From Bacteroidaceae bacterium (GTDB taxonomy: Bacteria > Bacteroidota > Bacteroidia > Bacteroidales > Bacteroidaceae), in NCBI GenBank assembly GCA_017525235.1, contig JAFXTC010000057.1, forward strand, positions 1 through 64,000: 64,000 bases of DNA, written 5' to 3'. Below the pieces are notes generated by a model. The model had not been told where the DNA came from. It ran no database searches and saw only the letters and a program-made list of their open reading frames with translations. Both the position numbers and the translations under genes were made by a program. The stretch's first letter is position 1, and every line of letters begins with the position of its first letter. Below are positions 1 through 64,000 of the stretch, in pieces.

Positions 1-198
1 GTCGACCTCGGCGTTGACGCACAGATAAACCTCGCTCGCGGCGTCATCGTGACTAACACGCCAGCTCCCGTCACCGAAGGGAAAGATTTCTTCGGACCGG
101 CCAGCTTCCACGAAAACGACTACTCGTTCTTCTACAGCAACCTCAAGGAGAACGTGGCTAAGCGTATTGCAACTTATAAAGCCAACCAACAGCGTTGA
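1..198 (+). CDS. C-terminal end of an unidentified protein (partial)
   Basis: An open frame runs from base 1 to a TGA at 196-198, giving the last 65 residues of a protein that begins outside the window. The end reads ...NLKENVAKRIATYKANQQR. There is no transmembrane segment or sorting tail. I do not recognise the family. The frame is uninterrupted and an inverted repeat that could end transcription follows 28 bases downstream, so I take it as a real gene end. Confidence 0.6.
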   Translation, partial: VDLGVDAQINLARGVIVTNTPAPVTEGKDFFGPASFHENDYSFFYSNLKENVAKRIATYKANQQR

Positions 199-225
199 TT
201 GAGAAAGAACCATTAGTTCGCATAT

Positions 226-268
226 TTTTGCCCCAAAACGTACAAATTAAATCATTTTTGGGGCAAAA
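226..268 (+). terminator. Perfect 13-bp inverted repeat, likely terminator of the gene ending at 198
   Basis: TTTTGCCCCAAAA at 226-238 and its exact complement TTTTGGGGCAAAA at 256-268 can form a 13-bp stem with a 17-base loop. The A and T runs on both flanks make it usable in either direction. The left arm also contains TATTTTTG (223-230), which matches the -7 promoter box, so a promoter role is possible. No gene is visible in 199-498 apart from a 23-codon ORF at 268-339 that I do not trust. Confidence 0.55.
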
Positions 269-398
269 TGGAGTTAAACAACAGAATAAAGGAATATACA
301 ATCCAGAATGGGAAAAAATGCTTAGACTTTAGACCTTAGCTGTTGTTTTAATGGAGAGCCTCTCAACAAAGAAGGGGTAGCAGACATATCAGAAAATG

Positions 399-430
399 GC
401 CCTGCAGGAGAAATCTTGCAGGGCTTTTTA
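399..430 (+). terminator. GNRA-capped terminator hairpin, copy 1 of 3
   Basis: GCCCTGCAGGA, loop GAAA, TCTTGCAGGGC (399-424), then TTTTTA. The stem is 11 bp with one G-U wobble in plus-strand RNA, capped by a GNRA tetraloop. Nearly the same hairpin recurs at 1903 and 2681. It is 200 bases beyond the nearest plus-strand gene end, so what it terminates is unclear. Confidence 0.7.
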
Positions 431-502
431 TGTTTATTTCCTTCATTACTATATTGTCAGCTAACAAAATAAGCATAAAAGTTGATTTTGTGGACAAAAT
501 TT

Positions 503-533
503 TTTGCAGAATAAACTTTTATGTTTATTTTTG
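503..533 (+). promoter_or_regulatory. Bacteroidetes-type promoter for the toxin-antitoxin remnant
   Basis: TTTG at 503-506, a 19-base spacer and TATTTTTG at 526-533 match the Bacteroidetes -33/-7 consensus exactly. The ATG of the broken toxin gene follows at 555. Confidence 0.7.
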
Positions 534-554
534 CGTCGTAGTTATAATGAGATT

Positions 555-839
555 ATGGAAAGGAATTTACTGATAGAATTATTGGAGGATGGCGAGAAGG
601 TAAGCCTATACTCTCCTCACTTTGAAGGTGAGGAGTACTCTGAGTTTGAAAAATTCTTGTTGACATAAAAGATACATATCCTGATGATGTACGCCAATTG
701 GTATACAGACTTGATATTATCAAGCGCGATGGAGCAGAAGACCGACATTGAATTGAAACAAAGAGAAAAGAATAAGGTGATTGTAGTTACCGGAACAGAA
801 TTGTTAGGCGAATTATCTTTTACCATTGATGATGAATAA
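555..839 (+). pseudogene. Broken RelE/Gp49-type toxin gene
   Basis: ATG 555 opens MERNLLIELLEDGEK... and stops at a TAA at 666-668 after 37 codons. Dropping one base near 667 restores a sensible continuation (KDTYPDDVRQLVYRLDIIKRDGAEDRH) that stops at 749-751. The tail LKQREKNKVIVVTGTELLGELSFTIDDE follows in a third segment, in frame 0, up to a TAA at 837-839. The pattern is that of a phage-derived Gp49/HigB-like toxin that lost one base and most of its middle. The partner HTH gene starts 18 bases downstream, the usual toxin-then-antitoxin order of this type. The family assignment is from memory of similar Bacteroidales proteins; the broken frame is seen directly. Confidence 0.7.
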
Positions 840-857
840 CATAATGGAGGACCTACT

Positions 858-1148
858 ATGAAAACGAACAGAATTATGGATGAAATCAGGAGCACCATTA
901 CTCCTGAGATAAAGTTACAGATGGAGTTATCTGTGGCTATTGCCAACCGTATTTATGATATTCTTGAAGCCAAAGGAATGTCTCAGAAGGACTTTGCCAG
1001 GCTGATGGGTAAGACAGAAACGGAAGTAAGTCGTTGGCTGTCTGGTACCCATAACCTTACTATGGCAACAATATGCAAAATCTCCTCAGCACTGAATGCC
1101 GATGTGGTAAAGGTTGCTGCCTATGATGAAGAACACGCTATTGCGTAG
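858..1148 (+). CDS. XRE-family helix-turn-helix antitoxin-like protein
   Basis: A 96-residue protein. Residues about 37-88 form an HTH_3/XRE domain (AKGMSQKDFARLMGKTETEVSRWLSG), with the recognition helix around TETEVSRWL. Proteins of this kind are HigA/MqsA-like antitoxins that bind their own operator and neutralise the toxin encoded just upstream. GGAGG at 846-850 is one of the few recognisable ribosome sites in the window and supports the ATG at 858. Since the upstream toxin is broken, this gene is probably an orphan antitoxin or is now only a regulator. Confidence 0.85.
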   Translation: MKTNRIMDEIRSTITPEIKLQMELSVAIANRIYDILEAKGMSQKDFARLMGKTETEVSRWLSGTHNLTMATICKISSALNADVVKVAAYDEEHAIA

Positions 1149-1160
1149 AAAAATAGAATC

Positions 1161-1862
1161 ATGACAAAAAAGGACTTTCGGAAATTAGACGATGCTGCCC
1201 GTAAGAATGTTGCCAAGAAATATGGATGGCGTCAGAGATCTTATCTTGACTGGAAAGTAGAAGAAGGCTATATTTTCATTTTGTGTCATTGTGAGCCAAA
1301 AGATGCATGGTTAGAAGTAAAGCCGCTTTATTTTGATGACCTGTGGTGGGAGATAACAGGCATATTTAAGAATGAAAAGAAACCGCCCATGAGCTTGAGA
1401 GGTAATGGAGTTGATGCCGTTAGCGCTCAGATGATTGCCACATATGATGCTTTTGTAAATGACACAAATAGTTATACAGCAGAGGACTTAGAGGGAATTT
1501 GGGATGGGATTTTCAAAAAAGCCGCAGCAGACGTTCTTCAATTCCTCAAGGAGAATCCAGATGCCAACACATTCTTTCCTGACGAAAGCAAAGTCAGGGC
1601 CTTTAATTACGATAGATTAGATTATATCATGGCTTTACTCCATAATAATCGTGAAGAAGAAGCAGTTGCCATTATTATGGTGGCAAAAAGCAAAGGCCAT
1701 AAATGTTATTTAAGATTTCCCAATGGAGATGGCTACGATGCTATTCTGGAATGGTGTAAGAAGCGTAAAGAGTCGACAGAAAAGTGCTCTCCTGATACTA
1801 CCACCCGTAATTCGTTTATTGATAAAATAGGAAACAAACTTGTAAAAATCTTCAAGAAGTAA
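1161..1862 (+). CDS. Unknown 233-residue protein in the toxin-antitoxin island
   Basis: Starts 12 bases after the HTH gene and is probably co-transcribed with it. No signal peptide or membrane segment; the protein is soluble, rich in Lys and Trp, with a YGWRQRSYLDWKVEEGYIFIL segment near the N-terminus and a basic C-terminus (IGNKLVKIFKK). I do not recognise the family. Its place between the HTH gene and a terminator identical to the island's other terminators suggests it belongs to the same accessory module. Confidence 0.8.
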   Translation: MTKKDFRKLDDAARKNVAKKYGWRQRSYLDWKVEEGYIFILCHCEPKDAWLEVKPLYFDDLWWEITGIFKNEKKPPMSLRGNGVDAVSAQMIATYDAFVNDTNSYTAEDLEGIWDGIFKKAAADVLQFLKENPDANTFFPDESKVRAFNYDRLDYIMALLHNNREEEAVAIIMVAKSKGHKCYLRFPNGDGYDAILEWCKKRKESTEKCSPDTTTRNSFIDKIGNKLVKIFKK

Positions 1863-1902
1863 CAAGACACATCGGAAGAAACGAGTGTCTTATATAACGA
1901 AA

Positions 1903-1935
1903 GCCCTGCAGGAGAAATCTTGCAGGGCTTTTATT
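1903..1935 (+). terminator. GNRA-capped terminator hairpin, copy 2 of 3
   Basis: Stem and GAAA loop are identical to copy 1 (hairpin 1903-1928), followed by TTTTATTTTATTTCC. The sequence similarity to copy 1 continues into the T-rich flank (TTTATTTCCTT in both). It lies between the convergent genes ending at 1862 and 1931; the stop codon of the minus-strand toxin is inside the T-rich tract. Confidence 0.8.
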
Positions 1936-2242
1936 TTATTTCCTTTGCCAGCTTTTGTGGTTCGCGACGAACATCCCAAAAATCGGCAATTTCTATTTGA
2001 TTCTCAACAATACGATAGACAATTTTGTTTAAGCGGTTGACTACGATACTACGATATGTTTTTGGTAAATCGGACAACAATGGCTCAATTGCCCCCATAT
2101 ATGGATTATCCTCTAATAAGCATCCTACATGATATACTTCTTTCATCAACTTGTTTGATGCTCTCTTTCCGAATGTGTTACTTATAAAATTGGCAATTCT
2201 GCTTAACGCTTCATCTGCCTGTTCCATCCAGACTACTCTCAT
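1931..2242 (-). CDS. RelE/ParE-family toxin
   Basis: A 103-residue protein with the compact fold signature of the ParE/RelE superfamily: an N-terminal VVWMEQADEALSRIANFI strand-helix, a central NPYMGAIEPLLSDLPKTYRSIVV, and the closing strands NKIVYRIVENQIEIADFWDVRREP. The YRIV...I..FWDVR ending is typical. It overlaps the upstream antitoxin gene by ATGA (2239-2242), the normal coupling of type II modules. Expected role is ribosome-dependent mRNA cleavage or gyrase poisoning; the sequence alone does not decide which. Confidence 0.9.
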   Translation of the reverse strand: MRVVWMEQADEALSRIANFISNTFGKRASNKLMKEVYHVGCLLEDNPYMGAIEPLLSDLPKTYRSIVVNRLNKIVYRIVENQIEIADFWDVRREPQKLAKEIK

Positions 2243-2487
2243 ACAGCCTCTTGCAATTCTTCATTTAGTAGTTCTGTAAAAATCTCTTCGTGTGTTCTGA
2301 AGCGTCCTTCTTTAGCATCACGTTCTGATTTTGCAATTCTAGCATGAAGTTCCTCCATTGTATAAGGCTCAGGTGAATCTTCCTTACGGATATAATTCTG
2401 CAATTCCTCAACAAGCCACATCATATCGTTAGTGGAAAGCGTTCCGTAAAGATAATCGCGGAGTCCTGTTAATGCCTGCGTACTCAT
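2239..2487 (-). CDS. Antitoxin partner of the RelE/ParE toxin
   Basis: An 82-residue, acidic, helix-rich protein, first gene of the minus-strand pair. The C-terminal half (YTMEELHARIAKSERDAKEGRFRTHEEIFTELLNEE) has the look of the toxin-wrapping region common in Bacteroidetes antitoxins of this type (motif A.EG...T.EE). The N-terminal half would carry dimerisation and DNA binding. Size, order and the 4-base overlap support the call more strongly than any single motif. Confidence 0.85.
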   Translation of the reverse strand: MSTQALTGLRDYLYGTLSTNDMMWLVEELQNYIRKEDSPEPYTMEELHARIAKSERDAKEGRFRTHEEIFTELLNEELQEAV

Positions 2488-2680
2488 ATTCTTTTCTTCT
2501 TTTGAATGTTTTTACGCCGTAAAAGTACAACTTTTCTCAGTAACAGCCAAGCGTTAGGCAGAGAATTGCGCAGAAAAACGTCCCGCGTTTCATTTATGAT
2601 CTTAATCCGCTATCATTAAAAATAACATTTTTTCAGTTGTTTTCATGTAAATAGTAAGGTAATAAGGTTTGTTAGTAACT

Positions 2681-2712
2681 GCCCTGCAGGAGCAATCTTG
2701 CAGGCCTTTTTA
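2681..2712 (+). terminator. GNRA-capped terminator hairpin, copy 3 of 3
   Basis: Same stem as copies 1 and 2 but with loop GCAA instead of GAAA, so the GNRA rule is kept, and with one C-C mismatch near the base. TTTTTATT follows. It lies between divergent genes (2487 minus and 2851 plus), where there is no plus-strand gene to terminate. The rest of 2488-2775 shows nothing else clear. Confidence 0.65.
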
Positions 2713-2775
2713 TTGTCATTCTGTCATACAGAAAGTAAATATTGCATGGATGAAGGTTATTCTTTGTGTGTTTCC

Positions 2776-2806
2776 TTTGTTTTCTAAAAATTAGCCGTAT
2801 CTTTAC
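2776..2806 (+). promoter_or_regulatory. Promoter of the secreted protein gene at 2851
   Basis: TTTG at 2776-2779, an 18-base spacer, then TATCTTTAC at 2798-2806 (one mismatch to TAnnTTTGC). The distance to ATG 2851 is about 45 bases. Confidence 0.5.
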
Positions 2807-2850
2807 ACCAGGAATATATTGTCTTATTAGTTAAAAGATACAAGAAAGGT

Positions 2851-3639
2851 ATGAAGACTTTGAAAAGTACACACACATTGAGAGTAGTTCTTGGACTGTT
2901 CGTGGTATTCGCCATGAGCGGCAAATTGTGGGCGCAAGATGAGCACTCCCGCTTTTATGCTGAACCTGCCGTGCATTACTATCTGGACAGAGATAGGGTT
3001 CAGGCGCGAGCCAACGCCTTTATCTATGAGGGACAGTTTGAGGAATACTGCAAATGGGAAATGCAGATTAAAAAGAAATGCCAAAAGTTGGACAAGGCTT
3101 ATAAGAAGAGGATGAAAAAGACTGAGGATGAGGATGTACGAGACAGTCTAGATGAGGAATGGAAACATCAGCATTACGAACTTAATCACCAGCCAAACCC
3201 ATTCCCAAGGCACGGTTATGTGGTGGTTATCCGCCCAACGCTCAAACCTACTCGCGGCTTTGCGGTAGAGAAAGATAAGGTGGTATATATGGACTATAAG
3301 AAGTTAGAGTCAGGTCCTTTGAATGTTTCTGCAACAGAAGCCTCAGAAGATGTGTGCAAGGCGCTTAGAAGTCTGATGGACAATATTGTTGAGTCTGCCA
3401 AACTCACGTTTGACTTACCCAAGGTCATGGATGGCACCACCTACAACATCATTGACGGGTATGTTCCCTGTCACATGGTTACAAGCAGAGGAGTAGGGAA
3501 AAATACTAATGGCGATGTCTGCAAGTTGCTGGATAAACTTGCAGAAGCTGCCAAGCAGAAAGATGCCTCCACCATAAACGCCCAACTTGAGGAAATCAAA
3601 CGCCTGGATGCTTTCTACAGTGCACTGAAGGTTAAGTAA
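2851..3639 (+). CDS. Secreted protein of unknown function
   Basis: 262 residues with a clear signal peptide (hydrophobic VVLGLFVVFAMSG, cleavage near LWAQ-DE, residues about 28-30). Residues 65-110 are a highly charged helical stretch (KKKCQKLDKAYKKRMKKTEDED). The rest contains a YVVVIRPTLKPTRGFAVEKDKVVYMDY segment that may form beta strands. No lipobox, no C-terminal sorting tail. I do not recognise the family. It has its own promoter, and the sigma-factor gene downstream has a separate one, so it may be a single-gene transcript. Confidence 0.8.
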   Translation: MKTLKSTHTLRVVLGLFVVFAMSGKLWAQDEHSRFYAEPAVHYYLDRDRVQARANAFIYEGQFEEYCKWEMQIKKKCQKLDKAYKKRMKKTEDEDVRDSLDEEWKHQHYELNHQPNPFPRHGYVVVIRPTLKPTRGFAVEKDKVVYMDYKKLESGPLNVSATEASEDVCKALRSLMDNIVESAKLTFDLPKVMDGTTYNIIDGYVPCHMVTSRGVGKNTNGDVCKLLDKLAEAAKQKDASTINAQLEEIKRLDAFYSALKVK

Positions 3640-3704
3640 AAGCGTCCCAAACGAGGGGAGTGAAAGGTTTTCTGAAGATTTTTCTGATTTCGTGTAGTTT
3701 TTTG

Positions 3705-3712
3705 TACCTTTG
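3705..3712 (+). promoter_or_regulatory. -7 promoter box for the ECF sigma gene
   Basis: TACCTTTG matches TAnnTTTG and is followed by GC; the start codon of the sigma gene is 40 bases downstream. No clean TTTG is seen at the -33 position, so recognition may need another factor or the gene's own sigma product. Confidence 0.5.
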
Positions 3713-3752
3713 CTGCGTCTAATGGATGTGAGATTCAACAACAGACATTACA

Positions 3753-4232
3753 ATGGACCATTTAGAAAGAACGTTTGAAGAAACGCTGAAGGAACAAAAA
3801 GACACTATCTTTACGGTGTGCTACATGTTCTCGAAGGACGAAGACGAGGTGAACGACCTCTTTCAGGAGGTGCTGATAAACCTTTGGAACGGATTCGAGG
3901 GCTTTGAGAACCGTAGTAACATCCGTTCGTGGGTTTACCGTATAGCCCTGAACACCTGTATCTCTTACGACAGGAAGAAACGCCGCACGGCCACAGAAAG
4001 GTTGAACATGAACATCAATCTGTTTGAGGACCGCGACGAGGACACGCGTCAGGTGGATATGCTGCACAAGCGTATATCCAAGTTGCAACCCTTTGACCGC
4101 GCCATCGTCCTGCTGTGGCTGGAGAACCTTTCGTACGACGAGATTGGGCAGATAGTGGGCATTACAGCCAAGAATGTCAGCGTTCGTCTGTTCAGAATCC
4201 GTGAACAACTCAAAAACATGTCTAACGATTAA
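3753..4232 (+). CDS. ECF-type RNA polymerase sigma factor
   Basis: 159 residues. Region 2 spans about 13-80, with KDEDEVNDLFQEVLINLWNGF and the -10 recognition part RSNIRSWVYRIALNTCISYDRKKRR. Region 4 spans about 105-155, with the HTH LSYDEIGQIVGITAKNVSVRLFRIREQLK. There is no region 3, as expected for extracytoplasmic-function sigma factors. The product directs polymerase to a specific promoter set, usually in response to an envelope signal passed by a membrane anti-sigma factor. The next gene starts 12 bases downstream and encodes a membrane protein, the position an anti-sigma factor usually has. Confidence 0.93.
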   Translation: MDHLERTFEETLKEQKDTIFTVCYMFSKDEDEVNDLFQEVLINLWNGFEGFENRSNIRSWVYRIALNTCISYDRKKRRTATERLNMNINLFEDRDEDTRQVDMLHKRISKLQPFDRAIVLLWLENLSYDEIGQIVGITAKNVSVRLFRIREQLKNMSND

Positions 4233-4244
4233 TCCTTGTTCATT

Positions 4245-4862
4245 ATGACAAACGATAATTTTGAATTGGAGGAGATGCGCCAGCAGATGGCAATTCTGAA
4301 AGAGAAGCTGCATCAGCAGGAGATACTGAACGACCGTATGACCAGCAAGGCTAAGGAGGCGCTGGAGAAGAAGGTGGAACAGTTGACTCGCGGGTATAAG
4401 AGCAACTGGGTTATGGCTTTGTTAAGTGTACCTATATTTTACTTCTTTTTTGTTCATCATTTAGGTTTCTCTATACCCTTTGGGATATTCTCGTGCCTTT
4501 ATATGCCGCTTAGATTGTTATATTTTCATAGAGATAGAAACAAACTGCTCCAGAAAAATCTTTTTGATGGTAATCTGGTAGAAGTTCAGAAGAATCTTAT
4601 TCTGGCCAAGAATCATTTCACCCAAGGTTTTAGGTATGATTTGATACTGAACATTGTTTTTCCCATATGGTTGGTGTGGGAAATATATCAGAAATGGTGT
4701 ATATTTGGGCCACAACCTAGTCATTTTGGAATGATAGTGATAGGCCTGCCATTAGGAATCGCCCTCTTTCTCTGGGGCTATTACAGACGCAAACGCCAAT
4801 ATCAGGAGGCCTTAGACCAGATTGCCGATCTTACACCTGGGAGTGAGATGAGTGATAACTGA
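4245..4862 (+). CDS. Coiled-coil membrane protein, candidate anti-sigma partner
   Basis: About 205 residues from ATG 4245; a TTG at 4236 would add three residues but is less likely. Residues 5-50 form a charged coiled coil (FELEEMRQQMAILKEKLHQQEILNDRM). Two hydrophobic spans follow at about 55-85 and two more at about 130-180. There is no zinc-finger HxxxCxxC motif and no FecR domain, so it is not a standard anti-sigma factor. It lies 12 bases after the ECF gene and is almost surely co-transcribed. Function as an anti-sigma factor is inference from position and topology. Confidence 0.75.
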   Translation: MTNDNFELEEMRQQMAILKEKLHQQEILNDRMTSKAKEALEKKVEQLTRGYKSNWVMALLSVPIFYFFFVHHLGFSIPFGIFSCLYMPLRLLYFHRDRNKLLQKNLFDGNLVEVQKNLILAKNHFTQGFRYDLILNIVFPIWLVWEIYQKWCIFGPQPSHFGMIVIGLPLGIALFLWGYYRRKRQYQEALDQIADLTPGSEMSDN

Positions 4863-4877
4863 GAAAGTTTCGGGGGC

Positions 4878-6308
4878 TCACTTCAGACGGTACGGACGGG
4901 TTTCTTTCAGTTGTCGGTTGATGTCTGTCATCCGTTCGGCTGTCAAGGGATAAAAATGACAAGTAAGAATGGCAATGAGAGCAACGGTGGCCGGAATGAA
5001 GGACATGAGATAGCGGAGGCAGAGGAGAGCTGATTCAGGCTGTGAGATAAGGACCTGATTGACTAATTGTTCATCGGTACGCGGAACGTAGCCACAGGCA
5101 GAGAGTAGCCATAGAACAGCAGCACCGCCAATGGCACCCCCAAACTTCTGTGCCATAGAACTGGAAGAGAAAATGAGACCCGTGGAGGCTGTCTTGTATC
5201 GCAATTCGGCATAGTCGCTGACGTCAGCATACATCGACCAAACAAGAGGCGACATGATACCTGTGAGAATGCTAATGAGGACTTGGAAGAGGAGCATGAG
5301 CCAGAAACCTGCTGGCGAAATGGGGGTGAAGAAGAAAGCGATACTCAACACCAAGAGGACGGCATTGACGGCCATGAACAGCGACTTCTTGCCAAGCCGA
5401 CGAGCAAGGGGGACAGTGCAAGCCACACCCAGCATGTTCGAAACTTCGCCTACGCTGAGGAAAAGTCCCGCGTAGAAGATAATTGATAATTGACAATTGA
5501 CAATTGATAATTTGAGAACCCTGTCGAAGCCGATAATGTCGGCAAAGTAATAGGCGACTGTGGCTCCTCGGACGGTACAGAAGAGATTAAAGCAGAGGGC
5601 AGCACCGATGAGTAGCCACCACGGACGGTTAGAAAAGAGCGAACGGAAATCTTTTCCGATGCTGACGGTGGAGACGGTTTTCAGCCGCTCGCGTGTGAGG
5701 GTGAATGTGAGTATGAAAAGCACGAAACATGCAGTAGCAATGACTATCATGGCTCCTTGCCATGCACCAGCGGTATTCATTGTCCATTTTCCATTATCAA
5801 TCATCCATTTTGTAAGTGGTTCCCACGCCGCCAACGCAATAAACGAGCCGCCGTAGGCAAAGAACATGCGGAACGAAGAAAATACGGTCTTCTCCTGAGG
5901 ATCTGCTGTCATTACACCCAGCATAGCTCCATATGGTACATTGATGGCCGTGTAGATGGTCATCATCAGAATATAGGTAATATAGGCATAAGTGAGTTTT
6001 GCACCATAGCCCCAATCAGGGGTGGTGAAAAGCAAGATGCCGCAAATAGAGAACAGCGGTGCCATCCACAGCAGATAGGGGCGATACTTGCCCCAGCGGG
6101 TTTGCGTTCGATCGGCAATGACCCCCATCATGGGGTCGCTGATGGCATCCCAGATGCGGGTTACGAGCACTAATACACCTGCATCTACAAGGCTCAGCCC
6201 AAAGACATTGGAGTAGAAGAAGGGCAGATAGTATGAGAACACCTTCCAAAACATCGACGATGACATATCGCCGAAGCCGTAACCAATCTTTTCACTTAAG
6301 CATGCCAT
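4878..6308 (-). CDS. GPH-family sugar:cation symporter (MFS) of the mannan operon
   Basis: 476 residues, about 12 membrane segments. The start MACLSEKIGYGFGDMSSSMFWKVFSYYLPFFYSNVFG and the loop DRTQTRWGKYRPYLLW are hallmarks of glycoside-pentoside-hexuronide symporters. The ATG lies inside the end of the phosphorylase gene (17-base overlap), so the two are translationally coupled. In Bacteroides fragilis a transporter of this kind sits next to mannosylglucose phosphorylase and mannobiose epimerase genes, so the substrate here is most likely beta-1,4-mannobiose. Two short peptide segments, KLSIVNCQLSII and KWMIDNGKWTMNT, are encoded by AT-rich micro-repeats that look inserted in frame. Confidence 0.9.
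   Translation of the reverse strand: MACLSEKIGYGFGDMSSSMFWKVFSYYLPFFYSNVFGLSLVDAGVLVLVTRIWDAISDPMMGVIADRTQTRWGKYRPYLLWMAPLFSICGILLFTTPDWGYGAKLTYAYITYILMMTIYTAINVPYGAMLGVMTADPQEKTVFSSFRMFFAYGGSFIALAAWEPLTKWMIDNGKWTMNTAGAWQGAMIVIATACFVLFILTFTLTRERLKTVSTVSIGKDFRSLFSNRPWWLLIGAALCFNLFCTVRGATVAYYFADIIGFDRVLKLSIVNCQLSIIFYAGLFLSVGEVSNMLGVACTVPLARRLGKKSLFMAVNAVLLVLSIAFFFTPISPAGFWLMLLFQVLISILTGIMSPLVWSMYADVSDYAELRYKTASTGLIFSSSSMAQKFGGAIGGAAVLWLLSACGYVPRTDEQLVNQVLISQPESALLCLRYLMSFIPATVALIAILTCHFYPLTAERMTDINRQLKETRPYRLK
5480..5513. repeat. AT-rich micro-repeat inside the symporter gene
   Basis: Tandem degenerate units of the AATTGACAATTGATAATT kind. On the minus strand it is read in frame as LSIVNCQLSII in a loop-to-helix position of the transporter. 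The repeat has no counterpart in the family pattern, which points to insertion or slippage growth. Confidence 0.6.
5776..5815. repeat. Second AT-rich micro-repeat inside the symporter gene
   Basis: On the minus strand, ATGGATGATTGATAATGG is followed by AAAATGGACAATGAAT. It has the style of ATGGAAAATGG-type filler repeats and is read in frame as KWMIDNGKWTMNT between two membrane segments. Confidence 0.5.
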
Positions 6309-7461
6309 GATTCTTGCGGATGAGTTGCTTGATGGTTTCTACACTGGCTCCAGTTGTCAGTCTATCCTTGGGGGTGTTCATGCAATAGTCAATGAGGCGG
6401 TCGAGGGAGCTGACAGCCACATGGAGACGGGTGTCGGCAGTGGCATAATAGATGAGGACACGACCGTCATCGTCGAGGATCCAGCCATTGGAGAAGGCTA
6501 CGTTCATGACGTCGCCCACGTATTCCTCTCCCTCGGGTACCAGGAACCAGCCACCAGGTTGCGCAATCACACGTGTGGGGTCATCGAGGGCAGTCATATA
6601 CATATACAACACATAACGCAGGCCATCAGCCGTTCCGCGTACACCGTGAGCCAGATGCAACCAGCCTTTCTGTGTCTTCAGCGGTGCCGGTCCTTCTCCA
6701 TTCTTCACCTCTTGGATGGTGTGATAGTGCCGCGGATTAATGATGATTTCCTCCTTGACCTCTGCATGTGTAATGTCTTCCACCAGTGTCCAACCAATAC
6801 CTCCACCGCTGCCGGTGTCGATGAAGCCATCCTGCGGGCGGGTATAGAAAGCATACTTGCCATCCACGAACTCAGGATGAAGCACAACATTGCGTTGCTG
6901 GCTGTGGCTTTTGAGATCGGGCAGTCGTTCCCAGCTCTTGAGGTCTTTCGTACGTGCAATGGCGGCAGTAGCAGTGGCAGCACTGAGATTGCTGGGCTGT
7001 GAGTCGTCGTGACGCTCGGCACAGAACACGCCGTAAATCCAACCGTCCTCGTGCTGTGTGAGTCGCATATCATAGACATTGGTAGCGGGGATGAGGTCTT
7101 CGGGCATCGTGATGGGTTCGTCCCAAAAGCGGAAATTGTCGATGCCATTAGGACTCTCGGCCACAGCAAAGAAGCTTTTGCGGTCTGCCCCCTCTACACG
7201 ACATACCAGCAAGTAGCGACCATTCAGTTTGATGGCACCAGCATTCAGCACGGCATTCATCATGATCCGCTGCATCAAATAGGGATTGTCCTTTTCCGAG
7301 AAATCATAGCGCCATTCCAAAGGCGTGTGTTCGGCTGTCAGAATCGGGAACTGATACTTCTGGTATATTCCGTTACCAAAGCATTCTACAGGTTTGTTCT
7401 CTCTTGCAAGCAAATCTTCGTGGCGTTGGCGTAGCTTTATCATTCTTTCCTTAAAATCCAT
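6292..7461 (-). CDS. 4-O-beta-D-mannosyl-D-glucose phosphorylase (GH130)
   Basis: 389 residues, full length for the GH130 mannosylglucose phosphorylase group. The enzyme splits Man-beta-1,4-Glc with phosphate into alpha-mannose 1-phosphate and glucose in the cytoplasm. Asp131 in ATNVYDMRLTQHEDGW is in the position of the family's catalytic acid. Phosphate-pocket residues are expected in the RNVVLHPEFVDGKYAFYTRP and HYHTIQEVKNGEGP regions. No signal peptide. The gene starts one base after the stop of the GH59-GH26 gene and overlaps the symporter gene by 17 bases. With the epimerase at 14287 it completes the intracellular mannobiose route described for B. fragilis. Confidence 0.95.
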   Translation of the reverse strand: MDFKERMIKLRQRHEDLLARENKPVECFGNGIYQKYQFPILTAEHTPLEWRYDFSEKDNPYLMQRIMMNAVLNAGAIKLNGRYLLVCRVEGADRKSFFAVAESPNGIDNFRFWDEPITMPEDLIPATNVYDMRLTQHEDGWIYGVFCAERHDDSQPSNLSAATATAAIARTKDLKSWERLPDLKSHSQQRNVVLHPEFVDGKYAFYTRPQDGFIDTGSGGGIGWTLVEDITHAEVKEEIIINPRHYHTIQEVKNGEGPAPLKTQKGWLHLAHGVRGTADGLRYVLYMYMTALDDPTRVIAQPGGWFLVPEGEEYVGDVMNVAFSNGWILDDDGRVLIYYATADTRLHVAVSSLDRLIDYCMNTPKDRLTTGASVETIKQLIRKNHGMLK

Positions 7462-7462
7462 A

Positions 7463-10400
7463 TTACTTCTTTATATCGTTAAGCATGAGAATCCTCTTGT
7501 CTTCGACCATCTTGCGGAAGTCGGGAGCATCTTTGGTAGATGGTGCTGGGGCAAAATAATGTTTTTCGCTGAAGTTGCGCCAGACAAGGAAGTAACTGAG
7601 AGGGTATTTCTGAATTTGTGGCTTTAGCACACGTGTCCACCACGTTGGGTCGGGAAGATTCTGATAGCCACATTCCGTGAGGGCCACAAGGCGGTCCGTT
7701 TTTTTGGCATACTCGCAGAGCATGGTAAGGTCTTTGTTCAGCGTGCCCGTGAAAGCATCCTCGTCACTGGATTGCTGATAAGCATCAAGGCCGATGATGT
7801 CCACGCGGTCATCACCTGGGTAAGAATCCATGTCATCGTCTTTCATACCGTAATTAGGACTCCAACTCCAAACGATATTTGTTAGCTCATCAGCCAAAAG
7901 CTTGTCTTGCAACATATTCCATAGTGCCTTGTATTCCTTGGCTGTGCAGAGTCCCTTGCCCCACCAGAACCAACCGCCGCTGTTCTCGTGCCAGGGACGG
8001 AAGATAACGGGTACAGGCTGGCCGTGTTCGTCCTTCAAAGAACGGAGAAAAGCAGAGAGACGTTGCATCCACTGTTGGAACTTCTGATGCTGGCTGCCGT
8101 CAGGGAGGATGCTTCGAACAGTGCTGGCATTCTTGTTGTCCCATGCTGTGCCACCCGTTAGTGGATTGCGCGGATGCCACGAGATAGTAGCGATACCGCC
8201 GCGACGCACATGTGCTAGCAACTCTTCGCGCATGCGCACGAAAGGTACACTGTCCAGACTTTTGGTATCGCCCATTTCAATACCGCCAAGTTCGAAGCCC
8301 ATCACGGCGGGGTAGTCGCCACAGACGGCAAGCACATCCGAGTGGCCGCGGTCCCACTTCCAGCCGAGGCCATAGAACGGGTCGTCTTGATGACCAAACA
8401 TGATGCCACGGGTACTGAGGTCTTTCAGGCGCAGGAACAATGCTTCTCTGCCATGCGAACTCGTCGGGTAGAGTGGCTGAATTGCAGGAACAACAGTTTG
8501 CGTGGCCTGTGTACGACCGATGGGCGTAATCTTCAGATTGTCAAAATATGGAGTAGAGACACGGCGCTCTTTCAAAGGAGCTATTAAGCCTGCCATGCCC
8601 TTGCCGTAGTGGTCCGAAGTGGCCTGCACGACCTCAGTGCCATCGACATATCCCGTAATCCGGTCACCCTGAAAGCGCAGTTTGAGGTTATGCCATTCGA
8701 GGCCTGAGACATTGCTGAGCACGGCCTCTGCCAACGTGTATTCGCCGCCAACCTCTACGTCCTTTCGGGCGAGGATGATAGCTTGCTGTTCCTTGTCGCC
8801 AATGAGCTCTTTCTTGTCGAGCTTTCCGCGGGTGAGGACGAGTGTCACCTTCCCCTGATCATCCATCTTCAGGTAGTAACCCTTGGCCCAGATGCCGTAA
8901 CCGGAACCCACGTCGCAGAGGCGACCCATCACGCCGGCCTCGTCGCCAGGATTAAGATATACGTCAGCACTGATTTCGTAGTCCTGCCAGTCTGCATCGC
9001 CCAGGATGGTGTAGTGATGCCATTCCGGGGCCCAACTGAGGGTATGGGAACCGACGGTTTGACGGAGGCAAAGGCCATCACGTGAGGGTGCTGGCTCTAG
9101 TTCATAGCATCCAATCAAATCTGCCAGATAATGGGGAAGATATCCCCACTCGGAAGGATTCTCGTACTGCTCGAAGTCATCCTCGTATGGGATAGGGAAG
9201 GGTTGGGATACTGGAATATTGTCAAACGTCCCTTTCTGCTGCCCCGTCACCGTGGAGAGGGAATAGACAGCATCGGGCTTCAAGGTAATGGAGAAACCAC
9301 GGCCCTTGGGAGTGATGTCCTTCAAGCGCACGAACTGTTGCAGCGAGTCGCTATACCATACGCAGAGCTTACCCTCGGCAAGCCCGTCGGTCACCTCTAT
9401 CTTAATCTTCTGTGCTTTCTTCGCCCCCTTCGTCTCGGCAATGATGCTGTAGTCGCCCGTCTGTGGGTCGCGCATCGTCACCATCGAGCCACCACCAGGC
9501 AGATTCAGACAACCATCGTCGATGTAACGCCAGCCTACTTTTGTGAACTGGCCGTAATGGGCATAGCCCCACAGCGCTTCACGTACAAGGTAGTGGCCGC
9601 TCCACGGTTCCTGAGCAAGGAGCATCGGTGGTTCCTTGCTATAAGGCTCCAACGGATATGTAGCGCCGATATCATACCAGTTAACGACCTTGGTTGCTCC
9701 GCTGATGATGTAGTTCAGATTGAAGCATTTCACGATGCTGATGAGACAGTCGAAGCCAGGGAGATACACGTGGTCCTCGCTGTTCCAAATGGGCTTGCCC
9801 ATGTCCTCTGCCATCTTGCGTTCTTCAGAAGTCAATTGTATCTCGCTGAACGTATGAGCACAAACGGCATCGAGCGCATCCCTAAGTTCCGGGTCCTCCT
9901 GCATCCGCTTGAGAAAGTCCATTTTCTTGTCGCCCCAATTGCCGAAGCCGTGCAGCTTTACGTCCCGGAAGCCCCGTTCGTTCATGGCTCTGCGCAGGTG
10001 CTTGGCGAAGTCGGAGTTCCATCCCTTTTCGTTGTGGCAGCCTAAAGCATCCAGCTCTAGACCATGCACCTCACGCAGTCCCTGAAGCCAATCCACGTAG
10101 TAATCCACCATATTGTCTGACCAGTAATTGCCCACCCAGGCAGGGGCACTCCACGATGTAGCATCGAGGGCAAGCGCCGGATTACGCCGTTTCGCCTCCT
10201 GCATCACCCACCACATATAGCCACGCAGGTAGTTGTGGTCGCCTTGACTGTGGCTGTGTGATGGCATCGACCCCTGCGTACTATTGCCGTCACCGGGAAT
10301 TTCCGCCAGTAGTGTGCTGACGCTTGCGCCAAACATTGGTCGATAGACCATATCCATGATCTGTGAGCGCTGAGGATCTGGGTAGTCTTTCAATAATACA

Positions 10401-10543
10401 GAAGTGGCACCGCCACCATTCACGGCTCCGATGCCGTCGAACTGTTTGCCTGTGGCGCTAGCGTCCAACTGAATGGTCTGTGCCTTGGCGCCACCAAATA
10501 AAAGGCTCAATACTGCCCCAATGAATAGATATCTTCTTATCAT
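7463..10543 (-). CDS. Secreted GH59 galactocerebrosidase-like / GH26 mannanase fusion
   Basis: 1026 residues with a signal peptide (cleavage near AKA-Q, residue 21). Residues about 25-440 resemble GH59 galactocerebrosidase: FDGIGAVNGGGATSVLL, EAKRRNP, acid/base Glu172 in CHNEKGW, nucleophile Glu256 in WNSEDH, AQEPWSGHYLV. Residues about 450-675 form the lectin-like beta-sandwich that follows in GH59 enzymes (QPFPIPYEDDFEQY...YFDNLKI). Residues about 695-1026 are a GH26 endo-mannanase domain: GHQDDPFYG, acid/base Glu853 in RPWHENSGGWFWWG, nucleophile Glu957 in LTECGY. The pairing suggests removal of beta-galactosyl groups together with cutting of the mannan chain, perhaps on a galactosylated mannan. 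The start overlaps the upstream GH26 gene by ATGA. Confidence 0.93.
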   Translation of the reverse strand: MIRRYLFIGAVLSLLFGGAKAQTIQLDASATGKQFDGIGAVNGGGATSVLLKDYPDPQRSQIMDMVYRPMFGASVSTLLAEIPGDGNSTQGSMPSHSHSQGDHNYLRGYMWWVMQEAKRRNPALALDATSWSAPAWVGNYWSDNMVDYYVDWLQGLREVHGLELDALGCHNEKGWNSDFAKHLRRAMNERGFRDVKLHGFGNWGDKKMDFLKRMQEDPELRDALDAVCAHTFSEIQLTSEERKMAEDMGKPIWNSEDHVYLPGFDCLISIVKCFNLNYIISGATKVVNWYDIGATYPLEPYSKEPPMLLAQEPWSGHYLVREALWGYAHYGQFTKVGWRYIDDGCLNLPGGGSMVTMRDPQTGDYSIIAETKGAKKAQKIKIEVTDGLAEGKLCVWYSDSLQQFVRLKDITPKGRGFSITLKPDAVYSLSTVTGQQKGTFDNIPVSQPFPIPYEDDFEQYENPSEWGYLPHYLADLIGCYELEPAPSRDGLCLRQTVGSHTLSWAPEWHHYTILGDADWQDYEISADVYLNPGDEAGVMGRLCDVGSGYGIWAKGYYLKMDDQGKVTLVLTRGKLDKKELIGDKEQQAIILARKDVEVGGEYTLAEAVLSNVSGLEWHNLKLRFQGDRITGYVDGTEVVQATSDHYGKGMAGLIAPLKERRVSTPYFDNLKITPIGRTQATQTVVPAIQPLYPTSSHGREALFLRLKDLSTRGIMFGHQDDPFYGLGWKWDRGHSDVLAVCGDYPAVMGFELGGIEMGDTKSLDSVPFVRMREELLAHVRRGGIATISWHPRNPLTGGTAWDNKNASTVRSILPDGSQHQKFQQWMQRLSAFLRSLKDEHGQPVPVIFRPWHENSGGWFWWGKGLCTAKEYKALWNMLQDKLLADELTNIVWSWSPNYGMKDDDMDSYPGDDRVDIIGLDAYQQSSDEDAFTGTLNKDLTMLCEYAKKTDRLVALTECGYQNLPDPTWWTRVLKPQIQKYPLSYFLVWRNFSEKHYFAPAPSTKDAPDFRKMVEDKRILMLNDIKK

Positions 10544-11721
10544 TTTCCAATATATTTCTTTCCATTCTTAATATAGATGCCACGTTGGCCCTCCGTACAA
10601 GGGCGTCCAAAGAGGTCATAGACACCGGAGGGCGCGAATGTTTGCTCAGTCTGAACAGCATTTATGCTTGTTTGCAATTCCCGTTTGAAGTCTTCACGCG
10701 AGAGGACATAATCGTTGGAGAAAGCTTCTGTCCACCAAGCAGCATTGCAATGGGTGTGGTCCGTACTTTGGAAGTCGACACTGTTGGGGTCTTTAGTACG
10801 GTCGTAGTCATACCACGGCGCGAAGTACAACCACCTGCTGCCGCCTTGCCACTGAGCACTGATTTTAGCCAAACTTCCACATTCGGTGAGGGCAATCAAC
10901 TTGTCGGGAGAGTTTTGTTTCAACATGTTGAAACACTTCGTGCGGATGTTGCTGGCGCTGCTATTGTTGTAGATATCAATGCCCACGATATCCACATATT
11001 CATCGCCTGGGTACCATTTGTATCCGTCGCTGTAGGGCTTGTTCCACTCTGCTGCCGATGTCCACACCCAGATGAGGTTGTTGAGACCATGGTGGTTGGT
11101 GAACCGGTCGTACATCACACGCCACAGCTCGTTGCAGGCGTCGGCGTCGAGTCCCCACCAGAACCAGCGGCCACCAGCTTCGTGCAACGGACGCCACAAT
11201 ACAGGTATTTTGCGCTGTTTGAGTTTCTTGAGGGTGGAGGCCACCTTGTCGATGTCCTTCATCATCTGCTTGTACTCTGCCGACTCCGGCTCGAAGATTT
11301 TACGCACGTCGAAGCTGGTCTGATTGTCACCTGTGCCTGGAGTGCAGGTCCAGTCCTGACCGTCGTTGGTCGGCATGTTCCAATGCCACATGCAACCTAC
11401 GATGCCACCATTCTTATTCCAGTTAACAACCTCGGTGACATTACTGTAGTCAATCCAATTGGATGGCGAGAATGGCAGGTGTATGAAATCAAAGAAGTTG
11501 ATGGCAGGCCACTTACCCGTGTGCTGATACACCCATTTGGCTTCGTTGATGTTCCAGTTGACGTTAGCGGTGCATCCGGAGATGATCTTCTCGCCGTAGA
11601 TCTCATTAAAGCATTTCAGCAGGGCCTCGGCCTCAGCCGACAACTGACGCGTTTCCTGTGCCGAAATGCCACCCACAAAGAATAGCATCAGCAGGACATG
11701 CAAAAATCTTTGGCATTTCAT
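10540..11721 (-). CDS. Secreted GH26 endo-beta-1,4-mannanase
   Basis: About 393 residues from the ATG at 11719-11721. Thirteen codons upstream also lack stops, but only this Met starts a good signal peptide (CQRFLHVLLMLFFVGGISAQ). The GH26 domain fills residues about 25-355, with acid/base Glu in VLWRPLHEAGGRWFWWG and nucleophile Glu in IALTECGS. The C-terminus GVYDLFGRPCTEGQRGIYI and KNGKKYIGK is a type IX secretion-like sorting tail. It is the first gene of the mannan operon, 36 bases after the -7 box at 11757-11765. Its likely job is release of mannobiose outside the cell. Confidence 0.95.
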   Translation of the reverse strand: MKCQRFLHVLLMLFFVGGISAQETRQLSAEAEALLKCFNEIYGEKIISGCTANVNWNINEAKWVYQHTGKWPAINFFDFIHLPFSPSNWIDYSNVTEVVNWNKNGGIVGCMWHWNMPTNDGQDWTCTPGTGDNQTSFDVRKIFEPESAEYKQMMKDIDKVASTLKKLKQRKIPVLWRPLHEAGGRWFWWGLDADACNELWRVMYDRFTNHHGLNNLIWVWTSAAEWNKPYSDGYKWYPGDEYVDIVGIDIYNNSSASNIRTKCFNMLKQNSPDKLIALTECGSLAKISAQWQGGSRWLYFAPWYDYDRTKDPNSVDFQSTDHTHCNAAWWTEAFSNDYVLSREDFKRELQTSINAVQTEQTFAPSGVYDLFGRPCTEGQRGIYIKNGKKYIGK

Positions 11722-11756
11722 AGTTATATGGTGTTTATGAGGGTTAAAATACAGTT

Positions 11757-11804
11757 GCAAAGATATGCTCTTCTTAAAATCAATGCCGACACAATTTTAG
11801 CCAT
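11757..11804 (-). promoter_or_regulatory. Promoter and motif-carrying operator of the mannan operon
   Basis: On the minus strand the -7 box TATCTTTGC lies at 11757-11765. Upstream of it is the motif ATGGCTAAAATTGTGTC, written on plus as GACACAATTTTAGCCAT at 11788-11804. There is no TTTG at -33; the motif covers that place. The same 17 bases occur upstream of the gene at 13150-14130 at the same distance (first base 23 past the box). This is the usual geometry of an activator that replaces the -33 contact; the AraC protein encoded next door is the natural candidate. Confidence 0.7.
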
Positions 11805-11819
11805 TAATGACACATCATG

Positions 11820-12749
11820 TCAAACGATAATCTTTTTCTTCTGATAGTTTTCTCGGAACTCTGTTGGAGAACACCCCTTTCGTTTGCGGAACAGACGGTT
11901 AAAGTTGGATAGTGTATTGAATCCGCATTCATAACAGATACCCTGCACCGTGTCGGTTGAATCCACAAGTTGACGGGCTGCCATACCGATTCGCACATCC
12001 ACAATGTAGTCAGACAGTGTACGTCCTGTACGTTTATGAAAAAAGCGAGAAAAAGCAACAGGTGTCATTCCTGTTAAATCCGCTAGTGTCTCCAGGCGCA
12101 CGTCCTCATGAAAATGACTGGAAATATACTCTTGAACTTTTGCTACTCGACGGCTCTCGCTGCGTGTTTCAATGCGGGCAAAAGAAGAACTGGAGAGTGT
12201 TCGTGCGTCCTCGGATAGTGATAGGTCGTATAGCAGTTCAAGGAAGTTTAAAACGGCATGGAAACCATTTTGTTGATGTGTCAATTCGTCTAATCTCCCA
12301 TATATTTTCATAATGGTGAGTTGTGAAAAGGCAAGACCGCATTGGGCACGCTCTAGCATCTTGCGGATAGGGTGGAATTGGTTCTTGTTGAGTAAACTTT
12401 CCGGAAGCACATCAGAGGTGAACTGTATTGTTATTTCGCGTATATCCGTGCCTGTACACTCCCCTTGCTCCCATACATGTTCCAAGTTCGGACTGGTTAT
12501 GAGCACCAAATCGTAGTCGCCAATTACTTCGCTATGGTCACCAACCGTACGCTGTACACCAGCGGCATTAGTTAGAAAATTGAGTTCATACTCAGGGTGA
12601 CTGTGAATGGGGAAATCAAAAGCTGACTTGTGTCGGTCGGCAATGTAAAAACAATCACGCTCAGACAAAGGCGTAATCTCACGCATGACAGATGTTGTTG
12701 GATTGAAGTCTTGGCTCATAGTGTTTGTTGATATTGATTCGTGCTTCAA
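11820..12749 (-). CDS. AraC-family transcription regulator of the mannan locus
   Basis: 309 residues. The N-terminal half is a cupin-like sugar-sensing domain (DFPIHSHPEYELNFLTNAAG, DLVLITSPNLEHVW). The C-terminal 100 residues hold two HTH motifs: VRLETLADLTGMTPVAFSRFF and VQGICYECGFNTLSNFNRLFRKRKGCSPTEFR, the second being the AraC signature. The start could also be Met11 (12719). The gene lies between the mannanase operon and the secreted-protein gene at 13150, both of which carry the shared promoter motif, so it probably activates both in response to a mannan breakdown product. This link is inferred from position. Confidence 0.92.
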   Translation of the reverse strand: MKHESISTNTMSQDFNPTTSVMREITPLSERDCFYIADRHKSAFDFPIHSHPEYELNFLTNAAGVQRTVGDHSEVIGDYDLVLITSPNLEHVWEQGECTGTDIREITIQFTSDVLPESLLNKNQFHPIRKMLERAQCGLAFSQLTIMKIYGRLDELTHQQNGFHAVLNFLELLYDLSLSEDARTLSSSSFARIETRSESRRVAKVQEYISSHFHEDVRLETLADLTGMTPVAFSRFFHKRTGRTLSDYIVDVRIGMAARQLVDSTDTVQGICYECGFNTLSNFNRLFRKRKGCSPTEFRENYQKKKIIV

Positions 12750-12835
12750 AGGTACTTATTCTCTTTAACTTTGCAAAATAAAGTGGCACGAAAGTCGCAC
12801 AACACCTCTTTTTTTACCTTATTTATATCCCTTAG

Positions 12836-12870
12836 ATAAAAAGGGGAACTCTGCATCACAGCAGTTCCCC
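12836..12870 (-). terminator. Terminator of the 13150-12932 transcript
   Basis: GGGGAACT at 12843-12850 pairs with AGTTCCCC at 12863-12870 (8-bp stem, 12-base loop). On the minus strand the hairpin is followed by TTTTTATC. It lies just downstream of the small gene at 12932 and separates it from the AraC gene. Confidence 0.75.
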
Positions 12871-12931
12871 TCTCTTTTAACATAGATATTAACTTACGAC
12901 CTTTAAGACGTTCAGAATGTCAAGTCATTTT

Positions 12932-13111
12932 TTATTCATTGTTCCAGTCATCATCCCATACGGAATGGCCCATTTTCTCCTTAACGAGGTCTGTCATGAC
13001 ATCCTCTTCTTCGTAAGTTTTATCAGAGACATCCATAGTACTTATCGCCACCATTCCATGAGAATGAATTTCCACAACAGTAACATTGGGTATAATATAT
13101 GTACGTTTCAT
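12932..13111 (-). CDS. Small acidic protein, MKRTYIIPN type
   Basis: A 59-residue protein (MKRTYIIPNVTVVEIHSHGM...) ending in the acidic, Trp-rich WDDDWNNE. Many Prevotella genomes carry short proteins opening MK(K/R)TYI.P...V..I and ending acidic; their role is unknown to me. There is no classical signal peptide. It begins about 40 bases after the stop of the secreted-protein gene, and the terminator at 12836 follows, so the two probably share a transcript. The conserved opening and acidic end argue against a chance ORF. Confidence 0.65.
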   Translation of the reverse strand: MKRTYIIPNVTVVEIHSHGMVAISTMDVSDKTYEEEDVMTDLVKEKMGHSVWDDDWNNE

Positions 13112-13149
13112 CATGCCTTTATCTTTAATACGTTATCAACTAATGATGT

Positions 13150-14130
13150 TCACTTAAAGTAGACCTTACGGCCACCAACGATGTACAAACCACGTGTGGG
13201 ATTTGACACACGCACACCGCTAAGGGTGTAAATGGCATTGTCTTGGACGGAAGTTTGGAGTGTGCTAATGCCCGTTTCCTCATCGGAGAAGATAAGGCTC
13301 ACGCCTTTGACTCCAGCGGCAGGAGTAATGTCTGTTGTTGTCTCAAGGTATGCTTTCTTCGCACCTAATGTGTGATCTTTAGTGAGTTTGTAGAAGGCAA
13401 TGTCATCACTGCTGTTTTTTGCAAAGATGTAGTGATATATGCCTTCTGTTGAAGCAGTCACCGAACTGCCGTTTACGCATTGTTTCAAGTAATTCACAGA
13501 GGGATAGTGGGCTTCGCTTGCAACGGGAACATCATACGTCCCTGTTTCTCCCATCAGTATGTACCCCTGCCAATCCCATGTCGTTTCCGTAGATGTCAAG
13601 GTAACCTGACCCTTGGTGACGGCAGATGCATAATATGCCGTGATGCCTGTTCCTGCGAAATTCAGTTTCTTGTCGCAGCTCCAAGTGCAGATGCCGTCTG
13701 TGCCAATAACTACTTCTACGATATTAGGATTGTCTACCAACTTTGACACCTTGTTAATGGTGCTGTTTTCACCTTTGTATATATAAATGTTCATGCCAGC
13801 GAGGGCTGTGATGTCATCGTCGGTCAACGTGAAATCCTTGTATGTCTCGCCGCCGTTGACCCAAGGCCACTGGTTGTCGATAGAGGGAATGGTCGTTTCA
13901 CTCCAACCATTGCCTGCTCCTTTGTAGCAGATCTTAAAATTGGCACCACCTACAGGGACTGTTACATAGACACGCAGCACGTTGCCAGCCTTCAAAGCGG
14001 TGACCGTCTCTGAGTTGAGTCCTACTCCGTCCGTGTAAGTGTCTTCCCACAAGGTCGTTTCTGTGATCTTTGCACCAACGCCAACAGATGCCGAGAGCAT
14101 CATCATTAAAATAGTAAATTTCTTTTTCAT
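13150..14130 (-). CDS. Secreted protein with sorting-like tail, probable glycan binder
   Basis: 326 residues, signal peptide 1-20 (KKKFTILMMMLSASVGVGA). The middle is beta-rich with many Trp and Tyr (NGWSETTIPSIDNQWPWVNGG, TWDWQGYILMGETGTYDVP), as in carbohydrate-binding or lectin-like modules. No catalytic motif is visible. The C-terminus NAIYTLSGVRVSNPTRGLYI and GGRKVYFK is a type IX-like sorting tail. Its promoter carries the same motif, at the same spacing, as the mannanase operon, so it is probably induced together with mannan breakdown. A mannan-binding surface or secreted protein is inferred, not shown. Confidence 0.8.
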   Translation of the reverse strand: MKKKFTILMMMLSASVGVGAKITETTLWEDTYTDGVGLNSETVTALKAGNVLRVYVTVPVGGANFKICYKGAGNGWSETTIPSIDNQWPWVNGGETYKDFTLTDDDITALAGMNIYIYKGENSTINKVSKLVDNPNIVEVVIGTDGICTWSCDKKLNFAGTGITAYYASAVTKGQVTLTSTETTWDWQGYILMGETGTYDVPVASEAHYPSVNYLKQCVNGSSVTASTEGIYHYIFAKNSSDDIAFYKLTKDHTLGAKKAYLETTTDITPAAGVKGVSLIFSDEETGISTLQTSVQDNAIYTLSGVRVSNPTRGLYIVGGRKVYFK

Positions 14131-14166
14131 TTAGCTTGCTTTATTTTAAGTTGGTTGATTTTGACC

Positions 14167-14259
14167 GCAAAGGACAACATTATAACACATAAGGATTGAC
14201 ACAATTTTAGCCATCACTAACACCTGGTTAAGAATGTGTCAGCGGTGGCTAAAATTGTG
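14167..14259 (-). promoter_or_regulatory. Second motif-carrying promoter of the mannan locus
   Basis: On the minus strand a weak -7 box GTCCTTTGC lies at 14167-14175, and GACACAATTTTAGCCAT (plus reading) at 14198-14214, again starting 23 bases past the box. A third, inverted copy of the core, TGGCTAAAATTGTG, is at 14246-14259 and could pair with CACAATTTTAGCCA at 14200-14213. The weak -7 box and missing -33 TTTG suggest dependence on an activator. The inverted copy may be a second binding site. Confidence 0.65.
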
Positions 14260-14286
14260 GAGGAAAAAAGAAAAGGGTTTGGACGT

Positions 14287-15522
14287 TTACTTCGCGAGCA
14301 TCGATTCTATACGTTCAATAATTTCCAAACACATGCGGCCATTGTGGTAGGGGCATTTCCAGAAGCCGGCATGGTCATCATCAAGATTAACACTGCCGTC
14401 TGCTCGGATGCTCCAATACCACTCTCCGTGTTTGTGGTCTATCAAGTGCTCCCTTATGTACTGCCAGCAGCGGAGAGCTTTCTGCAAGGCATCCTCATCA
14501 CCAAAATGCTGATAGATATTCAGGAAACCTACTACCGCCTCTGCCTGCACCCACCAATGACGGTCGTTGTCATCGCTCTCATATATCATAGAACCATCAG
14601 GTTGCAATCCTTTTTCGCTTGCTCGTGCCACTTTGCGAACAACAGGTTCTACCTTATTTAATATAGCCTCGTTGCCCAGTACCAATGTCGCTTCGTGCAT
14701 CAACCATGAACATTCTATGTCGTGGCCGTAGCTTTCAGTAGTGCTGCGGCGCGTCCAGTCCATATCGAAGAAAAGGTCAAGGTGATATGTTTCTGGATTA
14801 AGAATATGAGTACAGAAGATTCCAATAAGACTTTCGACCTTCAATCTTAATTCTTCGTCCTTCATTCCTGCTTTGCGCATTGCACGCAACAGGTTTGTAT
14901 ATGGTTCAATGATGTGCAGGTGTGTGTTCTGGCTCTTGGGATAGTTCTCGTCCTTGGCAGAGAGACGCATGTCTGCAATGGGTTGCCAATCGCGAGTGCA
15001 GGCTTCAATATACCCCCCATGTTCCTTGTCCCATGCATGGCGTTCAATAAGCTCAAAGAGTTGCAAGGCCATTTGCATGGCTTCTTCGTCACCTGTGGCA
15101 CGGGCGTATTCCGAAAAGCCGTACAGTATGAATCCTTGAGCGTAAAATTGTTTCTTGGTATCAAGTGGCTGTCCATCTGCCGTGATACTCCAGAACGTGC
15201 CACCATATTCCTTATCGACAAAATGTTCAAGGATATAGTTTTTTGTCATAGTGGCAGCATCCAGATAGTAGCGGTCTAAAAGCACTCTGTATGCTGCGCT
15301 CATTGTCCAAAGCAACCGGGCATAGAGGATGGCACCGCGTGGCGCATCCTCCTTTATCATGCCCTTTCCCGTCATCCGACCATACCAACCGCCCCGTTTT
15401 GTGTCAAGCATGTTGTTGAGCCAGAACGGTAGTATATTTTGTGTAAGACATTCTTGAACTTCATGGCATAAAGTGCGCAATAATGGCTCATCTGAAAGGA
15501 AAAGGCGTCTCATTGCTAGCAT
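14287..15522 (-). CDS. Mannobiose/cellobiose 2-epimerase (AGE family)
   Basis: 411 residues, an (alpha/alpha)6-barrel protein of the N-acylglucosamine 2-epimerase superfamily. Conserved histidines are visible in NTHLHIIEPYTNLLRA (His201, His203), SYGHDIECSWL (His267) and GFWKCPYHNGRMC (His393), with the Trp-rich pocket of cellobiose 2-epimerases. No signal peptide. Next to a GH130 mannosylglucose phosphorylase and a GPH symporter, the likely reaction is Man-beta-1,4-Man to Man-beta-1,4-Glc. The start may be Met1 or Met4. It is the last gene of a minus-strand cluster with the esterase, hydrolase and phosphatase genes (gaps of 23-44 bases). Confidence 0.93.
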   Translation of the reverse strand: MLAMRRLFLSDEPLLRTLCHEVQECLTQNILPFWLNNMLDTKRGGWYGRMTGKGMIKEDAPRGAILYARLLWTMSAAYRVLLDRYYLDAATMTKNYILEHFVDKEYGGTFWSITADGQPLDTKKQFYAQGFILYGFSEYARATGDEEAMQMALQLFELIERHAWDKEHGGYIEACTRDWQPIADMRLSAKDENYPKSQNTHLHIIEPYTNLLRAMRKAGMKDEELRLKVESLIGIFCTHILNPETYHLDLFFDMDWTRRSTTESYGHDIECSWLMHEATLVLGNEAILNKVEPVVRKVARASEKGLQPDGSMIYESDDNDRHWWVQAEAVVGFLNIYQHFGDEDALQKALRCWQYIREHLIDHKHGEWYWSIRADGSVNLDDDHAGFWKCPYHNGRMCLEIIERIESMLAK

Positions 15523-15556
15523 AGTGATGGGATTTCTTTATTCCAAACATGAATAA

Positions 15557-17647
15557 TTACCTGATGTCATCCCAATCATCCGTGCGGAACGGCCCTACGG
15601 GAAGACCTGAGACGGTCTTGAGGTTACAGTCGGGATTGTCGGCCCATGCATAACGGACAGCTACGGGGTGGGGGACCTCGGGGCATTCTACAATAACACG
15701 CCAAACAAACTGGCCGTTACCTTCTGTACGGGCTTTAGCCACATACCACTTGTGGTCGGGGCCAGCAACAGAGAATCCCTTGATATTTGTGTTCTCTGCC
15801 AACATGTCGGCACCAAAGCCAGGCATAAAAGAAAGGAGTGCTTTTCCGTCGGAGACACGCATCTGCATGTATTCTGGGGCAGAGCAAGGTTCCTCGCGAC
15901 CGTAGGTGCGGTTCAAAGCCAACAGCGCCAAACGACGACCCACCTCCTGTTTGTTCTTGGGATGGATATCGTTAGCCATACCGATGTCAATGTTTACCAT
16001 CATACCTACACCGTCCAACTGCTGGGCTTTGCGTTGCACTTCGCGCAGCGCAGCCCATCCAGACTGCGGCTGCAAATCTTTACGCTGCAGATAGTTGGCA
16101 AGCTGAACGAAGTAGAAGGGCAGTGCCTTGGGCTCTGTATTCTGCATCCATCTGCGACGATTATCCTGTGGCTCTGGCTTGGGGAAGGGTGCTACCTCAG
16201 AATTCTTGTTGAAGCGCGCCTGCCAATCCAGAATCAAAGCCTGGAAAAGGCTCTCGTACTGAACAGCTCTGCCCACATTGGAACAACCCTGATACCAGAG
16301 GAAACCGCGAATAGGCATTGTCAGGAAAGGAGCCACCATACTGTTGTATAGACCAGCAGGATACCACGAGCTGTTAGGAGCCACAGGTTCAGTTGTATTC
16401 ATCGAACTGGTAATGTCAGAGGCTTTGAGACTTTTCCTCCAGGTCCAATTGCCAGCAAGGGAAATGGTTGTGCTTCCTGCCGTGATGTTAAAGTCCTTGG
16501 CTTCTTTGAGGAAACCACCGTCGCCGCCTGTATCGTTGACACGAACGGTAAGAACATTCTTGCCAGCTTTTACCAGTTTACCGGGGACGGTATAAGTGCG
16601 ACCTGCCATCCAGCCTGACGTCATGCCCACACGCTCACCATTCCAATATGTAATGTCCTCGTCGTCAATGGCGCCAAGCTCAAGCTTCAGGTCCTTTCCT
16701 ACAAGAGAAGCGGGAATCTCAACCACCTTACGCATCCAAGCAATGCCGTCGAACTCCTTAAGCTCATCAATCTTGTTCCAAGAAAGAGGCTGAGCTATAG
16801 TCTTCCAACCGCTATCGTTAAAATCTTCCGAAGCCCAAATAGCCTTGTCGATATTGCCCTTCTCTAGTCCTTGGTCTCCACTATAGACTTCTTGCATCCA
16901 TTCGGCGCGCTCGTCTTGATAGAGTTGTTCAATCTTCTCCTCGTCGAAGCCCGTCTCGAAGAGTCGTTTTACATGACTTTGGAAGCCTATAACCCCTTGC
17001 AGCGCTTCGAGGCTTGGCCAGCTCTCGGCAGGAGTGCCGCCCCAAGAACTGTTTACCACACCAATGGCAATGCCCAGTTTCTGCGATACCTCGCGAGCAA
17101 AGAAATAAGCGGCTGCGGAGAATTCTCCCACCGTTTCGGGTGAACAGACGGCCCATCCATTCGTATAACCTAAAGGCACCTCTGTCTGAGGCGAATGGGC
17201 CACAACCTTTTTCACCTGGAACAAGCGAACAAGGGGATGATTGGCATCTGCGATTTCCTGCTCGTAGTTGTTCACCATGCCCCATCCTTTTACGGGCATC
17301 TCCATGTTTGACTGGCCGCTGCAGAACCACACTTCGCCAGCCATTACATTCTCCAACATCAACTTCTTACCATCGTCGAAGGTCAGCGTGTAAGGACCTC
17401 CTGCTGATGGAATCTGAAGGTCGAAAGAGAAAGCTCCCGTCGTCTTGTCGGCTGCCACCTTAACCGTTTTCTTATCCCACGAGGTGGTTATCTTAACCGT
17501 TGCTCCCTTTTTGGCCGTGGCCTGGAGGTGCACATTAGTCTTCTGCTGCAAAACCATGTTTGAGGTCATCCACCCTGGAAGTTTTACATCTGCCAGAATC
17601 ATTGCGGCGCTGAATGATGCCGCCATCAATAAAAGAAATCGTTTCAT
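15557..17647 (-). CDS. Secreted SASA-type carbohydrate O-acetylesterase
   Basis: 696 residues with a signal peptide (LLLMAASFSAAMILA-D). The SGNH/SASA fold is shown by GEVWFCSGQSNMEMP (catalytic Ser113), SSWGGTPAESW, GFLWYQGCSNVGRA and NDIHPKNKQEVGRRLA (Asp/His pair). Between the first and second parts lies a jelly-roll insertion (residues about 270-400), as in sialate O-acetylesterase-like enzymes of Bacteroidetes. In this locus it probably removes acetyl groups from acetylated mannan so that the mannanases can act. Sialic acid or acetyl-xylan would be other possible substrates. Confidence 0.88.
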   Translation of the reverse strand: MKRFLLLMAASFSAAMILADVKLPGWMTSNMVLQQKTNVHLQATAKKGATVKITTSWDKKTVKVAADKTTGAFSFDLQIPSAGGPYTLTFDDGKKLMLENVMAGEVWFCSGQSNMEMPVKGWGMVNNYEQEIADANHPLVRLFQVKKVVAHSPQTEVPLGYTNGWAVCSPETVGEFSAAAYFFAREVSQKLGIAIGVVNSSWGGTPAESWPSLEALQGVIGFQSHVKRLFETGFDEEKIEQLYQDERAEWMQEVYSGDQGLEKGNIDKAIWASEDFNDSGWKTIAQPLSWNKIDELKEFDGIAWMRKVVEIPASLVGKDLKLELGAIDDEDITYWNGERVGMTSGWMAGRTYTVPGKLVKAGKNVLTVRVNDTGGDGGFLKEAKDFNITAGSTTISLAGNWTWRKSLKASDITSSMNTTEPVAPNSSWYPAGLYNSMVAPFLTMPIRGFLWYQGCSNVGRAVQYESLFQALILDWQARFNKNSEVAPFPKPEPQDNRRRWMQNTEPKALPFYFVQLANYLQRKDLQPQSGWAALREVQRKAQQLDGVGMMVNIDIGMANDIHPKNKQEVGRRLALLALNRTYGREEPCSAPEYMQMRVSDGKALLSFMPGFGADMLAENTNIKGFSVAGPDHKWYVAKARTEGNGQFVWRVIVECPEVPHPVAVRYAWADNPDCNLKTVSGLPVGPFRTDDWDDIR

Positions 17648-17691
17648 GAGAAATAATTGGTTAAAGTGTGTGGTTCAAAAATTTTCTGGTT

Positions 17692-18588
17692 TTATTTGCC
17701 GAACTTTTTGTTCTTCTCAATTGTCCATTTCGGACGACTGGCCAACAAGCATTTCTTGCCCTTGAACATTTTGACTGCTTGCTTGTCGTTCTTCAGTTGC
17801 CATTGCAACCATGCCAAAGCAACAACTGTGAATTCACCTCCGTGAGGCTCGCGATAAGTGCCGCCATGACCTACAGGATAATTTGTTGCGACAGCCGGCA
17901 CATGCTGGATGCGATGGAAATCATCCATGCCGTTTTGGTAGGCAATGTCTGTCTCGCCACCCAGGATATAGATGACCGGGCAGTGTATATCTGTAAGTTT
18001 CTCTTTTGGAGGCATAGGCATTCCGCCTACAGCCTGATGAGCATTTTGTTGGTTGAACAGACCGCTATTGCAAATCATCAGTGTCTTAATACGCGGGTCG
18101 GCACAATTGTAGAGTGACTGAAGTCCGCCACATGACATACCGGCAACGGCAATGTTCTTCACATCAATCTTCTGATATAAAGGCGAGGCAGGATTAGTAT
18201 TCTGCGCCTCTGCCCAGTCGATAGACTCAATCTGTTGCTGTGTGGTAGACATCGGTCCCTGATAAGGATTGTCGTCCATGGGAATATATCCGGTAGCCAA
18301 AACAAGGAAGCCATAGCTGGCAATCTCATTAAGGAATTTGTAATGCTCCCAAGGCGAATTGGAACAGGCTCCGTTGCCCCATACAAGTACAGGCAGCGGG
18401 TTTTTGCTATTGAATACCGACAGGTCTTGCGGCACGAAAATGGTATGTGCCGCAAGTGTCGGTTCTTCTTTCATGATGACTTTGTAAGGCCCTTGGCCGC
18501 CATCCTCAACAATGCGCTGTTGAGGTGTCTGAGCTGACATGCACAGCGATGTAGCAGCCAGTGCAATTGAAAGCAGAACAGTTTTCAT
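17692..18588 (-). CDS. Secreted alpha/beta-hydrolase, probable esterase
   Basis: 298 residues, signal peptide 1-19 (SLCMSA-Q). The fold is shown by LPVLVWGNGACSNSPWEHYKF, the nucleophile elbow AGMSCGG (Ser152), the acid in ILGGETDIAY and the base in HGGTYREPHGGEF. It resembles dienelactone hydrolase/feruloyl-esterase-like proteins of Bacteroidales. It sits 44 bases upstream of the acetylesterase and 23 bases after the phosphatase, so it is probably in one operon with them. A role in removing side groups from plant glycan is inferred. Confidence 0.8.
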   Translation of the reverse strand: MKTVLLSIALAATSLCMSAQTPQQRIVEDGGQGPYKVIMKEEPTLAAHTIFVPQDLSVFNSKNPLPVLVWGNGACSNSPWEHYKFLNEIASYGFLVLATGYIPMDDNPYQGPMSTTQQQIESIDWAEAQNTNPASPLYQKIDVKNIAVAGMSCGGLQSLYNCADPRIKTLMICNSGLFNQQNAHQAVGGMPMPPKEKLTDIHCPVIYILGGETDIAYQNGMDDFHRIQHVPAVATNYPVGHGGTYREPHGGEFTVVALAWLQWQLKNDKQAVKMFKGKKCLLASRPKWTIEKNKKFGK

Positions 18589-18611
18589 GTTGTATATAGT
18601 AGGGTTCTGAC

Positions 18612-20018
18612 TTATTCTGTCTTGTAGCCGGCAATCTTAGCCATGCCAGGGGCAATCTCGATATTGTCGATACGACCTTGGAAAATCTCTGTGCCAGGAC
18701 CTACTGCATAAACAGGTACGTAGCCATTGGAGTGTCCGCCACTTGCCCAGCTGATCATAGCAACTTCGGAGAGGATGTGTTTGGTGGTCTCGCAGAGGTC
18801 GCCAATACGGTCGTTTACCTTCTTGTCTTCCTTGATAGCCTTTTCAATCTCCTTCCAACGGTTCTGCAGACGCTCTTTCTGCTTGTCCTTCAATTCGATA
18901 CCTGCGCCAAAGCCCATCTCTTCTTTCAGCACCTTCTCAACAGCTTCCCAAGTGAACTTCTTGGGAGCCTTCTTGTATTGCTCTCTCAGTATCCACTTCA
19001 GTTCGTTGATGCTCTTGCGCTGGTACTTCAGCAAGTCGGTATGAATCTCGTAAGGACCGACACCCATTACCAGACCGCCCGTCTCGTGGTCGGCACTGAT
19101 GACGATAATAGTTTCATCGGGGTGCTGCTCGTAGAATTCGTAAGCTACCTTGATGGCCTTGTCAAAATCAATCACTTCATTGATGCAGTTGCCGATATCG
19201 TTGCTGTGGCAAGCCCAGTCAATCATACCGCCCTCAACCTCGAAGAAGAATCCGTCGGTGTTCTTTGAACTCAGGAAGTTGATACCGGCACGTACAATCT
19301 GTTCCAGTGTCAAGTCGTCCTTTGTCTGGTCCAGTGCATAAGGAATCTGATCGCTTCCCAGCTTTTCATTTGCCTTGTCGCTCTGGAAAAGCAAAAGCTT
19401 CTCTGCCTGACGACCTTTCTTGGTGTATTCCTTGTAACCCTTTACAATGGTGTAGCCTGCAGCCTTAGCCTGTTCGTGCAGAGAGGGTTCACCTTCCTTG
19501 GTATAAGGACGGTGGAAGTCGGCACCGCCAAAGAAGTCGAATCCGCTCTTGCAGAGGTCCTTACCCAACTCCCAATACATGTTACGGTCGCGCTGATGAC
19601 CAAAGAAAGAGGCAGGCGTTGCATGGGTAACAGCTACGCTTGTAGCTACACCCACAGCCTTGCCGGAGTTCTTTGCCCATTGTGCGATGCTGTAGCAAGG
19701 AGTCTCCAAATCCTTCAGCACCCCAATGGCACCGTTCTTAGTCTTTTTACCTGTTGCCAGAGCAGTACCGCCTGCGGCTGAGTCGGTAACACCGTTAGTG
19801 GCAGAATAGGTATTCACCATGCCCACAACAGGAAGACTCGACATCAGCAAGGGTTCAAAGCCAATCTTGCCTTTCAGTGCAGCCAAGTAAGTTTCTGTAA
19901 CATTGATTTGGTTCACACCCATACCATCGCCAATGAAGTAGAATACGTACTTCACCTCCGCCATTGCGGTGAGGCTCAAGAATACTGCCAACAGGCAGCT
20001 AAGGAAACGTTGTTTCAT
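18612..20018 (-). CDS. Alkaline phosphatase (PhoA superfamily), exported
   Basis: 468 residues, signal peptide 1-20. Metal and nucleophile motifs are complete: YFIGDGMG (Asp31), VTDSAAGGTALATG (Ser80), EGGMIDWACHSND, ISADHETGG and WASGGHSNGYVP. The enzyme releases phosphate from phosphomonoesters in the periplasm. An insert of about 90 charged residues (ELKWILREQYKKAPKKF to KVNDRIGDL) sits before the last metal motif, as in other Bacteroidetes members. It is the first gene of the cluster ending with the epimerase. Why a phosphatase lies in a mannan locus is not clear; phosphomannan could be a substrate source. Confidence 0.92.
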   Translation of the reverse strand: MKQRFLSCLLAVFLSLTAMAEVKYVFYFIGDGMGVNQINVTETYLAALKGKIGFEPLLMSSLPVVGMVNTYSATNGVTDSAAGGTALATGKKTKNGAIGVLKDLETPCYSIAQWAKNSGKAVGVATSVAVTHATPASFFGHQRDRNMYWELGKDLCKSGFDFFGGADFHRPYTKEGEPSLHEQAKAAGYTIVKGYKEYTKKGRQAEKLLLFQSDKANEKLGSDQIPYALDQTKDDLTLEQIVRAGINFLSSKNTDGFFFEVEGGMIDWACHSNDIGNCINEVIDFDKAIKVAYEFYEQHPDETIIVISADHETGGLVMGVGPYEIHTDLLKYQRKSINELKWILREQYKKAPKKFTWEAVEKVLKEEMGFGAGIELKDKQKERLQNRWKEIEKAIKEDKKVNDRIGDLCETTKHILSEVAMISWASGGHSNGYVPVYAVGPGTEIFQGRIDNIEIAPGMAKIAGYKTE

Positions 20019-20091
20019 AATAGTGTTATTTTTGTAAGTTAATTATGTTAAGTTTAGAAATATGGCAACAAAATTAGTACTTTTTCTGGAT

Positions 20092-20127
20092 TTTGCTGCC
20101 TAATATTATATAAAAGTGGTAAATTTG
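20092..20127 (+). promoter_or_regulatory. Putative promoter of the CDF transporter gene
   Basis: TAAATTTG at 20120-20127 matches the -7 box; a TTTG at 20092-20095 is 24 bases upstream, somewhat too far. The GTG start follows 20 bases after the box. Confidence 0.45.
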
Positions 20128-20146
20128 TTGGCAAAAATGTCATTTT

Positions 20147-21031
20147 GTGATAGAAAGGAACCGTCAGATATATAAGGTTACGCTTGTTGGCGGGGTGGTA
20201 AATGTATTACTGCTTATCTTCAAGTTTGTAGCGGGAATTGCTGGGCATAGTGCTGCTATGGTGGCTGATGCCGTCCACTCGCTCAGCGATTTCGTTACGG
20301 ATGTCATTGTCATTGTCTTTGTGCATATCAGTGGAATGCCCAAGGATAAGTCGCACGACTATGGTCACGGCAAATACGAGACCTTGGCGATGACAATCAT
20401 TGGCATTGCCCTGTTGGCCGTTGCTATAGGGATTGTTTATGGCGGTGCCGTGAAGATAATAGGGTGGGCTAATGGAGCACAGTTGCGGGCTCCTGGCATG
20501 CTTGCCTTATGGGCTGCTTTATTATCAATCGTACTGAAGGAGGGAGTCTTTCATTATTCGATGGTGAAAGCCCGCCAGTTGAATTCGCAAGTCGTGGAGG
20601 CCAATGCATGGCATCATAGAAGTGATGCACTCTCGTCAATCGGAACTGCCATCGGCATTGGCGGTGCCATCTTTTTAGGGCAGCGTTGGACGGTTCTCGA
20701 TCCGATAGCTTCAGTTATTGTAGGCTTATTCATTATAAAAGTATCGCTCTTTCTACTGCGTGACGGTATTGGCGATCTGATGGAACATTCGTTGCCCGAT
20801 GAGGTGGAGGACGAGATTCTGCAGTTGGCAGCTTCCGTAGAGGGAGTGACGGAACCGCACGACCTGCGTACCCGTCGTATCGGCAACCATTATGCTATTG
20901 AGCTGCACATCCTGATGGATGGCAACATCACTTTATGTGAGGCCCACGACAAAGCCTCGGAGGTGGAGGAACTGTTAAGAAACCACTACGGAGAAGAAAC
21001 ACACATTGCGGTTCATGTGGAACCGATTTAA
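20147..21031 (+). CDS. Cation diffusion facilitator family metal transporter
   Basis: 294 residues, about six membrane segments and a C-terminal cytoplasmic domain. The metal sites are in AAMVADAVHSLSDFVTDVIV (HSLSD) and EANAWHHRSDALSSIG (HHRSD). These proteins export Zn, Fe or Mn in exchange for protons. The start is a GTG at 20147; the only nearby ATG (20137) is in another frame. The C-terminal domain (VEGVTEPHDLRTRRIGNHYAIELHILMDG) matches the ZT_dimer type. Which metal cannot be said. Confidence 0.93.
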   Translation: MIERNRQIYKVTLVGGVVNVLLLIFKFVAGIAGHSAAMVADAVHSLSDFVTDVIVIVFVHISGMPKDKSHDYGHGKYETLAMTIIGIALLAVAIGIVYGGAVKIIGWANGAQLRAPGMLALWAALLSIVLKEGVFHYSMVKARQLNSQVVEANAWHHRSDALSSIGTAIGIGGAIFLGQRWTVLDPIASVIVGLFIIKVSLFLLRDGIGDLMEHSLPDEVEDEILQLAASVEGVTEPHDLRTRRIGNHYAIELHILMDGNITLCEAHDKASEVEELLRNHYGEETHIAVHVEPI

Positions 21032-21064
21032 AAAGTGAAAAGTGAAGAAAATGAAAAATACATT

Positions 21065-22318
21065 ATGAGAAAGTTATTTATTGTACTACTGGCTTTGATT
21101 GCCATGCAGGCGAGTGCGCAGGACATAGCGCATTATAAACGGGTGATTAAGGCATTGAGTTCGGCCAAGTACCAAGGGCGTGGCTATGCCAAGGACGGAG
21201 CTAACAAGGCGGGTAAGTTCCTGCAGAAAGAATATCAAAAGGCGGGTGTGGATGAAGTGACGTTGCAACCCTTCAAGTTGGACATCAACACTTTTTGTGG
21301 TAAGATGGAGATGGAAAGCGGGTCGAAAAGGTTTCGACCAGGTATTGACTTTTCCATGCGAGAGTATTCCTCTGGTGTTCACGGCGAGTTTCCTGTTTAC
21401 CATGTGGATACGCTGAACTACGATGCCGACCGTATGTTTGACGATCTGGCAAAACCTGAGTACGCCAACTGTTTAGTGGCTTGCGAATTCTGGTTCACCT
21501 ACCGTCACGGCAAGGATTTCCAGCGTTTGCAAAAGGTTGGAGAATGTGCCAATGCCGGACTCATATACACTTGGCCGTCACCTATTAAGTTCTTCAAAGC
21601 ATACGGTCACCGCGTAGTTGACAAACCTATCCTTTGGGTAACACCAGAGGCTATAAAAGATGTGCAGCATGTCAAGGTGAATGTTGATAACAAATTCCTG
21701 AAGGACTACGAATGCTTCAATGTCATAGCCAAGGTCGAGGGACAGCGTCACGACAGTTGTTATGTCTTCACAGCACACTACGACCATTTGGGTAACCTAG
21801 GTAAGAAAATATTCTATGCTGGTGCCAACGATAATGCCTCTGGCACTGCTGCCATTGTTACGTTGGCTGCTTACTATGCCAAACATAAGCCTCAATACGA
21901 TATGTATTTTCTCTCTTTCTCGGGTGAGGATGCCAACCTGCGTGGCTCCACTTGGTTTGCCGAGCACCCCATCGTGCCACTGAGCCAGATAAAATACCTT
22001 TTCAATATCGACATGATTGGCGACAACAATCCCGTTCAGTATTGCGAAGTGAGTGATGAGGGTATGCGCGGTTATCAACTCTTCGAGCAGATAAACACGG
22101 AGAAGAAGTATTTTACCAGTCTGCACCGTGGTGATTTGGCTGCTAATAGCGACCATTACCCATTCGCTACACGCCACGTGCCTTGCATCTTCCTAGAGAA
22201 CGAGAAAGGTGATGCTTTCCAGTATTACCATACTATCTATGATACGTACAAGACCGTGAAGTTCGATAGCTATGAACCCGTCTTCCGTCTGGTACGCGAC
22301 TTCATTGAACGTTATTAA
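21065..22318 (+). CDS. Exported M28-family zinc aminopeptidase
   Basis: About 417 residues from ATG 21065 (MRKLFIVLLALIAMQASAQ, signal peptide). The open frame extends upstream to 21035, but that part is a GTGAAAAGTGAAG micro-repeat. All five M28 zinc ligands are seen: His238 (TAHYDHLG), Asp256 (GANDNASG), Glu288 (SFSGEDANLRGS), Asp316 (NIDMIGDN) and His364 (SDHYPF). A PA-like insertion lies between residues 100 and 215. It should remove N-terminal residues from peptides in the periplasm. It starts 33 bases after the CDF gene and is probably co-transcribed. Confidence 0.92.
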   Translation: MRKLFIVLLALIAMQASAQDIAHYKRVIKALSSAKYQGRGYAKDGANKAGKFLQKEYQKAGVDEVTLQPFKLDINTFCGKMEMESGSKRFRPGIDFSMREYSSGVHGEFPVYHVDTLNYDADRMFDDLAKPEYANCLVACEFWFTYRHGKDFQRLQKVGECANAGLIYTWPSPIKFFKAYGHRVVDKPILWVTPEAIKDVQHVKVNVDNKFLKDYECFNVIAKVEGQRHDSCYVFTAHYDHLGNLGKKIFYAGANDNASGTAAIVTLAAYYAKHKPQYDMYFLSFSGEDANLRGSTWFAEHPIVPLSQIKYLFNIDMIGDNNPVQYCEVSDEGMRGYQLFEQINTEKKYFTSLHRGDLAANSDHYPFATRHVPCIFLENEKGDAFQYYHTIYDTYKTVKFDSYEPVFRLVRDFIERY

Positions 22319-22346
22319 AAAATAGGGGAAAATTGCCATTAAAGTC

Positions 22347-22380
22347 AGTCCACTTTGTTTCAAGTGGGCTTTCTTTTTGT
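22347..22380 (+). terminator. Terminator after the M28 peptidase gene
   Basis: AGTCCACTT pairs with AAGTGGGCT (9 bp with one wobble, 6-base loop), followed by TTCTTTTTG. It ends the CDF-peptidase transcript and isolates the GH43 gene downstream. A -7-like TAATTTTG at 22422-22429 lies between it and the next start. Confidence 0.75.
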
Positions 22381-22455
22381 TATTTTTGTTACAAAAGTGC
22401 TGACAGGAAAAAATTTTTGTCTAATTTTGCGGCGAACATAATAAAAAAACTAACC

Positions 22456-25197
22456 ATGAGAATGAAGAATAGAAAACTACTCCTTATGATTTGCTGTGCC
22501 TTTGGTGCCAGCATGGCATTGCCGTTACAGGCAACAAACACCATAGATGAGATTGGTGAACAGTTGATTAATTATAGCTTTGATAAAGACGGTGATGACA
22601 GCGGTACTTATGCTGCCTCTTTAAAGGGCTCAGCTTCTTTTGTGACCCTTGAAGATGAAAATCGCGTTCTCTTCACAGGAAATAATGCGGGTTATCTGGA
22701 TCTTGGTACAGAGATGGCTCGCGAGGTTTTGGGACAGCTCACAGGTGACTATACCATTTCACTCGACATTAAAGTGGGTGCAGACAATTCCCTCGGCAGT
22801 TTCTGTTGGGCTTGGGCTCTAGGTAATGGTACTAATCAGTACACGGCTCTCGTCAATAAGGGGGGAAATACCGACTGGTACTACGAGATAAAGAACTCTA
22901 GTGCTAATATGGTATATTCTGGCAAGGGACTCGTACCCGAGAAGTGGCATACCGTCACCGTTGTTCAGCAAGGCAGCAACTGTACCATCTACATCGATGG
23001 TGAAAGCAAAGCTACGTCGAGCGTCAGCAGGCACCCAGCCGATTTCGCCTCTTCCATTACACAGAGTTGGCTCGGACGCTCTCCTTATAGTGCCGATGCC
23101 TATATGACGAATACGATGATGGATAACTTCCGCATTTTCCAGAAGGCACTTACGGCAGAAGAGGTTAAGATTCTTTTCGATGCACGCCCCGGGCAGGAGA
23201 CGCAGGCAAAAGTCACTTTCCCAATTATTTTTGATTTCTCTACTCTTTACGATGCAGAGATGCAATTCACTGGTATGTTGAAGAACGGTGCATCGCTTAC
23301 GACCTTCGGCTCTACACCAGTGCTCAGTCTTGGCTCAGGAGATGGCTACTTCGAATTTGGTGAAGCGTTCAGCGAGGCGGTGAACAGCTTGGATGAAGCG
23401 TTCACCATCAGCACTACGCTCTATGTGCCGAAGACCACTTCAGTTTCTGGTGCAGGTAACTTTATCTGGTGTTTCTCCAAGAGTTCCAGTCAGGGCTACC
23501 TCTTCCTCAGCGCCAAGGACACGCGTTATTCTATCTCTCCTTCAAACTGGAGCGGTGAGGTTAATGTGAGCGCCGCTATGCCTATTGCTCAGGGAGAATG
23601 GGTAAATGTGGCCTACGTGCAGAACGGCAAAACAGGTACGCTCTACGTGAATGGTCAATCCAAGGGTCAGAACACCAACATGACGCTATGCCCAGCCTAT
23701 CTGAACAAACTGGTACAAAACTATCTCGGCAAGAGTTGCTATGACGGTGATGCCTTCCTCAAGGACGCCCTCTATGCCGATTTCCGAATTTACAATACTG
23801 CTATCGGTGCCGACGAACTGGCAGAGCTGACAGCACAAGTAAATACATTGAATCACCTCAGCAGCACGGAAGCCATCAGTATGGACCTTGCGGCACTGAC
23901 ATTGCCCAGCAGTATCAACAACCTTTACGAGGGAGTCACGCTGCCCACAAAGGGCACTTATGGGTCTGCTATTACCTGGGCGTCTGACAACACCGCCCTG
24001 CTTTCTAATGAGGGAAAGGTTGTCGGCACGCCAGAGGAAATACGCCAGCACGTTACCCTCACTGCCACGTTGACTAATGGAGAAGAGGTTGCCACCAAGA
24101 CATTCGATGTATATGTTCGCCAGAAGGACAGCCCATACTCGCACTACCTCTTCACCTTCTTCCCCAGTAACAGTGATGAGAATATTTATTATGCTGTATC
24201 TGACAACGGATACGACTATACGGTCGTTAATAATAACAAGCCAGTGGTTACTGCTAAGGATATCACTGTTATGGGCGGACTTCGCGACCCGCATATTCTT
24301 CGAGGTGAGGATGGACGTTTCTATATGGTGGCTACCGATATGCGCAGTGAACTGGGCTGGAGCAGCAACCGCGGTATGGTGCTCATGCGTTCAGACGACC
24401 TTGTTAACTGGCAGACCAGTACCGTACACTTCCCCACGCGATACGCTGGCACATATTTTGCCAACGTAACACGTGTCTGGGCTCCTGAGACCATTTACGA
24501 CCCTGTGGCTGGGAAGTATATGATTTATTTCTCTATCCTGACCAACGAAGGTACCGTGCCATACGATAAGGTTTTCTATGCTTATGCCAATGAAGACTTT
24601 ACCGACCTTGAGGGTACACCCACCTACTTCTATGACCGAGGTGGTGCCACCATAGATATGGATATTGTATTCAATGAGAACGACAGCCTCTATCACGCTT
24701 TCTACAAGAACGAAGGTGCTGGCGGTATTTGCCAAGTAACAGCCACCAGTCTTACTGCCCCAGAAGGGGAGGAGGGTAGTCAGTGGAGTGCGCCTTCAGG
24801 TACACTTCAACAAACCACCGAGGCAGTAGAGGGAGCCGGTATATTCCGACTCATTGACAGCGACGACTGGATTCTGATGTACGACTGCTACATGAACGGG
24901 CACTACCAGTTCTGCTCATCGCCCGACCTCTTCCAGTTCACCTTCCGTAAGAATACCACCACTCAGGGAGCCTTCACTCCTCGTCATGGTACCGTTATCC
25001 CCATTACAGAGAAAGAATATCAGATGCTGATCTTGCTTCCTAATACCACCGACATTAAGCAGGTTGAGCGTTCAGAGGCAACTACAGATGGCGAAGGCTC
25101 TATGCGCAAGGTTCTTCAGCAATCACAAGTTATTATTACTGATGGGAAAAATAAATTCGATCTTAGCGGACGACGAATTGTGAATGCAAAGCAGTAA
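22456..25197 (+). CDS. Secreted LamG-LamG-Ig-like-GH43 glycosidase
   Basis: About 913 residues from ATG 22456 (signal peptide KLLLMICCAFGASMALPLQA). Two concanavalin-like LamG domains follow (about 30-235 and 250-455; both carry W..V..V..G....Y..G and end in F.KALTAEE or YNTAIGADE). An Ig-like domain lies at about 470-555, then a five-bladed GH43 propeller at about 559-865, with Asp611 in GGLRDPHI, an Asp in IDMDIVF and Glu792 in VEGAGIFR. The C-terminus NKFDLSGRRIVNAKQ is a sorting tail missing its last half. Expected activity is on arabinan or xylan side chains; the LamG domains probably bind glycan. Confidence 0.9.
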   Translation: MRMKNRKLLLMICCAFGASMALPLQATNTIDEIGEQLINYSFDKDGDDSGTYAASLKGSASFVTLEDENRVLFTGNNAGYLDLGTEMAREVLGQLTGDYTISLDIKVGADNSLGSFCWAWALGNGTNQYTALVNKGGNTDWYYEIKNSSANMVYSGKGLVPEKWHTVTVVQQGSNCTIYIDGESKATSSVSRHPADFASSITQSWLGRSPYSADAYMTNTMMDNFRIFQKALTAEEVKILFDARPGQETQAKVTFPIIFDFSTLYDAEMQFTGMLKNGASLTTFGSTPVLSLGSGDGYFEFGEAFSEAVNSLDEAFTISTTLYVPKTTSVSGAGNFIWCFSKSSSQGYLFLSAKDTRYSISPSNWSGEVNVSAAMPIAQGEWVNVAYVQNGKTGTLYVNGQSKGQNTNMTLCPAYLNKLVQNYLGKSCYDGDAFLKDALYADFRIYNTAIGADELAELTAQVNTLNHLSSTEAISMDLAALTLPSSINNLYEGVTLPTKGTYGSAITWASDNTALLSNEGKVVGTPEEIRQHVTLTATLTNGEEVATKTFDVYVRQKDSPYSHYLFTFFPSNSDENIYYAVSDNGYDYTVVNNNKPVVTAKDITVMGGLRDPHILRGEDGRFYMVATDMRSELGWSSNRGMVLMRSDDLVNWQTSTVHFPTRYAGTYFANVTRVWAPETIYDPVAGKYMIYFSILTNEGTVPYDKVFYAYANEDFTDLEGTPTYFYDRGGATIDMDIVFNENDSLYHAFYKNEGAGGICQVTATSLTAPEGEEGSQWSAPSGTLQQTTEAVEGAGIFRLIDSDDWILMYDCYMNGHYQFCSSPDLFQFTFRKNTTTQGAFTPRHGTVIPITEKEYQMLILLPNTTDIKQVERSEATTDGEGSMRKVLQQSQVIITDGKNKFDLSGRRIVNAKQ

Positions 25198-25228
25198 GAA
25201 TGAGGCAATGAATGATTAACGATAACCA

Positions 25229-26035
25229 ATGATTGATATGAACAGATCAAAAATAGGGATGCTTATTGCCCTTACATTGCTTACTGTTGGTATTGTTGTT
25301 GTTACCATTGGCATTGACAGCAAGAAGCAGAAGGGGGTGGCTGACACTGAACTCTCGGAGGATGCCAGCCAGTTTGTAACACTTACTGATGCTGTCCCTG
25401 ATGCCATCCTGGAGATTCGTTACTTTGGAACCTACAATTTTGTCGGTACACGTATAGACGGTTATCTGGAACCAACAGCATTACTTACTAAGGTGGCTGC
25501 CGACAGCCTTAAGGCAGTAAGCGACGATGTGATGGCACTTGGCTACCGACTGAAGATATACGATGCTTACCGCCCTCAGCAGGCTGTAGACCACTTTGTG
25601 CGTTGGGCGGCTAATGTGCCTGATACGCTAATGAAGCGATATTTCTATCCCGACCTTGACAAGAGTGTGCTTTTTGACCAGGAATACATAATGGCTAAAA
25701 GCGGACACACGCGCGGTTCAACCGTTGACCTGACACTCTTTGATATGGAAACTGAGAAGGAATTGGATATGGGTGGCACGTTCGATTGGTTCGGCCCTGA
25801 GAGTCATCCAGATTTCTGCGGCAACCCAGAAAATGGTGAGTTTACCTGCGACAACAGTAAGAGCCCTGCGGGTCGTTTCATCACTCCCGAGCAGTTCAAC
25901 AACCGCATGATTCTGCGTGCAGCCATGCTCCGCCACGGTTTTAAAGCTTTAGATAGCGAATGGTGGCACTTTACCTTAAATGATGAACCCTTCCCAGAGA
26001 CTTATTTCAACTTCCCAGTGAAGCAATTAAAATAA
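25229..26035 (+). CDS. D-alanyl-D-alanine dipeptidase, VanX/DdpX type (M15)
   Basis: 268 residues. An N-terminal membrane anchor (IGMLIALTLLTVGIVVVTIG) is followed by an M15D catalytic domain. The motifs are YDAYRP (Arg115), SGHTRGSTVDLTL (His160, Asp167) and SEWWHFTL (Glu244, His247), which are the zinc and catalytic residues of VanX. The enzyme hydrolyses free D-Ala-D-Ala in the periplasm. No vanH or vanA homologue is near, so the role is more likely wall-peptide recycling than glycopeptide resistance. Met4 (25238) is a possible alternative start. The gap before it holds an AT-rich micro-repeat. Confidence 0.9.
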   Translation: MIDMNRSKIGMLIALTLLTVGIVVVTIGIDSKKQKGVADTELSEDASQFVTLTDAVPDAILEIRYFGTYNFVGTRIDGYLEPTALLTKVAADSLKAVSDDVMALGYRLKIYDAYRPQQAVDHFVRWAANVPDTLMKRYFYPDLDKSVLFDQEYIMAKSGHTRGSTVDLTLFDMETEKELDMGGTFDWFGPESHPDFCGNPENGEFTCDNSKSPAGRFITPEQFNNRMILRAAMLRHGFKALDSEWWHFTLNDEPFPETYFNFPVKQLK

Positions 26036-26040
26036 AGGAT

Positions 26041-26064
26041 AAGGCAAGCTCGAAAGCTTGCCTT
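26041..26064. terminator. Bidirectional terminator between convergent genes
   Basis: AAGGCAAGCT and AGCTTGCCTT form a perfect 10-bp stem with loop CGAA. It lies 5 bases after the dipeptidase stop and 2 bases before the end of the minus-strand kinase gene, so it can serve both transcripts. Confidence 0.8.
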
Positions 26065-26066
26065 TA

Positions 26067-26474
26067 TCATTTAATTATTTTTTCGATAGTCAGAATATTC
26101 CTGTTGTCCTCGTAGGCATAACGGATGGCATCCATCTTTTTAATGGCAAGCAGGATGCCGAGACCGCCGATGGGACGCAGTTTCCATGATTGGGTGGTGT
26201 CGGGATTTTTATGTTCCAAAGGGTTAAAAGGTACACCGCCATCTTTGAAACAGATGATGATGCGGTTGTCTATCTTTTTTATTTCCACATCGAGGTAGCC
26301 GTCGGAGCCATCGGGATAGGCGTAGGAGGTGATATTCATAACAATTTCCTCACAAGCCAGTCGGATTACCAAGACATTCTTTAGGCTGCACGAGGAGACC
26401 TCTGGCGCCTGCAGGATGGCTTTGAGTATTTCTCGTGCCTTTCCTTTTATGGGCTGGAAATGCAGTTCGCTCAT
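26067..26474 (-). CDS. RsbW-like anti-sigma/serine kinase (HATPase)
   Basis: 135 residues, a single GHKL ATPase domain of the SpoIIAB/RsbW type: N-box CEEIVMNITSYAYP, G1 FKDGGVPFNPLE, G2 IGGLGILLAIKKMD. Such kinases bind a target regulator and phosphorylate a STAS antagonist. It lies 3 bases after the GlgX gene in an operon that also encodes the STAS protein and the PP2C phosphatase. No SigB-type sigma factor is near, so its target may be another protein. The kinase function is secure by family; the target is open. Confidence 0.88.
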   Translation of the reverse strand: MSELHFQPIKGKAREILKAILQAPEVSSCSLKNVLVIRLACEEIVMNITSYAYPDGSDGYLDVEIKKIDNRIIICFKDGGVPFNPLEHKNPDTTQSWKLRPIGGLGILLAIKKMDAIRYAYEDNRNILTIEKIIK

Positions 26475-26477
26475 AAC

Positions 26478-28586
26478 TTACCCTTTCCCTACCAGAACAA
26501 TGATGGAACGTGGACCGACCAGCACTTCATGTTGATTCTCAATCACAGGTTCTTTACCCAGCTCGAAGATATCTTCGGGAGTCTCCATGCCTGTATTGGC
26601 AAAGATGTGCCAAGCCAAACCATCGGGCAACTGAGGCAGCTCGAAGCCATGCATCTCCCAGTGCATATTCATGGCTACATATATGAAGTCATCGTTATCT
26701 GCATATTGGCCGTTCAACATGAAGGCTAGAGTGAGATTGTTGTAACCGGCCCATGGTTGCCAGGCTTTAACGCCGTGCCACGAGAAGTCGGGGTAACCGA
26801 GATTGCGGTAGTCGGTGTGGCTCAAGTGTTCGTCGTGGCGGAGAACCTTGTGTTGGCGTCGGAACTGAATCATCTGCTTGAAGTAGCGGAGGATGTCAGC
26901 GTTCTTCTCCAGATTATTCCAGTCAAGCCATGCGATTTCGTTGTCTTGACAATAGGCGTTGTTGTTGCCTTGTTGGGAGTTTCCCATCTCGTCGCCCGAA
27001 AGTACCATGGGGATGCCCTGGCTGACCATCAGCAGCGTGATGGCGTTCTTAATTTGCTGATGACGCAGCCGATTGATACCCGCATCGTCACATTCACCTT
27101 CCCAGCCACAATTCCAACTGTTGTTGTGATTTTCGCCGTCACGGTTGTCTTCGCCATTGGCTTCGTTGTGCTTGTTGTTATACGATACGAGGTCCATCAG
27201 TGTGAATCCGTCGTGTGCCGTGATGAAGTTCACACTGGCCTTGATGCCTCGTTTCTGTGAAGCGTAGAGATCGGGTGAACCGATGATACGCTCCTTCACA
27301 TCGGCCAGCACTTGTTCGTCGCCTTTCAAGAAACGACGCATGCTGTCGCGGAACTTTCCGTTCCACTCTGCCCAGCGTCCCCAAGATGGGAATGAGCCTA
27401 CTTGATAGAGTCCACCAGCATCCCATGCCTCGGCAATGAGTTTTGTCTTGCCGAGTATTGGGTCGTGAGCCAGCGATTCCAGTAGTGGCGGGTTAGACAT
27501 GGGATTTCCGTTCTGATCGCGTCCAAGGATGGCAGCAAGGTCGAAACGAAAACCATCAATATGATAATCAGAAACCCAGTAGCGCAGGCTTTCCACAATC
27601 ATATCGCGTACGTTGGGGTTATTACAGTTCAATGTGTTGCCACAGCCGCTGAAGTTAAAGTAATAGCCTTCTGGAGTCAGCATGTAATAAGTCTTGTTGT
27701 CAATGCCGCGATAGGAGATGTATGGGCCTTGCTCGTTGCCTTCAGCAGTGTGGTTGAAAACAACGTCAAGGATAACCTCAATGCCGTTAGCGTGCAATCG
27801 TTTCACAAGATTCTTTAATTCATCCACTTGCATGCCAAACCTTCCCGATGATGCGTAGGCGGCCTTGGGGGCAAAGAATCCTACGTTGCTGTAACCCCAT
27901 AGATTGTAAAGTTGGCGCCCGTCGACAGGCGATATACGGGAATTTTCGAACTCATCGAATTCGTGAATGGGCATTAGCTCCACACAATTGACGCCGAGTT
28001 CCTTCAGGTATGGAATCTTTTCCACGATACCTGCAAACGTGCCGGGATGTTTCACTCCGGCAGCTTGGCCACACGTGAAGTTACGCACGTGCATCTCATA
28101 GACAATAAGATCGTTGACGGGTGTTTCCAATGGAAGGTCGTTCTCCCAGTCGAAATCATCGAACACTACACGTGCACGGTACTGGTAAAGGCTGTCCCAA
28201 TTGGGATGTTTCCCCCAGACATCACGTCCTGCAATCAGCTTGGCATAAGGATCGAGCAGGATTTTCGATTTATCGAAGCGATGCCCCTCTTCGGGTTGGA
28301 AGGGGCCATCCATCCGGTAACCATATTCGATGTTCTCGTAATCGAGGTCGAAAACCATCATAGAAAACACATTACCCAACCTGAACTCAGGAAAGAAGGG
28401 GATTTCAAGGAAGGGCTCCTCCTCGCGGTTGTGGAAGAGTACCAACGTGCAGGATGTGGCATAGCGGGAATACACAGAGAAGTTAACGGCGTTGCCAAAA
28501 ACTGTGGCTCCAAAGGGATACGGTCTGCCTGTGCGCAGTTTCAACCCTTGGTACTCATGTGTGGGAAATATATCGACTCTATGCAT
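26478..28586 (-). CDS. glgX: Glycogen debranching enzyme, GlgX type (GH13)
   Basis: About 702 residues from the ATG at 28584-28586; an in-frame stretch upstream lies inside the STAS gene. An N-terminal CBM48-like domain (RPYPFGATVFGNAVNFSVYS) precedes a GH13 barrel with nucleophile Asp349 (DGFRFDLAA), acid/base Glu386 (IAEAWDAGG) and Asp459 (TAHDGFT). It cuts alpha-1,6 branches of glycogen after phosphorylase action. No signal peptide. The start overlaps the end of the STAS gene by 8 bases, which couples the two. Being enclosed between STAS and kinase genes is unusual for glgX. Confidence 0.93.
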   Translation of the reverse strand: MHRVDIFPTHEYQGLKLRTGRPYPFGATVFGNAVNFSVYSRYATSCTLVLFHNREEEPFLEIPFFPEFRLGNVFSMMVFDLDYENIEYGYRMDGPFQPEEGHRFDKSKILLDPYAKLIAGRDVWGKHPNWDSLYQYRARVVFDDFDWENDLPLETPVNDLIVYEMHVRNFTCGQAAGVKHPGTFAGIVEKIPYLKELGVNCVELMPIHEFDEFENSRISPVDGRQLYNLWGYSNVGFFAPKAAYASSGRFGMQVDELKNLVKRLHANGIEVILDVVFNHTAEGNEQGPYISYRGIDNKTYYMLTPEGYYFNFSGCGNTLNCNNPNVRDMIVESLRYWVSDYHIDGFRFDLAAILGRDQNGNPMSNPPLLESLAHDPILGKTKLIAEAWDAGGLYQVGSFPSWGRWAEWNGKFRDSMRRFLKGDEQVLADVKERIIGSPDLYASQKRGIKASVNFITAHDGFTLMDLVSYNNKHNEANGEDNRDGENHNNSWNCGWEGECDDAGINRLRHQQIKNAITLLMVSQGIPMVLSGDEMGNSQQGNNNAYCQDNEIAWLDWNNLEKNADILRYFKQMIQFRRQHKVLRHDEHLSHTDYRNLGYPDFSWHGVKAWQPWAGYNNLTLAFMLNGQYADNDDFIYVAMNMHWEMHGFELPQLPDGLAWHIFANTGMETPEDIFELGKEPVIENQHEVLVGPRSIIVLVGKG

Positions 28587-28854
28587 AATCGAAGAAACCG
28601 TCAAAACCTGTAACAGACATGATGTCCTGAACCTCGGCACTTACACCCTTCAAAGAAAAATTCAGCCCCTTGGAAGCTGCCACTTTCTTGCTATAGAGTA
28701 ATACACGCAGACCTGTACTGGAAACGTAGTTGCAGGCGGTCATATCAAGCAAGACATTATTGCCCTTCTCTAGAATGGCCAGAATACCATCCTGGACTTC
28801 TTGGTAGTTGAATGAATCCAACTCTTCTCCTAGTTTATAAACTTCTGTATTCAT
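28579..28854 (-). CDS. STAS-domain anti-sigma antagonist (SpoIIAA/RsbV-like)
   Basis: About 91 residues from Met5 of the open frame (28854). The STAS fold is complete: LGEELDSFNYQEVQDGILAIL, NVLLDMTACNYVSSTGLRVLL and VQDIMSVTGFDGFFDYA. The Ser pair in YVSSTGLR is the phosphorylation site of the family. In the usual switch the RsbW-like kinase phosphorylates this Ser and the PP2C phosphatase removes the phosphate, which decides whether the kinase holds its target. The phosphatase gene is upstream and the kinase gene is two genes downstream. Confidence 0.92.
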   Translation of the reverse strand: MNTEVYKLGEELDSFNYQEVQDGILAILEKGNNVLLDMTACNYVSSTGLRVLLYSKKVAASKGLNFSLKGVSAEVQDIMSVTGFDGFFDYA

Positions 28855-28891
28855 CACTATCTCCAATTATAGTTTACTGTTTATTGTTAAT

Positions 28892-28949
28892 CGTTTGAAG
28901 CCTAAATTCGAGGAGTATTTAGGCTCCAAACGCCTCGAATTCAGGCTTC
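28892..28949 (-). promoter_or_regulatory. Intergenic RNA element with two competing long hairpins
   Basis: Between the PP2C and STAS genes, CGTTTGAAGCCTAAA (28892-28906) can pair with TTTAGGCTCCAAACG (28918-28932), and GAAGCCTAAATTCGAGG (28897-28913) can pair with CCTCGAATTCAGGCTTC (28933-28949). The left arms overlap, so only one stem can exist at a time. The single mismatch in each stem is A-C on plus but G-U in the minus-strand RNA, the direction of transcription, where both stems (15 and 17 bp) become fully paired. That points to a function in RNA, for example control of STAS-glgX-kinase expression. Confidence 0.6.
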
Positions 28950-28957
28950 ATTCTCAC

Positions 28958-30886
28958 TCACTGATTTTTCACTTTAATTCCCAGCATAGTCAGGTCGTCG
29001 CTTTGGGCGGCATCGCCAACAAACTTTTGCACCGCTTGGGTCATTTTGTCTATTTGGTTTTTGCTATCAACTCCGTTCTTCAGTTGGCTGATGACTCGTT
29101 CAATACCGAACTGCTTGCGCTGTGTATTCCTGGCTTCCGTCAGTCCGTCAGTATAGAGGAACAGCATAGTGCCTGCCTGCATGGTACATTCCCTTACTAT
29201 ATAAGGTGCGTTTTCGTCAACGCCCAGGGGAAGGTTGGGTTTGGCAGGCAGTTCGGTAATACCGTCACATATAAAGAAAGGTTTATTGTGCCCAGCATTG
29301 ACATAGCGCAGCTGTTCAGTGCGCAAATCCAGCACACCCATGAAGAAAGTTACAAACATGACCGTCTCATTGTCAGCGCAAGCGGTCTTGTTAATGGATT
29401 TGATAATTTTCTGCAAATCGTCCTCATAGGTGGCTACATTGCGGAACTGGCTGAGCGTAGTTGTCATCACCAGCGCTGCAGGTACGCCTTTGCCCGATAC
29501 ATCGCCAATGCAGAAAAAAAGCTTCTCGTCACGAATAAAGAAGTCGTAGAAGTCACCACCCACCTCTTTGGCGGCACATAATTGACCGTAGATGTCGAGA
29601 TTGCTGTGGTCTGAAGGTTGATATGCCTTTGGTAGCATGGATAGCTGAATCTCTCTAGCCACCTTCAACTCTCCCTCAATGCGACCCTTTGCTTCGTTCA
29701 CCTGTTTAAGTTCCTCCATCTGTTGAGCCAGTGACTGCTGCATGATGCTGAACGAATGGTGTAGCTGCTGCATCTCGTCCTGCGAATGAATAACAGGCAA
29801 TTCTGCTTGCAGGTTGCCTTGTGCTACCTGATCCACAGCCTGTGTGAACGTGGTGAGTGGGGCAATAAGCCGATGCACACCTCGTCTCAGGAGGTAGGTG
29901 AGCAGCACCAGCATTATCAAGAAAAGTGCCGTTAGAAATAAGCCGGCCTTTCGTACTCCCTTGAATAGTTCAGAAGCCTTGCATACAATAGCCATTGACC
30001 AACCGGTATGCTGTAACGGGACGAAGAAGATGTATGATTCACCATACCTAGGTGAAGTCCACTTCCTCATACCACTTCTCCCTTCTGCAAAATCTTGCGC
30101 AAGATCCTTCAACTCGGGATATTTTGTTGAGTCGGTCACGGAGAAAATACTCTCTCGGAGCACAAGTTCCTTCATGGGATGCGAAATGAAGGTGCCATTA
30201 CGACTAAGTAAGCAGGCATAGGCATTCTCGTAATACTTCACTTCAAGTAACTTCGAAAAGTCGTCGAGCAGGATATCGGCCGTTACTACAGCAATTGTAT
30301 TACCACCAGTGTCTAAAAGGGGAAAGCTGTAGGTGGTCATTGCCATTTCGCCACCACCCTCGTCGAAATAAGGCTCGCTCCAGTATCCGTTTCGCATGGT
30401 GTCGGTTGTTTGATACCAATCCATAGTGTGGTAGTCATAATCAGGCCCACCCAACTGCTTGGTGTGAATGGTAAGACCCTCACGATAGCTGTAGGGTGCA
30501 AACCATTGACCCTTGTCGGGGAAAAAATAAGGCCGGAAGGCTATGGCTGAGCCTACGATACCGGGATTGTCCTCCAGCATCCTTTGCGTGATGTGGTAGA
30601 GAGCTTCGGGATTATCAATATTCTCAACAATATCGCCTATGTGGTTGCGTACAGCAATCTCGACGGTGACGAGTGATGCATCAATGCGTTGACCTACAAT
30701 GTATAGGATGCCGTTAGCCTTTACGCTCTCTTCCAACTTAATGCTCTTTACCACATAATAGTTGCCAATGAGAGCTGTGATGCTAAGGATAAGCACCACG
30801 GAAAGCACAACCCACAAGCTAATGCGGCTTGCAAGCGATTTTCTACCTCCTCCAATCCATGCAGTTACGAACGCGCAGGTCGGCAT
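28958..30886 (-). CDS. Membrane sensor PP2C (SpoIIE/RsbU-type) phosphatase
   Basis: 642 residues. A membrane segment (LWVVLSVVLILSITALIG, about 23-41), a periplasmic dCache-like sensor (about 45-310; FFPDKGQWFAPYSYREG, MDWYQTTDTMRNGYWSEPYFDEGGGEMAMTTYSFPL), a second membrane segment (about 316-336), a HAMP linker with coiled coil, and a PP2C/SpoIIE domain (about 425-640; GGDFYDFF, IGDVSGKGVPAALVM, NAGHNKP, LFLYTDGLTEARN, SDDLTMLGI). It should dephosphorylate the STAS protein encoded downstream when the sensor detects its signal, probably a small molecule. The start overlaps the amylase gene by 44 bases; a later start is possible. Confidence 0.93.
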   Translation of the reverse strand: MPTCAFVTAWIGGGRKSLASRISLWVVLSVVLILSITALIGNYYVVKSIKLEESVKANGILYIVGQRIDASLVTVEIAVRNHIGDIVENIDNPEALYHITQRMLEDNPGIVGSAIAFRPYFFPDKGQWFAPYSYREGLTIHTKQLGGPDYDYHTMDWYQTTDTMRNGYWSEPYFDEGGGEMAMTTYSFPLLDTGGNTIAVVTADILLDDFSKLLEVKYYENAYACLLSRNGTFISHPMKELVLRESIFSVTDSTKYPELKDLAQDFAEGRSGMRKWTSPRYGESYIFFVPLQHTGWSMAIVCKASELFKGVRKAGLFLTALFLIMLVLLTYLLRRGVHRLIAPLTTFTQAVDQVAQGNLQAELPVIHSQDEMQQLHHSFSIMQQSLAQQMEELKQVNEAKGRIEGELKVAREIQLSMLPKAYQPSDHSNLDIYGQLCAAKEVGGDFYDFFIRDEKLFFCIGDVSGKGVPAALVMTTTLSQFRNVATYEDDLQKIIKSINKTACADNETVMFVTFFMGVLDLRTEQLRYVNAGHNKPFFICDGITELPAKPNLPLGVDENAPYIVRECTMQAGTMLFLYTDGLTEARNTQRKQFGIERVISQLKNGVDSKNQIDKMTQAVQKFVGDAAQSDDLTMLGIKVKNQ

Positions 30887-31976
30887 AAGGCTCAGCGTTA
30901 AAGATTGACGGGTTATTCGTCATCAATTGCTCTGTTCCGTAAAGGAATGAGAAGGGATGCGGAAGTTCCTTGGTGAAATCGATAGCTTGCTGCAAAATTG
31001 TTGTATCATCGTGACAGTCAAATAGAAAGCGGTCTGTGTCGTGGTTATCCAAGAACAGCACCAACTTGAAGTCCTTGGGATACTTGGCAAAGTGAGCCTC
31101 TACCTTGCTCTTGAGCGTTGCATTGCCCTTGATACTGCGGCCTGCATGGACTTCTTCCAATAGAATATCGCGGTAAGCAAAATCCAATACGCCATCCAGC
31201 GTGCCTACATAGTCGGCCTGCAAGTCATCTTGGCTAAATGGCTGGGTTGCTTGTGCCAGGAACTCATTCAACCTGCTTTCTGTCTTAAAATAGAGTTGAC
31301 TAGCCAATTGCGGACCGATGCCGAATGCCCAAACTTCACCGAAAACGACAATGTCACTGCGAATGGCTTGGAGGCTTTCGCGCAGGCTCTTTAGGAAACT
31401 GTGCGGCTGACCCAACGCATGGTCGATACGGAAGGCATCCACTCCCATACGGACAAGCTTCTCAGCCTTCTCAATCATGAACCCGACCACCTCGGAGTCT
31501 GTGAGGTTGAACTTAGGCAGGTCACCATATCCCAGAAATGATACGAAAGCATCGCTATCTTTGTTCTCGAAGAAGAACCAGTTGCGATGTTTGCCGCCAT
31601 TTTTCAATAGCGCCTCTTGGAACATGGGGGCTTGATACCAACAGTGGTTGGGCACGAAGTCACAGATAATCTTCATCCCCTTTCCGTGAGCCGTATCCAG
31701 AAGCCGCTGATAATCATCCCATGTACCTAGGTGAGGATCCACCTCGTCGAAGTTCAGAGTGTGGTACCCATGATAGTTTGCCGATGCAAAGATGGGCGAC
31801 AGCATCACGGCGTTAAAACCCATCCCCTTGATGTAATCCAACTTATCTATGACACCCTGCAGCGTGCCACCACAGAAAACATTCTCACTCTTTGGTGGTG
31901 TCTGCCAACCTCCGTTGAATCTGTCAATCAACAGATGATAAATACGGATATTATTAAACCATAATGCCTTATCCAT
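30843..31976 (-). CDS. Cytoplasmic GH13 alpha-amylase-family enzyme
   Basis: 377 residues, no signal peptide. The GH13 regions are complete: CDFVPNHCW, DAFRIDHAL (nucleophile Asp185), VVFGEVWAFG (Glu214) and FLDNHDTDRF (Asp313). It is short, and the C-terminal beta domain is cut to a remnant (PYADLRVRNCMDWRR). This fits a small intracellular amylase or maltodextrin-cleaving enzyme. It is the second gene of the operon led by phosphofructokinase (15-base gap) and overlaps the PP2C gene. The overlap ties alpha-glucan breakdown to the partner switch at the level of translation. Confidence 0.9.
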   Translation of the reverse strand: MDKALWFNNIRIYHLLIDRFNGGWQTPPKSENVFCGGTLQGVIDKLDYIKGMGFNAVMLSPIFASANYHGYHTLNFDEVDPHLGTWDDYQRLLDTAHGKGMKIICDFVPNHCWYQAPMFQEALLKNGGKHRNWFFFENKDSDAFVSFLGYGDLPKFNLTDSEVVGFMIEKAEKLVRMGVDAFRIDHALGQPHSFLKSLRESLQAIRSDIVVFGEVWAFGIGPQLASQLYFKTESRLNEFLAQATQPFSQDDLQADYVGTLDGVLDFAYRDILLEEVHAGRSIKGNATLKSKVEAHFAKYPKDFKLVLFLDNHDTDRFLFDCHDDTTILQQAIDFTKELPHPFSFLYGTEQLMTNNPSIFNAEPYADLRVRNCMDWRR

Positions 31977-31991
31977 GTTTTCAGATATTAG

Positions 31992-32969
31992 TTAGATACT
32001 TAGTTCGTCAAGTACCTTGATGAGACGTTTGTCGAAAGGTTTATCTGTGCGGATGCACTCACTGAAAGGAACATATACCACATCATTGAATCGGGAGCCA
32101 ATCATGACGTTACGTTGTCCCTGCTTGATAGCCTCGATGGCTCCTACACCCATGCAGCTAGCCAGAATACGGTCTCGGGCTGATGGTGCTCCACCTCGTT
32201 GCAAGTGACCGAGGATGGAAACGCGTACGTCAAACCCAGGAAACTCATTTTTAACACGTTCGGCATAGTACATAGCACCGCACTTGGGGCTTTCGGAAAC
32301 AATGACGATACATGATTTCTTGGACTTCCGGATACCACGATGCATGAAATCAGCCAACTGGTCGACATCTGTCATATCCTCGGGAATGATGGCGGCTTCT
32401 GTTCCGCAAGCGATGGCTGTGTTCTGTGCTAAATAGCCAGCTTCACGCCCCATTACTTCAACGAAGAAGATACGTTCATGGCTGTTGGCTGTATCGCGGA
32501 TGCGGTCGACACACTCCATGATGGTATTCATGGTAGTATCATAGCCGATGGTAGCATCGGTGCCATATAGGTCGTTGTCGATGGTGCCAGGTAGTCCAAT
32601 GATGGGAAAATCGAATTCCTCAGCGAAAATACGGGCACCGGACAATGAACCGTTGCCACCGATGACGACAAGTGCATCAATCTCTTCACGCTGACAGGTT
32701 TCGTATGCCTTCTGCCTGCCTTCAGGTGTCATAAAATCCTTGCTTCGGGCAGTTTTCAGGATGGTACCACCACGATCAATGATACCAGATACATCCTCTG
32801 TGGTAAATGTTTTTACTTCATCGTTGATGAGACCTTCATAGCCTCGGTAGATACCTTTAATAACGAAACCATTATATATGCCGGCGCGTGTCACGGCACG
32901 AATAGCTGCGTTCATGCCGGGGGCATCTCCACCGGAAGTAAGAATGCCTATAGTCTTTATTTTTCCCAT
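31992..32969 (-). CDS. pfkA: 6-phosphofructokinase
   Basis: 325 residues, the usual length of bacterial PfkA. Motifs are [17 protein letters not shown] (ATP site), [33 protein letters not shown] (catalytic TIDND), [12 protein letters not shown] and [20 protein letters not shown] in place of GGDGS is a small variation near the site that distinguishes ATP from PPi use; Gly in the next position favours ATP. It phosphorylates fructose 6-phosphate in glycolysis. It heads a minus-strand series with the amylase, phosphatase, STAS, GlgX and kinase genes. I see no good promoter box directly upstream. Confidence 0.95.
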
Positions 32970-33012
32970 AATTACAGTATTATTAATTTAATTTGATTGG
33001 TTTGATGATATT

Positions 33013-34389
33013 TTATTCGAGTCTGCCGGTAACACGGAGATATTCCGTTTCATAAATCTTCTGTTGTGTCTGTGCCTCGATAAGGTTACTGCGCGCCTGC
33101 TGCCACTGGCTTTGAGCATCCAGAAGGTCGGTCATAGTGCACATTTGGTTATCGAATTTCTGTCGCATCACACGCAGGTTCTCGTCGGCCTGTTGGCGAC
33201 CTATCGTAGCGGTCTCAACCATACGCTGGCTGTCTGTAACGTTCTGGACAGCCCTGCGCACCTCAACACGCATACCGCGCTCGTTCTGCTGCAGTTGTAA
33301 CTTTGCATCGCTGAGGTCGAATTTTGCTTTCTTAACCTTCTTCAGTTCAGCGCCCCAGTGGAAGATGGGCAAGCTAATAGAAAGCAGCGCCATAGGGTTA
33401 CCGCCGTTGAGTGTGTGGTTATAACCCAAAGAACCGATGTTAGGTAGGGTCAGGTCGCCTTTCAGTCTCAGATTGTCGTAATATGAATATCTACCCATTA
33501 ATGCTACCGTGGGCAGATAGTTGGAACGCGTTTTTTTCACTATCGCTTCGTTAGCTTTCACCTGTTGCTGAAGTAAAAGCAGGTCGGGACGGGTTGAGAT
33601 GTCTTCGGAAAGCTCAAATGAATTTGAATTATGAATGGTGGATTCTGAATTAAAGACGGTGTCCGTGGGGATAATGGTCTGTTCAAAATCTGTGCCGATT
33701 ACGTTTGCCAATGCCAGTCCGCAAAGTTGTTCTCCATTACGGGCTTTCTGCAGTTGATAGCTGACTTCGTTCTGTTTGGTGGTTATACGGAGCAAGTCGT
33801 TATCGGTTGCCATCTGGACACTCGCAGCCAGTTTCACTTGGTCGTAGAGTTCCTGCATTTGTCGGGCGTATGCCTCCAACATCTGCACCTTTGAGCGTAC
33901 GGCTATGAGTGTATAATAAGCATTATCTACATCAGCAATAACCTGCATACGTGTCTTACGTTGCTTTTCCTGACTTACGGTCTGGCCGATACTCGCCAAT
34001 CGGTTAGCAGCAGTTATCTGCCCGCCAACATAGAGTGGTTGGGTTATACTAATACCTGCCAGAAAGGTGCCGCGTGTTTGTAACGCTAAGCCAAAAAAAT
34101 CCTGATCTAGCAAGTCTATCGTCTTCATGTGGATTAACGTAAAAGAACCGTCCACCTTTGGCAGGTACTGGGCAAAGGCTATTTGTCGGTCCAGCTTGGC
34201 TTTATCTACTGCGTTTTGTGCTATTTTGATTTTCTCATTCTGCTCAAGTGCCATCTGGCGGCACTCCTGTAAGCTCAGATGCCTCTCCCCTTGGCCGTCT
34301 TCCATTGAAGCGAGGGTAGCTGCTTGGCCAAAGACCGGGCAGCATATTATCAATGTTAACAATATTGTCTTTTTCATCTTATACATCAT
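33013..34389 (-). CDS. TolC-family outer membrane efflux protein
   Basis: 458 residues, signal peptide at the N-terminus (KKTILLTLIICCPVFGQAA); Met5 (34377) is an equally good start. Two TolC repeats carry the long coiled helices (LSLQECRQMALEQNEKIKIAQNAVDKAKLDRQIA and RGMRVEVRRAVQNVTDSQRMVETA) and the barrel strand FLAGISITQPLYVGGQI. It forms the outer channel for the RND pump encoded upstream. The stretch VFNSESTIHNSNSF near residue 250 is coded by an AT-rich micro-repeat. It is the last of four likely co-transcribed genes. Confidence 0.93.
   Translation of the reverse strand: MMYKMKKTILLTLIICCPVFGQAATLASMEDGQGERHLSLQECRQMALEQNEKIKIAQNAVDKAKLDRQIAFAQYLPKVDGSFTLIHMKTIDLLDQDFFGLALQTRGTFLAGISITQPLYVGGQITAANRLASIGQTVSQEKQRKTRMQVIADVDNAYYTLIAVRSKVQMLEAYARQMQELYDQVKLAASVQMATDNDLLRITTKQNEVSYQLQKARNGEQLCGLALANVIGTDFEQTIIPTDTVFNSESTIHNSNSFELSEDISTRPDLLLLQQQVKANEAIVKKTRSNYLPTVALMGRYSYYDNLRLKGDLTLPNIGSLGYNHTLNGGNPMALLSISLPIFHWGAELKKVKKAKFDLSDAKLQLQQNERGMRVEVRRAVQNVTDSQRMVETATIGRQQADENLRVMRQKFDNQMCTMTDLLDAQSQWQQARSNLIEAQTQQKIYETEYLRVTGRLE
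33617..33652. repeat. AT-rich micro-repeat inside the tolC-like gene
   Basis: AAATGAATTTGAATTATG followed by AATGGTGGATTCTGAATT; degenerate GAATTATGAAT-type units. On the minus strand it is read in frame as NSESTIHNSNSF, a low-complexity loop between two helices of the efflux protein. Confidence 0.55.
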
Positions 34390-34416
34390 ATAATATCAAA
34401 TAGGTTTTCTGTTTGC

Positions 34417-37400
34417 CTACGCCTTTCTGAAATGAGGGGTGGGCTGAGGTTTCTGAACTTTGAAGATTGTGGAATACAGGATGGGCAAGAACACGAGAAT
34501 AATGAGCGTTCCCATTGCCAGACCTGACATGATACAAACAGCCATGGACCCATACATGGGGTCGGTTATAAGGGGAGCCATACCCAGAATGGTAGTCAGC
34601 GATGCCATGATAACAGGACTTGTTCGGCTGACGGTGGCATTTACCACAGCATCATAGGCGGGAAGTTTCTCTTCGTTTATCAGGCGGTTGATTTCATCCA
34701 CAAGTACGATACCGTTCTTAATCATCATGCCAATCAAACCCATTGCACCCAAAATAGCAATGAAGGTAAACGGCATACCTAAGAGCAGTAGTGCTGGTAC
34801 GATGCCGACAAGGATGAAGGGCAGACAGAAGACAATGGTCAGCACCTGCTTCCAGCTATTGAATAACAAGAGCATAATGACAAGGATGAACACGAAGGCA
34901 ATGGGGAAGAGACCCAATATGGAACTGGCAGCTTCACCAGAGCTGCCCCCTTCGCCTTGCCAGGTCATAGAATAGCCCTGTGGCAGCTTGATGGCTTTGA
35001 TAGCCTCTCGGATGTCGGCCTCCACTTTCTTGGGCGTAGCATCTTCAAGATCGGGATTCGGGTCACATTCGGCCTGGATCGTGCGTTGTCCGTCATGACG
35101 GAAGATATAGTCCTCCTCCCATTCCAAGTGAATGTCGCTGTTTACCGTGCTTAGCGGGATGCTGTTGGTCAGACGGCTTTCTATTTCTTCGACACTCGTG
35201 GTGCCCATCATCAAACCTTTGACATCTTCTGGGGTGATGTGCAGATTCAGGGTACTCCAGACTGGTATAGTTGTTACGTTTTTGATTTTAGAATCATCCT
35301 CATTACGCACCTGCATTTGGACAATGATTTTCTTGTCCTGATCGCTGATAACACCTACGGGCAGTCCGTCTGTGGCAGCGAGTAATGCACTTGCTACATC
35401 ATCTCGGTTCAATCCACTACGTAGGGCATCCGTCTGCACATAGTTGGTCACAATGGCTTTGCCCTTGTTCTGCCAGTTGTTCTGTACAGAGTAGGTATCT
35501 ACGTACTTCGAGGCTCGCATGATGGCCTCGGCCTGATGCGACAGATTGCGCAAGACCTCGGGGTCTGGCCCCTGAAATTCCACTTCCACCGTGTGGGTGC
35601 TGCTGATGCTGAAGTTATAATTGCGGAATCGGATATAGGCATCGGGGTAAGCGGCACGTAGCTGTGGGCGGATTTCCTTAATGACGGATTTCATGGTCTG
35701 GAAATCCTTGCAATCTACAATAAGCTCACCATCATTACCGGAACCGCTGTTCATGGGGCGCACCAGACTATAACGTACAGGTGATGAACCCATTGAGGCA
35801 GCAACACGATCAATCCTTGGGTTTTTCAGCAACGTATCGGTAATTGCCAACAGGTCTTCGCGAACACGGTCGGGACTGGTTTGGTCGGGCAGATGGTATT
35901 CCACAACAAACTGGCCGTAGTCAAAGTCGGGGAAAAATACCTGCTTTACCTTCGTATAACCGAAAGCACAAACCACTAACAAAGCTACCATGACAGCGAT
36001 GGTGGTATAGCGGAAATCGATGAGTTTGCCAATTAATTTACGTATTACAAGTTGCAACTTCGATTCCTTTACATCGTTGGCATCAGACTTCTCTTTCGAC
36101 CGTAGGGGCATCCATGCTACCACACAGGATGGAACCTGTACCATAGCCATTACCCATGAAGCCAGCAACGAGATGCAGAGTACCAAAAAAAGGTCGCGGC
36201 AGTATTCACCGGCCGTACTCTTGGAAATATAAGTGGGGAAGAATGTCAGCACAGCAATTACTGTTGCGCCCAACATAGGCAATGCTGTGTTATTAACGAT
36301 ATTGTAGAGATAGGATTTTGGTCCCAGTCCTCGTTTTCGGTCCACCAGGATACCGTCCATCACCACAATAGCATTATCCACTAGCATACCCATTGCCACA
36401 ATGAAAGCACCAAGTGAAATACGCTGCAAGGTACTGTTGGCCAGAAGTAGGATGGGGAACGTTACGAAGATGGCCAGCACCAGACTGGTTCCAATAATCA
36501 TTCCGCCACGGAAGCCATAGCTAAACATCAGTACAACAATTACAATGAGCACAGATTCCAGCAGGTTGATGAGGAAACCGTTGACAGCATTTGTCACCTG
36601 GTCAGCCTGGAAGAATATCTTGTCGGTTTCAAATCCAACGGGGACACGTTCCATTACCCCGGCCAGTTTCTTGTCAATAGCCTTACCCACATCGGGCACA
36701 ATGGCATCATCATTCAGTGTGATACAGATACCAAGGGCGGGCTTGGCATTGACGAAGAAGCCGCCCGTCTGCGGTTCCTTGTAGTTGCGCTCCACCTTGG
36801 CGATGTCGCCAATACGAATCTGCTTGTCAGTTGTGGTGCTGATGAACAAGTTAGCGATGTCATGTTCATCTTCCAGTTCGTTGTTTACGCGAATTTGCAG
36901 ACGGTCGTCGCCATTCTCATAGTTACCGGCATTTACCGTCATGCCAGCGTTTCGGAGACCTAGCATGATCTGCGTAGGGAGAATACCTGTACGTGCCAGT
37001 TTCTCCTTGTCGATTATGATGTTGATGACTTCTGAACGTGTGCCGATGATGTTGATGCGCTTCACACCCTTCACCGTCAGTAGCTCACGGCGCACAAGCT
37101 TGGCATACTTCTCCATTTCGGAATAACTGTAGCCATCACCCATAAAGGCATAAAACAAACCATATACATCCAGCATATCATCCACCACGATAGGAGCGTA
37201 GCAGCCTGAGGGCAGTTTAGATTGTACATCGTTTGCCTTACGACGTAGCTGGTCGAAGTGCTGCTCCATCTCAGACATCTTCACTTTATCCTGGAACTTC
37301 ACAGTTATTATAGCCATGTTAGGACGACAGTCAGTTTTCAGTTCCTTAACATCGGCCAGTGTGCGCAGTTCATCCTCCATTACCTGTACAGCCTCCAGTT

Positions 37401-37587
37401 CCACCTCATGTGCTGTAGCACCGGGATAAACCAATGCCACAGAGGCCTGTTTTACAGCAACGGCGGGATCTTCCAGTTTAGGCATCTTGATGTAACTGAA
37501 AACGCCCATGAAGAGAATGCCCACAACAAAGCTCCAAAATATTATCGGTCGTTTGACAAAGAATTCTGTCAGTGCTCTTGCATTCAT
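34417..37587 (-). CDS. RND-family multidrug efflux transporter (AcrB/MexB-like)
   Basis: 1056 residues with the twelve-segment RND plan: first segment PIIFWSFVVGILFMGVFSYIK, two large periplasmic loops, and the transmembrane signature in the fourth segment GAFIVAMGMLVDNAIVVMDGI (proton-relay Asp pair). The closing segment NGIVLVDEINRL is typical of the HAE family. It exports hydrophobic compounds with the adaptor gene upstream (35-base gap) and the TolC-like gene downstream (27-base gap). No local repressor gene is seen. The export substrate cannot be told. Confidence 0.95.
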   Translation of the reverse strand: MNARALTEFFVKRPIIFWSFVVGILFMGVFSYIKMPKLEDPAVAVKQASVALVYPGATAHEVELEAVQVMEDELRTLADVKELKTDCRPNMAIITVKFQDKVKMSEMEQHFDQLRRKANDVQSKLPSGCYAPIVVDDMLDVYGLFYAFMGDGYSYSEMEKYAKLVRRELLTVKGVKRINIIGTRSEVINIIIDKEKLARTGILPTQIMLGLRNAGMTVNAGNYENGDDRLQIRVNNELEDEHDIANLFISTTTDKQIRIGDIAKVERNYKEPQTGGFFVNAKPALGICITLNDDAIVPDVGKAIDKKLAGVMERVPVGFETDKIFFQADQVTNAVNGFLINLLESVLIVIVVLMFSYGFRGGMIIGTSLVLAIFVTFPILLLANSTLQRISLGAFIVAMGMLVDNAIVVMDGILVDRKRGLGPKSYLYNIVNNTALPMLGATVIAVLTFFPTYISKSTAGEYCRDLFLVLCISLLASWVMAMVQVPSCVVAWMPLRSKEKSDANDVKESKLQLVIRKLIGKLIDFRYTTIAVMVALLVVCAFGYTKVKQVFFPDFDYGQFVVEYHLPDQTSPDRVREDLLAITDTLLKNPRIDRVAASMGSSPVRYSLVRPMNSGSGNDGELIVDCKDFQTMKSVIKEIRPQLRAAYPDAYIRFRNYNFSISSTHTVEVEFQGPDPEVLRNLSHQAEAIMRASKYVDTYSVQNNWQNKGKAIVTNYVQTDALRSGLNRDDVASALLAATDGLPVGVISDQDKKIIVQMQVRNEDDSKIKNVTTIPVWSTLNLHITPEDVKGLMMGTTSVEEIESRLTNSIPLSTVNSDIHLEWEEDYIFRHDGQRTIQAECDPNPDLEDATPKKVEADIREAIKAIKLPQGYSMTWQGEGGSSGEAASSILGLFPIAFVFILVIMLLLFNSWKQVLTIVFCLPFILVGIVPALLLLGMPFTFIAILGAMGLIGMMIKNGIVLVDEINRLINEEKLPAYDAVVNATVSRTSPVIMASLTTILGMAPLITDPMYGSMAVCIMSGLAMGTLIILVFLPILYSTIFKVQKPQPTPHFRKA

Positions 37588-37600
37588 ATTAAAATCTTCA

Positions 37601-37628
37601 ATTAAAAATTGTGAATTATGAATTACAA
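37601..37628. repeat. AT-rich micro-repeat between adaptor and pump genes
   Basis: ATTAAAAATTGTGAATTATG followed by AATTACAAT fills most of the 35-base gap and runs into the last codons of the adaptor gene. Same style as the repeats inside the symporter and tolC-like genes. Confidence 0.5.
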
Positions 37629-38672
37629 TAGGTCTCCTACGTTAGTGTTGTGCTGTGTTACAATCTTCACCTTGTCACCCTCATGCAGTGCTTTCACACC
37701 GGCTTTTACTACTTGGTCAGTAGCAGAAAGACCACTCTCCACTACAGCCATACCTTCAGAATCCACCTTGTTGACTGTGATGGCATGGCGCTTTACAATA
37801 TTGCCTTGTTCAACAACCCATACGTAGGTTTTGCCGCCGTCCTCAAAGATAGCATGGGCAGGAATAGACAGACCGCTGACGGTCAAGCCTCCACCTACCT
37901 CTATGTAAACATCAACATTCACACCAGGGCTCAGTTGCCCGTCGATGGTATATTTCACAGTAAACAACTGGTTGGCATCTGCTTTGGCCAATACGCTCTT
38001 TTTGTGAAGATTATAGCGCTCGCCGGCAGCTATGCAATAGGCCTCGGTTGTGTTACTCAAGAAACGATACACATCATTGGGGATGTTCACATCCACCTCT
38101 ATGCTGCGTGTGTCTATAAGGTCTATTACAGGAAGTCCTGCGCTAACCATCTCTGAAGGCTCAAAGTTCACCTTCTGGATGGTTCCGCTAACGGGAGCTG
38201 TTAGTTGGGTGTAGCTAAGTTGGTTTTTGGCGTTTTGCAGTTTGATGCGCAGCTGTTCCAGTCCACTAGTTGCTTTTTCAAAGTCATTTCCCGAAAGGCT
38301 GTTAGCTTCGTGCAATTTACGCATACGTTCTACCTCGTTTTTCAATTGGTCGTACTGTGTCTGAGCGGCATCAACTTGTAACTGGTAGTCTTTTGTGTCA
38401 AGGGTGGCAAGCAATTGCCCTTTGCTGACATGTGCGCCTTCCTTTACCAGAATACGCATAATCTGACCCGGAGTACGGAAACTCAGACTCACGGTACTGT
38501 TCTCCTTTACCACACCGGAGAAATTCTTTACAGCAGCCTCCTGGCGGTTCAGCGGTAGCACGGTCATCACGTTACGCACCTTTACTTCGTTGGTTTCCTT
38601 GTCGTTTCCTCCACAAGCTGTCAGCAAACTCACTGCTGCCAGTGAAATGACAAAACTCTTAATAACTTTCAT
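37623..38672 (-). CDS. RND efflux membrane-fusion (adaptor) lipoprotein
   Basis: 349 residues, lipoprotein signal peptide with lipobox LLTAC (Cys20). The order lipoyl half-motif (GQIMRILVKEGAHVSKGQLLATLDT), alpha hairpin (DYQLQVDAAQTQYDQLKNEVERMRKL...), second lipoyl half (LTAPVSGTIQKVNFEPSEMVSAG) and beta-barrel domain is standard for AcrA/MexA proteins. It joins the pump at 34417 to the TolC-like channel at 33013. The hairpin is shorter than in AcrA. It is preceded by the patatin gene with a 30-base gap. Confidence 0.95.
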   Translation of the reverse strand: MKVIKSFVISLAAVSLLTACGGNDKETNEVKVRNVMTVLPLNRQEAAVKNFSGVVKENSTVSLSFRTPGQIMRILVKEGAHVSKGQLLATLDTKDYQLQVDAAQTQYDQLKNEVERMRKLHEANSLSGNDFEKATSGLEQLRIKLQNAKNQLSYTQLTAPVSGTIQKVNFEPSEMVSAGLPVIDLIDTRSIEVDVNIPNDVYRFLSNTTEAYCIAAGERYNLHKKSVLAKADANQLFTVKYTIDGQLSPGVNVDVYIEVGGGLTVSGLSIPAHAIFEDGGKTYVWVVEQGNIVKRHAITVNKVDSEGMAVVESGLSATDQVVKAGVKALHEGDKVKIVTQHNTNVGDLL

Positions 38673-38702
38673 GTCTATAATAATATTTTAATTTGTTCTT
38701 CA

Positions 38703-40952
38703 TTAGAATTCATATCCCAAATCAAGGAAGAAGTATGGTTTCTTGGTGTGGTTGCTGTAACCGAAAGAGGCACCAAGCGGACCAAAGATGGTGTTGTAGT
38801 AGTAGGCAATCTGCCCGCCAAGAAGTGTACGGTTGTCAAATATCTCCTTTAACTTGTTGGATTGCTGTCCTGCAGCAAAGCGTAGAAGAATATAGTGGTT
38901 TCTGCCTATACGCTGCTGTCCCTGCAACTGAACGGCAATAAACTGTTTCCCCACATACTCCATGTTGCCGACACCAGCGAAAGGCATCTGCTGTTCAACA
39001 TAGTGTCCGAACCAGTTTCCGCCAATGATGTTTCCGAATATGTGACGAATCACATCGCCAAAGAGCAGACGTCCATATACCAGGGGTTGAAGGGTAAAAC
39101 GCTTGCCGAAAGTAAACGACATGCGCCAATTGGCACTTACTTCGCTCAATCCAGTCTGGCCGTCAAGACGCAGGAAATTGTCGGTTATGTAGGCATATTC
39201 AGCCTTGAAGCTTGCACCGCGGGTAGGAAATACCCAATTGTCCTCACTATTATAGTTTGCACGGGCACGATAGCTGAAATAATGTCCGTTATCAAATTCT
39301 ATGTTAGCGTTTGATTTGTCTGAAACCAATTTGTCACGGTAGTTTATATAATCCCATCGCAAACCCATTTGCAGATTAAAGTGTCGAACGTCGAAATTAA
39401 ATGGTAAAACCTCTGCCTGATTCTGGAGGTAGACAATGTTGTAGTCGTGGTCTCCGCCGATATAGACATCTACATCGTTCCTGCGGAAGGTATAGGATAC
39501 TGTAGGTCGTGTAAAACTAAGCGGGTGGAAAGTCCAGGCACCATTAACCATTATGCGTTTGCCCAAACGGAGTGTCACGTCGGCATTCATAGGCATCTTT
39601 GTTTTGAACGGGAATTCTGCGCCAACTTGCAGAGATGCATGTTCCTCTATGTCATAACGCATACCGGCATGCAACTGTACTGTTTTACGGTTGCCGGCTG
39701 TAATGATAACGCGCACGCCATCCCCATCTGGTACTAAACGACATTCGGCTGACTGGTAGAAGAGGTCGGTGCGCATACAGGTAGTAATCTCCCCGGCTAG
39801 TTTTGCATCTATGCTGTCGTTCTTCTGCAGGTGGAACTTCTGGCGCAGGAACATCTCCGTCTGCGGGTTCATGTTCTCAAAAGTATAACCTGTAACAAAT
39901 TGTTTTTCTGTCATTGCCTGCGGACGCAAAGGATGTAGGATAGTAGGACGGAACGTCTCGTCAATACCTATACGCTTTTTTAAGGCTATTATTTCATCCC
40001 AATGGCGCATGGCTTCTTCCTCGCCACGGCGGATAAGTGTATCTATGGCAGCAGCAGAGAAACTGGCAGAGCCATAGCCCTTAGTGTTTACCCGCATGTG
40101 CAGGTCAGTGATTGCTAGATTGTCCTCAACCTTATTCTTACAGTTCACATCCACAATCTGACTGATAATGCTCATGGTGCCGCCCATATCTTCGGCCACC
40201 TTAGGAGCGCCTTGTACGGTAACGCCTATTATAATGTCGGCTCCCATTTCCTTGGCTATGTCGGCAGGATAGTTGTTCTTCAGACCTCCGTCCACCAACA
40301 CTTTGTCGCCTATCCTGATAGGTGAGAATGCACCAGGAATAGACATAGAGGAACGCATGGCCTGAGGCAAGCAACCGCTATGGAAGTCAACTTCTGAGTT
40401 GTCTATAATGTTCGTTGCTACACAGGCAAAAGGTATGGGAAGGTCTTTCGAGAAATCAAGAGAATCGGTATACCCAGTACAAAGATGCTGAAACAATTCT
40501 GCCAGATTCTTTCCTTTAATCAAACCTCCGGCATTCTTATCGCGCTTGCCGATGGTCAAACCCGTGGTAAAAACATAAGTATATTGCTTCAGTCGGTCAC
40601 GAAGACTCTGATTACGCAGGTCCTCCTTGTCGCTGATGACGTAGCTCCAGTCCTGAGCTCGTGCTACAGAATCCAATGCATGTGCATTGTAACCTATAGC
40701 GTACAAGCCACCGATGATACTTCCCATTGATGTGCCGGTTACAATGTCAACAGGAATGCCTGCTTTTTCCAAAACCTTCAGCACACCGATGTGTGCCATA
40801 CCCTTGGCACCGCCGCCGCTTAAAACAACGGCCACTTTTTTCCTTCTAACAACTGTGCTGTCTTCCTGTGCATTTACCATACTGCACATTAGCATGCAAG
40901 CTATAAATATGGCTAACTTCTTCATCCCTGTAGCATGTATTTTGCCTTTCAT
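38703..40952 (-). CDS. Patatin-like phospholipase with C-terminal beta-barrel (PlpD-like)
   Basis: About 749 residues from the ATG at 40950-40952; Met10 of this frame (40925) is the alternative just before a signal peptide (KKLAIFIACMLMCSMVNAQ). The frame extends to 40979 but that part overlaps the promoter. A patatin domain (about 38-330) holds GGGAKG, the nucleophile Ser75 in GTSMGS and Asp221 in VDGGL. A POTRA-like link follows (about 350-440) and then an Omp85-type 16-strand barrel ending in GYEF with a terminal aromatic residue. It is an outer-membrane or surface lipase of the type Vd autotransporter plan. It probably heads the efflux operon. Confidence 0.92.
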   Translation of the reverse strand: MKGKIHATGMKKLAIFIACMLMCSMVNAQEDSTVVRRKKVAVVLSGGGAKGMAHIGVLKVLEKAGIPVDIVTGTSMGSIIGGLYAIGYNAHALDSVARAQDWSYVISDKEDLRNQSLRDRLKQYTYVFTTGLTIGKRDKNAGGLIKGKNLAELFQHLCTGYTDSLDFSKDLPIPFACVATNIIDNSEVDFHSGCLPQAMRSSMSIPGAFSPIRIGDKVLVDGGLKNNYPADIAKEMGADIIIGVTVQGAPKVAEDMGGTMSIISQIVDVNCKNKVEDNLAITDLHMRVNTKGYGSASFSAAAIDTLIRRGEEEAMRHWDEIIALKKRIGIDETFRPTILHPLRPQAMTEKQFVTGYTFENMNPQTEMFLRQKFHLQKNDSIDAKLAGEITTCMRTDLFYQSAECRLVPDGDGVRVIITAGNRKTVQLHAGMRYDIEEHASLQVGAEFPFKTKMPMNADVTLRLGKRIMVNGAWTFHPLSFTRPTVSYTFRRNDVDVYIGGDHDYNIVYLQNQAEVLPFNFDVRHFNLQMGLRWDYINYRDKLVSDKSNANIEFDNGHYFSYRARANYNSEDNWVFPTRGASFKAEYAYITDNFLRLDGQTGLSEVSANWRMSFTFGKRFTLQPLVYGRLLFGDVIRHIFGNIIGGNWFGHYVEQQMPFAGVGNMEYVGKQFIAVQLQGQQRIGRNHYILLRFAAGQQSNKLKEIFDNRTLLGGQIAYYYNTIFGPLGASFGYSNHTKKPYFFLDLGYEF

Positions 40953-40976
40953 TTTTTCTTCGTTTTTGTGATTGTG

Positions 40977-40984
40977 CAAAAATA
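40977..40984 (-). promoter_or_regulatory. -7 box upstream of the patatin gene
   Basis: On the minus strand TATTTTTG followed by C, matching TAnnTTTG. The ATG at 40952 is 25 bases downstream, so the longer frame start at 40979 would be inside the promoter and is rejected. No exact TTTG is seen at -33. Confidence 0.6.
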
Positions 40985-41094
40985 AGCATTTTTAACATAA
41001 TTCAATGTAACAGTTTCATTATTTTTTGCTCTTTTTGCAATAAATGGAGTACATCGCGGTTAAAAAACGCAAATTATTCAAGTGTCACTTGGTT

Positions 41095-41176
41095 TGTCTT
41101 TACGGTGACACTAGAGTTTCACGCCGTGAAACTGTTTGTTTCCACGTGTGAAACTAACTGTTTCCTGCCGTGAAAC
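41095..41176. repeat. Tandem dyad array, 22-base period, array 1
   Basis: Three 17-base dyads, GTTTCACGCCGTGAAAC (41116-41132), GTTTCCACGTGTGAAAC (41138-41154) and GTTTCCTGCCGTGAAAC (41160-41176), start exactly 22 bases apart. Each pairs GTTTC with GAAAC. A weaker dyad TGTC...GACA (41095-41110) keeps the same phase. The 5-base spacers differ. An inverted repeat AGTGTCAC/GTGACACT (41081-41112) overlaps the left end. The array lies between the divergent patatin and GH3 genes, upstream of both promoters. A row of protein-binding sites on one face of the helix is the simplest reading. Confidence 0.85.
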
Positions 41177-41254
41177 TAAGCTATGGCAGGCGGAGATTCT
41201 TTCATAGCGTGACGAGCTTTGCGTTTTTATGATTCAAGAAAAGAACGATAGAAT

Positions 41255-41285
41255 TTTGAAGCTAAGAAGAAAAGCAGTAATTTTG
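41255..41285 (+). promoter_or_regulatory. Promoter of the GH3 gene
   Basis: TTTG at 41255-41258, a 19-base spacer and TAATTTTG at 41278-41285 match the Bacteroidetes consensus fully. It places the transcription start after 41285 and so decides the GH3 start at ATG 41307. Confidence 0.8.
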
Positions 41286-41306
41286 CAGGAAATAAGTGAT
41301 AATCGT

Positions 41307-43550
41307 ATGAGAAAGATTCTGTTTTTATGCCTAATGGCTATAGGAGTGACATCCTATGCACAAGTTTCAAAACCTATCTATTTAGACGAGAGTAAAGACA
41401 TTGAAGAACGCGTTGAAGATGCGTTGAAGCGTATGACGCTGGCGGAGAAGATAGGTGTAATCCATGCACAGAGCAAATTCTCCAGCGCAGGTGTGAAACG
41501 CTTGGGAATGCCTGACTTCTGGACAGACGACGGGCCTCATGGTGTGCGTCCCGATGTGCTGTGGGATCAGTGGGAGCAGGCTGGTCAGAGTAATGACTCG
41601 TGTGTGGCTTTCCCAGCTTTGACATGTTTGGCTGCTTCCTGGCAACCTACTTTTTCCTATTTATATGGACATGCATTGGGCGAAGAGGCATTGTATCGTG
41701 GCAAAAGCATGATGCTGGGTCCTGGCATCAATATATACCGAACACCTTTAGGAGGACGTAACTTTGAGTATATGGGCGAGGATCCTTATCTCACCTCACG
41801 TATGGTAGTACCTTACATTCAAGGTTTGCAAAGCGTGGGTGTGGCCAGTTGTGTAAAGCATTATTGCCTGAACAACGAAGAGGAATACCGCCATCAGGTA
41901 AACGTTAAGGTTTCTGACCGTGCCCTGCGTGAGATTTACTTGCCTGGCTTCGAGGCTGCTATTAAGGAAGGTAAGGCTTGGGGCATTATGGGTGCCTATA
42001 ATTTATATAAGGATGAGCACAACTGCCACAACAGCATCACGTTGAACAAGATTCTGAAGCAGGAATGGGGCTTCGACGGTGTGGTGGTAAGCGACTGGGG
42101 CGGTGCACACGATTTGGACCAGGCAGTTAAGAACGGACTGGATATGGAGTTCGGAACCTGGACCAACGGCCTAAGCGAGGGTGCATCGAATGCCTACGAC
42201 ATGTACTACCTCTCCAAGCAGTATCAGAAAGCCATTCTGGAAGGTAAGTATACAGAGAAGGAACTGAACGAGAAGGTCCGTCGTGTTTTGCGCACCTTCT
42301 TCCGTACTACCATGAACAAACAAAAGCCTTACGGTTTCCTTTGCAATGAGCAGCACTATATGGTTGCACAGATGGTTGCGCTGGATGGTATTGTGCTGTT
42401 GCAGAACGAGGGAAATATATTGCCCATCGACCCTGTAGGAAAGACGATTCTGGTGGTAGGAGAGAATGCCATCAAGATGATGACCGTTGGCGGCGGCTCC
42501 AGTTCGTTGAAGGCTCAGCACGAGATTAGTCCATTGCAAGGTTTGCAGGAACGTCTGAAGGATTCCAACTGCAAAATAGAGTTTGCCCGTGGCTATGTAG
42601 GCGATGTGTCAGGTAATTACAATGGCGTTTCAACCGGTCAGAACCTAAAAGAAGAGCGCTCACCCGAGGTGCTTATCGCAGAGGCTGTGGAGAAAGCAAA
42701 GACAGCCGACTATGTGATTATCTTCGGTGGCTTGAACAAGAGCAACTATCAGGACTGCGAGGGACACGACCGTAAGAATATGGACTTGCCTTATGGACAA
42801 GATAATCTTATCACAGCGTTGGCAGCTGTGAACAAGAATACCATTTACGTGAACATTAGCGGAAATGCTGTCAGCATGCCTTGGAAGAAGCAGGTGCCTG
42901 CTATTGTGCAAGGCTGGTTCTTAGGAAGCGAAGCTGGTAAAGCCTTGGCTGCCATATTGGTGGGCGATAGTAACCCCAGTGGCAAACTGCCTTTCACCTG
43001 GTACGAGAGTCTGAAGCAGGTAGGTGCCCATTCTTTTGACGAGGAGGCCTTCCCTGGGATATGGCGTAATGGTGAGAAGAAGATTATCGACGAGGAATAT
43101 AAGGAAGGTATCTATGTGGGCTATCGTTGGACAGATAAGCATAAGTTGAAACCCACCTTCGCCTTTGGCCACGGCCTGAGCTACACTACCTTCAAGGTAA
43201 GCAACCTAAGTTCGGCGTCTAACGAGACTACCGACGGCAACATGACCTTTAAGGTTGATGTTACGAATACCGGCAACCGAGCAGGATCCGACGTGGTACA
43301 ACTCTATATCACCGATGTAAAGTGCAGCGTGGATCGTCCCGTAAAGGAACTGAAGGCATTTAAGAAAGTGATGCTAAAACCAGGAGAGACCAAGACTGTT
43401 ACACTGGAAATTGATAAGCGTGCCCTCTCTTTCTGGGATGAGGAGACCAACGATTGGAAAGCAGAGCCAGGAGAATTCATCGCTCAGGCTGGCGACGCAT
43501 CGGACAAACTCAGTTGTAAACTGAAATTTAAGTTCATTGAGAATAATTAG
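41307..43550 (+). CDS. Secreted GH3 beta-glycosidase
   Basis: About 747 residues from ATG 41307 with a signal peptide (KILFLCLMAIGVTSYA-Q). The GH3 barrel (about 30-370) carries the nucleophile Asp263 in GVVVSDWGGAHD and the binding motif VKHYCLNNEEEYR. The second domain has GGLNKSNYQDCEGHDRKNMDLP, which supplies the acid/base Glu. A C-terminal fibronectin-III-like domain (about 650-745, FGHGLSYTTFKVS onward) completes a beta-glucosidase/xylosidase-type enzyme. The frame upstream of 41307 overlaps the promoter. No susCD genes are near. Substrate is probably a beta-1,4-gluco- or xylo-oligosaccharide. Confidence 0.93.
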   Translation: MRKILFLCLMAIGVTSYAQVSKPIYLDESKDIEERVEDALKRMTLAEKIGVIHAQSKFSSAGVKRLGMPDFWTDDGPHGVRPDVLWDQWEQAGQSNDSCVAFPALTCLAASWQPTFSYLYGHALGEEALYRGKSMMLGPGINIYRTPLGGRNFEYMGEDPYLTSRMVVPYIQGLQSVGVASCVKHYCLNNEEEYRHQVNVKVSDRALREIYLPGFEAAIKEGKAWGIMGAYNLYKDEHNCHNSITLNKILKQEWGFDGVVVSDWGGAHDLDQAVKNGLDMEFGTWTNGLSEGASNAYDMYYLSKQYQKAILEGKYTEKELNEKVRRVLRTFFRTTMNKQKPYGFLCNEQHYMVAQMVALDGIVLLQNEGNILPIDPVGKTILVVGENAIKMMTVGGGSSSLKAQHEISPLQGLQERLKDSNCKIEFARGYVGDVSGNYNGVSTGQNLKEERSPEVLIAEAVEKAKTADYVIIFGGLNKSNYQDCEGHDRKNMDLPYGQDNLITALAAVNKNTIYVNISGNAVSMPWKKQVPAIVQGWFLGSEAGKALAAILVGDSNPSGKLPFTWYESLKQVGAHSFDEEAFPGIWRNGEKKIIDEEYKEGIYVGYRWTDKHKLKPTFAFGHGLSYTTFKVSNLSSASNETTDGNMTFKVDVTNTGNRAGSDVVQLYITDVKCSVDRPVKELKAFKKVMLKPGETKTVTLEIDKRALSFWDEETNDWKAEPGEFIAQAGDASDKLSCKLKFKFIENN

Positions 43551-44361
43551 AATAGAAAGTCTGGCTGACGAAAAACTGGCTCCCTATGCTTCGCTTACGG
43601 AAGCGCAACTAAGGAACAGGTTGGAGCCGGAGAAGGGAGTCTTTATTGCAGAGAGTCCCAAGGTAATAAAGGTGGCGTTAGAGGCAGGCTATCAGGCACA
43701 GTCGTTCCTCTGTGAGGAAAGGCATATTGAGGGTGATGCTAAGGATATCCTGTCTTTGGTGCCTGAGGATGTACCGGTATATACTGGCCCCCGTGAATTG
43801 CTTGCCAGCCTGACGGGTTATCAACTGACACGCGGTGTCCTTTGTGCTATGCATCGGCCAGCACCCCGTTCACTTACCGAGATTCTGAAAGATGCCCGTA
43901 GGGTAGTGGTGGTGCACAGCGTATGTGACACTACCAACATAGGGGCGATCTTTCGTGCTGCTGCCGCTTTGGGAATGGATGCCGTACTCATGACGGAGGA
44001 TGCCTGCGATCCGTTGAACCGTCGTGCTGTCAGGGTTTCTATGGGAAGTGTCTTCTTGGTTCCCTGGACGTGGATTCCAACAGGCATGCAGGGTTTGCAG
44101 CAACTCAATGCACTAGGTTTTGAAACAGCAGCTATGGCATTGCGCGATGATAACATAGACATTGATTCACCCGTTCTGAAGCAGACAGAGCGATTAGCCA
44201 TCATCATGGGAACAGAAGGAGAGGGCTTGCCGCAATCCACCATCGATGCAGCCGATTATGTAGTACGTATACCGATGTATAATAATGTCGACTCGCTAAA
44301 CGTAGCTGCAGCAGCAAGCATCGCATTTTGGGAACTTTCAAAGTCAAAAATGAAAGAGTGA
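43537..44361 (+). CDS. SpoU/TrmH-family RNA 2'-O-methyltransferase
   Basis: 274 residues beginning at a TTG (43537) inside the last codons of the GH3 gene (14-base overlap); no in-frame ATG fits better. An N-terminal substrate-binding domain (RNRLEPEKGVFIAESPKVIKVAL) is followed by the SPOUT knot: VCDTTNIGAIFRAAAALGMDAVL, IIMGTEGEGLPQ and VRIPMYNNVDSLNVAAAASIAFWE. Such enzymes methylate ribose in rRNA or tRNA. The final KSKMKE comes from a GTGAAAAATGAAAG micro-repeat that bridges to the next gene. Confidence 0.92.
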   Translation: MRIIRIESLADEKLAPYASLTEAQLRNRLEPEKGVFIAESPKVIKVALEAGYQAQSFLCEERHIEGDAKDILSLVPEDVPVYTGPRELLASLTGYQLTRGVLCAMHRPAPRSLTEILKDARRVVVVHSVCDTTNIGAIFRAAAALGMDAVLMTEDACDPLNRRAVRVSMGSVFLVPWTWIPTGMQGLQQLNALGFETAAMALRDDNIDIDSPVLKQTERLAIIMGTEGEGLPQSTIDAADYVVRIPMYNNVDSLNVAAAASIAFWELSKSKMKE

Positions 44362-44371
44362 AAAGTGAAAA

Positions 44372-45331
44372 ATGAAGATAGTAGTTTTAGACGGATATGC
44401 AGCTAATCCAGGTGATTTGTCCTGGGATGGCTTAAGGGAATTAGGCGAACTGACAGTCTATGAGCGGACTGCGCCTAATGAGGTGTTGGAGCGTGCCAAA
44501 GAAGCACAGGCGATAACTACTAATAAGGTGCTCATAACAGCGGAGCTGATGGATCAACTGCCAGAACTTCGCTATATAGGCGTTTTGGCAACAGGTTATA
44601 ATGTGGTGGATATACCTGCAGCCCGCAAGCGCGGCATTGTGGTAACCAACATTCCGGCATATAGCACCATGTCGGTCGCTCAGATGGTAATGGCTCATCT
44701 GCTGAACATCACCAATCGGGTAGCCTTACATAGTCAGGCGGTAACAGAAGGTAAATGGCAGATGTGCAAGGACTTTACCTTCACACTCACCCCGCAGATA
44801 GAGTTGGACGGTAAGACCTTTGGTATCGTCGGTTTGGGCAATACGGGTACAGCCACTGCCCGCATAGCGCAAAGCTTTGGTATGCGAGTGTTGGCGTACA
44901 GCAGTAAGAGCGCCTCGGTATTGTCAGGATTAGGAATTGAAAAGGCTGAGAGCTACGAACAACTTTTCCGTGAGGCAGATATTCTGAGTCTGCATTGTCC
45001 CTTAACAGAAGAAACGCATCATTTGGTGAATGATGAACGACTCTCGTTGATGAAGCCAACGGCAATCCTGATAAATACTGGCAGAGGCCCCTTGATAGAC
45101 GAAGCGGCATTAGCGGAAGCTTTGAATCAGGGTTATATCATGGCTGCAGGTGTAGATGTATTACAGGAGGAACCTCCACGTAAGGGCAGTCCACTTATAG
45201 GTGCCCGCAATTGTTTCATCACACCTCACATAGCATGGGCTACGCAAGCTGCCAGAGCACGCTTGATGAACATTGCCGTAGCAAACGTAAAAGCTTTCAT
45301 GGATGGGAAGCCACAGAATGTGGTATCGTGA
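44372..45331 (+). CDS. D-2-hydroxyacid dehydrogenase (glycerate/hydroxypyruvate reductase type)
   Basis: 319 residues. NAD site GIVGLGNTGTATARIAQSFGMRVLAYS, the catalytic Arg in INTGRGPLIDEAAL, Glu in DVLQEEPPR and the His in ITPHIAWAT are complete. It belongs to the PdxB/SerA/HprA superfamily and resembles NAD-dependent glycerate dehydrogenases in length and in the opening MKIVVLDGYAANPGDLSW. Its end overlaps the end of the convergent nuclease-helicase gene by 35 bases. It follows the methyltransferase gene after a 10-base gap and is probably co-transcribed. Confidence 0.92.
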   Translation: MKIVVLDGYAANPGDLSWDGLRELGELTVYERTAPNEVLERAKEAQAITTNKVLITAELMDQLPELRYIGVLATGYNVVDIPAARKRGIVVTNIPAYSTMSVAQMVMAHLLNITNRVALHSQAVTEGKWQMCKDFTFTLTPQIELDGKTFGIVGLGNTGTATARIAQSFGMRVLAYSSKSASVLSGLGIEKAESYEQLFREADILSLHCPLTEETHHLVNDERLSLMKPTAILINTGRGPLIDEAALAEALNQGYIMAAGVDVLQEEPPRKGSPLIGARNCFITPHIAWATQAARARLMNIAVANVKAFMDGKPQNVVS

Positions 45332-48300
45332 AATTGTGAACTGAAGAAATCATCTCCCTAAAAAGAGGATTGCTTTCAAGAATTGCCGGATTACCTATTA
45401 TAATAAGGTGTTCCTGTGCTCTTGTCATGGCTACATTGAACTTGCGATCAATAAGTTTCCCGTCTTCTACGAACGTGTTATTGGTAAGGAAGCGTAATTG
45501 ATAATGCTTTTGAATGGTAAAGCCGTAAATAATGTATCGTCGTTGACTTCCCTGATAACGCTCTACAGTATCTATGGTTATATCCATCAGTTCGGGAATG
45601 CCCAATCTCGCTATGGTATTGCGCACGGTGGCAATCTGGTTTCGATATGGCACGATGATGCCGATGGTATCTTGTGCGCAGAAGCAATCCTTTTTCAGTT
45701 TATAAATACGTTCCACCAAAGAGGCAATGATATCTGCTTCAGGCTGATTTACCTTATCGGATGGCGAATCTTTGGGAGACTTGCTGGGCACGAATATCAC
45801 TCTGTGGGTCTTCAGTTGGTTGGTAAGCGCATCTTCTGTTCCGCCTTCTTTGGGTAAGGCTGCAACTTGATGGGGTAGGGGAACCACCTGCAACTTGTCG
45901 TTGTAAAAGAGTCGGTTTGGTAAGTTCATAATCTCCTGGTGCATACGTCCCTGCCGTGTTAGCATATAGGTTACGGAAGGGTCATCGCCATAAAGATGAA
46001 GAAGCCGTTCGAAGAGTGAAAACCTACAATTGTACAAACCCATCTGATGAAGTAACGGGTCATTGACGGCAGACTCCTGTTCTGTCTGTTGCACGACAGC
46101 CGGAAGTTGCTTGTGGTCGCCAATCATCACAAACCGTTTTATTGCCGGCTCTGTCCCATGTTTAGCGCTGAGCAGACCGATGATGTGCGGCTCAAGAATC
46201 TGAGAAGCCTCGTCTATAATAGCCAACGAGAACTGTTTGTATTTGAAAATGGCCGGGGCACTATTCATTGCAGTAACGGTAGCCACAAAGACACGTGTCT
46301 GGCATACCAGTTCCTGCAACTGAGTCAAGGAGGAACACTTCTTTACCTGATTATCGAGGAGATAGGGCTGGTACTGAGGATGACAAGCCAATGCGTTGCC
46401 GATGCGCAGGAAAGGAATCCGGGCACCATGCAGTTTGCTGCAAATCTCATCGACCGCCCTATTCGTATAGGAGAGTAGCAGCACTTGGGTGTTTGGATGC
46501 TGCAACTCTTCCTGAAGGGTGTTGAGCATACCATAGGAAGTTTTTCCACTGCCGGGAGGACCGATAATCAGGAAAAGTTCGCGGGCCTGTCTGACACGTA
46601 GCGTAAGCTCATTGAACGACTCATATTCTCCCCTTAATGAAAGACTTTCATCTACCTTCGGACGACGGGCTGCCATAAGTAGCTCACGTCGTTCTGGTGG
46701 TGCAGAAAGAAAGGTATGCATACCTTTGTATAATGCCGTGTAGGAAGATTCGAAGAAGTCGTGCTCTACAGCCCAAAAGTAGTCTTTATGTCGTAAAAAG
46801 ACAAAGGCATCCACCTGAGTTTTACGCAGATTCAATGTGATAGTCTCTGGCGTAATACTGACAATGCTACAACGGAAAACCATCGTATTACAAGCATCGG
46901 GAATACTATTAGGCTCGTATGAATAGAGGATAACAATGTCTCCCGGGCGGAAGTTGCTCATATCGTTCTGCACTATTCCGTGAAAGCGCAGTATCACCTG
47001 TTCAACCTGTCCCTCTGTACCCTCTGCGGGTGATTCTAATCGCAACTGGTGGTAGATATTGCCTGCCGAGAGTTTCTCTTCCAAGCTGTCTATCCAAATA
47101 TTGGAGAAGCCGGAGTTTTCTTTCTGCTGATTGCCTAACTTGCTGAGCTGATGTTCCTTGGCGACGAAGGTGAGCATGCGGTAGTAGTATGCTTTCTCCG
47201 TAGGATTAGCCTGACGGATAGGTGCCAACAGCTTTTCTATCTTAGGACGTTGGAAATCTTTCCACAAACGATTCTGTACACCATTTTTGTTCAGTTGCTC
47301 AGGAGTAAGGGTGTCCAATATGTTAAAGCCGCCTTCTGCCAGACGGAACTGATGCCAGACCAATTGGTTGCGCAGCCGGAAAGCATGAAAAAGCAACTCT
47401 GGAGCAAAACCTAATCCTAATAGCGAATGGGGATATTTTGAGTAAAGCAGGAAGGCGTGCAACTGATGATTATTGAGTTCATATTGCTTGCGGTAGTTAT
47501 AGCGTAAAAGTGCCATGTATAACAATAGTTGCACATAATGGGCCCGTTGTGGTTTAGGTGTAGAGGGGTCGGCATCACTTGGGACAAAGGCACCACTGCC
47601 CGATTTCTGTTCTACTAACACGCGGAGGTCAAGCTGTAGCATATCCATACGTCCTTGCAATCCTAACATGGGTGAAAAGAAGGACGGTTCCACCATAACT
47701 TTCGTGGCATCGAAACTACCTATTTGTGCAGGAAGGTCGTGTTTAATGGCTTTTTGTATGTTTTGCAACTGAATCTGGGCATTGGCATGAAATTGCGCAT
47801 TGGGTGGGGTAGAAAGCAGACTGAGCGCATTCTGCTCAAAGAACTGTCGTGCAGAGTTGACGTATGTATGTTCTTCGGTCTGAGTATGAAGTGTCTCATC
47901 CAACAACTGCCCGGCTAAATTACCTAACATAATGGCTTCTGATTCGGCTGGAGGCTCTATCATGCGTAGCAAATAGACAAGTGGCGAATCGGAAAAGCTG
48001 TCCATGCATCGGGCTATCTGCGAGATGTCCACTAGATAATCTGGCTCTAGGATGACTAGTTCAGGAAAGAGCACCCCCTCCGTATTGACGCGCGGTCGGA
48101 TAAGGTGCAACTGTGTACCTGCTTTTAATAGAGGCGTAAGATACGACCAGTCGAAAGGATAGTTCTCGTTTTCTTGTGAGTAATTGACACGCACCTCGTC
48201 TACACCGTCAGTTTCTATTCTTCCCAAGATATAAACATCATCCCATCTGTCGACAATCATTCTAACACATTCGCCCAACAATAAGCGATTCGGACGACGA

Positions 48301-48719
48301 TGTCTGCGAACGGGAAAGAGTGCGGAAAGCGCGTCGGGAATGGGAATGTCATAGAGAAGCTTCACAAAGAGGCTAAGAGCCTGTACATCATCACGCAGCA
48401 TCTTTTGCTGTTCCACGGCAGGAAGTTCACCGTTTTTGAATCGGTTAAGTCTGACGCGCAAATCATTGACCATGCACGAGAGTCGTTTGGAAGCATTATG
48501 TTCCTTGAGAAGATAGTCCGTCTTAGCAAACGGACCTACCAGATGAACGGGCAGCCGTGAGGTGTGTTCATCCAATAGATGCAGGAACAAACGATTCAGA
48601 CGAACATAACTGTCGGCATCAGAATTCTGTTTTGTGAGAATTAACTTTATGTCGGCATAAATCTCTGCCGCTGTCTGAAGCTGATAGGGTAATATGTCGC
48701 TTTCTGCAACCTTTGTCAT
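45297..48719 (-). CDS. Dna2-like fused RecB/Cas4-type nuclease and SF1B helicase
   Basis: About 1140 residues from the Met at 48719 (MTKVAESDIL); the longer frame to 48770 overlaps the -7 box. A PD-(D/E)XK nuclease core lies at about 350-405: GRMDMLQLD (Asp359), VLVEQKSG (Glu370, Lys372) and QLLLYMALLRY. The helicase follows: Walker A IIGPPGSGKTS (from 719), LAIIDEASQILEP, MIGDHKQLPAVV, TVERYQGSQRRYIIYGF and VAMTRAQEHLIIIG, which is the UPF1/Dna2 SF1B set. I see no four-cysteine Fe-S cluster beside the nuclease, unlike eukaryotic Dna2. The likely role is processing of DNA ends or flaps, in repair or defence. Confidence 0.85.
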   Translation of the reverse strand: MTKVAESDILPYQLQTAAEIYADIKLILTKQNSDADSYVRLNRLFLHLLDEHTSRLPVHLVGPFAKTDYLLKEHNASKRLSCMVNDLRVRLNRFKNGELPAVEQQKMLRDDVQALSLFVKLLYDIPIPDALSALFPVRRHRRPNRLLLGECVRMIVDRWDDVYILGRIETDGVDEVRVNYSQENENYPFDWSYLTPLLKAGTQLHLIRPRVNTEGVLFPELVILEPDYLVDISQIARCMDSFSDSPLVYLLRMIEPPAESEAIMLGNLAGQLLDETLHTQTEEHTYVNSARQFFEQNALSLLSTPPNAQFHANAQIQLQNIQKAIKHDLPAQIGSFDATKVMVEPSFFSPMLGLQGRMDMLQLDLRVLVEQKSGSGAFVPSDADPSTPKPQRAHYVQLLLYMALLRYNYRKQYELNNHQLHAFLLYSKYPHSLLGLGFAPELLFHAFRLRNQLVWHQFRLAEGGFNILDTLTPEQLNKNGVQNRLWKDFQRPKIEKLLAPIRQANPTEKAYYYRMLTFVAKEHQLSKLGNQQKENSGFSNIWIDSLEEKLSAGNIYHQLRLESPAEGTEGQVEQVILRFHGIVQNDMSNFRPGDIVILYSYEPNSIPDACNTMVFRCSIVSITPETITLNLRKTQVDAFVFLRHKDYFWAVEHDFFESSYTALYKGMHTFLSAPPERRELLMAARRPKVDESLSLRGEYESFNELTLRVRQARELFLIIGPPGSGKTSYGMLNTLQEELQHPNTQVLLLSYTNRAVDEICSKLHGARIPFLRIGNALACHPQYQPYLLDNQVKKCSSLTQLQELVCQTRVFVATVTAMNSAPAIFKYKQFSLAIIDEASQILEPHIIGLLSAKHGTEPAIKRFVMIGDHKQLPAVVQQTEQESAVNDPLLHQMGLYNCRFSLFERLLHLYGDDPSVTYMLTRQGRMHQEIMNLPNRLFYNDKLQVVPLPHQVAALPKEGGTEDALTNQLKTHRVIFVPSKSPKDSPSDKVNQPEADIIASLVERIYKLKKDCFCAQDTIGIIVPYRNQIATVRNTIARLGIPELMDITIDTVERYQGSQRRYIIYGFTIQKHYQLRFLTNNTFVEDGKLIDRKFNVAMTRAQEHLIIIGNPAILESNPLFREMISSVHNFTIPHSVASHP

Positions 48720-48739
48720 GACAAACTCAATGAATTGTG

Positions 48740-48799
48740 CAAAAATAGCTGAAAAAAATGGGTTACACAAGAGTATGTAAAGAAAAAGTCTTATCTTTG
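48740..48799. promoter_or_regulatory. Divergent promoter boxes between helicase and kinase genes
   Basis: On minus, TATTTTTG at 48740-48747 serves the nuclease-helicase gene (ATG 21 bases downstream). On plus, TATCTTTG at 48792-48799 serves the gene at 48832. Neither has a perfect TTTG at -33. Confidence 0.65.
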
Positions 48800-48831
48800 C
48801 CTAAACAAATACTATAAAAAACTGCTTTATT

Positions 48832-49932
48832 ATGAACGAACTAAACAACATTGTTTCAAAATTTGCCATACGTGGTACTGTGAATGAAATCAAGCCTTTG
48901 GGCGAAGGTCTTATCAATGATACCTATAAGGTGCTGACAGCTGAGGCAGATCAGCCTGATTATGTGCTGCAACGTGTGAACCATATTGTCTTCCCCGATG
49001 TAGACATGGTAATGCGTAACATTGCCGCCGTTACAGGGCATATCCGCAAGAAACTGGAAGAAAAGGGCGAGAAGGATATCGATCGCAAAGTGCTGACATT
49101 CATCCCCTTAAAAGAAGACAACACAAAGCTTTATGCCTTGGTAGACGGGAAATATTGGCGCATCATGGTTTTCATACCCGATGCTATTACCAAGCAGGCT
49201 GTGAATCCTGAGAGTAGCCGTGCTGCTGGTAAGGCTTTTGGTAACTTCCAGGCAATGCTGGCCGACATACCGGTTCAGTTAGGTGAAACCATAAAGGATT
49301 TCCATAACATGGAGTTCCGTCTGCAACAACTGCGCGAAGTGGTGAAGGCAGATCCTGTAGGTCGTGTGAGTGAACCTCAGGTTCAGGAAATGTTGCAACA
49401 GATAGATGCCCGTGCAGAGGAAATGTGCAAGGCAGAACGTATGGGACGTGAAGGAACGTTACCCAAGCGTGTTTGCCATTGTGATACCAAAGTGAATAAC
49501 ATGATGTTCGATAAGAACGACAATGTGCTTTGCGTTATTGACTTGGACACTGTTATGCCAAACTTTATCTTCTCTGACTATGGAGACTTCCTGCGTACAG
49601 GTGCCAACGTGGTAGCAGAGGACTGCCCGGATATGGATAAGGTGCAGTTTAATGTAGAGATATTCAAGGCTTTCACAGAAGGTTATCTGAGTAGTGCAGC
49701 ATCATTCCTTACGCGCGTTGAGATAGAAAACCTTCCTTATGCTGTAAAGCTCTTCCCCTACATGCAGTGCGTCCGTTTCCTGTGGGATTACCTGAGCGGT
49801 GATAAATACTGGAAGTGCCAATATCCCGAACACAACTTCGTACGTGCTAACAACCAGTTACACCTGCTTTTGAGTATTGAAAAGCACGAGAATGAGATGA
49901 ACGACTTCATTAAGAAGTGCCTCTGCCGTTAA
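48832..49932 (+). CDS. Aminoglycoside-phosphotransferase-fold sugar kinase (NahK-like)
   Basis: 366 residues. The choline/aminoglycoside kinase fold is shown by ILGEG-type KPLGEGLINDTYKV, YVLQRVN, the catalytic loop RVCHCDTKVNNMMF and the metal Asp in CVIDLDTVMPN. Proteins of this group in Bacteroidales are often labelled mucin desulfatase, but the fold is that of N-acetylhexosamine 1-kinase. Probable role is phosphorylation of a sugar at C1. Its stop shares the four bases TTAA (49929-49932) with the stop of the convergent GH43 gene. The precise substrate is uncertain. Confidence 0.82.
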   Translation: MNELNNIVSKFAIRGTVNEIKPLGEGLINDTYKVLTAEADQPDYVLQRVNHIVFPDVDMVMRNIAAVTGHIRKKLEEKGEKDIDRKVLTFIPLKEDNTKLYALVDGKYWRIMVFIPDAITKQAVNPESSRAAGKAFGNFQAMLADIPVQLGETIKDFHNMEFRLQQLREVVKADPVGRVSEPQVQEMLQQIDARAEEMCKAERMGREGTLPKRVCHCDTKVNNMMFDKNDNVLCVIDLDTVMPNFIFSDYGDFLRTGANVVAEDCPDMDKVQFNVEIFKAFTEGYLSSAASFLTRVEIENLPYAVKLFPYMQCVRFLWDYLSGDKYWKCQYPEHNFVRANNQLHLLLSIEKHENEMNDFIKKCLCR

Positions 49933-51461
49933 TCCTTGCGAAAGTGGAACCAGTCAACATCAACCCATCCTCCACTTTGCTTGGTAGCATAGTTGAAGAT
50001 GGCAAAACGGTTGCCTACAAAGTGTTCCAGATTGAAGACCATGTGGAAGCTGTTACCTAACGGCTTCCACTCTTTTTCATCCAGAGAATAGAAGAACGTT
50101 GCATTATCTGTTGTGAAGTCAGCTGAGACACGCAGATAGACAACGTCTGAATTACAGGCAACACGTGCTTTCTCCGCTGTGCGGTCGGTCATAAGCAAAT
50201 AGCGCTGTCCGTTTTCAACAGTGACCTCAATAGTTCCTGGTTGTGAGCAATAAGTTGAGAGACCGGCATGATCGCCTTCCTTCATCTGACTAACGTCGAC
50301 ACGTATGCTAGCTTCGGATTTCGGTCCGTAGGTTCTTTGTGTAAGGGTGTTACGTGCCTCAAAGATATTGTTAACTACCTTACCTGTTTTCAGGCGGAGG
50401 AAACCTTTGCGTTCAGTGAGTGACCACAGACTATTGTCTGGATTGTGGTTCCATTCCCAGACAACATCCAGTTTAGCTTTCTTGAATTCGTCGCTATCCG
50501 TAATGCGCTCATTGCATTTCTTGCCGCCGCCCGGCATATTCAGCACCTTACCTATTTTGCCGTTCTCGTCGCCCAACATAGGCCAACCGTCTTTCCACTG
50601 CATAGGCATCAGATAGGGTATTCGACCGACAGCATCGTGGTCTTGCATCATCATGCTCCACCATTCGCCGTTGGGTGTATCAATGAAGAATCCCTGAGCC
50701 ACACCGCGTCCGCGTATACCAGCATCGTCAGAGAGAATTACTTTCATGTTATTGGCATAGTCGCCATCAATCTTATCGGCACGGAAGCAAACCTGCGTAC
50801 GGATGCCGCCTTGGGGCCACCAAATGCAGGTAAGATAGTATTTGCCGTCGTGCTTGTAGACGTGAGAACCTTCGAGCAACCCTTTGGGTTCCCCATGTAT
50901 TACCTCACACTTTACACCGTCTTCCTTGAATCCCGGGCGGAAGTCAGGATAAAATTCCCGTAACTGTATATGCGAGCCGTTGAAGAAGAGGAAAGGACGG
51001 TCGTCATCATCAATAAAGAAAGCTGCATCATGGTAGTATGTGTCGCTTTGCCAAATAATCTCCCACTTCTTACGTGGGTCGGAGGTACTGTATAAAAACG
51101 ACCTTGAACCAGTTCCAAAGAAGCAGTAGAACTTACCCTTGTGATATTTCAGCGATGCCGCCCACTGTCCACGACCATATACGTTGCCACCTTCCAGATT
51201 ATTCTTAGGACTGTCGTTTAACGTATCGAAAATATAGTTTACCGTCTCCCAATGAACAAGGTCTTTGGAATGCATGATGGGTGCTCCAGGTGAGAAGTGC
51301 ATGGTAGTGGATACCATCCAATAATCGTTACCTACGCGAACTGCGTCCATGTCAGGCACATCAGACCAAATAACAGGGTTTGAGAACGTTATCTGCGCAA
51401 AGGATGTATTTGCAAAGACAAAGAATCCAATAAAAAGAAGATGTTTGGTAAAAGCTTTCAT
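49929..51461 (-). CDS. Secreted GH43 glycosidase with beta-sandwich domain
   Basis: 510 residues, signal peptide (LLFIGFFVFANTSFA-Q). The GH43 propeller (about 23-320) has NPVIWSDVPDMDAVRVGNDYWMVSTTM (base Asp), DAAFFIDDDDRPFLFFNG and the acid Glu in LLEGSHVYKHDGKYYLT. A C-terminal beta-sandwich (about 335-508; WEWNHNPDNSLWSLTERKGFLRL onward) is the accessory domain seen in beta-xylosidase/arabinofuranosidase members. It should remove xylose or arabinose units outside the inner membrane. No sorting tail. Convergent with the kinase gene. Confidence 0.92.
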   Translation of the reverse strand: MKAFTKHLLFIGFFVFANTSFAQITFSNPVIWSDVPDMDAVRVGNDYWMVSTTMHFSPGAPIMHSKDLVHWETVNYIFDTLNDSPKNNLEGGNVYGRGQWAASLKYHKGKFYCFFGTGSRSFLYSTSDPRKKWEIIWQSDTYYHDAAFFIDDDDRPFLFFNGSHIQLREFYPDFRPGFKEDGVKCEVIHGEPKGLLEGSHVYKHDGKYYLTCIWWPQGGIRTQVCFRADKIDGDYANNMKVILSDDAGIRGRGVAQGFFIDTPNGEWWSMMMQDHDAVGRIPYLMPMQWKDGWPMLGDENGKIGKVLNMPGGGKKCNERITDSDEFKKAKLDVVWEWNHNPDNSLWSLTERKGFLRLKTGKVVNNIFEARNTLTQRTYGPKSEASIRVDVSQMKEGDHAGLSTYCSQPGTIEVTVENGQRYLLMTDRTAEKARVACNSDVVYLRVSADFTTDNATFFYSLDEKEWKPLGNSFHMVFNLEHFVGNRFAIFNYATKQSGGWVDVDWFHFRKD

Positions 51462-51510
51462 ATATTATGGTATTAATCCAAGATAATGCCCGTCACTATA
51501 AATCTTATAT

Positions 51511-52176
51511 TTACTTCCAGTCGGGAATGTCAGAAGCGTCCTCATAAATACCGACAACGTTTACGAGGAATAACAATGTGCTATAGGCAGGAATAGCACT
51601 GGAAGATTCTCCCTTGTATGCCAACTGATGAGGAATATAAATATACCATTCATCTCCCTCTACCATCTGCTGCAATGCTGTCTGGAAACCCTCTGTGGCA
51701 CCTGCCACATACATTTGGATAGGTGCCGCTGTAGCAGGATTAAAATCTCCCAAATATGTTTGGCTAAAAACAAGATACTTCGTTACTTTGGTAGTATTAT
51801 CTTCTGATACATATTCAGAGGGCATAAGCCAGCCACGATAGTGAAGTAGAACGTAATCTGTATAGTTTGCAGGCTGTGTGCCACTACCTTTTTTGTTAAT
51901 CTTACAGACAATGCTGTCGGTTAGTGGCCCTTGAAAATCAGCACTACGCTGCAAGCTCTTGAACATTCGCCACTGACAGTTTTCCTCCCATTCATCGCCA
52001 TACTGAGCTTTCGCTTCAGCAATAGCGGTACGGGCAGAATCAGCTACCATTGCAAACCACAAGGAGTTTCTACTTTCCCAACTATAATAGGGATTCCACT
52101 CGTTGCTCTGCTCTGAGCAAGAGACAAGACTAGCTAGACAAACTAATCCAATCAGTAAAACAAAATTTCCTTTCAT
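51511..52176 (-). CDS. FKBP-type peptidyl-prolyl isomerase lipoprotein
   Basis: 221 residues with lipobox SLVSC (Cys20). The FKBP domain (about 95-213) shows YTDYVLLHYRGWLM, VFSQTY, TEGFQTALQQMVEGDEWYIYIPHQLAYKG and YSTLLFLVNVVGIYE. It acts as an envelope folding helper attached to a membrane. The residues before the domain contain a helical AEAKAQYGDEWEENCQWRMF segment. The stop of the glycyl-tRNA synthetase gene and this ATG share one base (TAATG), so the two are coupled. Confidence 0.92.
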   Translation of the reverse strand: MKGNFVLLIGLVCLASLVSCSEQSNEWNPYYSWESRNSLWFAMVADSARTAIAEAKAQYGDEWEENCQWRMFKSLQRSADFQGPLTDSIVCKINKKGSGTQPANYTDYVLLHYRGWLMPSEYVSEDNTTKVTKYLVFSQTYLGDFNPATAAPIQMYVAGATEGFQTALQQMVEGDEWYIYIPHQLAYKGESSSAIPAYSTLLFLVNVVGIYEDASDIPDWK

Positions 52177-53729
52177 TAAAGCAATTTTTTCAGCAAACTG
52201 GTAATGCTGACTTTGTCTTCGATAATATTGCGCAAATCACTGATAGCAACACGTCGTTGTTCCATGGTGTCACGGTCACGCAACGTAACAGTATTGTCCT
52301 CAAGGGTTTGCTGGTCAACTGTTACGCAGTAGGGGCAACCGATGGCATCCATACGACGATAACGCTTACCTATCTGGTCTTTTTCCTCATACTTGCAATT
52401 GAAATGGAAACGCAAGTCATTAATAATCTCCTGAGCCTTTTCTGGCATACCATCCTTCTTGGTCAGTGGGAACACTGCCAATTTAACAGGAGCCAAAGCT
52501 GCGGGCAAGTGAAGAACAGTACGCGTCTGTCCGTCGGGCAACTGTTGTTCCTCATAGCTGTGACACATAATAGAGAGGAACATACGGTCTACACCGATAG
52601 ATGTCTCTATAACGTATGGTGTGTAGCTCTCGTTTGTATCGGGATCGAAGTATTCAATCTTCTTGCCGCTGTACTTGGCATGCTGTGAGAGGTCGAAGTT
52701 CGTACGTGAGTGAATACCTTCAACCTCCTTGAAACCGAAGGGCATGTGGAATTCAATATCAGTTGCTGCATTGGCATAGTGAGCCAACTTGTCATGATCG
52801 TGGAAGCGATAGTTCTCAGCGCCAAAGCCAAGGTTCTGGTGCCACTTCATACGTGTCTCCTTCCATTTGGCAAACCAGTCCAGTTCGGTACCGGGCTTGA
52901 TAAAGAACTGCATCTCCATCTGCTCGAACTCACGCATACGGAAAATAAACTGTCGTGCAACAATCTCGTTACGGAATGCTTTGCCAATCTGGGCGATACC
53001 GAAGGGGAGCTTCATACGCCCCGTCTTCTGTACGTTCAGATAGTTAACAAAGATGCCCTGTGCAGTCTCGGGACGCAGATAGATGGTTGACGCACCATCG
53101 GCTGTGCTTCCCATCTCGGTTTTGAACATCAGGTTGAACTGGCGAACATCTGTCCAGTTGCGTGTTCCGCTGATAGGGCAGACAATACCTTCGTCAAGGA
53201 TGATCTGCTTCATACCATCCAGGTCGATACCGCCCTCGGCATTCATCACCTCCTGATAACGTTTGTGCAAGGCATCAAACTTCTCCTGATTCTCCAAAAC
53301 ACGTGCATTGGTAGCGCGGAACTGTGCTTCGTCAAAAGCATCGCCAAACTTCTTCTTTGCTTTTTCAATCTCCTTCTGGATCTTATCCTCATATTTTGCC
53401 AATTGCTCCTCAATGAGAACATCTGCGCGATAGCGCTTCTTAGAGTCGCGATTGTCAATGAGGGGATCATTGAAAGCATCAACATGACCTGATGCTTTCC
53501 ATGTGGTGGGATGCATAAAGATGGCGGCATCTATACCTACAATATTTTCGTGCAGCAGCACCATGCTCTGCCACCAGTATTGCTTGATGTTATTCTTCAA
53601 TTCTACGCCGTTCTGGCCGTAATCATAGACAGCGCCTAAGCCGTCATATATATCGCTACTGGGGAATACAAAACCATATTCTTTACAATGAGAGACTATC
53701 TTCTTAAATACATCTTCTTGTTGTGCCAT
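52176..53729 (-). CDS. glyS: Glycine-tRNA ligase, alpha2 type
   Basis: 517 residues, class II synthetase of the dimeric eukaryote/archaea-like kind. Motifs are GLGAVYDYGQNGVELKNNIKQYWW, FKTEMG, YLRPETAQGIFVNYLNV, QIGKAFRNEI, ETSIGVDRMFLSIM and the anticodon-binding end KLAVFPLTKKDGMPEKA...RYRRMDAIGCPYCVTVD. Charges tRNA-Gly in the cytoplasm. It has its own promoter directly after a terminator and leads the two-gene transcript with the FKBP lipoprotein. Confidence 0.97.
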   Translation of the reverse strand: MAQQEDVFKKIVSHCKEYGFVFPSSDIYDGLGAVYDYGQNGVELKNNIKQYWWQSMVLLHENIVGIDAAIFMHPTTWKASGHVDAFNDPLIDNRDSKKRYRADVLIEEQLAKYEDKIQKEIEKAKKKFGDAFDEAQFRATNARVLENQEKFDALHKRYQEVMNAEGGIDLDGMKQIILDEGIVCPISGTRNWTDVRQFNLMFKTEMGSTADGASTIYLRPETAQGIFVNYLNVQKTGRMKLPFGIAQIGKAFRNEIVARQFIFRMREFEQMEMQFFIKPGTELDWFAKWKETRMKWHQNLGFGAENYRFHDHDKLAHYANAATDIEFHMPFGFKEVEGIHSRTNFDLSQHAKYSGKKIEYFDPDTNESYTPYVIETSIGVDRMFLSIMCHSYEEQQLPDGQTRTVLHLPAALAPVKLAVFPLTKKDGMPEKAQEIINDLRFHFNCKYEEKDQIGKRYRRMDAIGCPYCVTVDQQTLEDNTVTLRDRDTMEQRRVAISDLRNIIEDKVSITSLLKKLL

Positions 53730-53766
53730 AATAATAAAATCCTTTGTTTATTTTCATATTTGGATG

Positions 53767-53812
53767 CAAAGTTATAAATAAATCCCGAGATATAGCGTCA
53801 TACCTCGGGATT
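53767..53812 (-). promoter_or_regulatory. Back-to-back terminator and promoter before the glycyl-tRNA synthetase gene
   Basis: On minus, AATCCCGAG/CTCGGGATT (53781-53812, 9-bp stem, 14-base loop) followed by TATTTATAA ends the transcript from the L7/L12-like gene. The -7 box TAACTTTG (53767-53774) begins only six bases after the hairpin and serves the synthetase gene. Confidence 0.75.
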
Positions 53813-53839
53813 TTATACTTAATTAGCAGTATTTTGTAA

Positions 53840-54241
53840 CTATGCTTTTGCGGGTGGAGTTACAATGCGGCAGGTTGCACCCAACTCTTCAAGTATGACC
53901 TTGACATCCTCGGCATCCTCTTCGCTGCAACCAGTAAAGGCTACTGAGGGTGTCTTCTTTATTACCTTGTTAGCCAATGAGCTGCTATAGCCCTTAAACT
54001 CGCATAGTTGCTTTTTCAGCTTTTTGGGGTTAGCACCTACCTCGGTAATCTCTACATTATATGGACCGGACTTGAAGTTAGGAACCTTCTCACCTACAAT
54101 TGCAATGTAGATTTTCTTCACAATCCAGATGAATATCCATAGTCCGATTAGACTGATAGCAATTACCCAACCCAGCGCCTTGAAGGCTGCCATGTCTGTG
54201 CCGAATCCACTTGTCAGAAAACGAAAAAACCAGTTCTTCAT
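53840..54241 (-). CDS. Membrane-anchored protein with a ribosomal L7/L12 C-domain
   Basis: 133 residues. A transmembrane helix at about 22-48 (ALGWVIAISLIGLWIFIWIVKKIYIAI) is followed at 62-126 by a domain that reads like the L7/L12 C-terminal domain: VEITEVGANPKKLKKQLCEFKGYSSSLANKVIKKTPSVAF and SEEDAEDVKVILEELGATCRI (compare V.L.EVG..K...IK..R...GL.L.EAK..V...P and EEAE..K..LEEAGA.V). In ribosomes this domain recruits translation factors; here it would face the cytoplasm from the membrane. The similarity is my reading of the pattern. It lies 73 bases after the coiled-coil membrane protein gene. Confidence 0.78.
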   Translation of the reverse strand: MKNWFFRFLTSGFGTDMAAFKALGWVIAISLIGLWIFIWIVKKIYIAIVGEKVPNFKSGPYNVEITEVGANPKKLKKQLCEFKGYSSSLANKVIKKTPSVAFTGCSEEDAEDVKVILEELGATCRIVTPPAKA

Positions 54242-54314
54242 GATTGAAATGTTTAATAGATTAATTGTTTAGTTGTTTAAAGGATATTTATTGTTAAAAG
54301 TTGGTGTCTGATTC

Positions 54315-55484
54315 TTATTCTCCGGCTTCCTGCTTTGCCGGTTTTACTTTGCGCAGCCAACCCGACCAGTTGAAGTTGTTATACAACCCGGAAATGGTTT
54401 CTATTGTCATAACAGTAGAGGCAACGAAACAGAAGATGAATGCACCAACTATCATCAGGCCAATCTTAAGCGCAATAATAACAAAGTTAAGTGAATTGCC
54501 TTCTGTATGGGTGGATGTACTGCCATTGGAGTAATACGTTTTGACCTGATAATCTGGCAACAGACTCATGGCCAGTCCGGCACCAAAGCAGAATGAGGCA
54601 ATGGCAAAGCCTACCTTACGGAAGATATTCAAGCAGCCTGTACGGCGTGTATGGCGTGTGATGGTGTAACCATGCGGATAACCTGTAATAATGTATAAAG
54701 GGATTAGAATTAGCAGATAAATCATATATCCCTGAAGTGTTTTACCCCAGGACACTTGTCTTTCTACGTATCCAGACAAATCCTCCTTGGCCATGGCATG
54801 AATCTGAGCAAAATTCATTGCATTGATTGAATCGAATTTTGCCCGATAATTCTGTGCATGTTCTTTGTTTACCTCGGCATTATGTAAATATTTTTCTTTG
54901 TTTTCCTGAAGCTTTGCGGTATCGGCGCGTTGTAGCCATTCCTTACTGGTCTTTTCACTGTTTTCTGCCGAATGTTTCAGGTCGATGAGCTTATAGGTCT
55001 TGTATTTTTGTGCCGTCGACAGTCGTAATGTATAGGCATCCTTGGCATGTTCTGAAGGACAAGCTTTCCACGTGGTTTGCTGCACTTTATCCTCCTTCCA
55101 TTGTTCCACCTGTTCACGATCGGCCTTGGCACGGGCTATATCCTTCTTTTGATCGTTGTGATAATAATAGAAGATACCAGCTCCCAGCAATGCACCGAGA
55201 ATGAGCGACCACATCCATGTGCGATGGCGCTTCTTCGACCATTCCACAATTTCTTTCAGCCTATCATAGCGCTCGCGGTATTCCTCATCGTTGGAATCTT
55301 CTACCACCTCCTCGGCTTTTTCCAGCAGAGCAGCCATCTTTTCTGTCTCTGATTTTCTGCGTGGATAAACATTGTCCCAGCTGGTCTCACCCTTCTTTCG
55401 GTCTTTCTTTTTGATTAAGGACGACGTGAACATCGCTTCATCCAGATACGCAAGCGCCTCGTTGTTCAGAATTTGTTCTTCCAT
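54315..55484 (-). CDS. Coiled-coil multi-pass membrane protein of unknown function
   Basis: About 389 residues from the Met at 55484 (MEEQILNNEALAYLDEAMF); the frame to 55607 overlaps the promoter. One membrane helix at about 92-110 (TWMWSLILGALLGAGIFYYYH), then a long charged coiled coil (about 110-240), then three hydrophobic spans (about 252-270, 290-313, 335-365). The C-terminal side ends KVKPAKQEAGE. No catalytic motif. Probably in one transcript with the L7/L12-like membrane protein downstream. I do not recognise the family. Confidence 0.75.
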   Translation of the reverse strand: MEEQILNNEALAYLDEAMFTSSLIKKKDRKKGETSWDNVYPRRKSETEKMAALLEKAEEVVEDSNDEEYRERYDRLKEIVEWSKKRHRTWMWSLILGALLGAGIFYYYHNDQKKDIARAKADREQVEQWKEDKVQQTTWKACPSEHAKDAYTLRLSTAQKYKTYKLIDLKHSAENSEKTSKEWLQRADTAKLQENKEKYLHNAEVNKEHAQNYRAKFDSINAMNFAQIHAMAKEDLSGYVERQVSWGKTLQGYMIYLLILIPLYIITGYPHGYTITRHTRRTGCLNIFRKVGFAIASFCFGAGLAMSLLPDYQVKTYYSNGSTSTHTEGNSLNFVIIALKIGLMIVGAFIFCFVASTVMTIETISGLYNNFNWSGWLRKVKPAKQEAGE

Positions 55485-55519
55485 GGTTAATGATATTGAA
55501 AATTTAGATATCTTTTGGG

Positions 55520-55527
55520 CAAAGATA
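55520..55527 (-). promoter_or_regulatory. -7 box of the coiled-coil membrane protein gene
   Basis: TATCTTTG then C on the minus strand, 36 bases before the ATG at 55484. It rules out the upstream part of the frame as coding. Confidence 0.65.
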
Positions 55528-55580
55528 GGTGTTTTTGCGGATACTCGCAACTTTTCCCGATGTTTTTTAGCAACTATAAC

Positions 55581-55615
55581 AAAAAAAGAAGTGGCACATT
55601 GTGTCACTTCTTTTT
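55581..55615 (-). terminator. Terminator of the DUF2795-like gene
   Basis: AAAAAGAAGTG (55583-55593) pairs with CACTTCTTTTT (55605-55615) with an extra ACA/TGT pairing near the loop. On minus the hairpin is followed by TTTTTTTG. It lies 4 bases beyond the stop of the small gene. Confidence 0.8.
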
Positions 55616-55618
55616 ACT

Positions 55619-55840
55619 TTAGTACTCGTCCTCGTTGAAGAGGAAGTCCTCTTTTGTGGGGTAGTCTGGCCAGATGTCCTCGATGTTTTCATACACATCG
55701 CCTTCATCTTCAATCTCAGAAAGATTTTCTATCACTTCAAGAGGAGCGCCACTTCGTGTTGCATAATCTATAAGCTCCTCTTTGGTCGCAGGCCAGGGAG
55801 CATCCTCCAGTTTTGAGGCTAATTCCAATGTCCAGTACAT
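55619..55840 (-). CDS. DUF2795-like small acidic protein
   Basis: 73 residues, very acidic (MYWTLELASKLEDAPWPATKEELIDYATRSGAPLEVIENL... ending KEDFLFNEDEY). The LEDAPWPATKEELIDYA..SGAP.EV core matches the DUF2795 pattern, short helical proteins that are strongly conserved across Bacteroidales. No signal peptide or membrane helix. Function unknown; the domain has been thought to bind nucleic acid or protein. It has its own promoter, a 90-base leader and a strong terminator, so it is a single-gene unit. Confidence 0.85.
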   Translation of the reverse strand: MYWTLELASKLEDAPWPATKEELIDYATRSGAPLEVIENLSEIEDEGDVYENIEDIWPDYPTKEDFLFNEDEY

Positions 55841-55873
55841 ATCTTCTTATTTGATCAATTATTCTTTTTTTAT

Positions 55874-55940
55874 GGGCCTTTCAGGCCCTATAGGTCTTAT
55901 TGGGATTATGGGTCTATCTCCTTTCGGGAGCGCAAAGATA
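55874..55940 (-). promoter_or_regulatory. Promoter and structured leader of the DUF2795-like gene
   Basis: On minus the -7 box TATCTTTG is at 55933-55940. The leader of about 85 bases then holds a run of related short units (TATAGGTCTTATTGGGATTA then TGGGTC on plus) and a GGGCCT/AGGCCC hairpin with loop TTC at 55874-55888, close to the start codon. Confidence 0.5.
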
Positions 55941-55958
55941 CAATATTTTCTGGAATTA

Positions 55959-56513
55959 TCAGCCTTTATGCCACAAAATTTCGTCTGTACCCCCCAAAAA
56001 ATTGAGACGACATGCCAGGACATACAGATAATCACTCAAACGATTGATGTATGCCGTGACATTTCTGTCGACGGGCTCTTCAGCATCCAATGCATATATA
56101 TGGCGTTCTGTCCTACGGCATACAGTCCTGCAAACATGGGCTACAGCGGCTGCCCGACAACCGCCCGGCAGGGTAAATCCACGCCAACCGGGTAATCCGT
56201 CGTTGGCAAGATCAATATACTGCTCCAGTTCTGTAATATCTTGCTCCGTTATTTGGCATTTACAAGGTTGATTACTTTCTGGGTCTGTTGCCAGAATGTT
56301 TCCTATGGCAAATAATTTGCATTGGATATTTATCAGGCACTCTTGGTCGGTAGGTTCGTTCAAATAGGTAAGGAGCAGACCTAGCTGACTGTTCAACTCG
56401 TCGACAGAACCATAACTTTCCAGTCGCAAACTTGCCTTAGGAACGCGTTTACCTCCTACAAGGCTGGTTAGCCCCTGGTCGCCAGTACGTGTGTAAACGT
56501 TACATTTTTTCAT
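55959..56513 (-). CDS. Cob(I)yrinic acid a,c-diamide adenosyltransferase, PduO type
   Basis: 184 residues. The N-terminal YTRTGDQGLTSLVGGKRVPKASLRLESYGSVDELNSQLG holds the ATP-binding motif, and VCRTVCRRTERHIYAL plus NRLSDYLYVLACRLN hold the corrinoid-side residues. It transfers the adenosyl group of ATP to Co(I) cobalamin to form adenosylcobalamin. Its ATG shares one base with the stop of the upstream gene (TGATG), so the two are coupled. No cobalamin riboswitch is seen nearby. Confidence 0.95.
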   Translation of the reverse strand: MKKCNVYTRTGDQGLTSLVGGKRVPKASLRLESYGSVDELNSQLGLLLTYLNEPTDQECLINIQCKLFAIGNILATDPESNQPCKCQITEQDITELEQYIDLANDGLPGWRGFTLPGGCRAAAVAHVCRTVCRRTERHIYALDAEEPVDRNVTAYINRLSDYLYVLACRLNFLGGTDEILWHKG

Positions 56514-57061
56514 CAGAAATTTATTATATAGTGTTGTTTGTTATACTTGGTATCGAAGAAGGCTATTCCAACATCGTAAAGGTCGAAGGACACAACAGAG
56601 GGCAGACTGTTGAACCATTCGCTGTATTTGTTCAGATGGTCCAGAATCAGAATCGAATGTTCATGCAAGTGTGGAAGTACATCCTCATTGGGTGCATCTA
56701 AACAACACAAATCAACTTTCCCTTCAGGAATAATGTCTGTAGTCCTGGCCTTTTTGCATCCTGCTTCTAAATAGTGCCACACTTCGGGCTTGTTTGCAAG
56801 GCAAAGAATAACATCGGGCTGCCTCCAGTTGCTGATGCGTAGTAACAAGTGAAGTATCTTACGAACCCTGAACCGGTCCTTTAATGTCAAGCCCTTGTCC
56901 AACTCCTCATACGCATAGTAGGGTGATTTCTCGTAAAGAACGTTCACGAGGAACTTGAAAGCGAACGGCGAATGTACACCATAACCGCAACGATGTCTGA
57001 TGCGGCACAACCAAACAAAAGGATTCGTAAGCCTATACATATGCCCGTCAAAGTTATACAT
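56513..57061 (-). CDS. Methyltransferase-like protein, probably degenerate
   Basis: 182 residues. The opening RIRHRCGYGVHSPFAFKFLVNVLYEK is the signature of a Bacteroidetes family of class I methyltransferase-like proteins. The glycine-rich SAM loop expected after about residue 70 is weak (VILCLANKPEVWHYLEAGCKKA) and the protein is short, so catalysis is doubtful. The C-terminal half retains alternating strands (KVDLCCLDAP, HSILILDHL, DLYDVGIAFFD). It is coupled to the cobalamin adenosyltransferase gene. Function unknown. Confidence 0.7.
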   Translation of the reverse strand: MYNFDGHMYRLTNPFVWLCRIRHRCGYGVHSPFAFKFLVNVLYEKSPYYAYEELDKGLTLKDRFRVRKILHLLLRISNWRQPDVILCLANKPEVWHYLEAGCKKARTTDIIPEGKVDLCCLDAPNEDVLPHLHEHSILILDHLNKYSEWFNSLPSVVSFDLYDVGIAFFDTKYNKQHYIINF

Positions 57062-57163
57062 TTTCTATGTAAAAGACAAGCATGGGAGTTTCTTTTTTGT
57101 TAATGTTTATTAAAGACGAAACGCTAAAAGGTCTCGCGCGCATGTACATTATATATATTTGTT

Positions 57164-57171
57164 TACCTTTG
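57164..57171 (+). promoter_or_regulatory. -7 box of the large secreted protein gene
   Basis: TACCTTTG, 50 bases before ATG 57221. The region 57062-57163 shows nothing else clear; there is no TTTG at the -33 distance. Confidence 0.55.
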
Positions 57172-57220
57172 TGGCATAATCATATTTCGAGACTTTATTA
57201 TAAACCTTAAAAAAATTATC

Positions 57221-60200
57221 ATGAAGAGAACCTTTACCTTTCTCCTTGCCGTGCTATCAATGCTCCTTGCTGTTCCATCATGGGCACAAGTACTGATAGA
57301 TAATCCCATAACCTCTTTTTCGCCAGATAAGAAGTATGTTATCCAGACAAATGGTCAGGATGGGTCAACACACTGGATGTTTGATGCAGGAACAAATATC
57401 AGCGCCGACAACAACATGGATGTAACCACGCCCGATGCCAAATACATCTGGACCATCACTGCCAATGGCGAAAAATACATGGTTCAAAACCTAAGCTCCA
57501 AACGTTACATCAGCGTTGATGGAAAAAGCAACGGTGGAGCTACTTCAACAAAAAGCGAGGTTACCACGCTCTTCATCGAGGTGGACGACGGCAATTGTGC
57601 GTTCAAGAATGAGTCGGGACAATATATCGACATGCAATATGGCGGCATGTCGCCCTGCACATGGTCTGGCGGTGTGAACGGTTCACGTGTACTGAACATA
57701 TATGAAGTGAATGTCGAGTTGTCTGAAACAGAAATCCTGTTGAGCAAACTTAACGACAGACTGGTGCTGTACGACAAGTATCTGCCGGATTACGGTTCTG
57801 AGACCATCGACCGAGGTACAGAGATTGGTCAGTACAATGCCAGCGATGAGTTGTATGAGACATTCATCAATGCTGTTCAGAGGGCACTTAATATCGTAAG
57901 CGAGATTGAGGAAATTCCTTCTAACGAGGAACTGGAGACTCTGATTGAGACTATCGACAAGAGTTATGCCGATATTATGGCCACCTTGGTTAAACTGACC
58001 ATCGCCAACGGCAACTACCGAATTGTCAGCGCTATGGAATGGACAAAGACCATCAGAACGGATACGGGCGAGGTGGATTCTGACAATAATCCCATCTACA
58101 TTGAAACCACGGTGCATCCCCAAAAGGCTATGTATGCCACCTTGGAGGACATGAAAGCCATGTGGGCCACCTTAGACAGTACAGACTGCCGCTATCTATG
58201 GACAATCACCAATAATTCCGCTACAGGTTTTATTACTTTGATGAATATTGCCACAGATGGTATTTTGAACGACTGTTCACAGAGTACGCAGGCAACTCTT
58301 AGTACCACCAGTACAACTGAAATGTACTACGAATATGAAGGACGTACGGAAACCGGCAAGATAAAAGTTGCCATGCGTCCCAGCAACCGAGGCGGATATG
58401 GATTCCTTCACGCCAATAACCATGGCGGTGGTTCAGGCGACCATAGCAATATCGTCGGATGGGAGGCTGCAGCCGATGCGAGTCAATGGATTCTGGAACC
58501 TGTTAGCGACGAGGAAGTAAAGAAACTGGTTGATAACTATGCTCCCATCAAGAATCACGAGCTACTCGTCAGCATGTATCAACAACTTATTGTGAAGGCG
58601 GACAGCCTCATTGAGGTGGCTACCGACGAAACACGCACAGAGCTCATCACCAGGGCTTCACAGTTGAGTTGTCCTTTTGGACAGAATGATCTTAACCCTA
58701 ACAGCCCTGACGGTGGCGATATAGGTTCTCTAATAGATAACAATGCTAACACATATTATCATACTGTGTGGAGTGGTGGTGCACAAGAGCCTGGCTCACA
58801 CTGGCTGTTTGCCACATTCGATGAACCTGTAGGCGGTGACTTGCAGATAACAATCACACGTCGTACAGGAGCCACCAACGATCATGTAAGCAAAATGGAT
58901 GTTTACGGTGGCACAGATATGGGGGGCGATGACGACAGTTTTGTACTTTTGGCTCAGTTGGATTTCCCATATAACAAGCAAGGCGAGGTTGTTAACTCTG
59001 CATTGTTCAATGTAGAGGGAACTTACTCCGTTTACAAGTATGTGGTTACAGAAACATCGCCCACATCTTACAATCGCGGATACTTCCACATGGCTGAATT
59101 CAATATGCTACAGATTAGTGTAAACGAGAACAATCAGCTAAAGGGTATGGGCGAGATAGGTGCTAAATTGGTTGAAGAAGTGACAAAAGCCAAGGAAATA
59201 GACCTTGAAGATCTCGACGTTAGTGATTACGAAGCCTTGAAGACTGCTTACGATGCAGCCAAGGCTATCTATGTTGATCCCACACCATTACGCGAAGCTA
59301 TCAAGCGCAACATGAACGCTACAGAACTGGTAGTTATTGGTACCAATCCTGGTTACTGGAGTGCAGAAAGCAGTGCCGGTTCCCTCGATACAGTTCTCAA
59401 GGAAGCAGCCGAATATGACAAGGCTGGTGTTTATACGCAGGCCCAGACGGATGAATATATCCGGCTGATTGAGGCTGGGGTAGGCGATATCATGTCGTGT
59501 GCCAATCCTGTTGAGGAAGGGAAATGGTATGCCATTCACTTTGCATCAGAAGAAATGTACAATCAATACGGGTGGCAAAAAGGTAATGCAGTTAACACCA
59601 AGCTAGGCGATCTTTATAACAACTACATAGCTCCTGCTAACGTGGAGTCGAATGGTGAAGACAATGAGATGTTGGTATTGCCAGAGATGGACAATGTTAC
59701 TCGCGGGCAGGCACTTCGTTTTGTCAGCGACCAGATTATTGAGGCAATGGATCAGACCGCCTTCCGTTTTGTTGCCCAAGGCGACAGCGCATTCGCGATA
59801 CAGCATAAGAGCGGACTTTATATTAATGGTGCTGGCGTCAGCACAAATCTTTCGTTGAGCCTTACTCCTGCGCTCTTTAATGTACGCGCTGTAGGTTTGG
59901 GTAAGGTGCTGATACATGCCCGTGACCTAAAGGGCAGCGAATACGGAGATAACCCCGTTTATCTGCATGCCCAGAATGCAGGACACTCTCTGGTAACATG
60001 GACAGCTACAGAGATTGAAAGCAATAGTGCTCTCTTTATTTCCGAAATTGACGAAAGTGAACTATATGACACCGAGTTAGCTGAGGGCATAAAAGAAAGT
60101 ATAAAGCCCAACAGCATGCGCATCTGGTGCTATCCTGTAGGTTTCAGTGTTTCAGAAGGCGAACTATACGAATACATGGGAACTTACGAAAAAGACAATG

Positions 60201-60730
60201 CCTGGCATTATGCCTTCAATAAGGTGGAAGAGGCAAAGCCTGGTCAGCCTGTTCTGTATGTCAATGGTAGTCTGTCTTCTTTCGACAAGGATGCTGAGGA
60301 TGAGTATGAAACGCTCGCCATTACAGGCACGAGTTTTGCGCCAGAGCCAATAACGGGGAACGGATTCTATGGAACTTACACATATCAGTGGGTTGGTCCT
60401 GGAATGGTTGTTGTTTATGGTGGTGACTTTGGTAGTTGGGGAAATACTCTTGTGGAAGCCACTGGCAATGATAACACGAATTGTACACGTGATGTTACTG
60501 CTAATACAGGTTACATCGTTCCGAATGAGAGTGTCATCAGCGAGGCTGACTTTGATCTTGTATTCATCATCGAAGGTGAATCAACAGGTATAAACAATCT
60601 CACCCCAACCTTCTCTAAAGGCGAGGGAGCCATATTCGATCTTTCAGGAAGAAAAATAGATAATTCTCAATTAAAAACGGGCATCTACATTGTCAATGGC
60701 AAAAAGGTTCTTGTTCATAAGAACAGATAG
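57221..60730 (+). CDS. Large secreted protein with F5/8C-like domain and sorting tail
   Basis: 1169 residues, signal peptide (FTFLLAVLSMLLAVPSWA-Q). Residues about 35-170 and 270-430 look like beta-trefoil/ricin-like modules (repeated YIWTITANGEKYMVQNLSSKRYIS and CRYLWTITNNSATGFITLMN). Residues about 485-632 match an F5/8 type C (CBM32-like) domain: IGSLIDNNANTYYHTVWSG, HWLFATFDEPVGGDLQITITRR, YNRGYFHMAEFNML. A FIVAR-like helical piece follows (SDYEALKTAYDAAKAIYVDP). The C-terminus GAIFDLSGRKIDNSQLKTGI and YIVNGKKVLVHKNR is a sorting tail. No catalytic motif; probably a surface glycan-binding protein. Confidence 0.85.
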   Translation: MKRTFTFLLAVLSMLLAVPSWAQVLIDNPITSFSPDKKYVIQTNGQDGSTHWMFDAGTNISADNNMDVTTPDAKYIWTITANGEKYMVQNLSSKRYISVDGKSNGGATSTKSEVTTLFIEVDDGNCAFKNESGQYIDMQYGGMSPCTWSGGVNGSRVLNIYEVNVELSETEILLSKLNDRLVLYDKYLPDYGSETIDRGTEIGQYNASDELYETFINAVQRALNIVSEIEEIPSNEELETLIETIDKSYADIMATLVKLTIANGNYRIVSAMEWTKTIRTDTGEVDSDNNPIYIETTVHPQKAMYATLEDMKAMWATLDSTDCRYLWTITNNSATGFITLMNIATDGILNDCSQSTQATLSTTSTTEMYYEYEGRTETGKIKVAMRPSNRGGYGFLHANNHGGGSGDHSNIVGWEAAADASQWILEPVSDEEVKKLVDNYAPIKNHELLVSMYQQLIVKADSLIEVATDETRTELITRASQLSCPFGQNDLNPNSPDGGDIGSLIDNNANTYYHTVWSGGAQEPGSHWLFATFDEPVGGDLQITITRRTGATNDHVSKMDVYGGTDMGGDDDSFVLLAQLDFPYNKQGEVVNSALFNVEGTYSVYKYVVTETSPTSYNRGYFHMAEFNMLQISVNENNQLKGMGEIGAKLVEEVTKAKEIDLEDLDVSDYEALKTAYDAAKAIYVDPTPLREAIKRNMNATELVVIGTNPGYWSAESSAGSLDTVLKEAAEYDKAGVYTQAQTDEYIRLIEAGVGDIMSCANPVEEGKWYAIHFASEEMYNQYGWQKGNAVNTKLGDLYNNYIAPANVESNGEDNEMLVLPEMDNVTRGQALRFVSDQIIEAMDQTAFRFVAQGDSAFAIQHKSGLYINGAGVSTNLSLSLTPALFNVRAVGLGKVLIHARDLKGSEYGDNPVYLHAQNAGHSLVTWTATEIESNSALFISEIDESELYDTELAEGIKESIKPNSMRIWCYPVGFSVSEGELYEYMGTYEKDNAWHYAFNKVEEAKPGQPVLYVNGSLSSFDKDAEDEYETLAITGTSFAPEPITGNGFYGTYTYQWVGPGMVVVYGGDFGSWGNTLVEATGNDNTNCTRDVTANTGYIVPNESVISEADFDLVFIIEGESTGINNLTPTFSKGEGAIFDLSGRKIDNSQLKTGIYIVNGKKVLVHKNR

Positions 60731-60743
60731 TACCGCAATATGG

Positions 60744-60772
60744 GTTCGCTCACATTTGTAGTGTGAGCGGAC
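60744..60772 (+). terminator. Terminator hairpin after the large secreted protein gene
   Basis: GTTCGCTCACA pairs with TGTGAGCGGAC (11 bp, one G-U wobble, 7-base loop), followed by TCTTTTAG. It begins 13 bases after the stop codon. Confidence 0.75.
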
Positions 60773-60808
60773 TCTTTTAGAATCAATGTTTTTTAAGTGA
60801 TGAAGGAT

Positions 60809-60842
60809 GAGTCTGGCAGACGCCAGGCTCTCCTTTTATTTT
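60809..60842 (+). terminator. Second terminator hairpin in the same gap
   Basis: GAGTCTGGC and GCCAGGCTC form a 9-bp stem with one wobble and loop AGAC, followed by TCCTTTTATTTTG. It gives a second stop to the plus-strand transcript before the 22-base array. Confidence 0.65.
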
Positions 60843-60866
60843 GTGTGTTAAGCAAATGTTAAAAAC

Positions 60867-60965
60867 GCGACGTGTCGCAAAGCCAAACGCGACGTGTCGT
60901 GTTGGCCGATGCGACGTGTCGTGTTGGCCGATGCGACGTGTCGTGTTGGCCGATGCGACGTGTGG
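60867..60965. repeat. Tandem dyad array, 22-base period, array 2
   Basis: Five units begin at 60867, 60889, 60911, 60933 and 60955, exactly 22 bases apart. Each starts GCGACGTGTCG (dyad CGAC-GT-GTCG); in units 2-4 it is followed by TGTTGGCCGAT without change. The first unit has a different spacer and the last is altered to GCGACGTGTGG. It lies between convergent genes, after two plus-strand terminators. There are no unique spacers, so it is not a CRISPR. The period equals that of array 1 although the sequences are unrelated. Confidence 0.9.
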
Positions 60966-61037
60966 CATATATAAACAGTTAGGGCCCGACTTAAAGTCGA
61001 GCCCCAATTTGAGTATTAATTTTGTAAGTTAGTTACC

Positions 61038-61110
61038 TAAATTACTTAACAGCAATCTTGAACTTCGTTCGAGCTTGCTCACGTTCGGAAGTGTGAGCTA
61101 GCTCTCACTT
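61038..61110 (-). repeat. String of small palindromes between duplicated gene ends
   Basis: Palindromes GAACTTCGTTC (61060-61070), GAGCTTGCTC (61071-61080) and GTGAGCTAGCTCTCAC (61093-61108) follow one another. On minus, the end of the next gene (AAGGTTGCAGTTAAGTGA) recurs after them as AAGATTGCTGTTAAGTAA, in the same frame. This looks like an insertion flanked by a duplication of the last six codons. Confidence 0.55.
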
Positions 61111-61113
61111 CAC

Positions 61114-61734
61114 TCACTTAACTGCAACCTTCTTGCCATCAACTACGAAGATACCCTTCTGAGCCTTGCTTACACGCTGACCGTTCAGGTTGTAGATAAC
61201 GCCGCTCTTTGTCTGCTCAGCAGAAATAGCGTTGATAGCGTCGGGATTCAGCTCGACATAAATCTTAGCAGTTTTATCACCATCCTGATAGTATGCATTA
61301 ATTGTCTTTGGATCGTTGCCGTCACCCTGATCAGAGAAGTTGATATCATATACCTCAACAGTACCACTCAAAGTTCCATCTAATTTCATATAAAAAACTT
61401 CACCGTCTTCTCCAGTGATACTCAAATTCTGAGGACAAGCCAAATTGATTGAATATACATTATCAGAAGGTGACTTAACATCAAATGTGTAATTGCTACC
61501 CTTTGCACGTGTATTATTCTTCTTGATAATTTCCTCTTCGTCTTCGTTAAGCGCAACAGTTACACCCTCAGGGAGTTTAACCTTGACACCAACTCCAGTA
61601 AGAGGGAAGTTGTTCTTAACGATGAAGGTCAGAACATCGTTGTTACGGCCAGTTACAGTCAAAGAAGCCTCGTTCTGTGCCATGGCTGTCAAAGTCAGAG
61701 CAAAGACAGCTAATAAAGTAAAGATCTTTTTCAT
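61114..61734 (-). CDS. Secreted cohesin-like protein with sorting tail
   Basis: 206 residues, signal peptide (IFTLLAVFALTLTAMA-Q). The core (about 20-150) has the alternating strands of a cohesin-type beta-sandwich (SLTVTGRNNDVLTFIVKNNFPLTGVGVKVKLPEGVTVAL...YSINLACPQNLSITGEDGEVFYMKL). The tail VIYNLNGQRVSKAQKGIFVV and DGKKVAVK is a type IX-like sorting signal. It follows the cohesin-dockerin gene by 53 bases on the same strand and is probably co-transcribed. Cohesin likeness is judged from pattern only. The two genes may form a matched pair. Confidence 0.75.
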   Translation of the reverse strand: MKKIFTLLAVFALTLTAMAQNEASLTVTGRNNDVLTFIVKNNFPLTGVGVKVKLPEGVTVALNEDEEEIIKKNNTRAKGSNYTFDVKSPSDNVYSINLACPQNLSITGEDGEVFYMKLDGTLSGTVEVYDINFSDQGDGNDPKTINAYYQDGDKTAKIYVELNPDAINAISAEQTKSGVIYNLNGQRVSKAQKGIFVVDGKKVAVK

Positions 61735-61787
61735 ACTCTAATTATTTTAAATGTTTAATATAATATTCAACTAATAATGATCAACAT

Positions 61788-62453
61788 TTATTCTGCTGGC
61801 TTGTTAGCAATAATTGTCAGAAGAGCTGAGAGGTCAGCAACAGTTACTTCACCATCACCAGTAACATCGGCAGCGGGATACTCTGTAGCAGTACCACTAT
61901 TAGCAATGATTGTCAGAAGAGCAGAAACATCAGCAACGGTAACGTCGTTATCACCTGTAATATCACCAGGCACTCCTTCCTCTGAACCTTCTTCAACAGT
62001 CAATGTGAAAGTCTTGGGATAACCTGCATGATCAACAGTGCTACCACCCTCTGCAGTCAGCAACTCATCAACAAGCTGAAGAGTATATGTGCCAACAGCC
62101 AAATCCTTGGGAACGGTAATAGTAAACTTAGCAACTACACCTTCACCGGCAGCAACAGCAGTTTCAGTCTCAGAGAACCAAGCACCTTCGCTTTCTACAA
62201 TGGGAGAAGTCCAACGCTCAGCAGCAACAGGAACTGAAACAGTTGTACCATCCATACCTTCAGCAAGAACGAGGGTAGCTTTCCAGTTAATGATTGGAAG
62301 AGCATTCTTCAGTGTCAGGGTTACCTCTACTGACTGGCCCTGCTTAACTGTAGCGTTGCTCGCTGACAAGTAATTCTGTTCGCGCTTAATAGCAGCGTTA
62401 GCACTTACAAGAGTGCAAACTGCCATCATCAATAATAAAAATCTTCTTTTCAT
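61788..62453 (-). CDS. Secreted protein with cohesin-like and type I dockerin domains
   Basis: 221 residues, signal peptide 1-20 (FLLLMMAVCTLVSANA). Residues about 27-155 resemble a cohesin (VKQGQSVEVTLTLKNALPIINWKATLVLAEG...GEGVVAKFTITVPKDLAVGTYTLQL). Residues 164-218 are a clear type I dockerin with two calcium-loop repeats, DITGDNDVTVADVSALLTII and DVTGDGEVTVADLSALLTII. Dockerins bind cohesins in cellulosomes, so self-association or assembly with the neighbouring cohesin-like protein is possible. It has a strong promoter (62548-62578) and a leader of about 90 bases. No sorting tail. Confidence 0.85.
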   Translation of the reverse strand: MKRRFLLLMMAVCTLVSANAAIKREQNYLSASNATVKQGQSVEVTLTLKNALPIINWKATLVLAEGMDGTTVSVPVAAERWTSPIVESEGAWFSETETAVAAGEGVVAKFTITVPKDLAVGTYTLQLVDELLTAEGGSTVDHAGYPKTFTLTVEEGSEEGVPGDITGDNDVTVADVSALLTIIANSGTATEYPAADVTGDGEVTVADLSALLTIIANKPAE

Positions 62454-62547
62454 AAGATAAATTTTTAAAGTGAATAAATTGTTAATTTTATTTGTTTTCG
62501 TTATTGTTTATAGTTAGCTTTTTAGGTCTAAACACAATTATACGATG

Positions 62548-62578
62548 CAAACTTACACATTTTTTCTCAATCACCAAA
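62548..62578 (-). promoter_or_regulatory. Strong promoter of the cohesin-dockerin gene
   Basis: On minus, TTTG (62575-62578), a 19-base spacer and TAAGTTTG (62548-62555) match the Bacteroidetes consensus perfectly. The AT-rich leader from about 62540 to 62454 holds no clear structure. The remaining gap 62579-62702 is T-rich with a weak AGCCGTT/AACGGCT hairpin. Confidence 0.8.
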
Positions 62579-62702
62579 GATAATTTTACTTTTTTTTGAT
62601 TTTTTTTGTTAGAAAATGTCTTTTGCCGTGATAATTGAGTTAAAGTTGAGCCGTTTTTGTGTTAATTAACGGCTTTAGATAATGTTTGATAATAGGGTAG
62701 GG

Positions 62703-63749
62703 CTATAGCCACCCGTTCTCTTGATACCACCTTATTGTAGCCGGCACTCCTTGCTCAAGTTTCCACTGGGGCTGGTAGTTGAAATCACGCTTGGCAGGCT
62801 CTATGTCACACTGCCAGTTGCGCTGGCTAAGAATATAGAACTTGTCGTCGTTCAGGGCATTCATTTTACCAGTAATATGACTCACGCGCGTGCTTACCCA
62901 ACAGATAATGCGCAGTAACCAAAGGGGAGCTTTTATGTGTAGCACCCACGGATTGCCAAGATGTTGTTGCAAAAGGTCGCTGAAACGACGGCTGTTATAC
63001 ACCTCCCCGTCGCTGAGGAAGTAGCCTTTCCCTTCTGCAGCAGGCGCCTCCATACATTTATATATAGCCTGCACCACATCCATCATATAGACAAACGTTA
63101 TCTCCTGCGGTTTGTAGCCTACAGCAAAGTCAATGTGCTGCTTGATACTTTTCGCCATCATGAAATAGTCTTTCTCGCGTGGTCCGTAAACACCTGTCGG
63201 CCTGAGGATTGTAAAAGGAAAATCCTGCTGCTGGAGCAGATATTCTTCGGCTTTCAGCTTACTCTTGCCGTATGCGGTATTGGGTGCTGGGGTATCAGTA
63301 AGGAGTATGGGGTTGTATATCCACGGATTCTCTGCAGAAGGTTTTCGCACGGGTTTCTCTCGGATGGCACCGAAAATACTGAGGCTGCTTACAAAGACAA
63401 AACGCCTGGGTATCATATCAGCATTCCGAAGTGCATCGATAAGATGTCGTGTACCATCGGTGTTGGTGCGGTAAAAATCCTTCTCGTCCAGACATTTGGT
63501 GGCACCTGCAGCATGCACTACATAGTCCCAACCTTTACCGCCCATCTGCTCCTTATACTGTTGTATCTGCTGTAGCAGAAGGTCGGGGTCTGAAAGGTCG
63601 AGTTGGGCAAAACGGATACGTTCGTCTTGCAGATAGCCTCGGCTACTGGTGCCGCGCATGCCGGCCCAAACCTCGAACCCTTTGTCTAGTCCCTCCTGAA
63701 CAATATAACTACCTATGAAGCCGCTGGCTCCTGTGACCAATATTCTCAT
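62703..63749 (-). CDS. NAD(P)-dependent epimerase/dehydratase (extended SDR)
   Basis: 348 residues. Rossmann motif VTGASGFIGSYIV (GxxGxxG), the Ser of FVSSLSIFG and the YGKSK pair (Tyr-x-x-x-Lys) are complete, followed by RPTGVYGPREKDY. This is the extended short-chain dehydrogenase family that acts on nucleotide sugars or related compounds. The C-terminal part has a hydrophobic stretch (APLWLLRIICWVSTRVSHITG) seen in the sterol-dehydrogenase-like subgroup. The start overlaps the upstream gene by ATGA, so they are coupled. Substrate unknown. Confidence 0.9.
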   Translation of the reverse strand: MRILVTGASGFIGSYIVQEGLDKGFEVWAGMRGTSSRGYLQDERIRFAQLDLSDPDLLLQQIQQYKEQMGGKGWDYVVHAAGATKCLDEKDFYRTNTDGTRHLIDALRNADMIPRRFVFVSSLSIFGAIREKPVRKPSAENPWIYNPILLTDTPAPNTAYGKSKLKAEEYLLQQQDFPFTILRPTGVYGPREKDYFMMAKSIKQHIDFAVGYKPQEITFVYMMDVVQAIYKCMEAPAAEGKGYFLSDGEVYNSRRFSDLLQQHLGNPWVLHIKAPLWLLRIICWVSTRVSHITGKMNALNDDKFYILSQRNWQCDIEPAKRDFNYQPQWKLEQGVPATIRWYQENGWL

Positions 63750-64000
63750 TCCTCGTCAGGGACTTCTTCCTCCTCCTCATCATCAGGAGTTGGTCCGTAA
63801 GATTTCAGGTTATACATCTCAAGCATTGCTGGACTGAGGAATCTGTCGTTATAGCCCATAGTGAACTTGGGAGGAATGTAGCCACCCAAATCCTGACGTT
63901 TATAAGGAGCTGCGGCACCTGGCATTACCAAGCGGAAGTCGATGGTAAGCATGGTACTGCGCTTGTTGGGAATCTCCAACACACCGTCTACAGACGAAAC
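63746..64000 (-). CDS. C-terminal end of an unidentified acidic-tailed protein (partial)
   Basis: The frame is open from 64000 to the stop at 63746-63748, 84 codons, with no stop toward the window edge, so the gene begins outside. The visible part reads ...MLTIDFRLVMPGAAAPYKRQDLGGYIPPKFTMGYND and ends in a run of acidic residues (TPDDEEEEEVPDEE). I do not recognise the family. It overlaps the epimerase gene by four bases. Confidence 0.65.
   Translation of the reverse strand, partial: VSSVDGVLEIPNKRSTMLTIDFRLVMPGAAAPYKRQDLGGYIPPKFTMGYNDRFLSPAMLEMYNLKSYGPTPDDEEEEEVPDEE

Follow-up and report, generated by a model that had tools for sequence, protein, structure and literature searches.

BrickBuilt in Porphyromonas (PMC4596501) and PINSR in Prevotella (PMC4755523) are dispersed intergenic repeats that were each described for one species or clade. 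BrickBuilt (BrB) occurs in Porphyromonas gingivalis, with 19 copies in ATCC 33277, and is built of tandem bricks of 23 nt, about two helical turns, repeated between 1 and 22.8 times. It is reported to be species-specific, with units that are imperfect both within and between elements, a leader of up to 285 nt, a tail of up to 318 nt and terminal inverted repeats that resemble the ends of ISPg elements (PMC4596501). PINSR is a 188-bp intergenic repeat of Prevotella intermedia and P. nigrescens (177 and 184 copies); it is reported to be restricted to that clade, judged non-coding and free of terminal inverted repeats (PMC4755523). REP and BIME sequences are reported to be species-specific palindromic intergenic repeats that are often clustered, are associated with RAYT transposases and favour convergent and unidirectional gaps (PMC3733652, PMC2817692). 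The open-licence papers searched yielded no earlier account of 22-bp arrays from Bacteroidetes or Prevotella.

Anatomy of the array

The window, a 64,000-nucleotide stretch of a Bacteroidaceae draft genome, contains two arrays of 22-bp repeats. Its protein content, and a family comprising 30 genera or more, suggest that the genus is Prevotella-like. The second, at 60867-60976, consists of five units that begin at exactly 60867, 60889, 60911, 60933 and 60955 (Table 1). The unit count, the exact period and the run of three identical units described in the original prediction all held on re-examination, and TRF reports 60889-60963 as a repeat of period 22 with 3.4 copies, 100% matches and a score of 150. 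Units 1-4 each contain GCGACGTGTCG exactly, and unit 5 has GCGACGTGTGG instead. The identity of units 2-4 points to a recent local duplication. Within the 383-bp intergenic stretch the lag-22 score is 63; when the stretch was resampled 300 times at first order, no lag between 8 and 59 scored above 13. The array does lie between convergent genes, as had been proposed: the enclosing ORFs are 57221-60730 (+) and 61114-61734 (-), and neither has a Pfam match at E <= 0.001. Three terminator-like sites were found in the window, against 0.6 expected.

Table 1. Features of the second array and its immediate surroundings (window coordinates)
Feature	Coordinates	Strand	Remarks
Leader TGTTAAAAAC	60857..60866	+	Left end of the element; shared leader; profile match 60857-60934
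Unit 1, GCGACGTGTCGCAAAGCCAAAC	60867..60888	+	
Units 2-4, GCGACGTGTCGTGTTGGCCGAT three times	60889..60954	+	Identical
Unit 5, GCGACGTGTGGCATATATAAAC	60955..60976	+	Last, degenerate
Terminator-like site	60866..60879	-	Within the element: minus-strand unit 1, then TTTTTAACAT of the leader
Terminator-like hairpin	60809..60830	+	After the left gene, outside the element
Terminator-like hairpin	60979..61007	-	After the right gene, outside the element

The first array (array 1) lies at 41116-41181. The 7-base arms of its first unit, GTTTCAC and GTGAAAC, equal the two halves of parS, the centromere site of bacteria, but have a 3-bp insert between them. Its middle unit contains CACGTG. The two arrays had been thought to share no sequence. 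This view stands insofar as a profile of the second array misses array 1 at E <= 0.001, but it is weakened by a partial resemblance, in that the middle unit of array 1 has CACGTGTGAAAC and the second array has ACGTGT.

A dispersed element in this genome

The second array belongs to a family with many further copies in the genome. It is one copy of a dispersed element in which phased dyad units of 22 bp come after a TGTTAAAAAY leader. A two-unit pattern allowing up to three mismatches gives 31 matches in the 2.6-Mb draft genome (18 forward and 13 reverse, four of them within the window array, with some places matched on both strands), and a reversed control gives none. In aligned copies the leader TGTTAAAAAY is mostly preceded by AA. 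Most copies then have between three and five units of 22 bp, and one copy has just one. The units combine an ACGYGT core with a spacer such as GTTTGCCGAT, and their conserved portions are ACGYGT, TT and GC(C), with variable bases in between. Several alternative tails close the copies, some of them also in 22-bp phase, and a T-rich end is often found. A-rich stretches also precede seven copies from other species.

Twenty-one elements of this genome were gathered by way of their leader, and 18 of these, all from this genome, were used to construct a profile from sequence only. The profile has 69 matches at E <= 0.001 in its own genome, both strands counted. At E <= 3.1e-14 it identifies 27 distinct places in the 2.6 Mb, where the 18 model members match by construction. 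The copy in the window, itself part of the model, matches at E = 7.3e-18. When units are compared position by position across elements, their identity is 0.714, compared with 0.687 when positions are permuted, and none of 2,000 permutations gave a value as high. Because the order of units is conserved in this way, what spreads seems to be a block of several units. Inspection by eye of elements with both ends revealed neither a target-site duplication nor a clear terminal inverted repeat.

Other repeats occur in the same intergenic regions. In L013, L025 and L006, a hairpin element, AACACCTAACC...GGTTAGGTGTT, is located directly before the TGTTAAAAA leader of the leader-collected (class A) elements, an adjacency that forms a mosaic of intergenic repeats; in L019, only the right arm of this hairpin lies to the left of the class A element. 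The tails of L006, L017, L019 and L083 carry palindromes like GACAAAACTTTGTC and TTGACAAAGTTTTGTC in 22-bp phase and end near TGACAA. The genome also contains other classes of 22-bp unit, such as AGTCCG-N7-CGGACT beside valS (L053:7072) and at L045:9973.

Taking as given what is observed of the element, that is, its architecture, dispersal and intergenic placement together with the genus distribution and shared core described below, we judge the chances to be about even that the window array represents a dispersed, non-coding intergenic element that is specific to its lineage and composed of phased 22-bp dyad bricks behind an A-tract leader. Each brick, two helical turns long, would be the site of a dimeric protein that is supplied in trans and either binds DNA or recombines it. 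Copies would spread several units at a time, as other non-autonomous repeats do, and slippage would later lengthen or shorten them, as the three identical units here may illustrate. If dimers must sit on the same side of the helix for binding or for spreading, the 22-bp phase would be kept as the sequence drifts between species. Counting against this explanation, no binding protein was found, and units within one element are about as alike (0.722) as same-position units of different elements, which indicates that local homogenization also acts.

The 22-bp period across genomes

Autocorrelation at lag 22 had been put forward as the test of a wider class of arrays. In 464 kb of this genome, a sample biased upward in that it comprises the window and four contigs already known to contain element copies, matches with a score of at least 13 number 16 at lag 22 and 0, 2, 1, 0 and 2 at lags 19, 20, 23, 25 and 26. 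Lags 14 (30), 9 (15), 21 (14), 12 (12) and 18 (11) have counts that are higher or of similar size. The score is a simple ungapped one, and arrays with indels are missed. When the threshold is raised to 16, lag 22 retains 13 matches, lag 14 has 17 and lag 7 has 32. Heptamer tandem repeats are thus commoner than 22-bp arrays in the genus.

At this higher threshold, lag 22 has nine matches in 194 kb of genome G016 (lag 7, 12) and six in 127 kb of G032. Ten other genomes of the same genus, 318 kb in all, give 16 at lag 22 and 24 at lag 7, and six of the ten contain a lag-22 match. In three same-genus sets picked regardless of arrays, lag 22 ranks first outright or second to lag 7. Deeper stretches contain 14 lag-22 matches in 120 kb of G012 and five in 120 kb of G016. 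Later stretches of G017 have only two in 160 kb, and lags 7, 8 and 16 are commoner there. Some of the sets from relatives are mostly first contigs, and others are large contigs. The predicted peak therefore exists, also in sets chosen without regard to arrays; it is neither the sole peak, lags 7 and 14 being commoner in this genome, nor present in every genome, as G017 illustrates. The outcome that would have reduced the shared period of the two arrays to a coincidence did not arise.

Outside the genus the period becomes sparse. In 400 kb from other genera of the family, lag 22 has eight matches spread over six of 15 genera, at least one of them close to a simple repeat, and lags 19, 20, 23, 25 and 26 have 1, 0, 1, 0 and 0. 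No lag-22 match with a score of at least 16 occurs in the 253 kb sampled across 15 further families of the order, some of which contributed little sequence (422 bases at minimum). Heptamer repeats are rare in these 15 families as well, with two lag-7 matches in the 253 kb. A genome of another family, G054, carries exact 23-bp tandem arrays with a partial dyad (CTCACAAGTTTGTCAG...) at L123:8231-8298 and 9647-9751, and 23 bp is the period of BrickBuilt.

Tandem 22-bp arrays, mostly intergenic and dyad-bearing, thus recur in the genus with differing sequences. In G016 a single array of 19 rows (L221:184-586) runs through different dyads in one phase. The original prediction saw here a class of elements defined by geometry. 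The occurrence of different dyads with one geometry across species supports such a class, though not one defined by geometry alone, as many arrays are related and have an ACGYGT core and a TTTGCC-like spacer in common. The fixed period may come from inheritance of a founder repeat or from selection by a bound protein. A broader proposal, conceivable but doubtful, is a family-wide system of palindromic intergenic sites held in exact 22-bp (two-turn) tandem phase as their sequence turns over between species, with the phase kept even within an array that runs through several different dyads. If it were true, it would imply a structure- or lattice-recognizing protein that reads geometry more than letters, or else a fast co-evolving set of protein specificities.

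Distribution and kinship

The profile matches 25 of 61 genomes of the genus and has no match in the other 36. At least 20 matches are found in 12 of the 61, this genome included, or 11 of the 60 further genomes; 77 candidates were scored per genome, and both strands of one place can count. Among 57 genomes from 29 other genera of the family there are no matches, and the three matching genomes in the family draw belong to the same genus. A scan of taxonomic distribution added ten single matches in unrelated organisms, which were taken as chance.

Arrays of different species are partly related. Between-species unit profiles resemble one another beyond column-permuted profiles, with 55 of 2,240 pairs at a score of at least 12 against 5, and seven against none at 14 or more. 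This likeness rests on ACGTG in the core and TTTGC/GGCAAA in the spacer. Mapped onto a valS tree, the label of profile-rich genomes requires four changes, at least three of them forced by well-supported branches, compared with a shuffled mean of 7.2 (2 of 500 shuffles were as low). The tree represents one gene in 29 rows and includes eight of the 12 profile-rich genomes, those without a fetched valS locus being absent and two further rows having been dropped for stops in their translation. Sister genomes G000 and G001 on this tree have 69 and 0 profile matches. These label changes fit mobility, but they fit rapid divergence as well.

A 22-bp array with a score of at least 12 is located within 500 bp downstream of valS in eight of 30 loci of the genus, this genome included, and the sequences are mostly different. 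At a score of at least 13 there are seven arrays at lag 22 and at most one at any other lag from 12 to 31. Downstream of the SpoU gene, five of 30 loci have an array at lag 22 and four at lag 15. None of 29 valS loci in the family draw, three of which are from this genus, has a 22-bp array. In the closest valS relative, G001 (L148; 88% identical over the 299-aa C-terminal part), a 22-bp array occupies about the same place as the array at L053:7072-7136 and is unrelated to it in sequence.

Arrays of this kind could, in line with the original prediction, serve as sites for a nucleoid-associated or chromosome-organizing protein that binds as cooperative dimers every two turns and is selected for at many intergenic places. 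The exact 22-bp phase, the core conserved across species, the many dispersed intergenic copies and the absence of column-wise strand bias (see below) speak for such sites. We nonetheless think this unlikely, since relatives are far apart both in sequence and in copy number, as in the pair G000 and G001, more than half of the genus genomes show no match to this sequence family, and no candidate protein was found.

Genomic placement, strands and RNA folding

ORFs were called by a simple script that takes ATG starts, longest first. Although these calls cover approximately 90% of the sampled bases, 40 of 44 lag-22 arrays lie outside them. Gaps of 100 bp or more contain 51 arrays; 19 of these are situated between convergent ORFs, where 17% of gap bases lie (p = 5e-4, with copies of one family not being independent). 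The class A elements are distributed as three convergent, ten tandem, two divergent and six unplaced, and the 15 placed ones by themselves show no convergent-gap excess. A-runs on the left and T-runs on the right border 50 of 73 arrays, compared with 23 in the opposite arrangement (p = 0.002); the figures are 37 and 16 when this genome is left out.

Neighbouring genes are varied. Among 35 ORFs flanking elements, GH92 and AAA_14 are the sole families seen twice, and no transposase is present among the 25 families listed of the 45 Pfam families found. The only recombinase seen beside an array is L053:18549, an ORF whose Phage_integrase match falls slightly short of the cut-off, 895 bp from the array at L053:17569. 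Locus-specific regulation was rejected after a scan of 18 neighbours (valS, a SpoU methylase, a ThiL-like protein, glycosidases and others), in which one AraC-type and one HU-like protein appeared without recurrence. Promoter control was set aside in view of the divergent gaps, which hold 10 of the 51 arrays and 25% of gap bases; a phage origin, in view of three exact 17-mer matches in viral contigs, none of which continues as a 22-bp array; and a plasmid origin, in view of a left-flank protein without a match in plasmids.

Convergent-gap enrichment and A/T-tract borders would also suit RNA elements, such as bidirectional terminators or 3'-UTR hairpins formed by tandem palindromes. Folding agrees with this to some extent. 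As plus-strand RNA the window array reaches -68.6 kcal/mol (z -7.45), compared with -44.3 (z -3.24) for the minus strand. Folding is stronger in arrays than in the rest of the intergenic sequence (-0.337 versus -0.208 kcal/mol per nt), and the two strands are further apart (0.069 versus 0.047). By cells, G.T and A.C pairs are asymmetric (chi2 93 on 49 df), a figure computed over units that are not independent. By columns, however, the per-array asymmetry is at chance (p = 0.39), and 35 arrays in tandem context show no significant sense-strand preference (18 versus 12, p = 0.19). No Rfam family matches the window at its gathering score. A simple terminator there is less likely because both genes have terminator-like hairpins of their own outside the array, though a third, minus-strand site exists at the left end of the array. 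The arrays in divergent gaps also tell against transcribed elements. We consider the RNA explanation improbable. The absence of column-wise strand bias fits recognition of DNA, and, on balance, DNA-level recognition is favoured over a transcribed hairpin.

Dyads and repeat turnover

Dyads are a frequent property of the 22-bp arrays. Measured against column-permuted units, the dyad z exceeds 2 in 66% of 44 lag-22 arrays (mean z 2.39), compared with 3% of 37 arrays of period 14 and 24% of 25 of period 21. The proportions are 45% of 11 at period 18, 55% of 11 at period 24 and 50% of six at period 27; dyads are therefore not confined to period 22, being present in about half of these few arrays. 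A second dyad 11 bp away, found in 30 of 65 arrays, was dropped as evidence because a 22-bp period and one dyad largely imply it.

Pairing between arms of the same unit exceeds that of arms swapped between units of one array, but weakly overall (63 arrays with 10-bp arms, p = 0.17; 61 arrays with 7-bp arms, p = 0.012; 17 arrays of period 21, p = 0.036). It is strong in single mosaics such as L218:1384, L127:3627 and L221:184. Within the family of the window array, the spacer-centred dyad has 75.0% of cells paired versus 70.3% after shuffling (0 of 500) and a covariation score of 0.221 versus 0.179 (5 of 500), excesses that could also be cited for RNA hairpins. Relatedness alone can produce them. 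Pairs changed on both sides (5 versus 5.8 shuffled) and further pair types (17 versus 18.1) show no excess in this family. The covariation of core-centred pairs in the family likewise does not go beyond shuffles, a result that counts against the dispersed element of dimer sites.

Weak covariation overall would be expected if the arrays were neutral minisatellites, functionless products of slippage whose 22-bp period goes back to an old founder repeat and lasts because a tandem array retains its period. The three identical units in the window, the shared core, by which some of the arrays must have a common origin, and the abundance of 7-bp tandem repeats in the same genomes are in keeping with such an origin. 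Against it stand the persistence of dyads in unrelated sequences, the conserved order of units between dispersed copies and the A/T-tract borders, and we give it little credence. Were it correct, an inherited period would account for a considerable share of the repeats between genes in these genomes.

Comparison with known systems

Our best reading is that the element is a BrickBuilt- or REP-like intergenic repeat, probably non-autonomous, whose unit is a two-helical-turn dimer site. With REP and BIME sequences it has in common species-specific palindromic intergenic repeats; it differs in its head-to-tail 22-bp phase and in having no constant GTAG or CGTC tag. GTAG/CTAC is present in 23 and CGTC/GACG in 25 of 54 units of this genome, and in 0 and 6 of 15 selected units from loci of other species. 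In view of this inconstant tag the element was not assigned to the REP/RAYT class. The Y1 transposase family PF01797 has one match over the cut-off in this genome (C39, E = 6.9e-10) and none in the array-rich but incomplete genomes G005, G008, G012 and G016.

PINSR, compared by its description rather than its consensus, is similar in being intergenic, abundant, clade-restricted, non-coding and devoid of terminal inverted repeats. It is a 188-bp element, and the excerpted text mentions no 22-bp substructure. The likeness to BrickBuilt, again judged from its description and not from the brick sequence, extends to the architecture itself: spacer-less tandem short bricks in a dispersed intergenic element with a leader. 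The period here is 22 bp rather than 23 nt, the leader is short, and no terminal inverted repeats were seen by eye in place of the IS-like ends of BrickBuilt. An exact period with changing dyads, found across the genus and more sparsely across the family, could join such repeats into one class. In the published descriptions as far as available, BrickBuilt (23 nt) and PINSR (188 bp) have the closest architectures, and BrickBuilt is the nearest.
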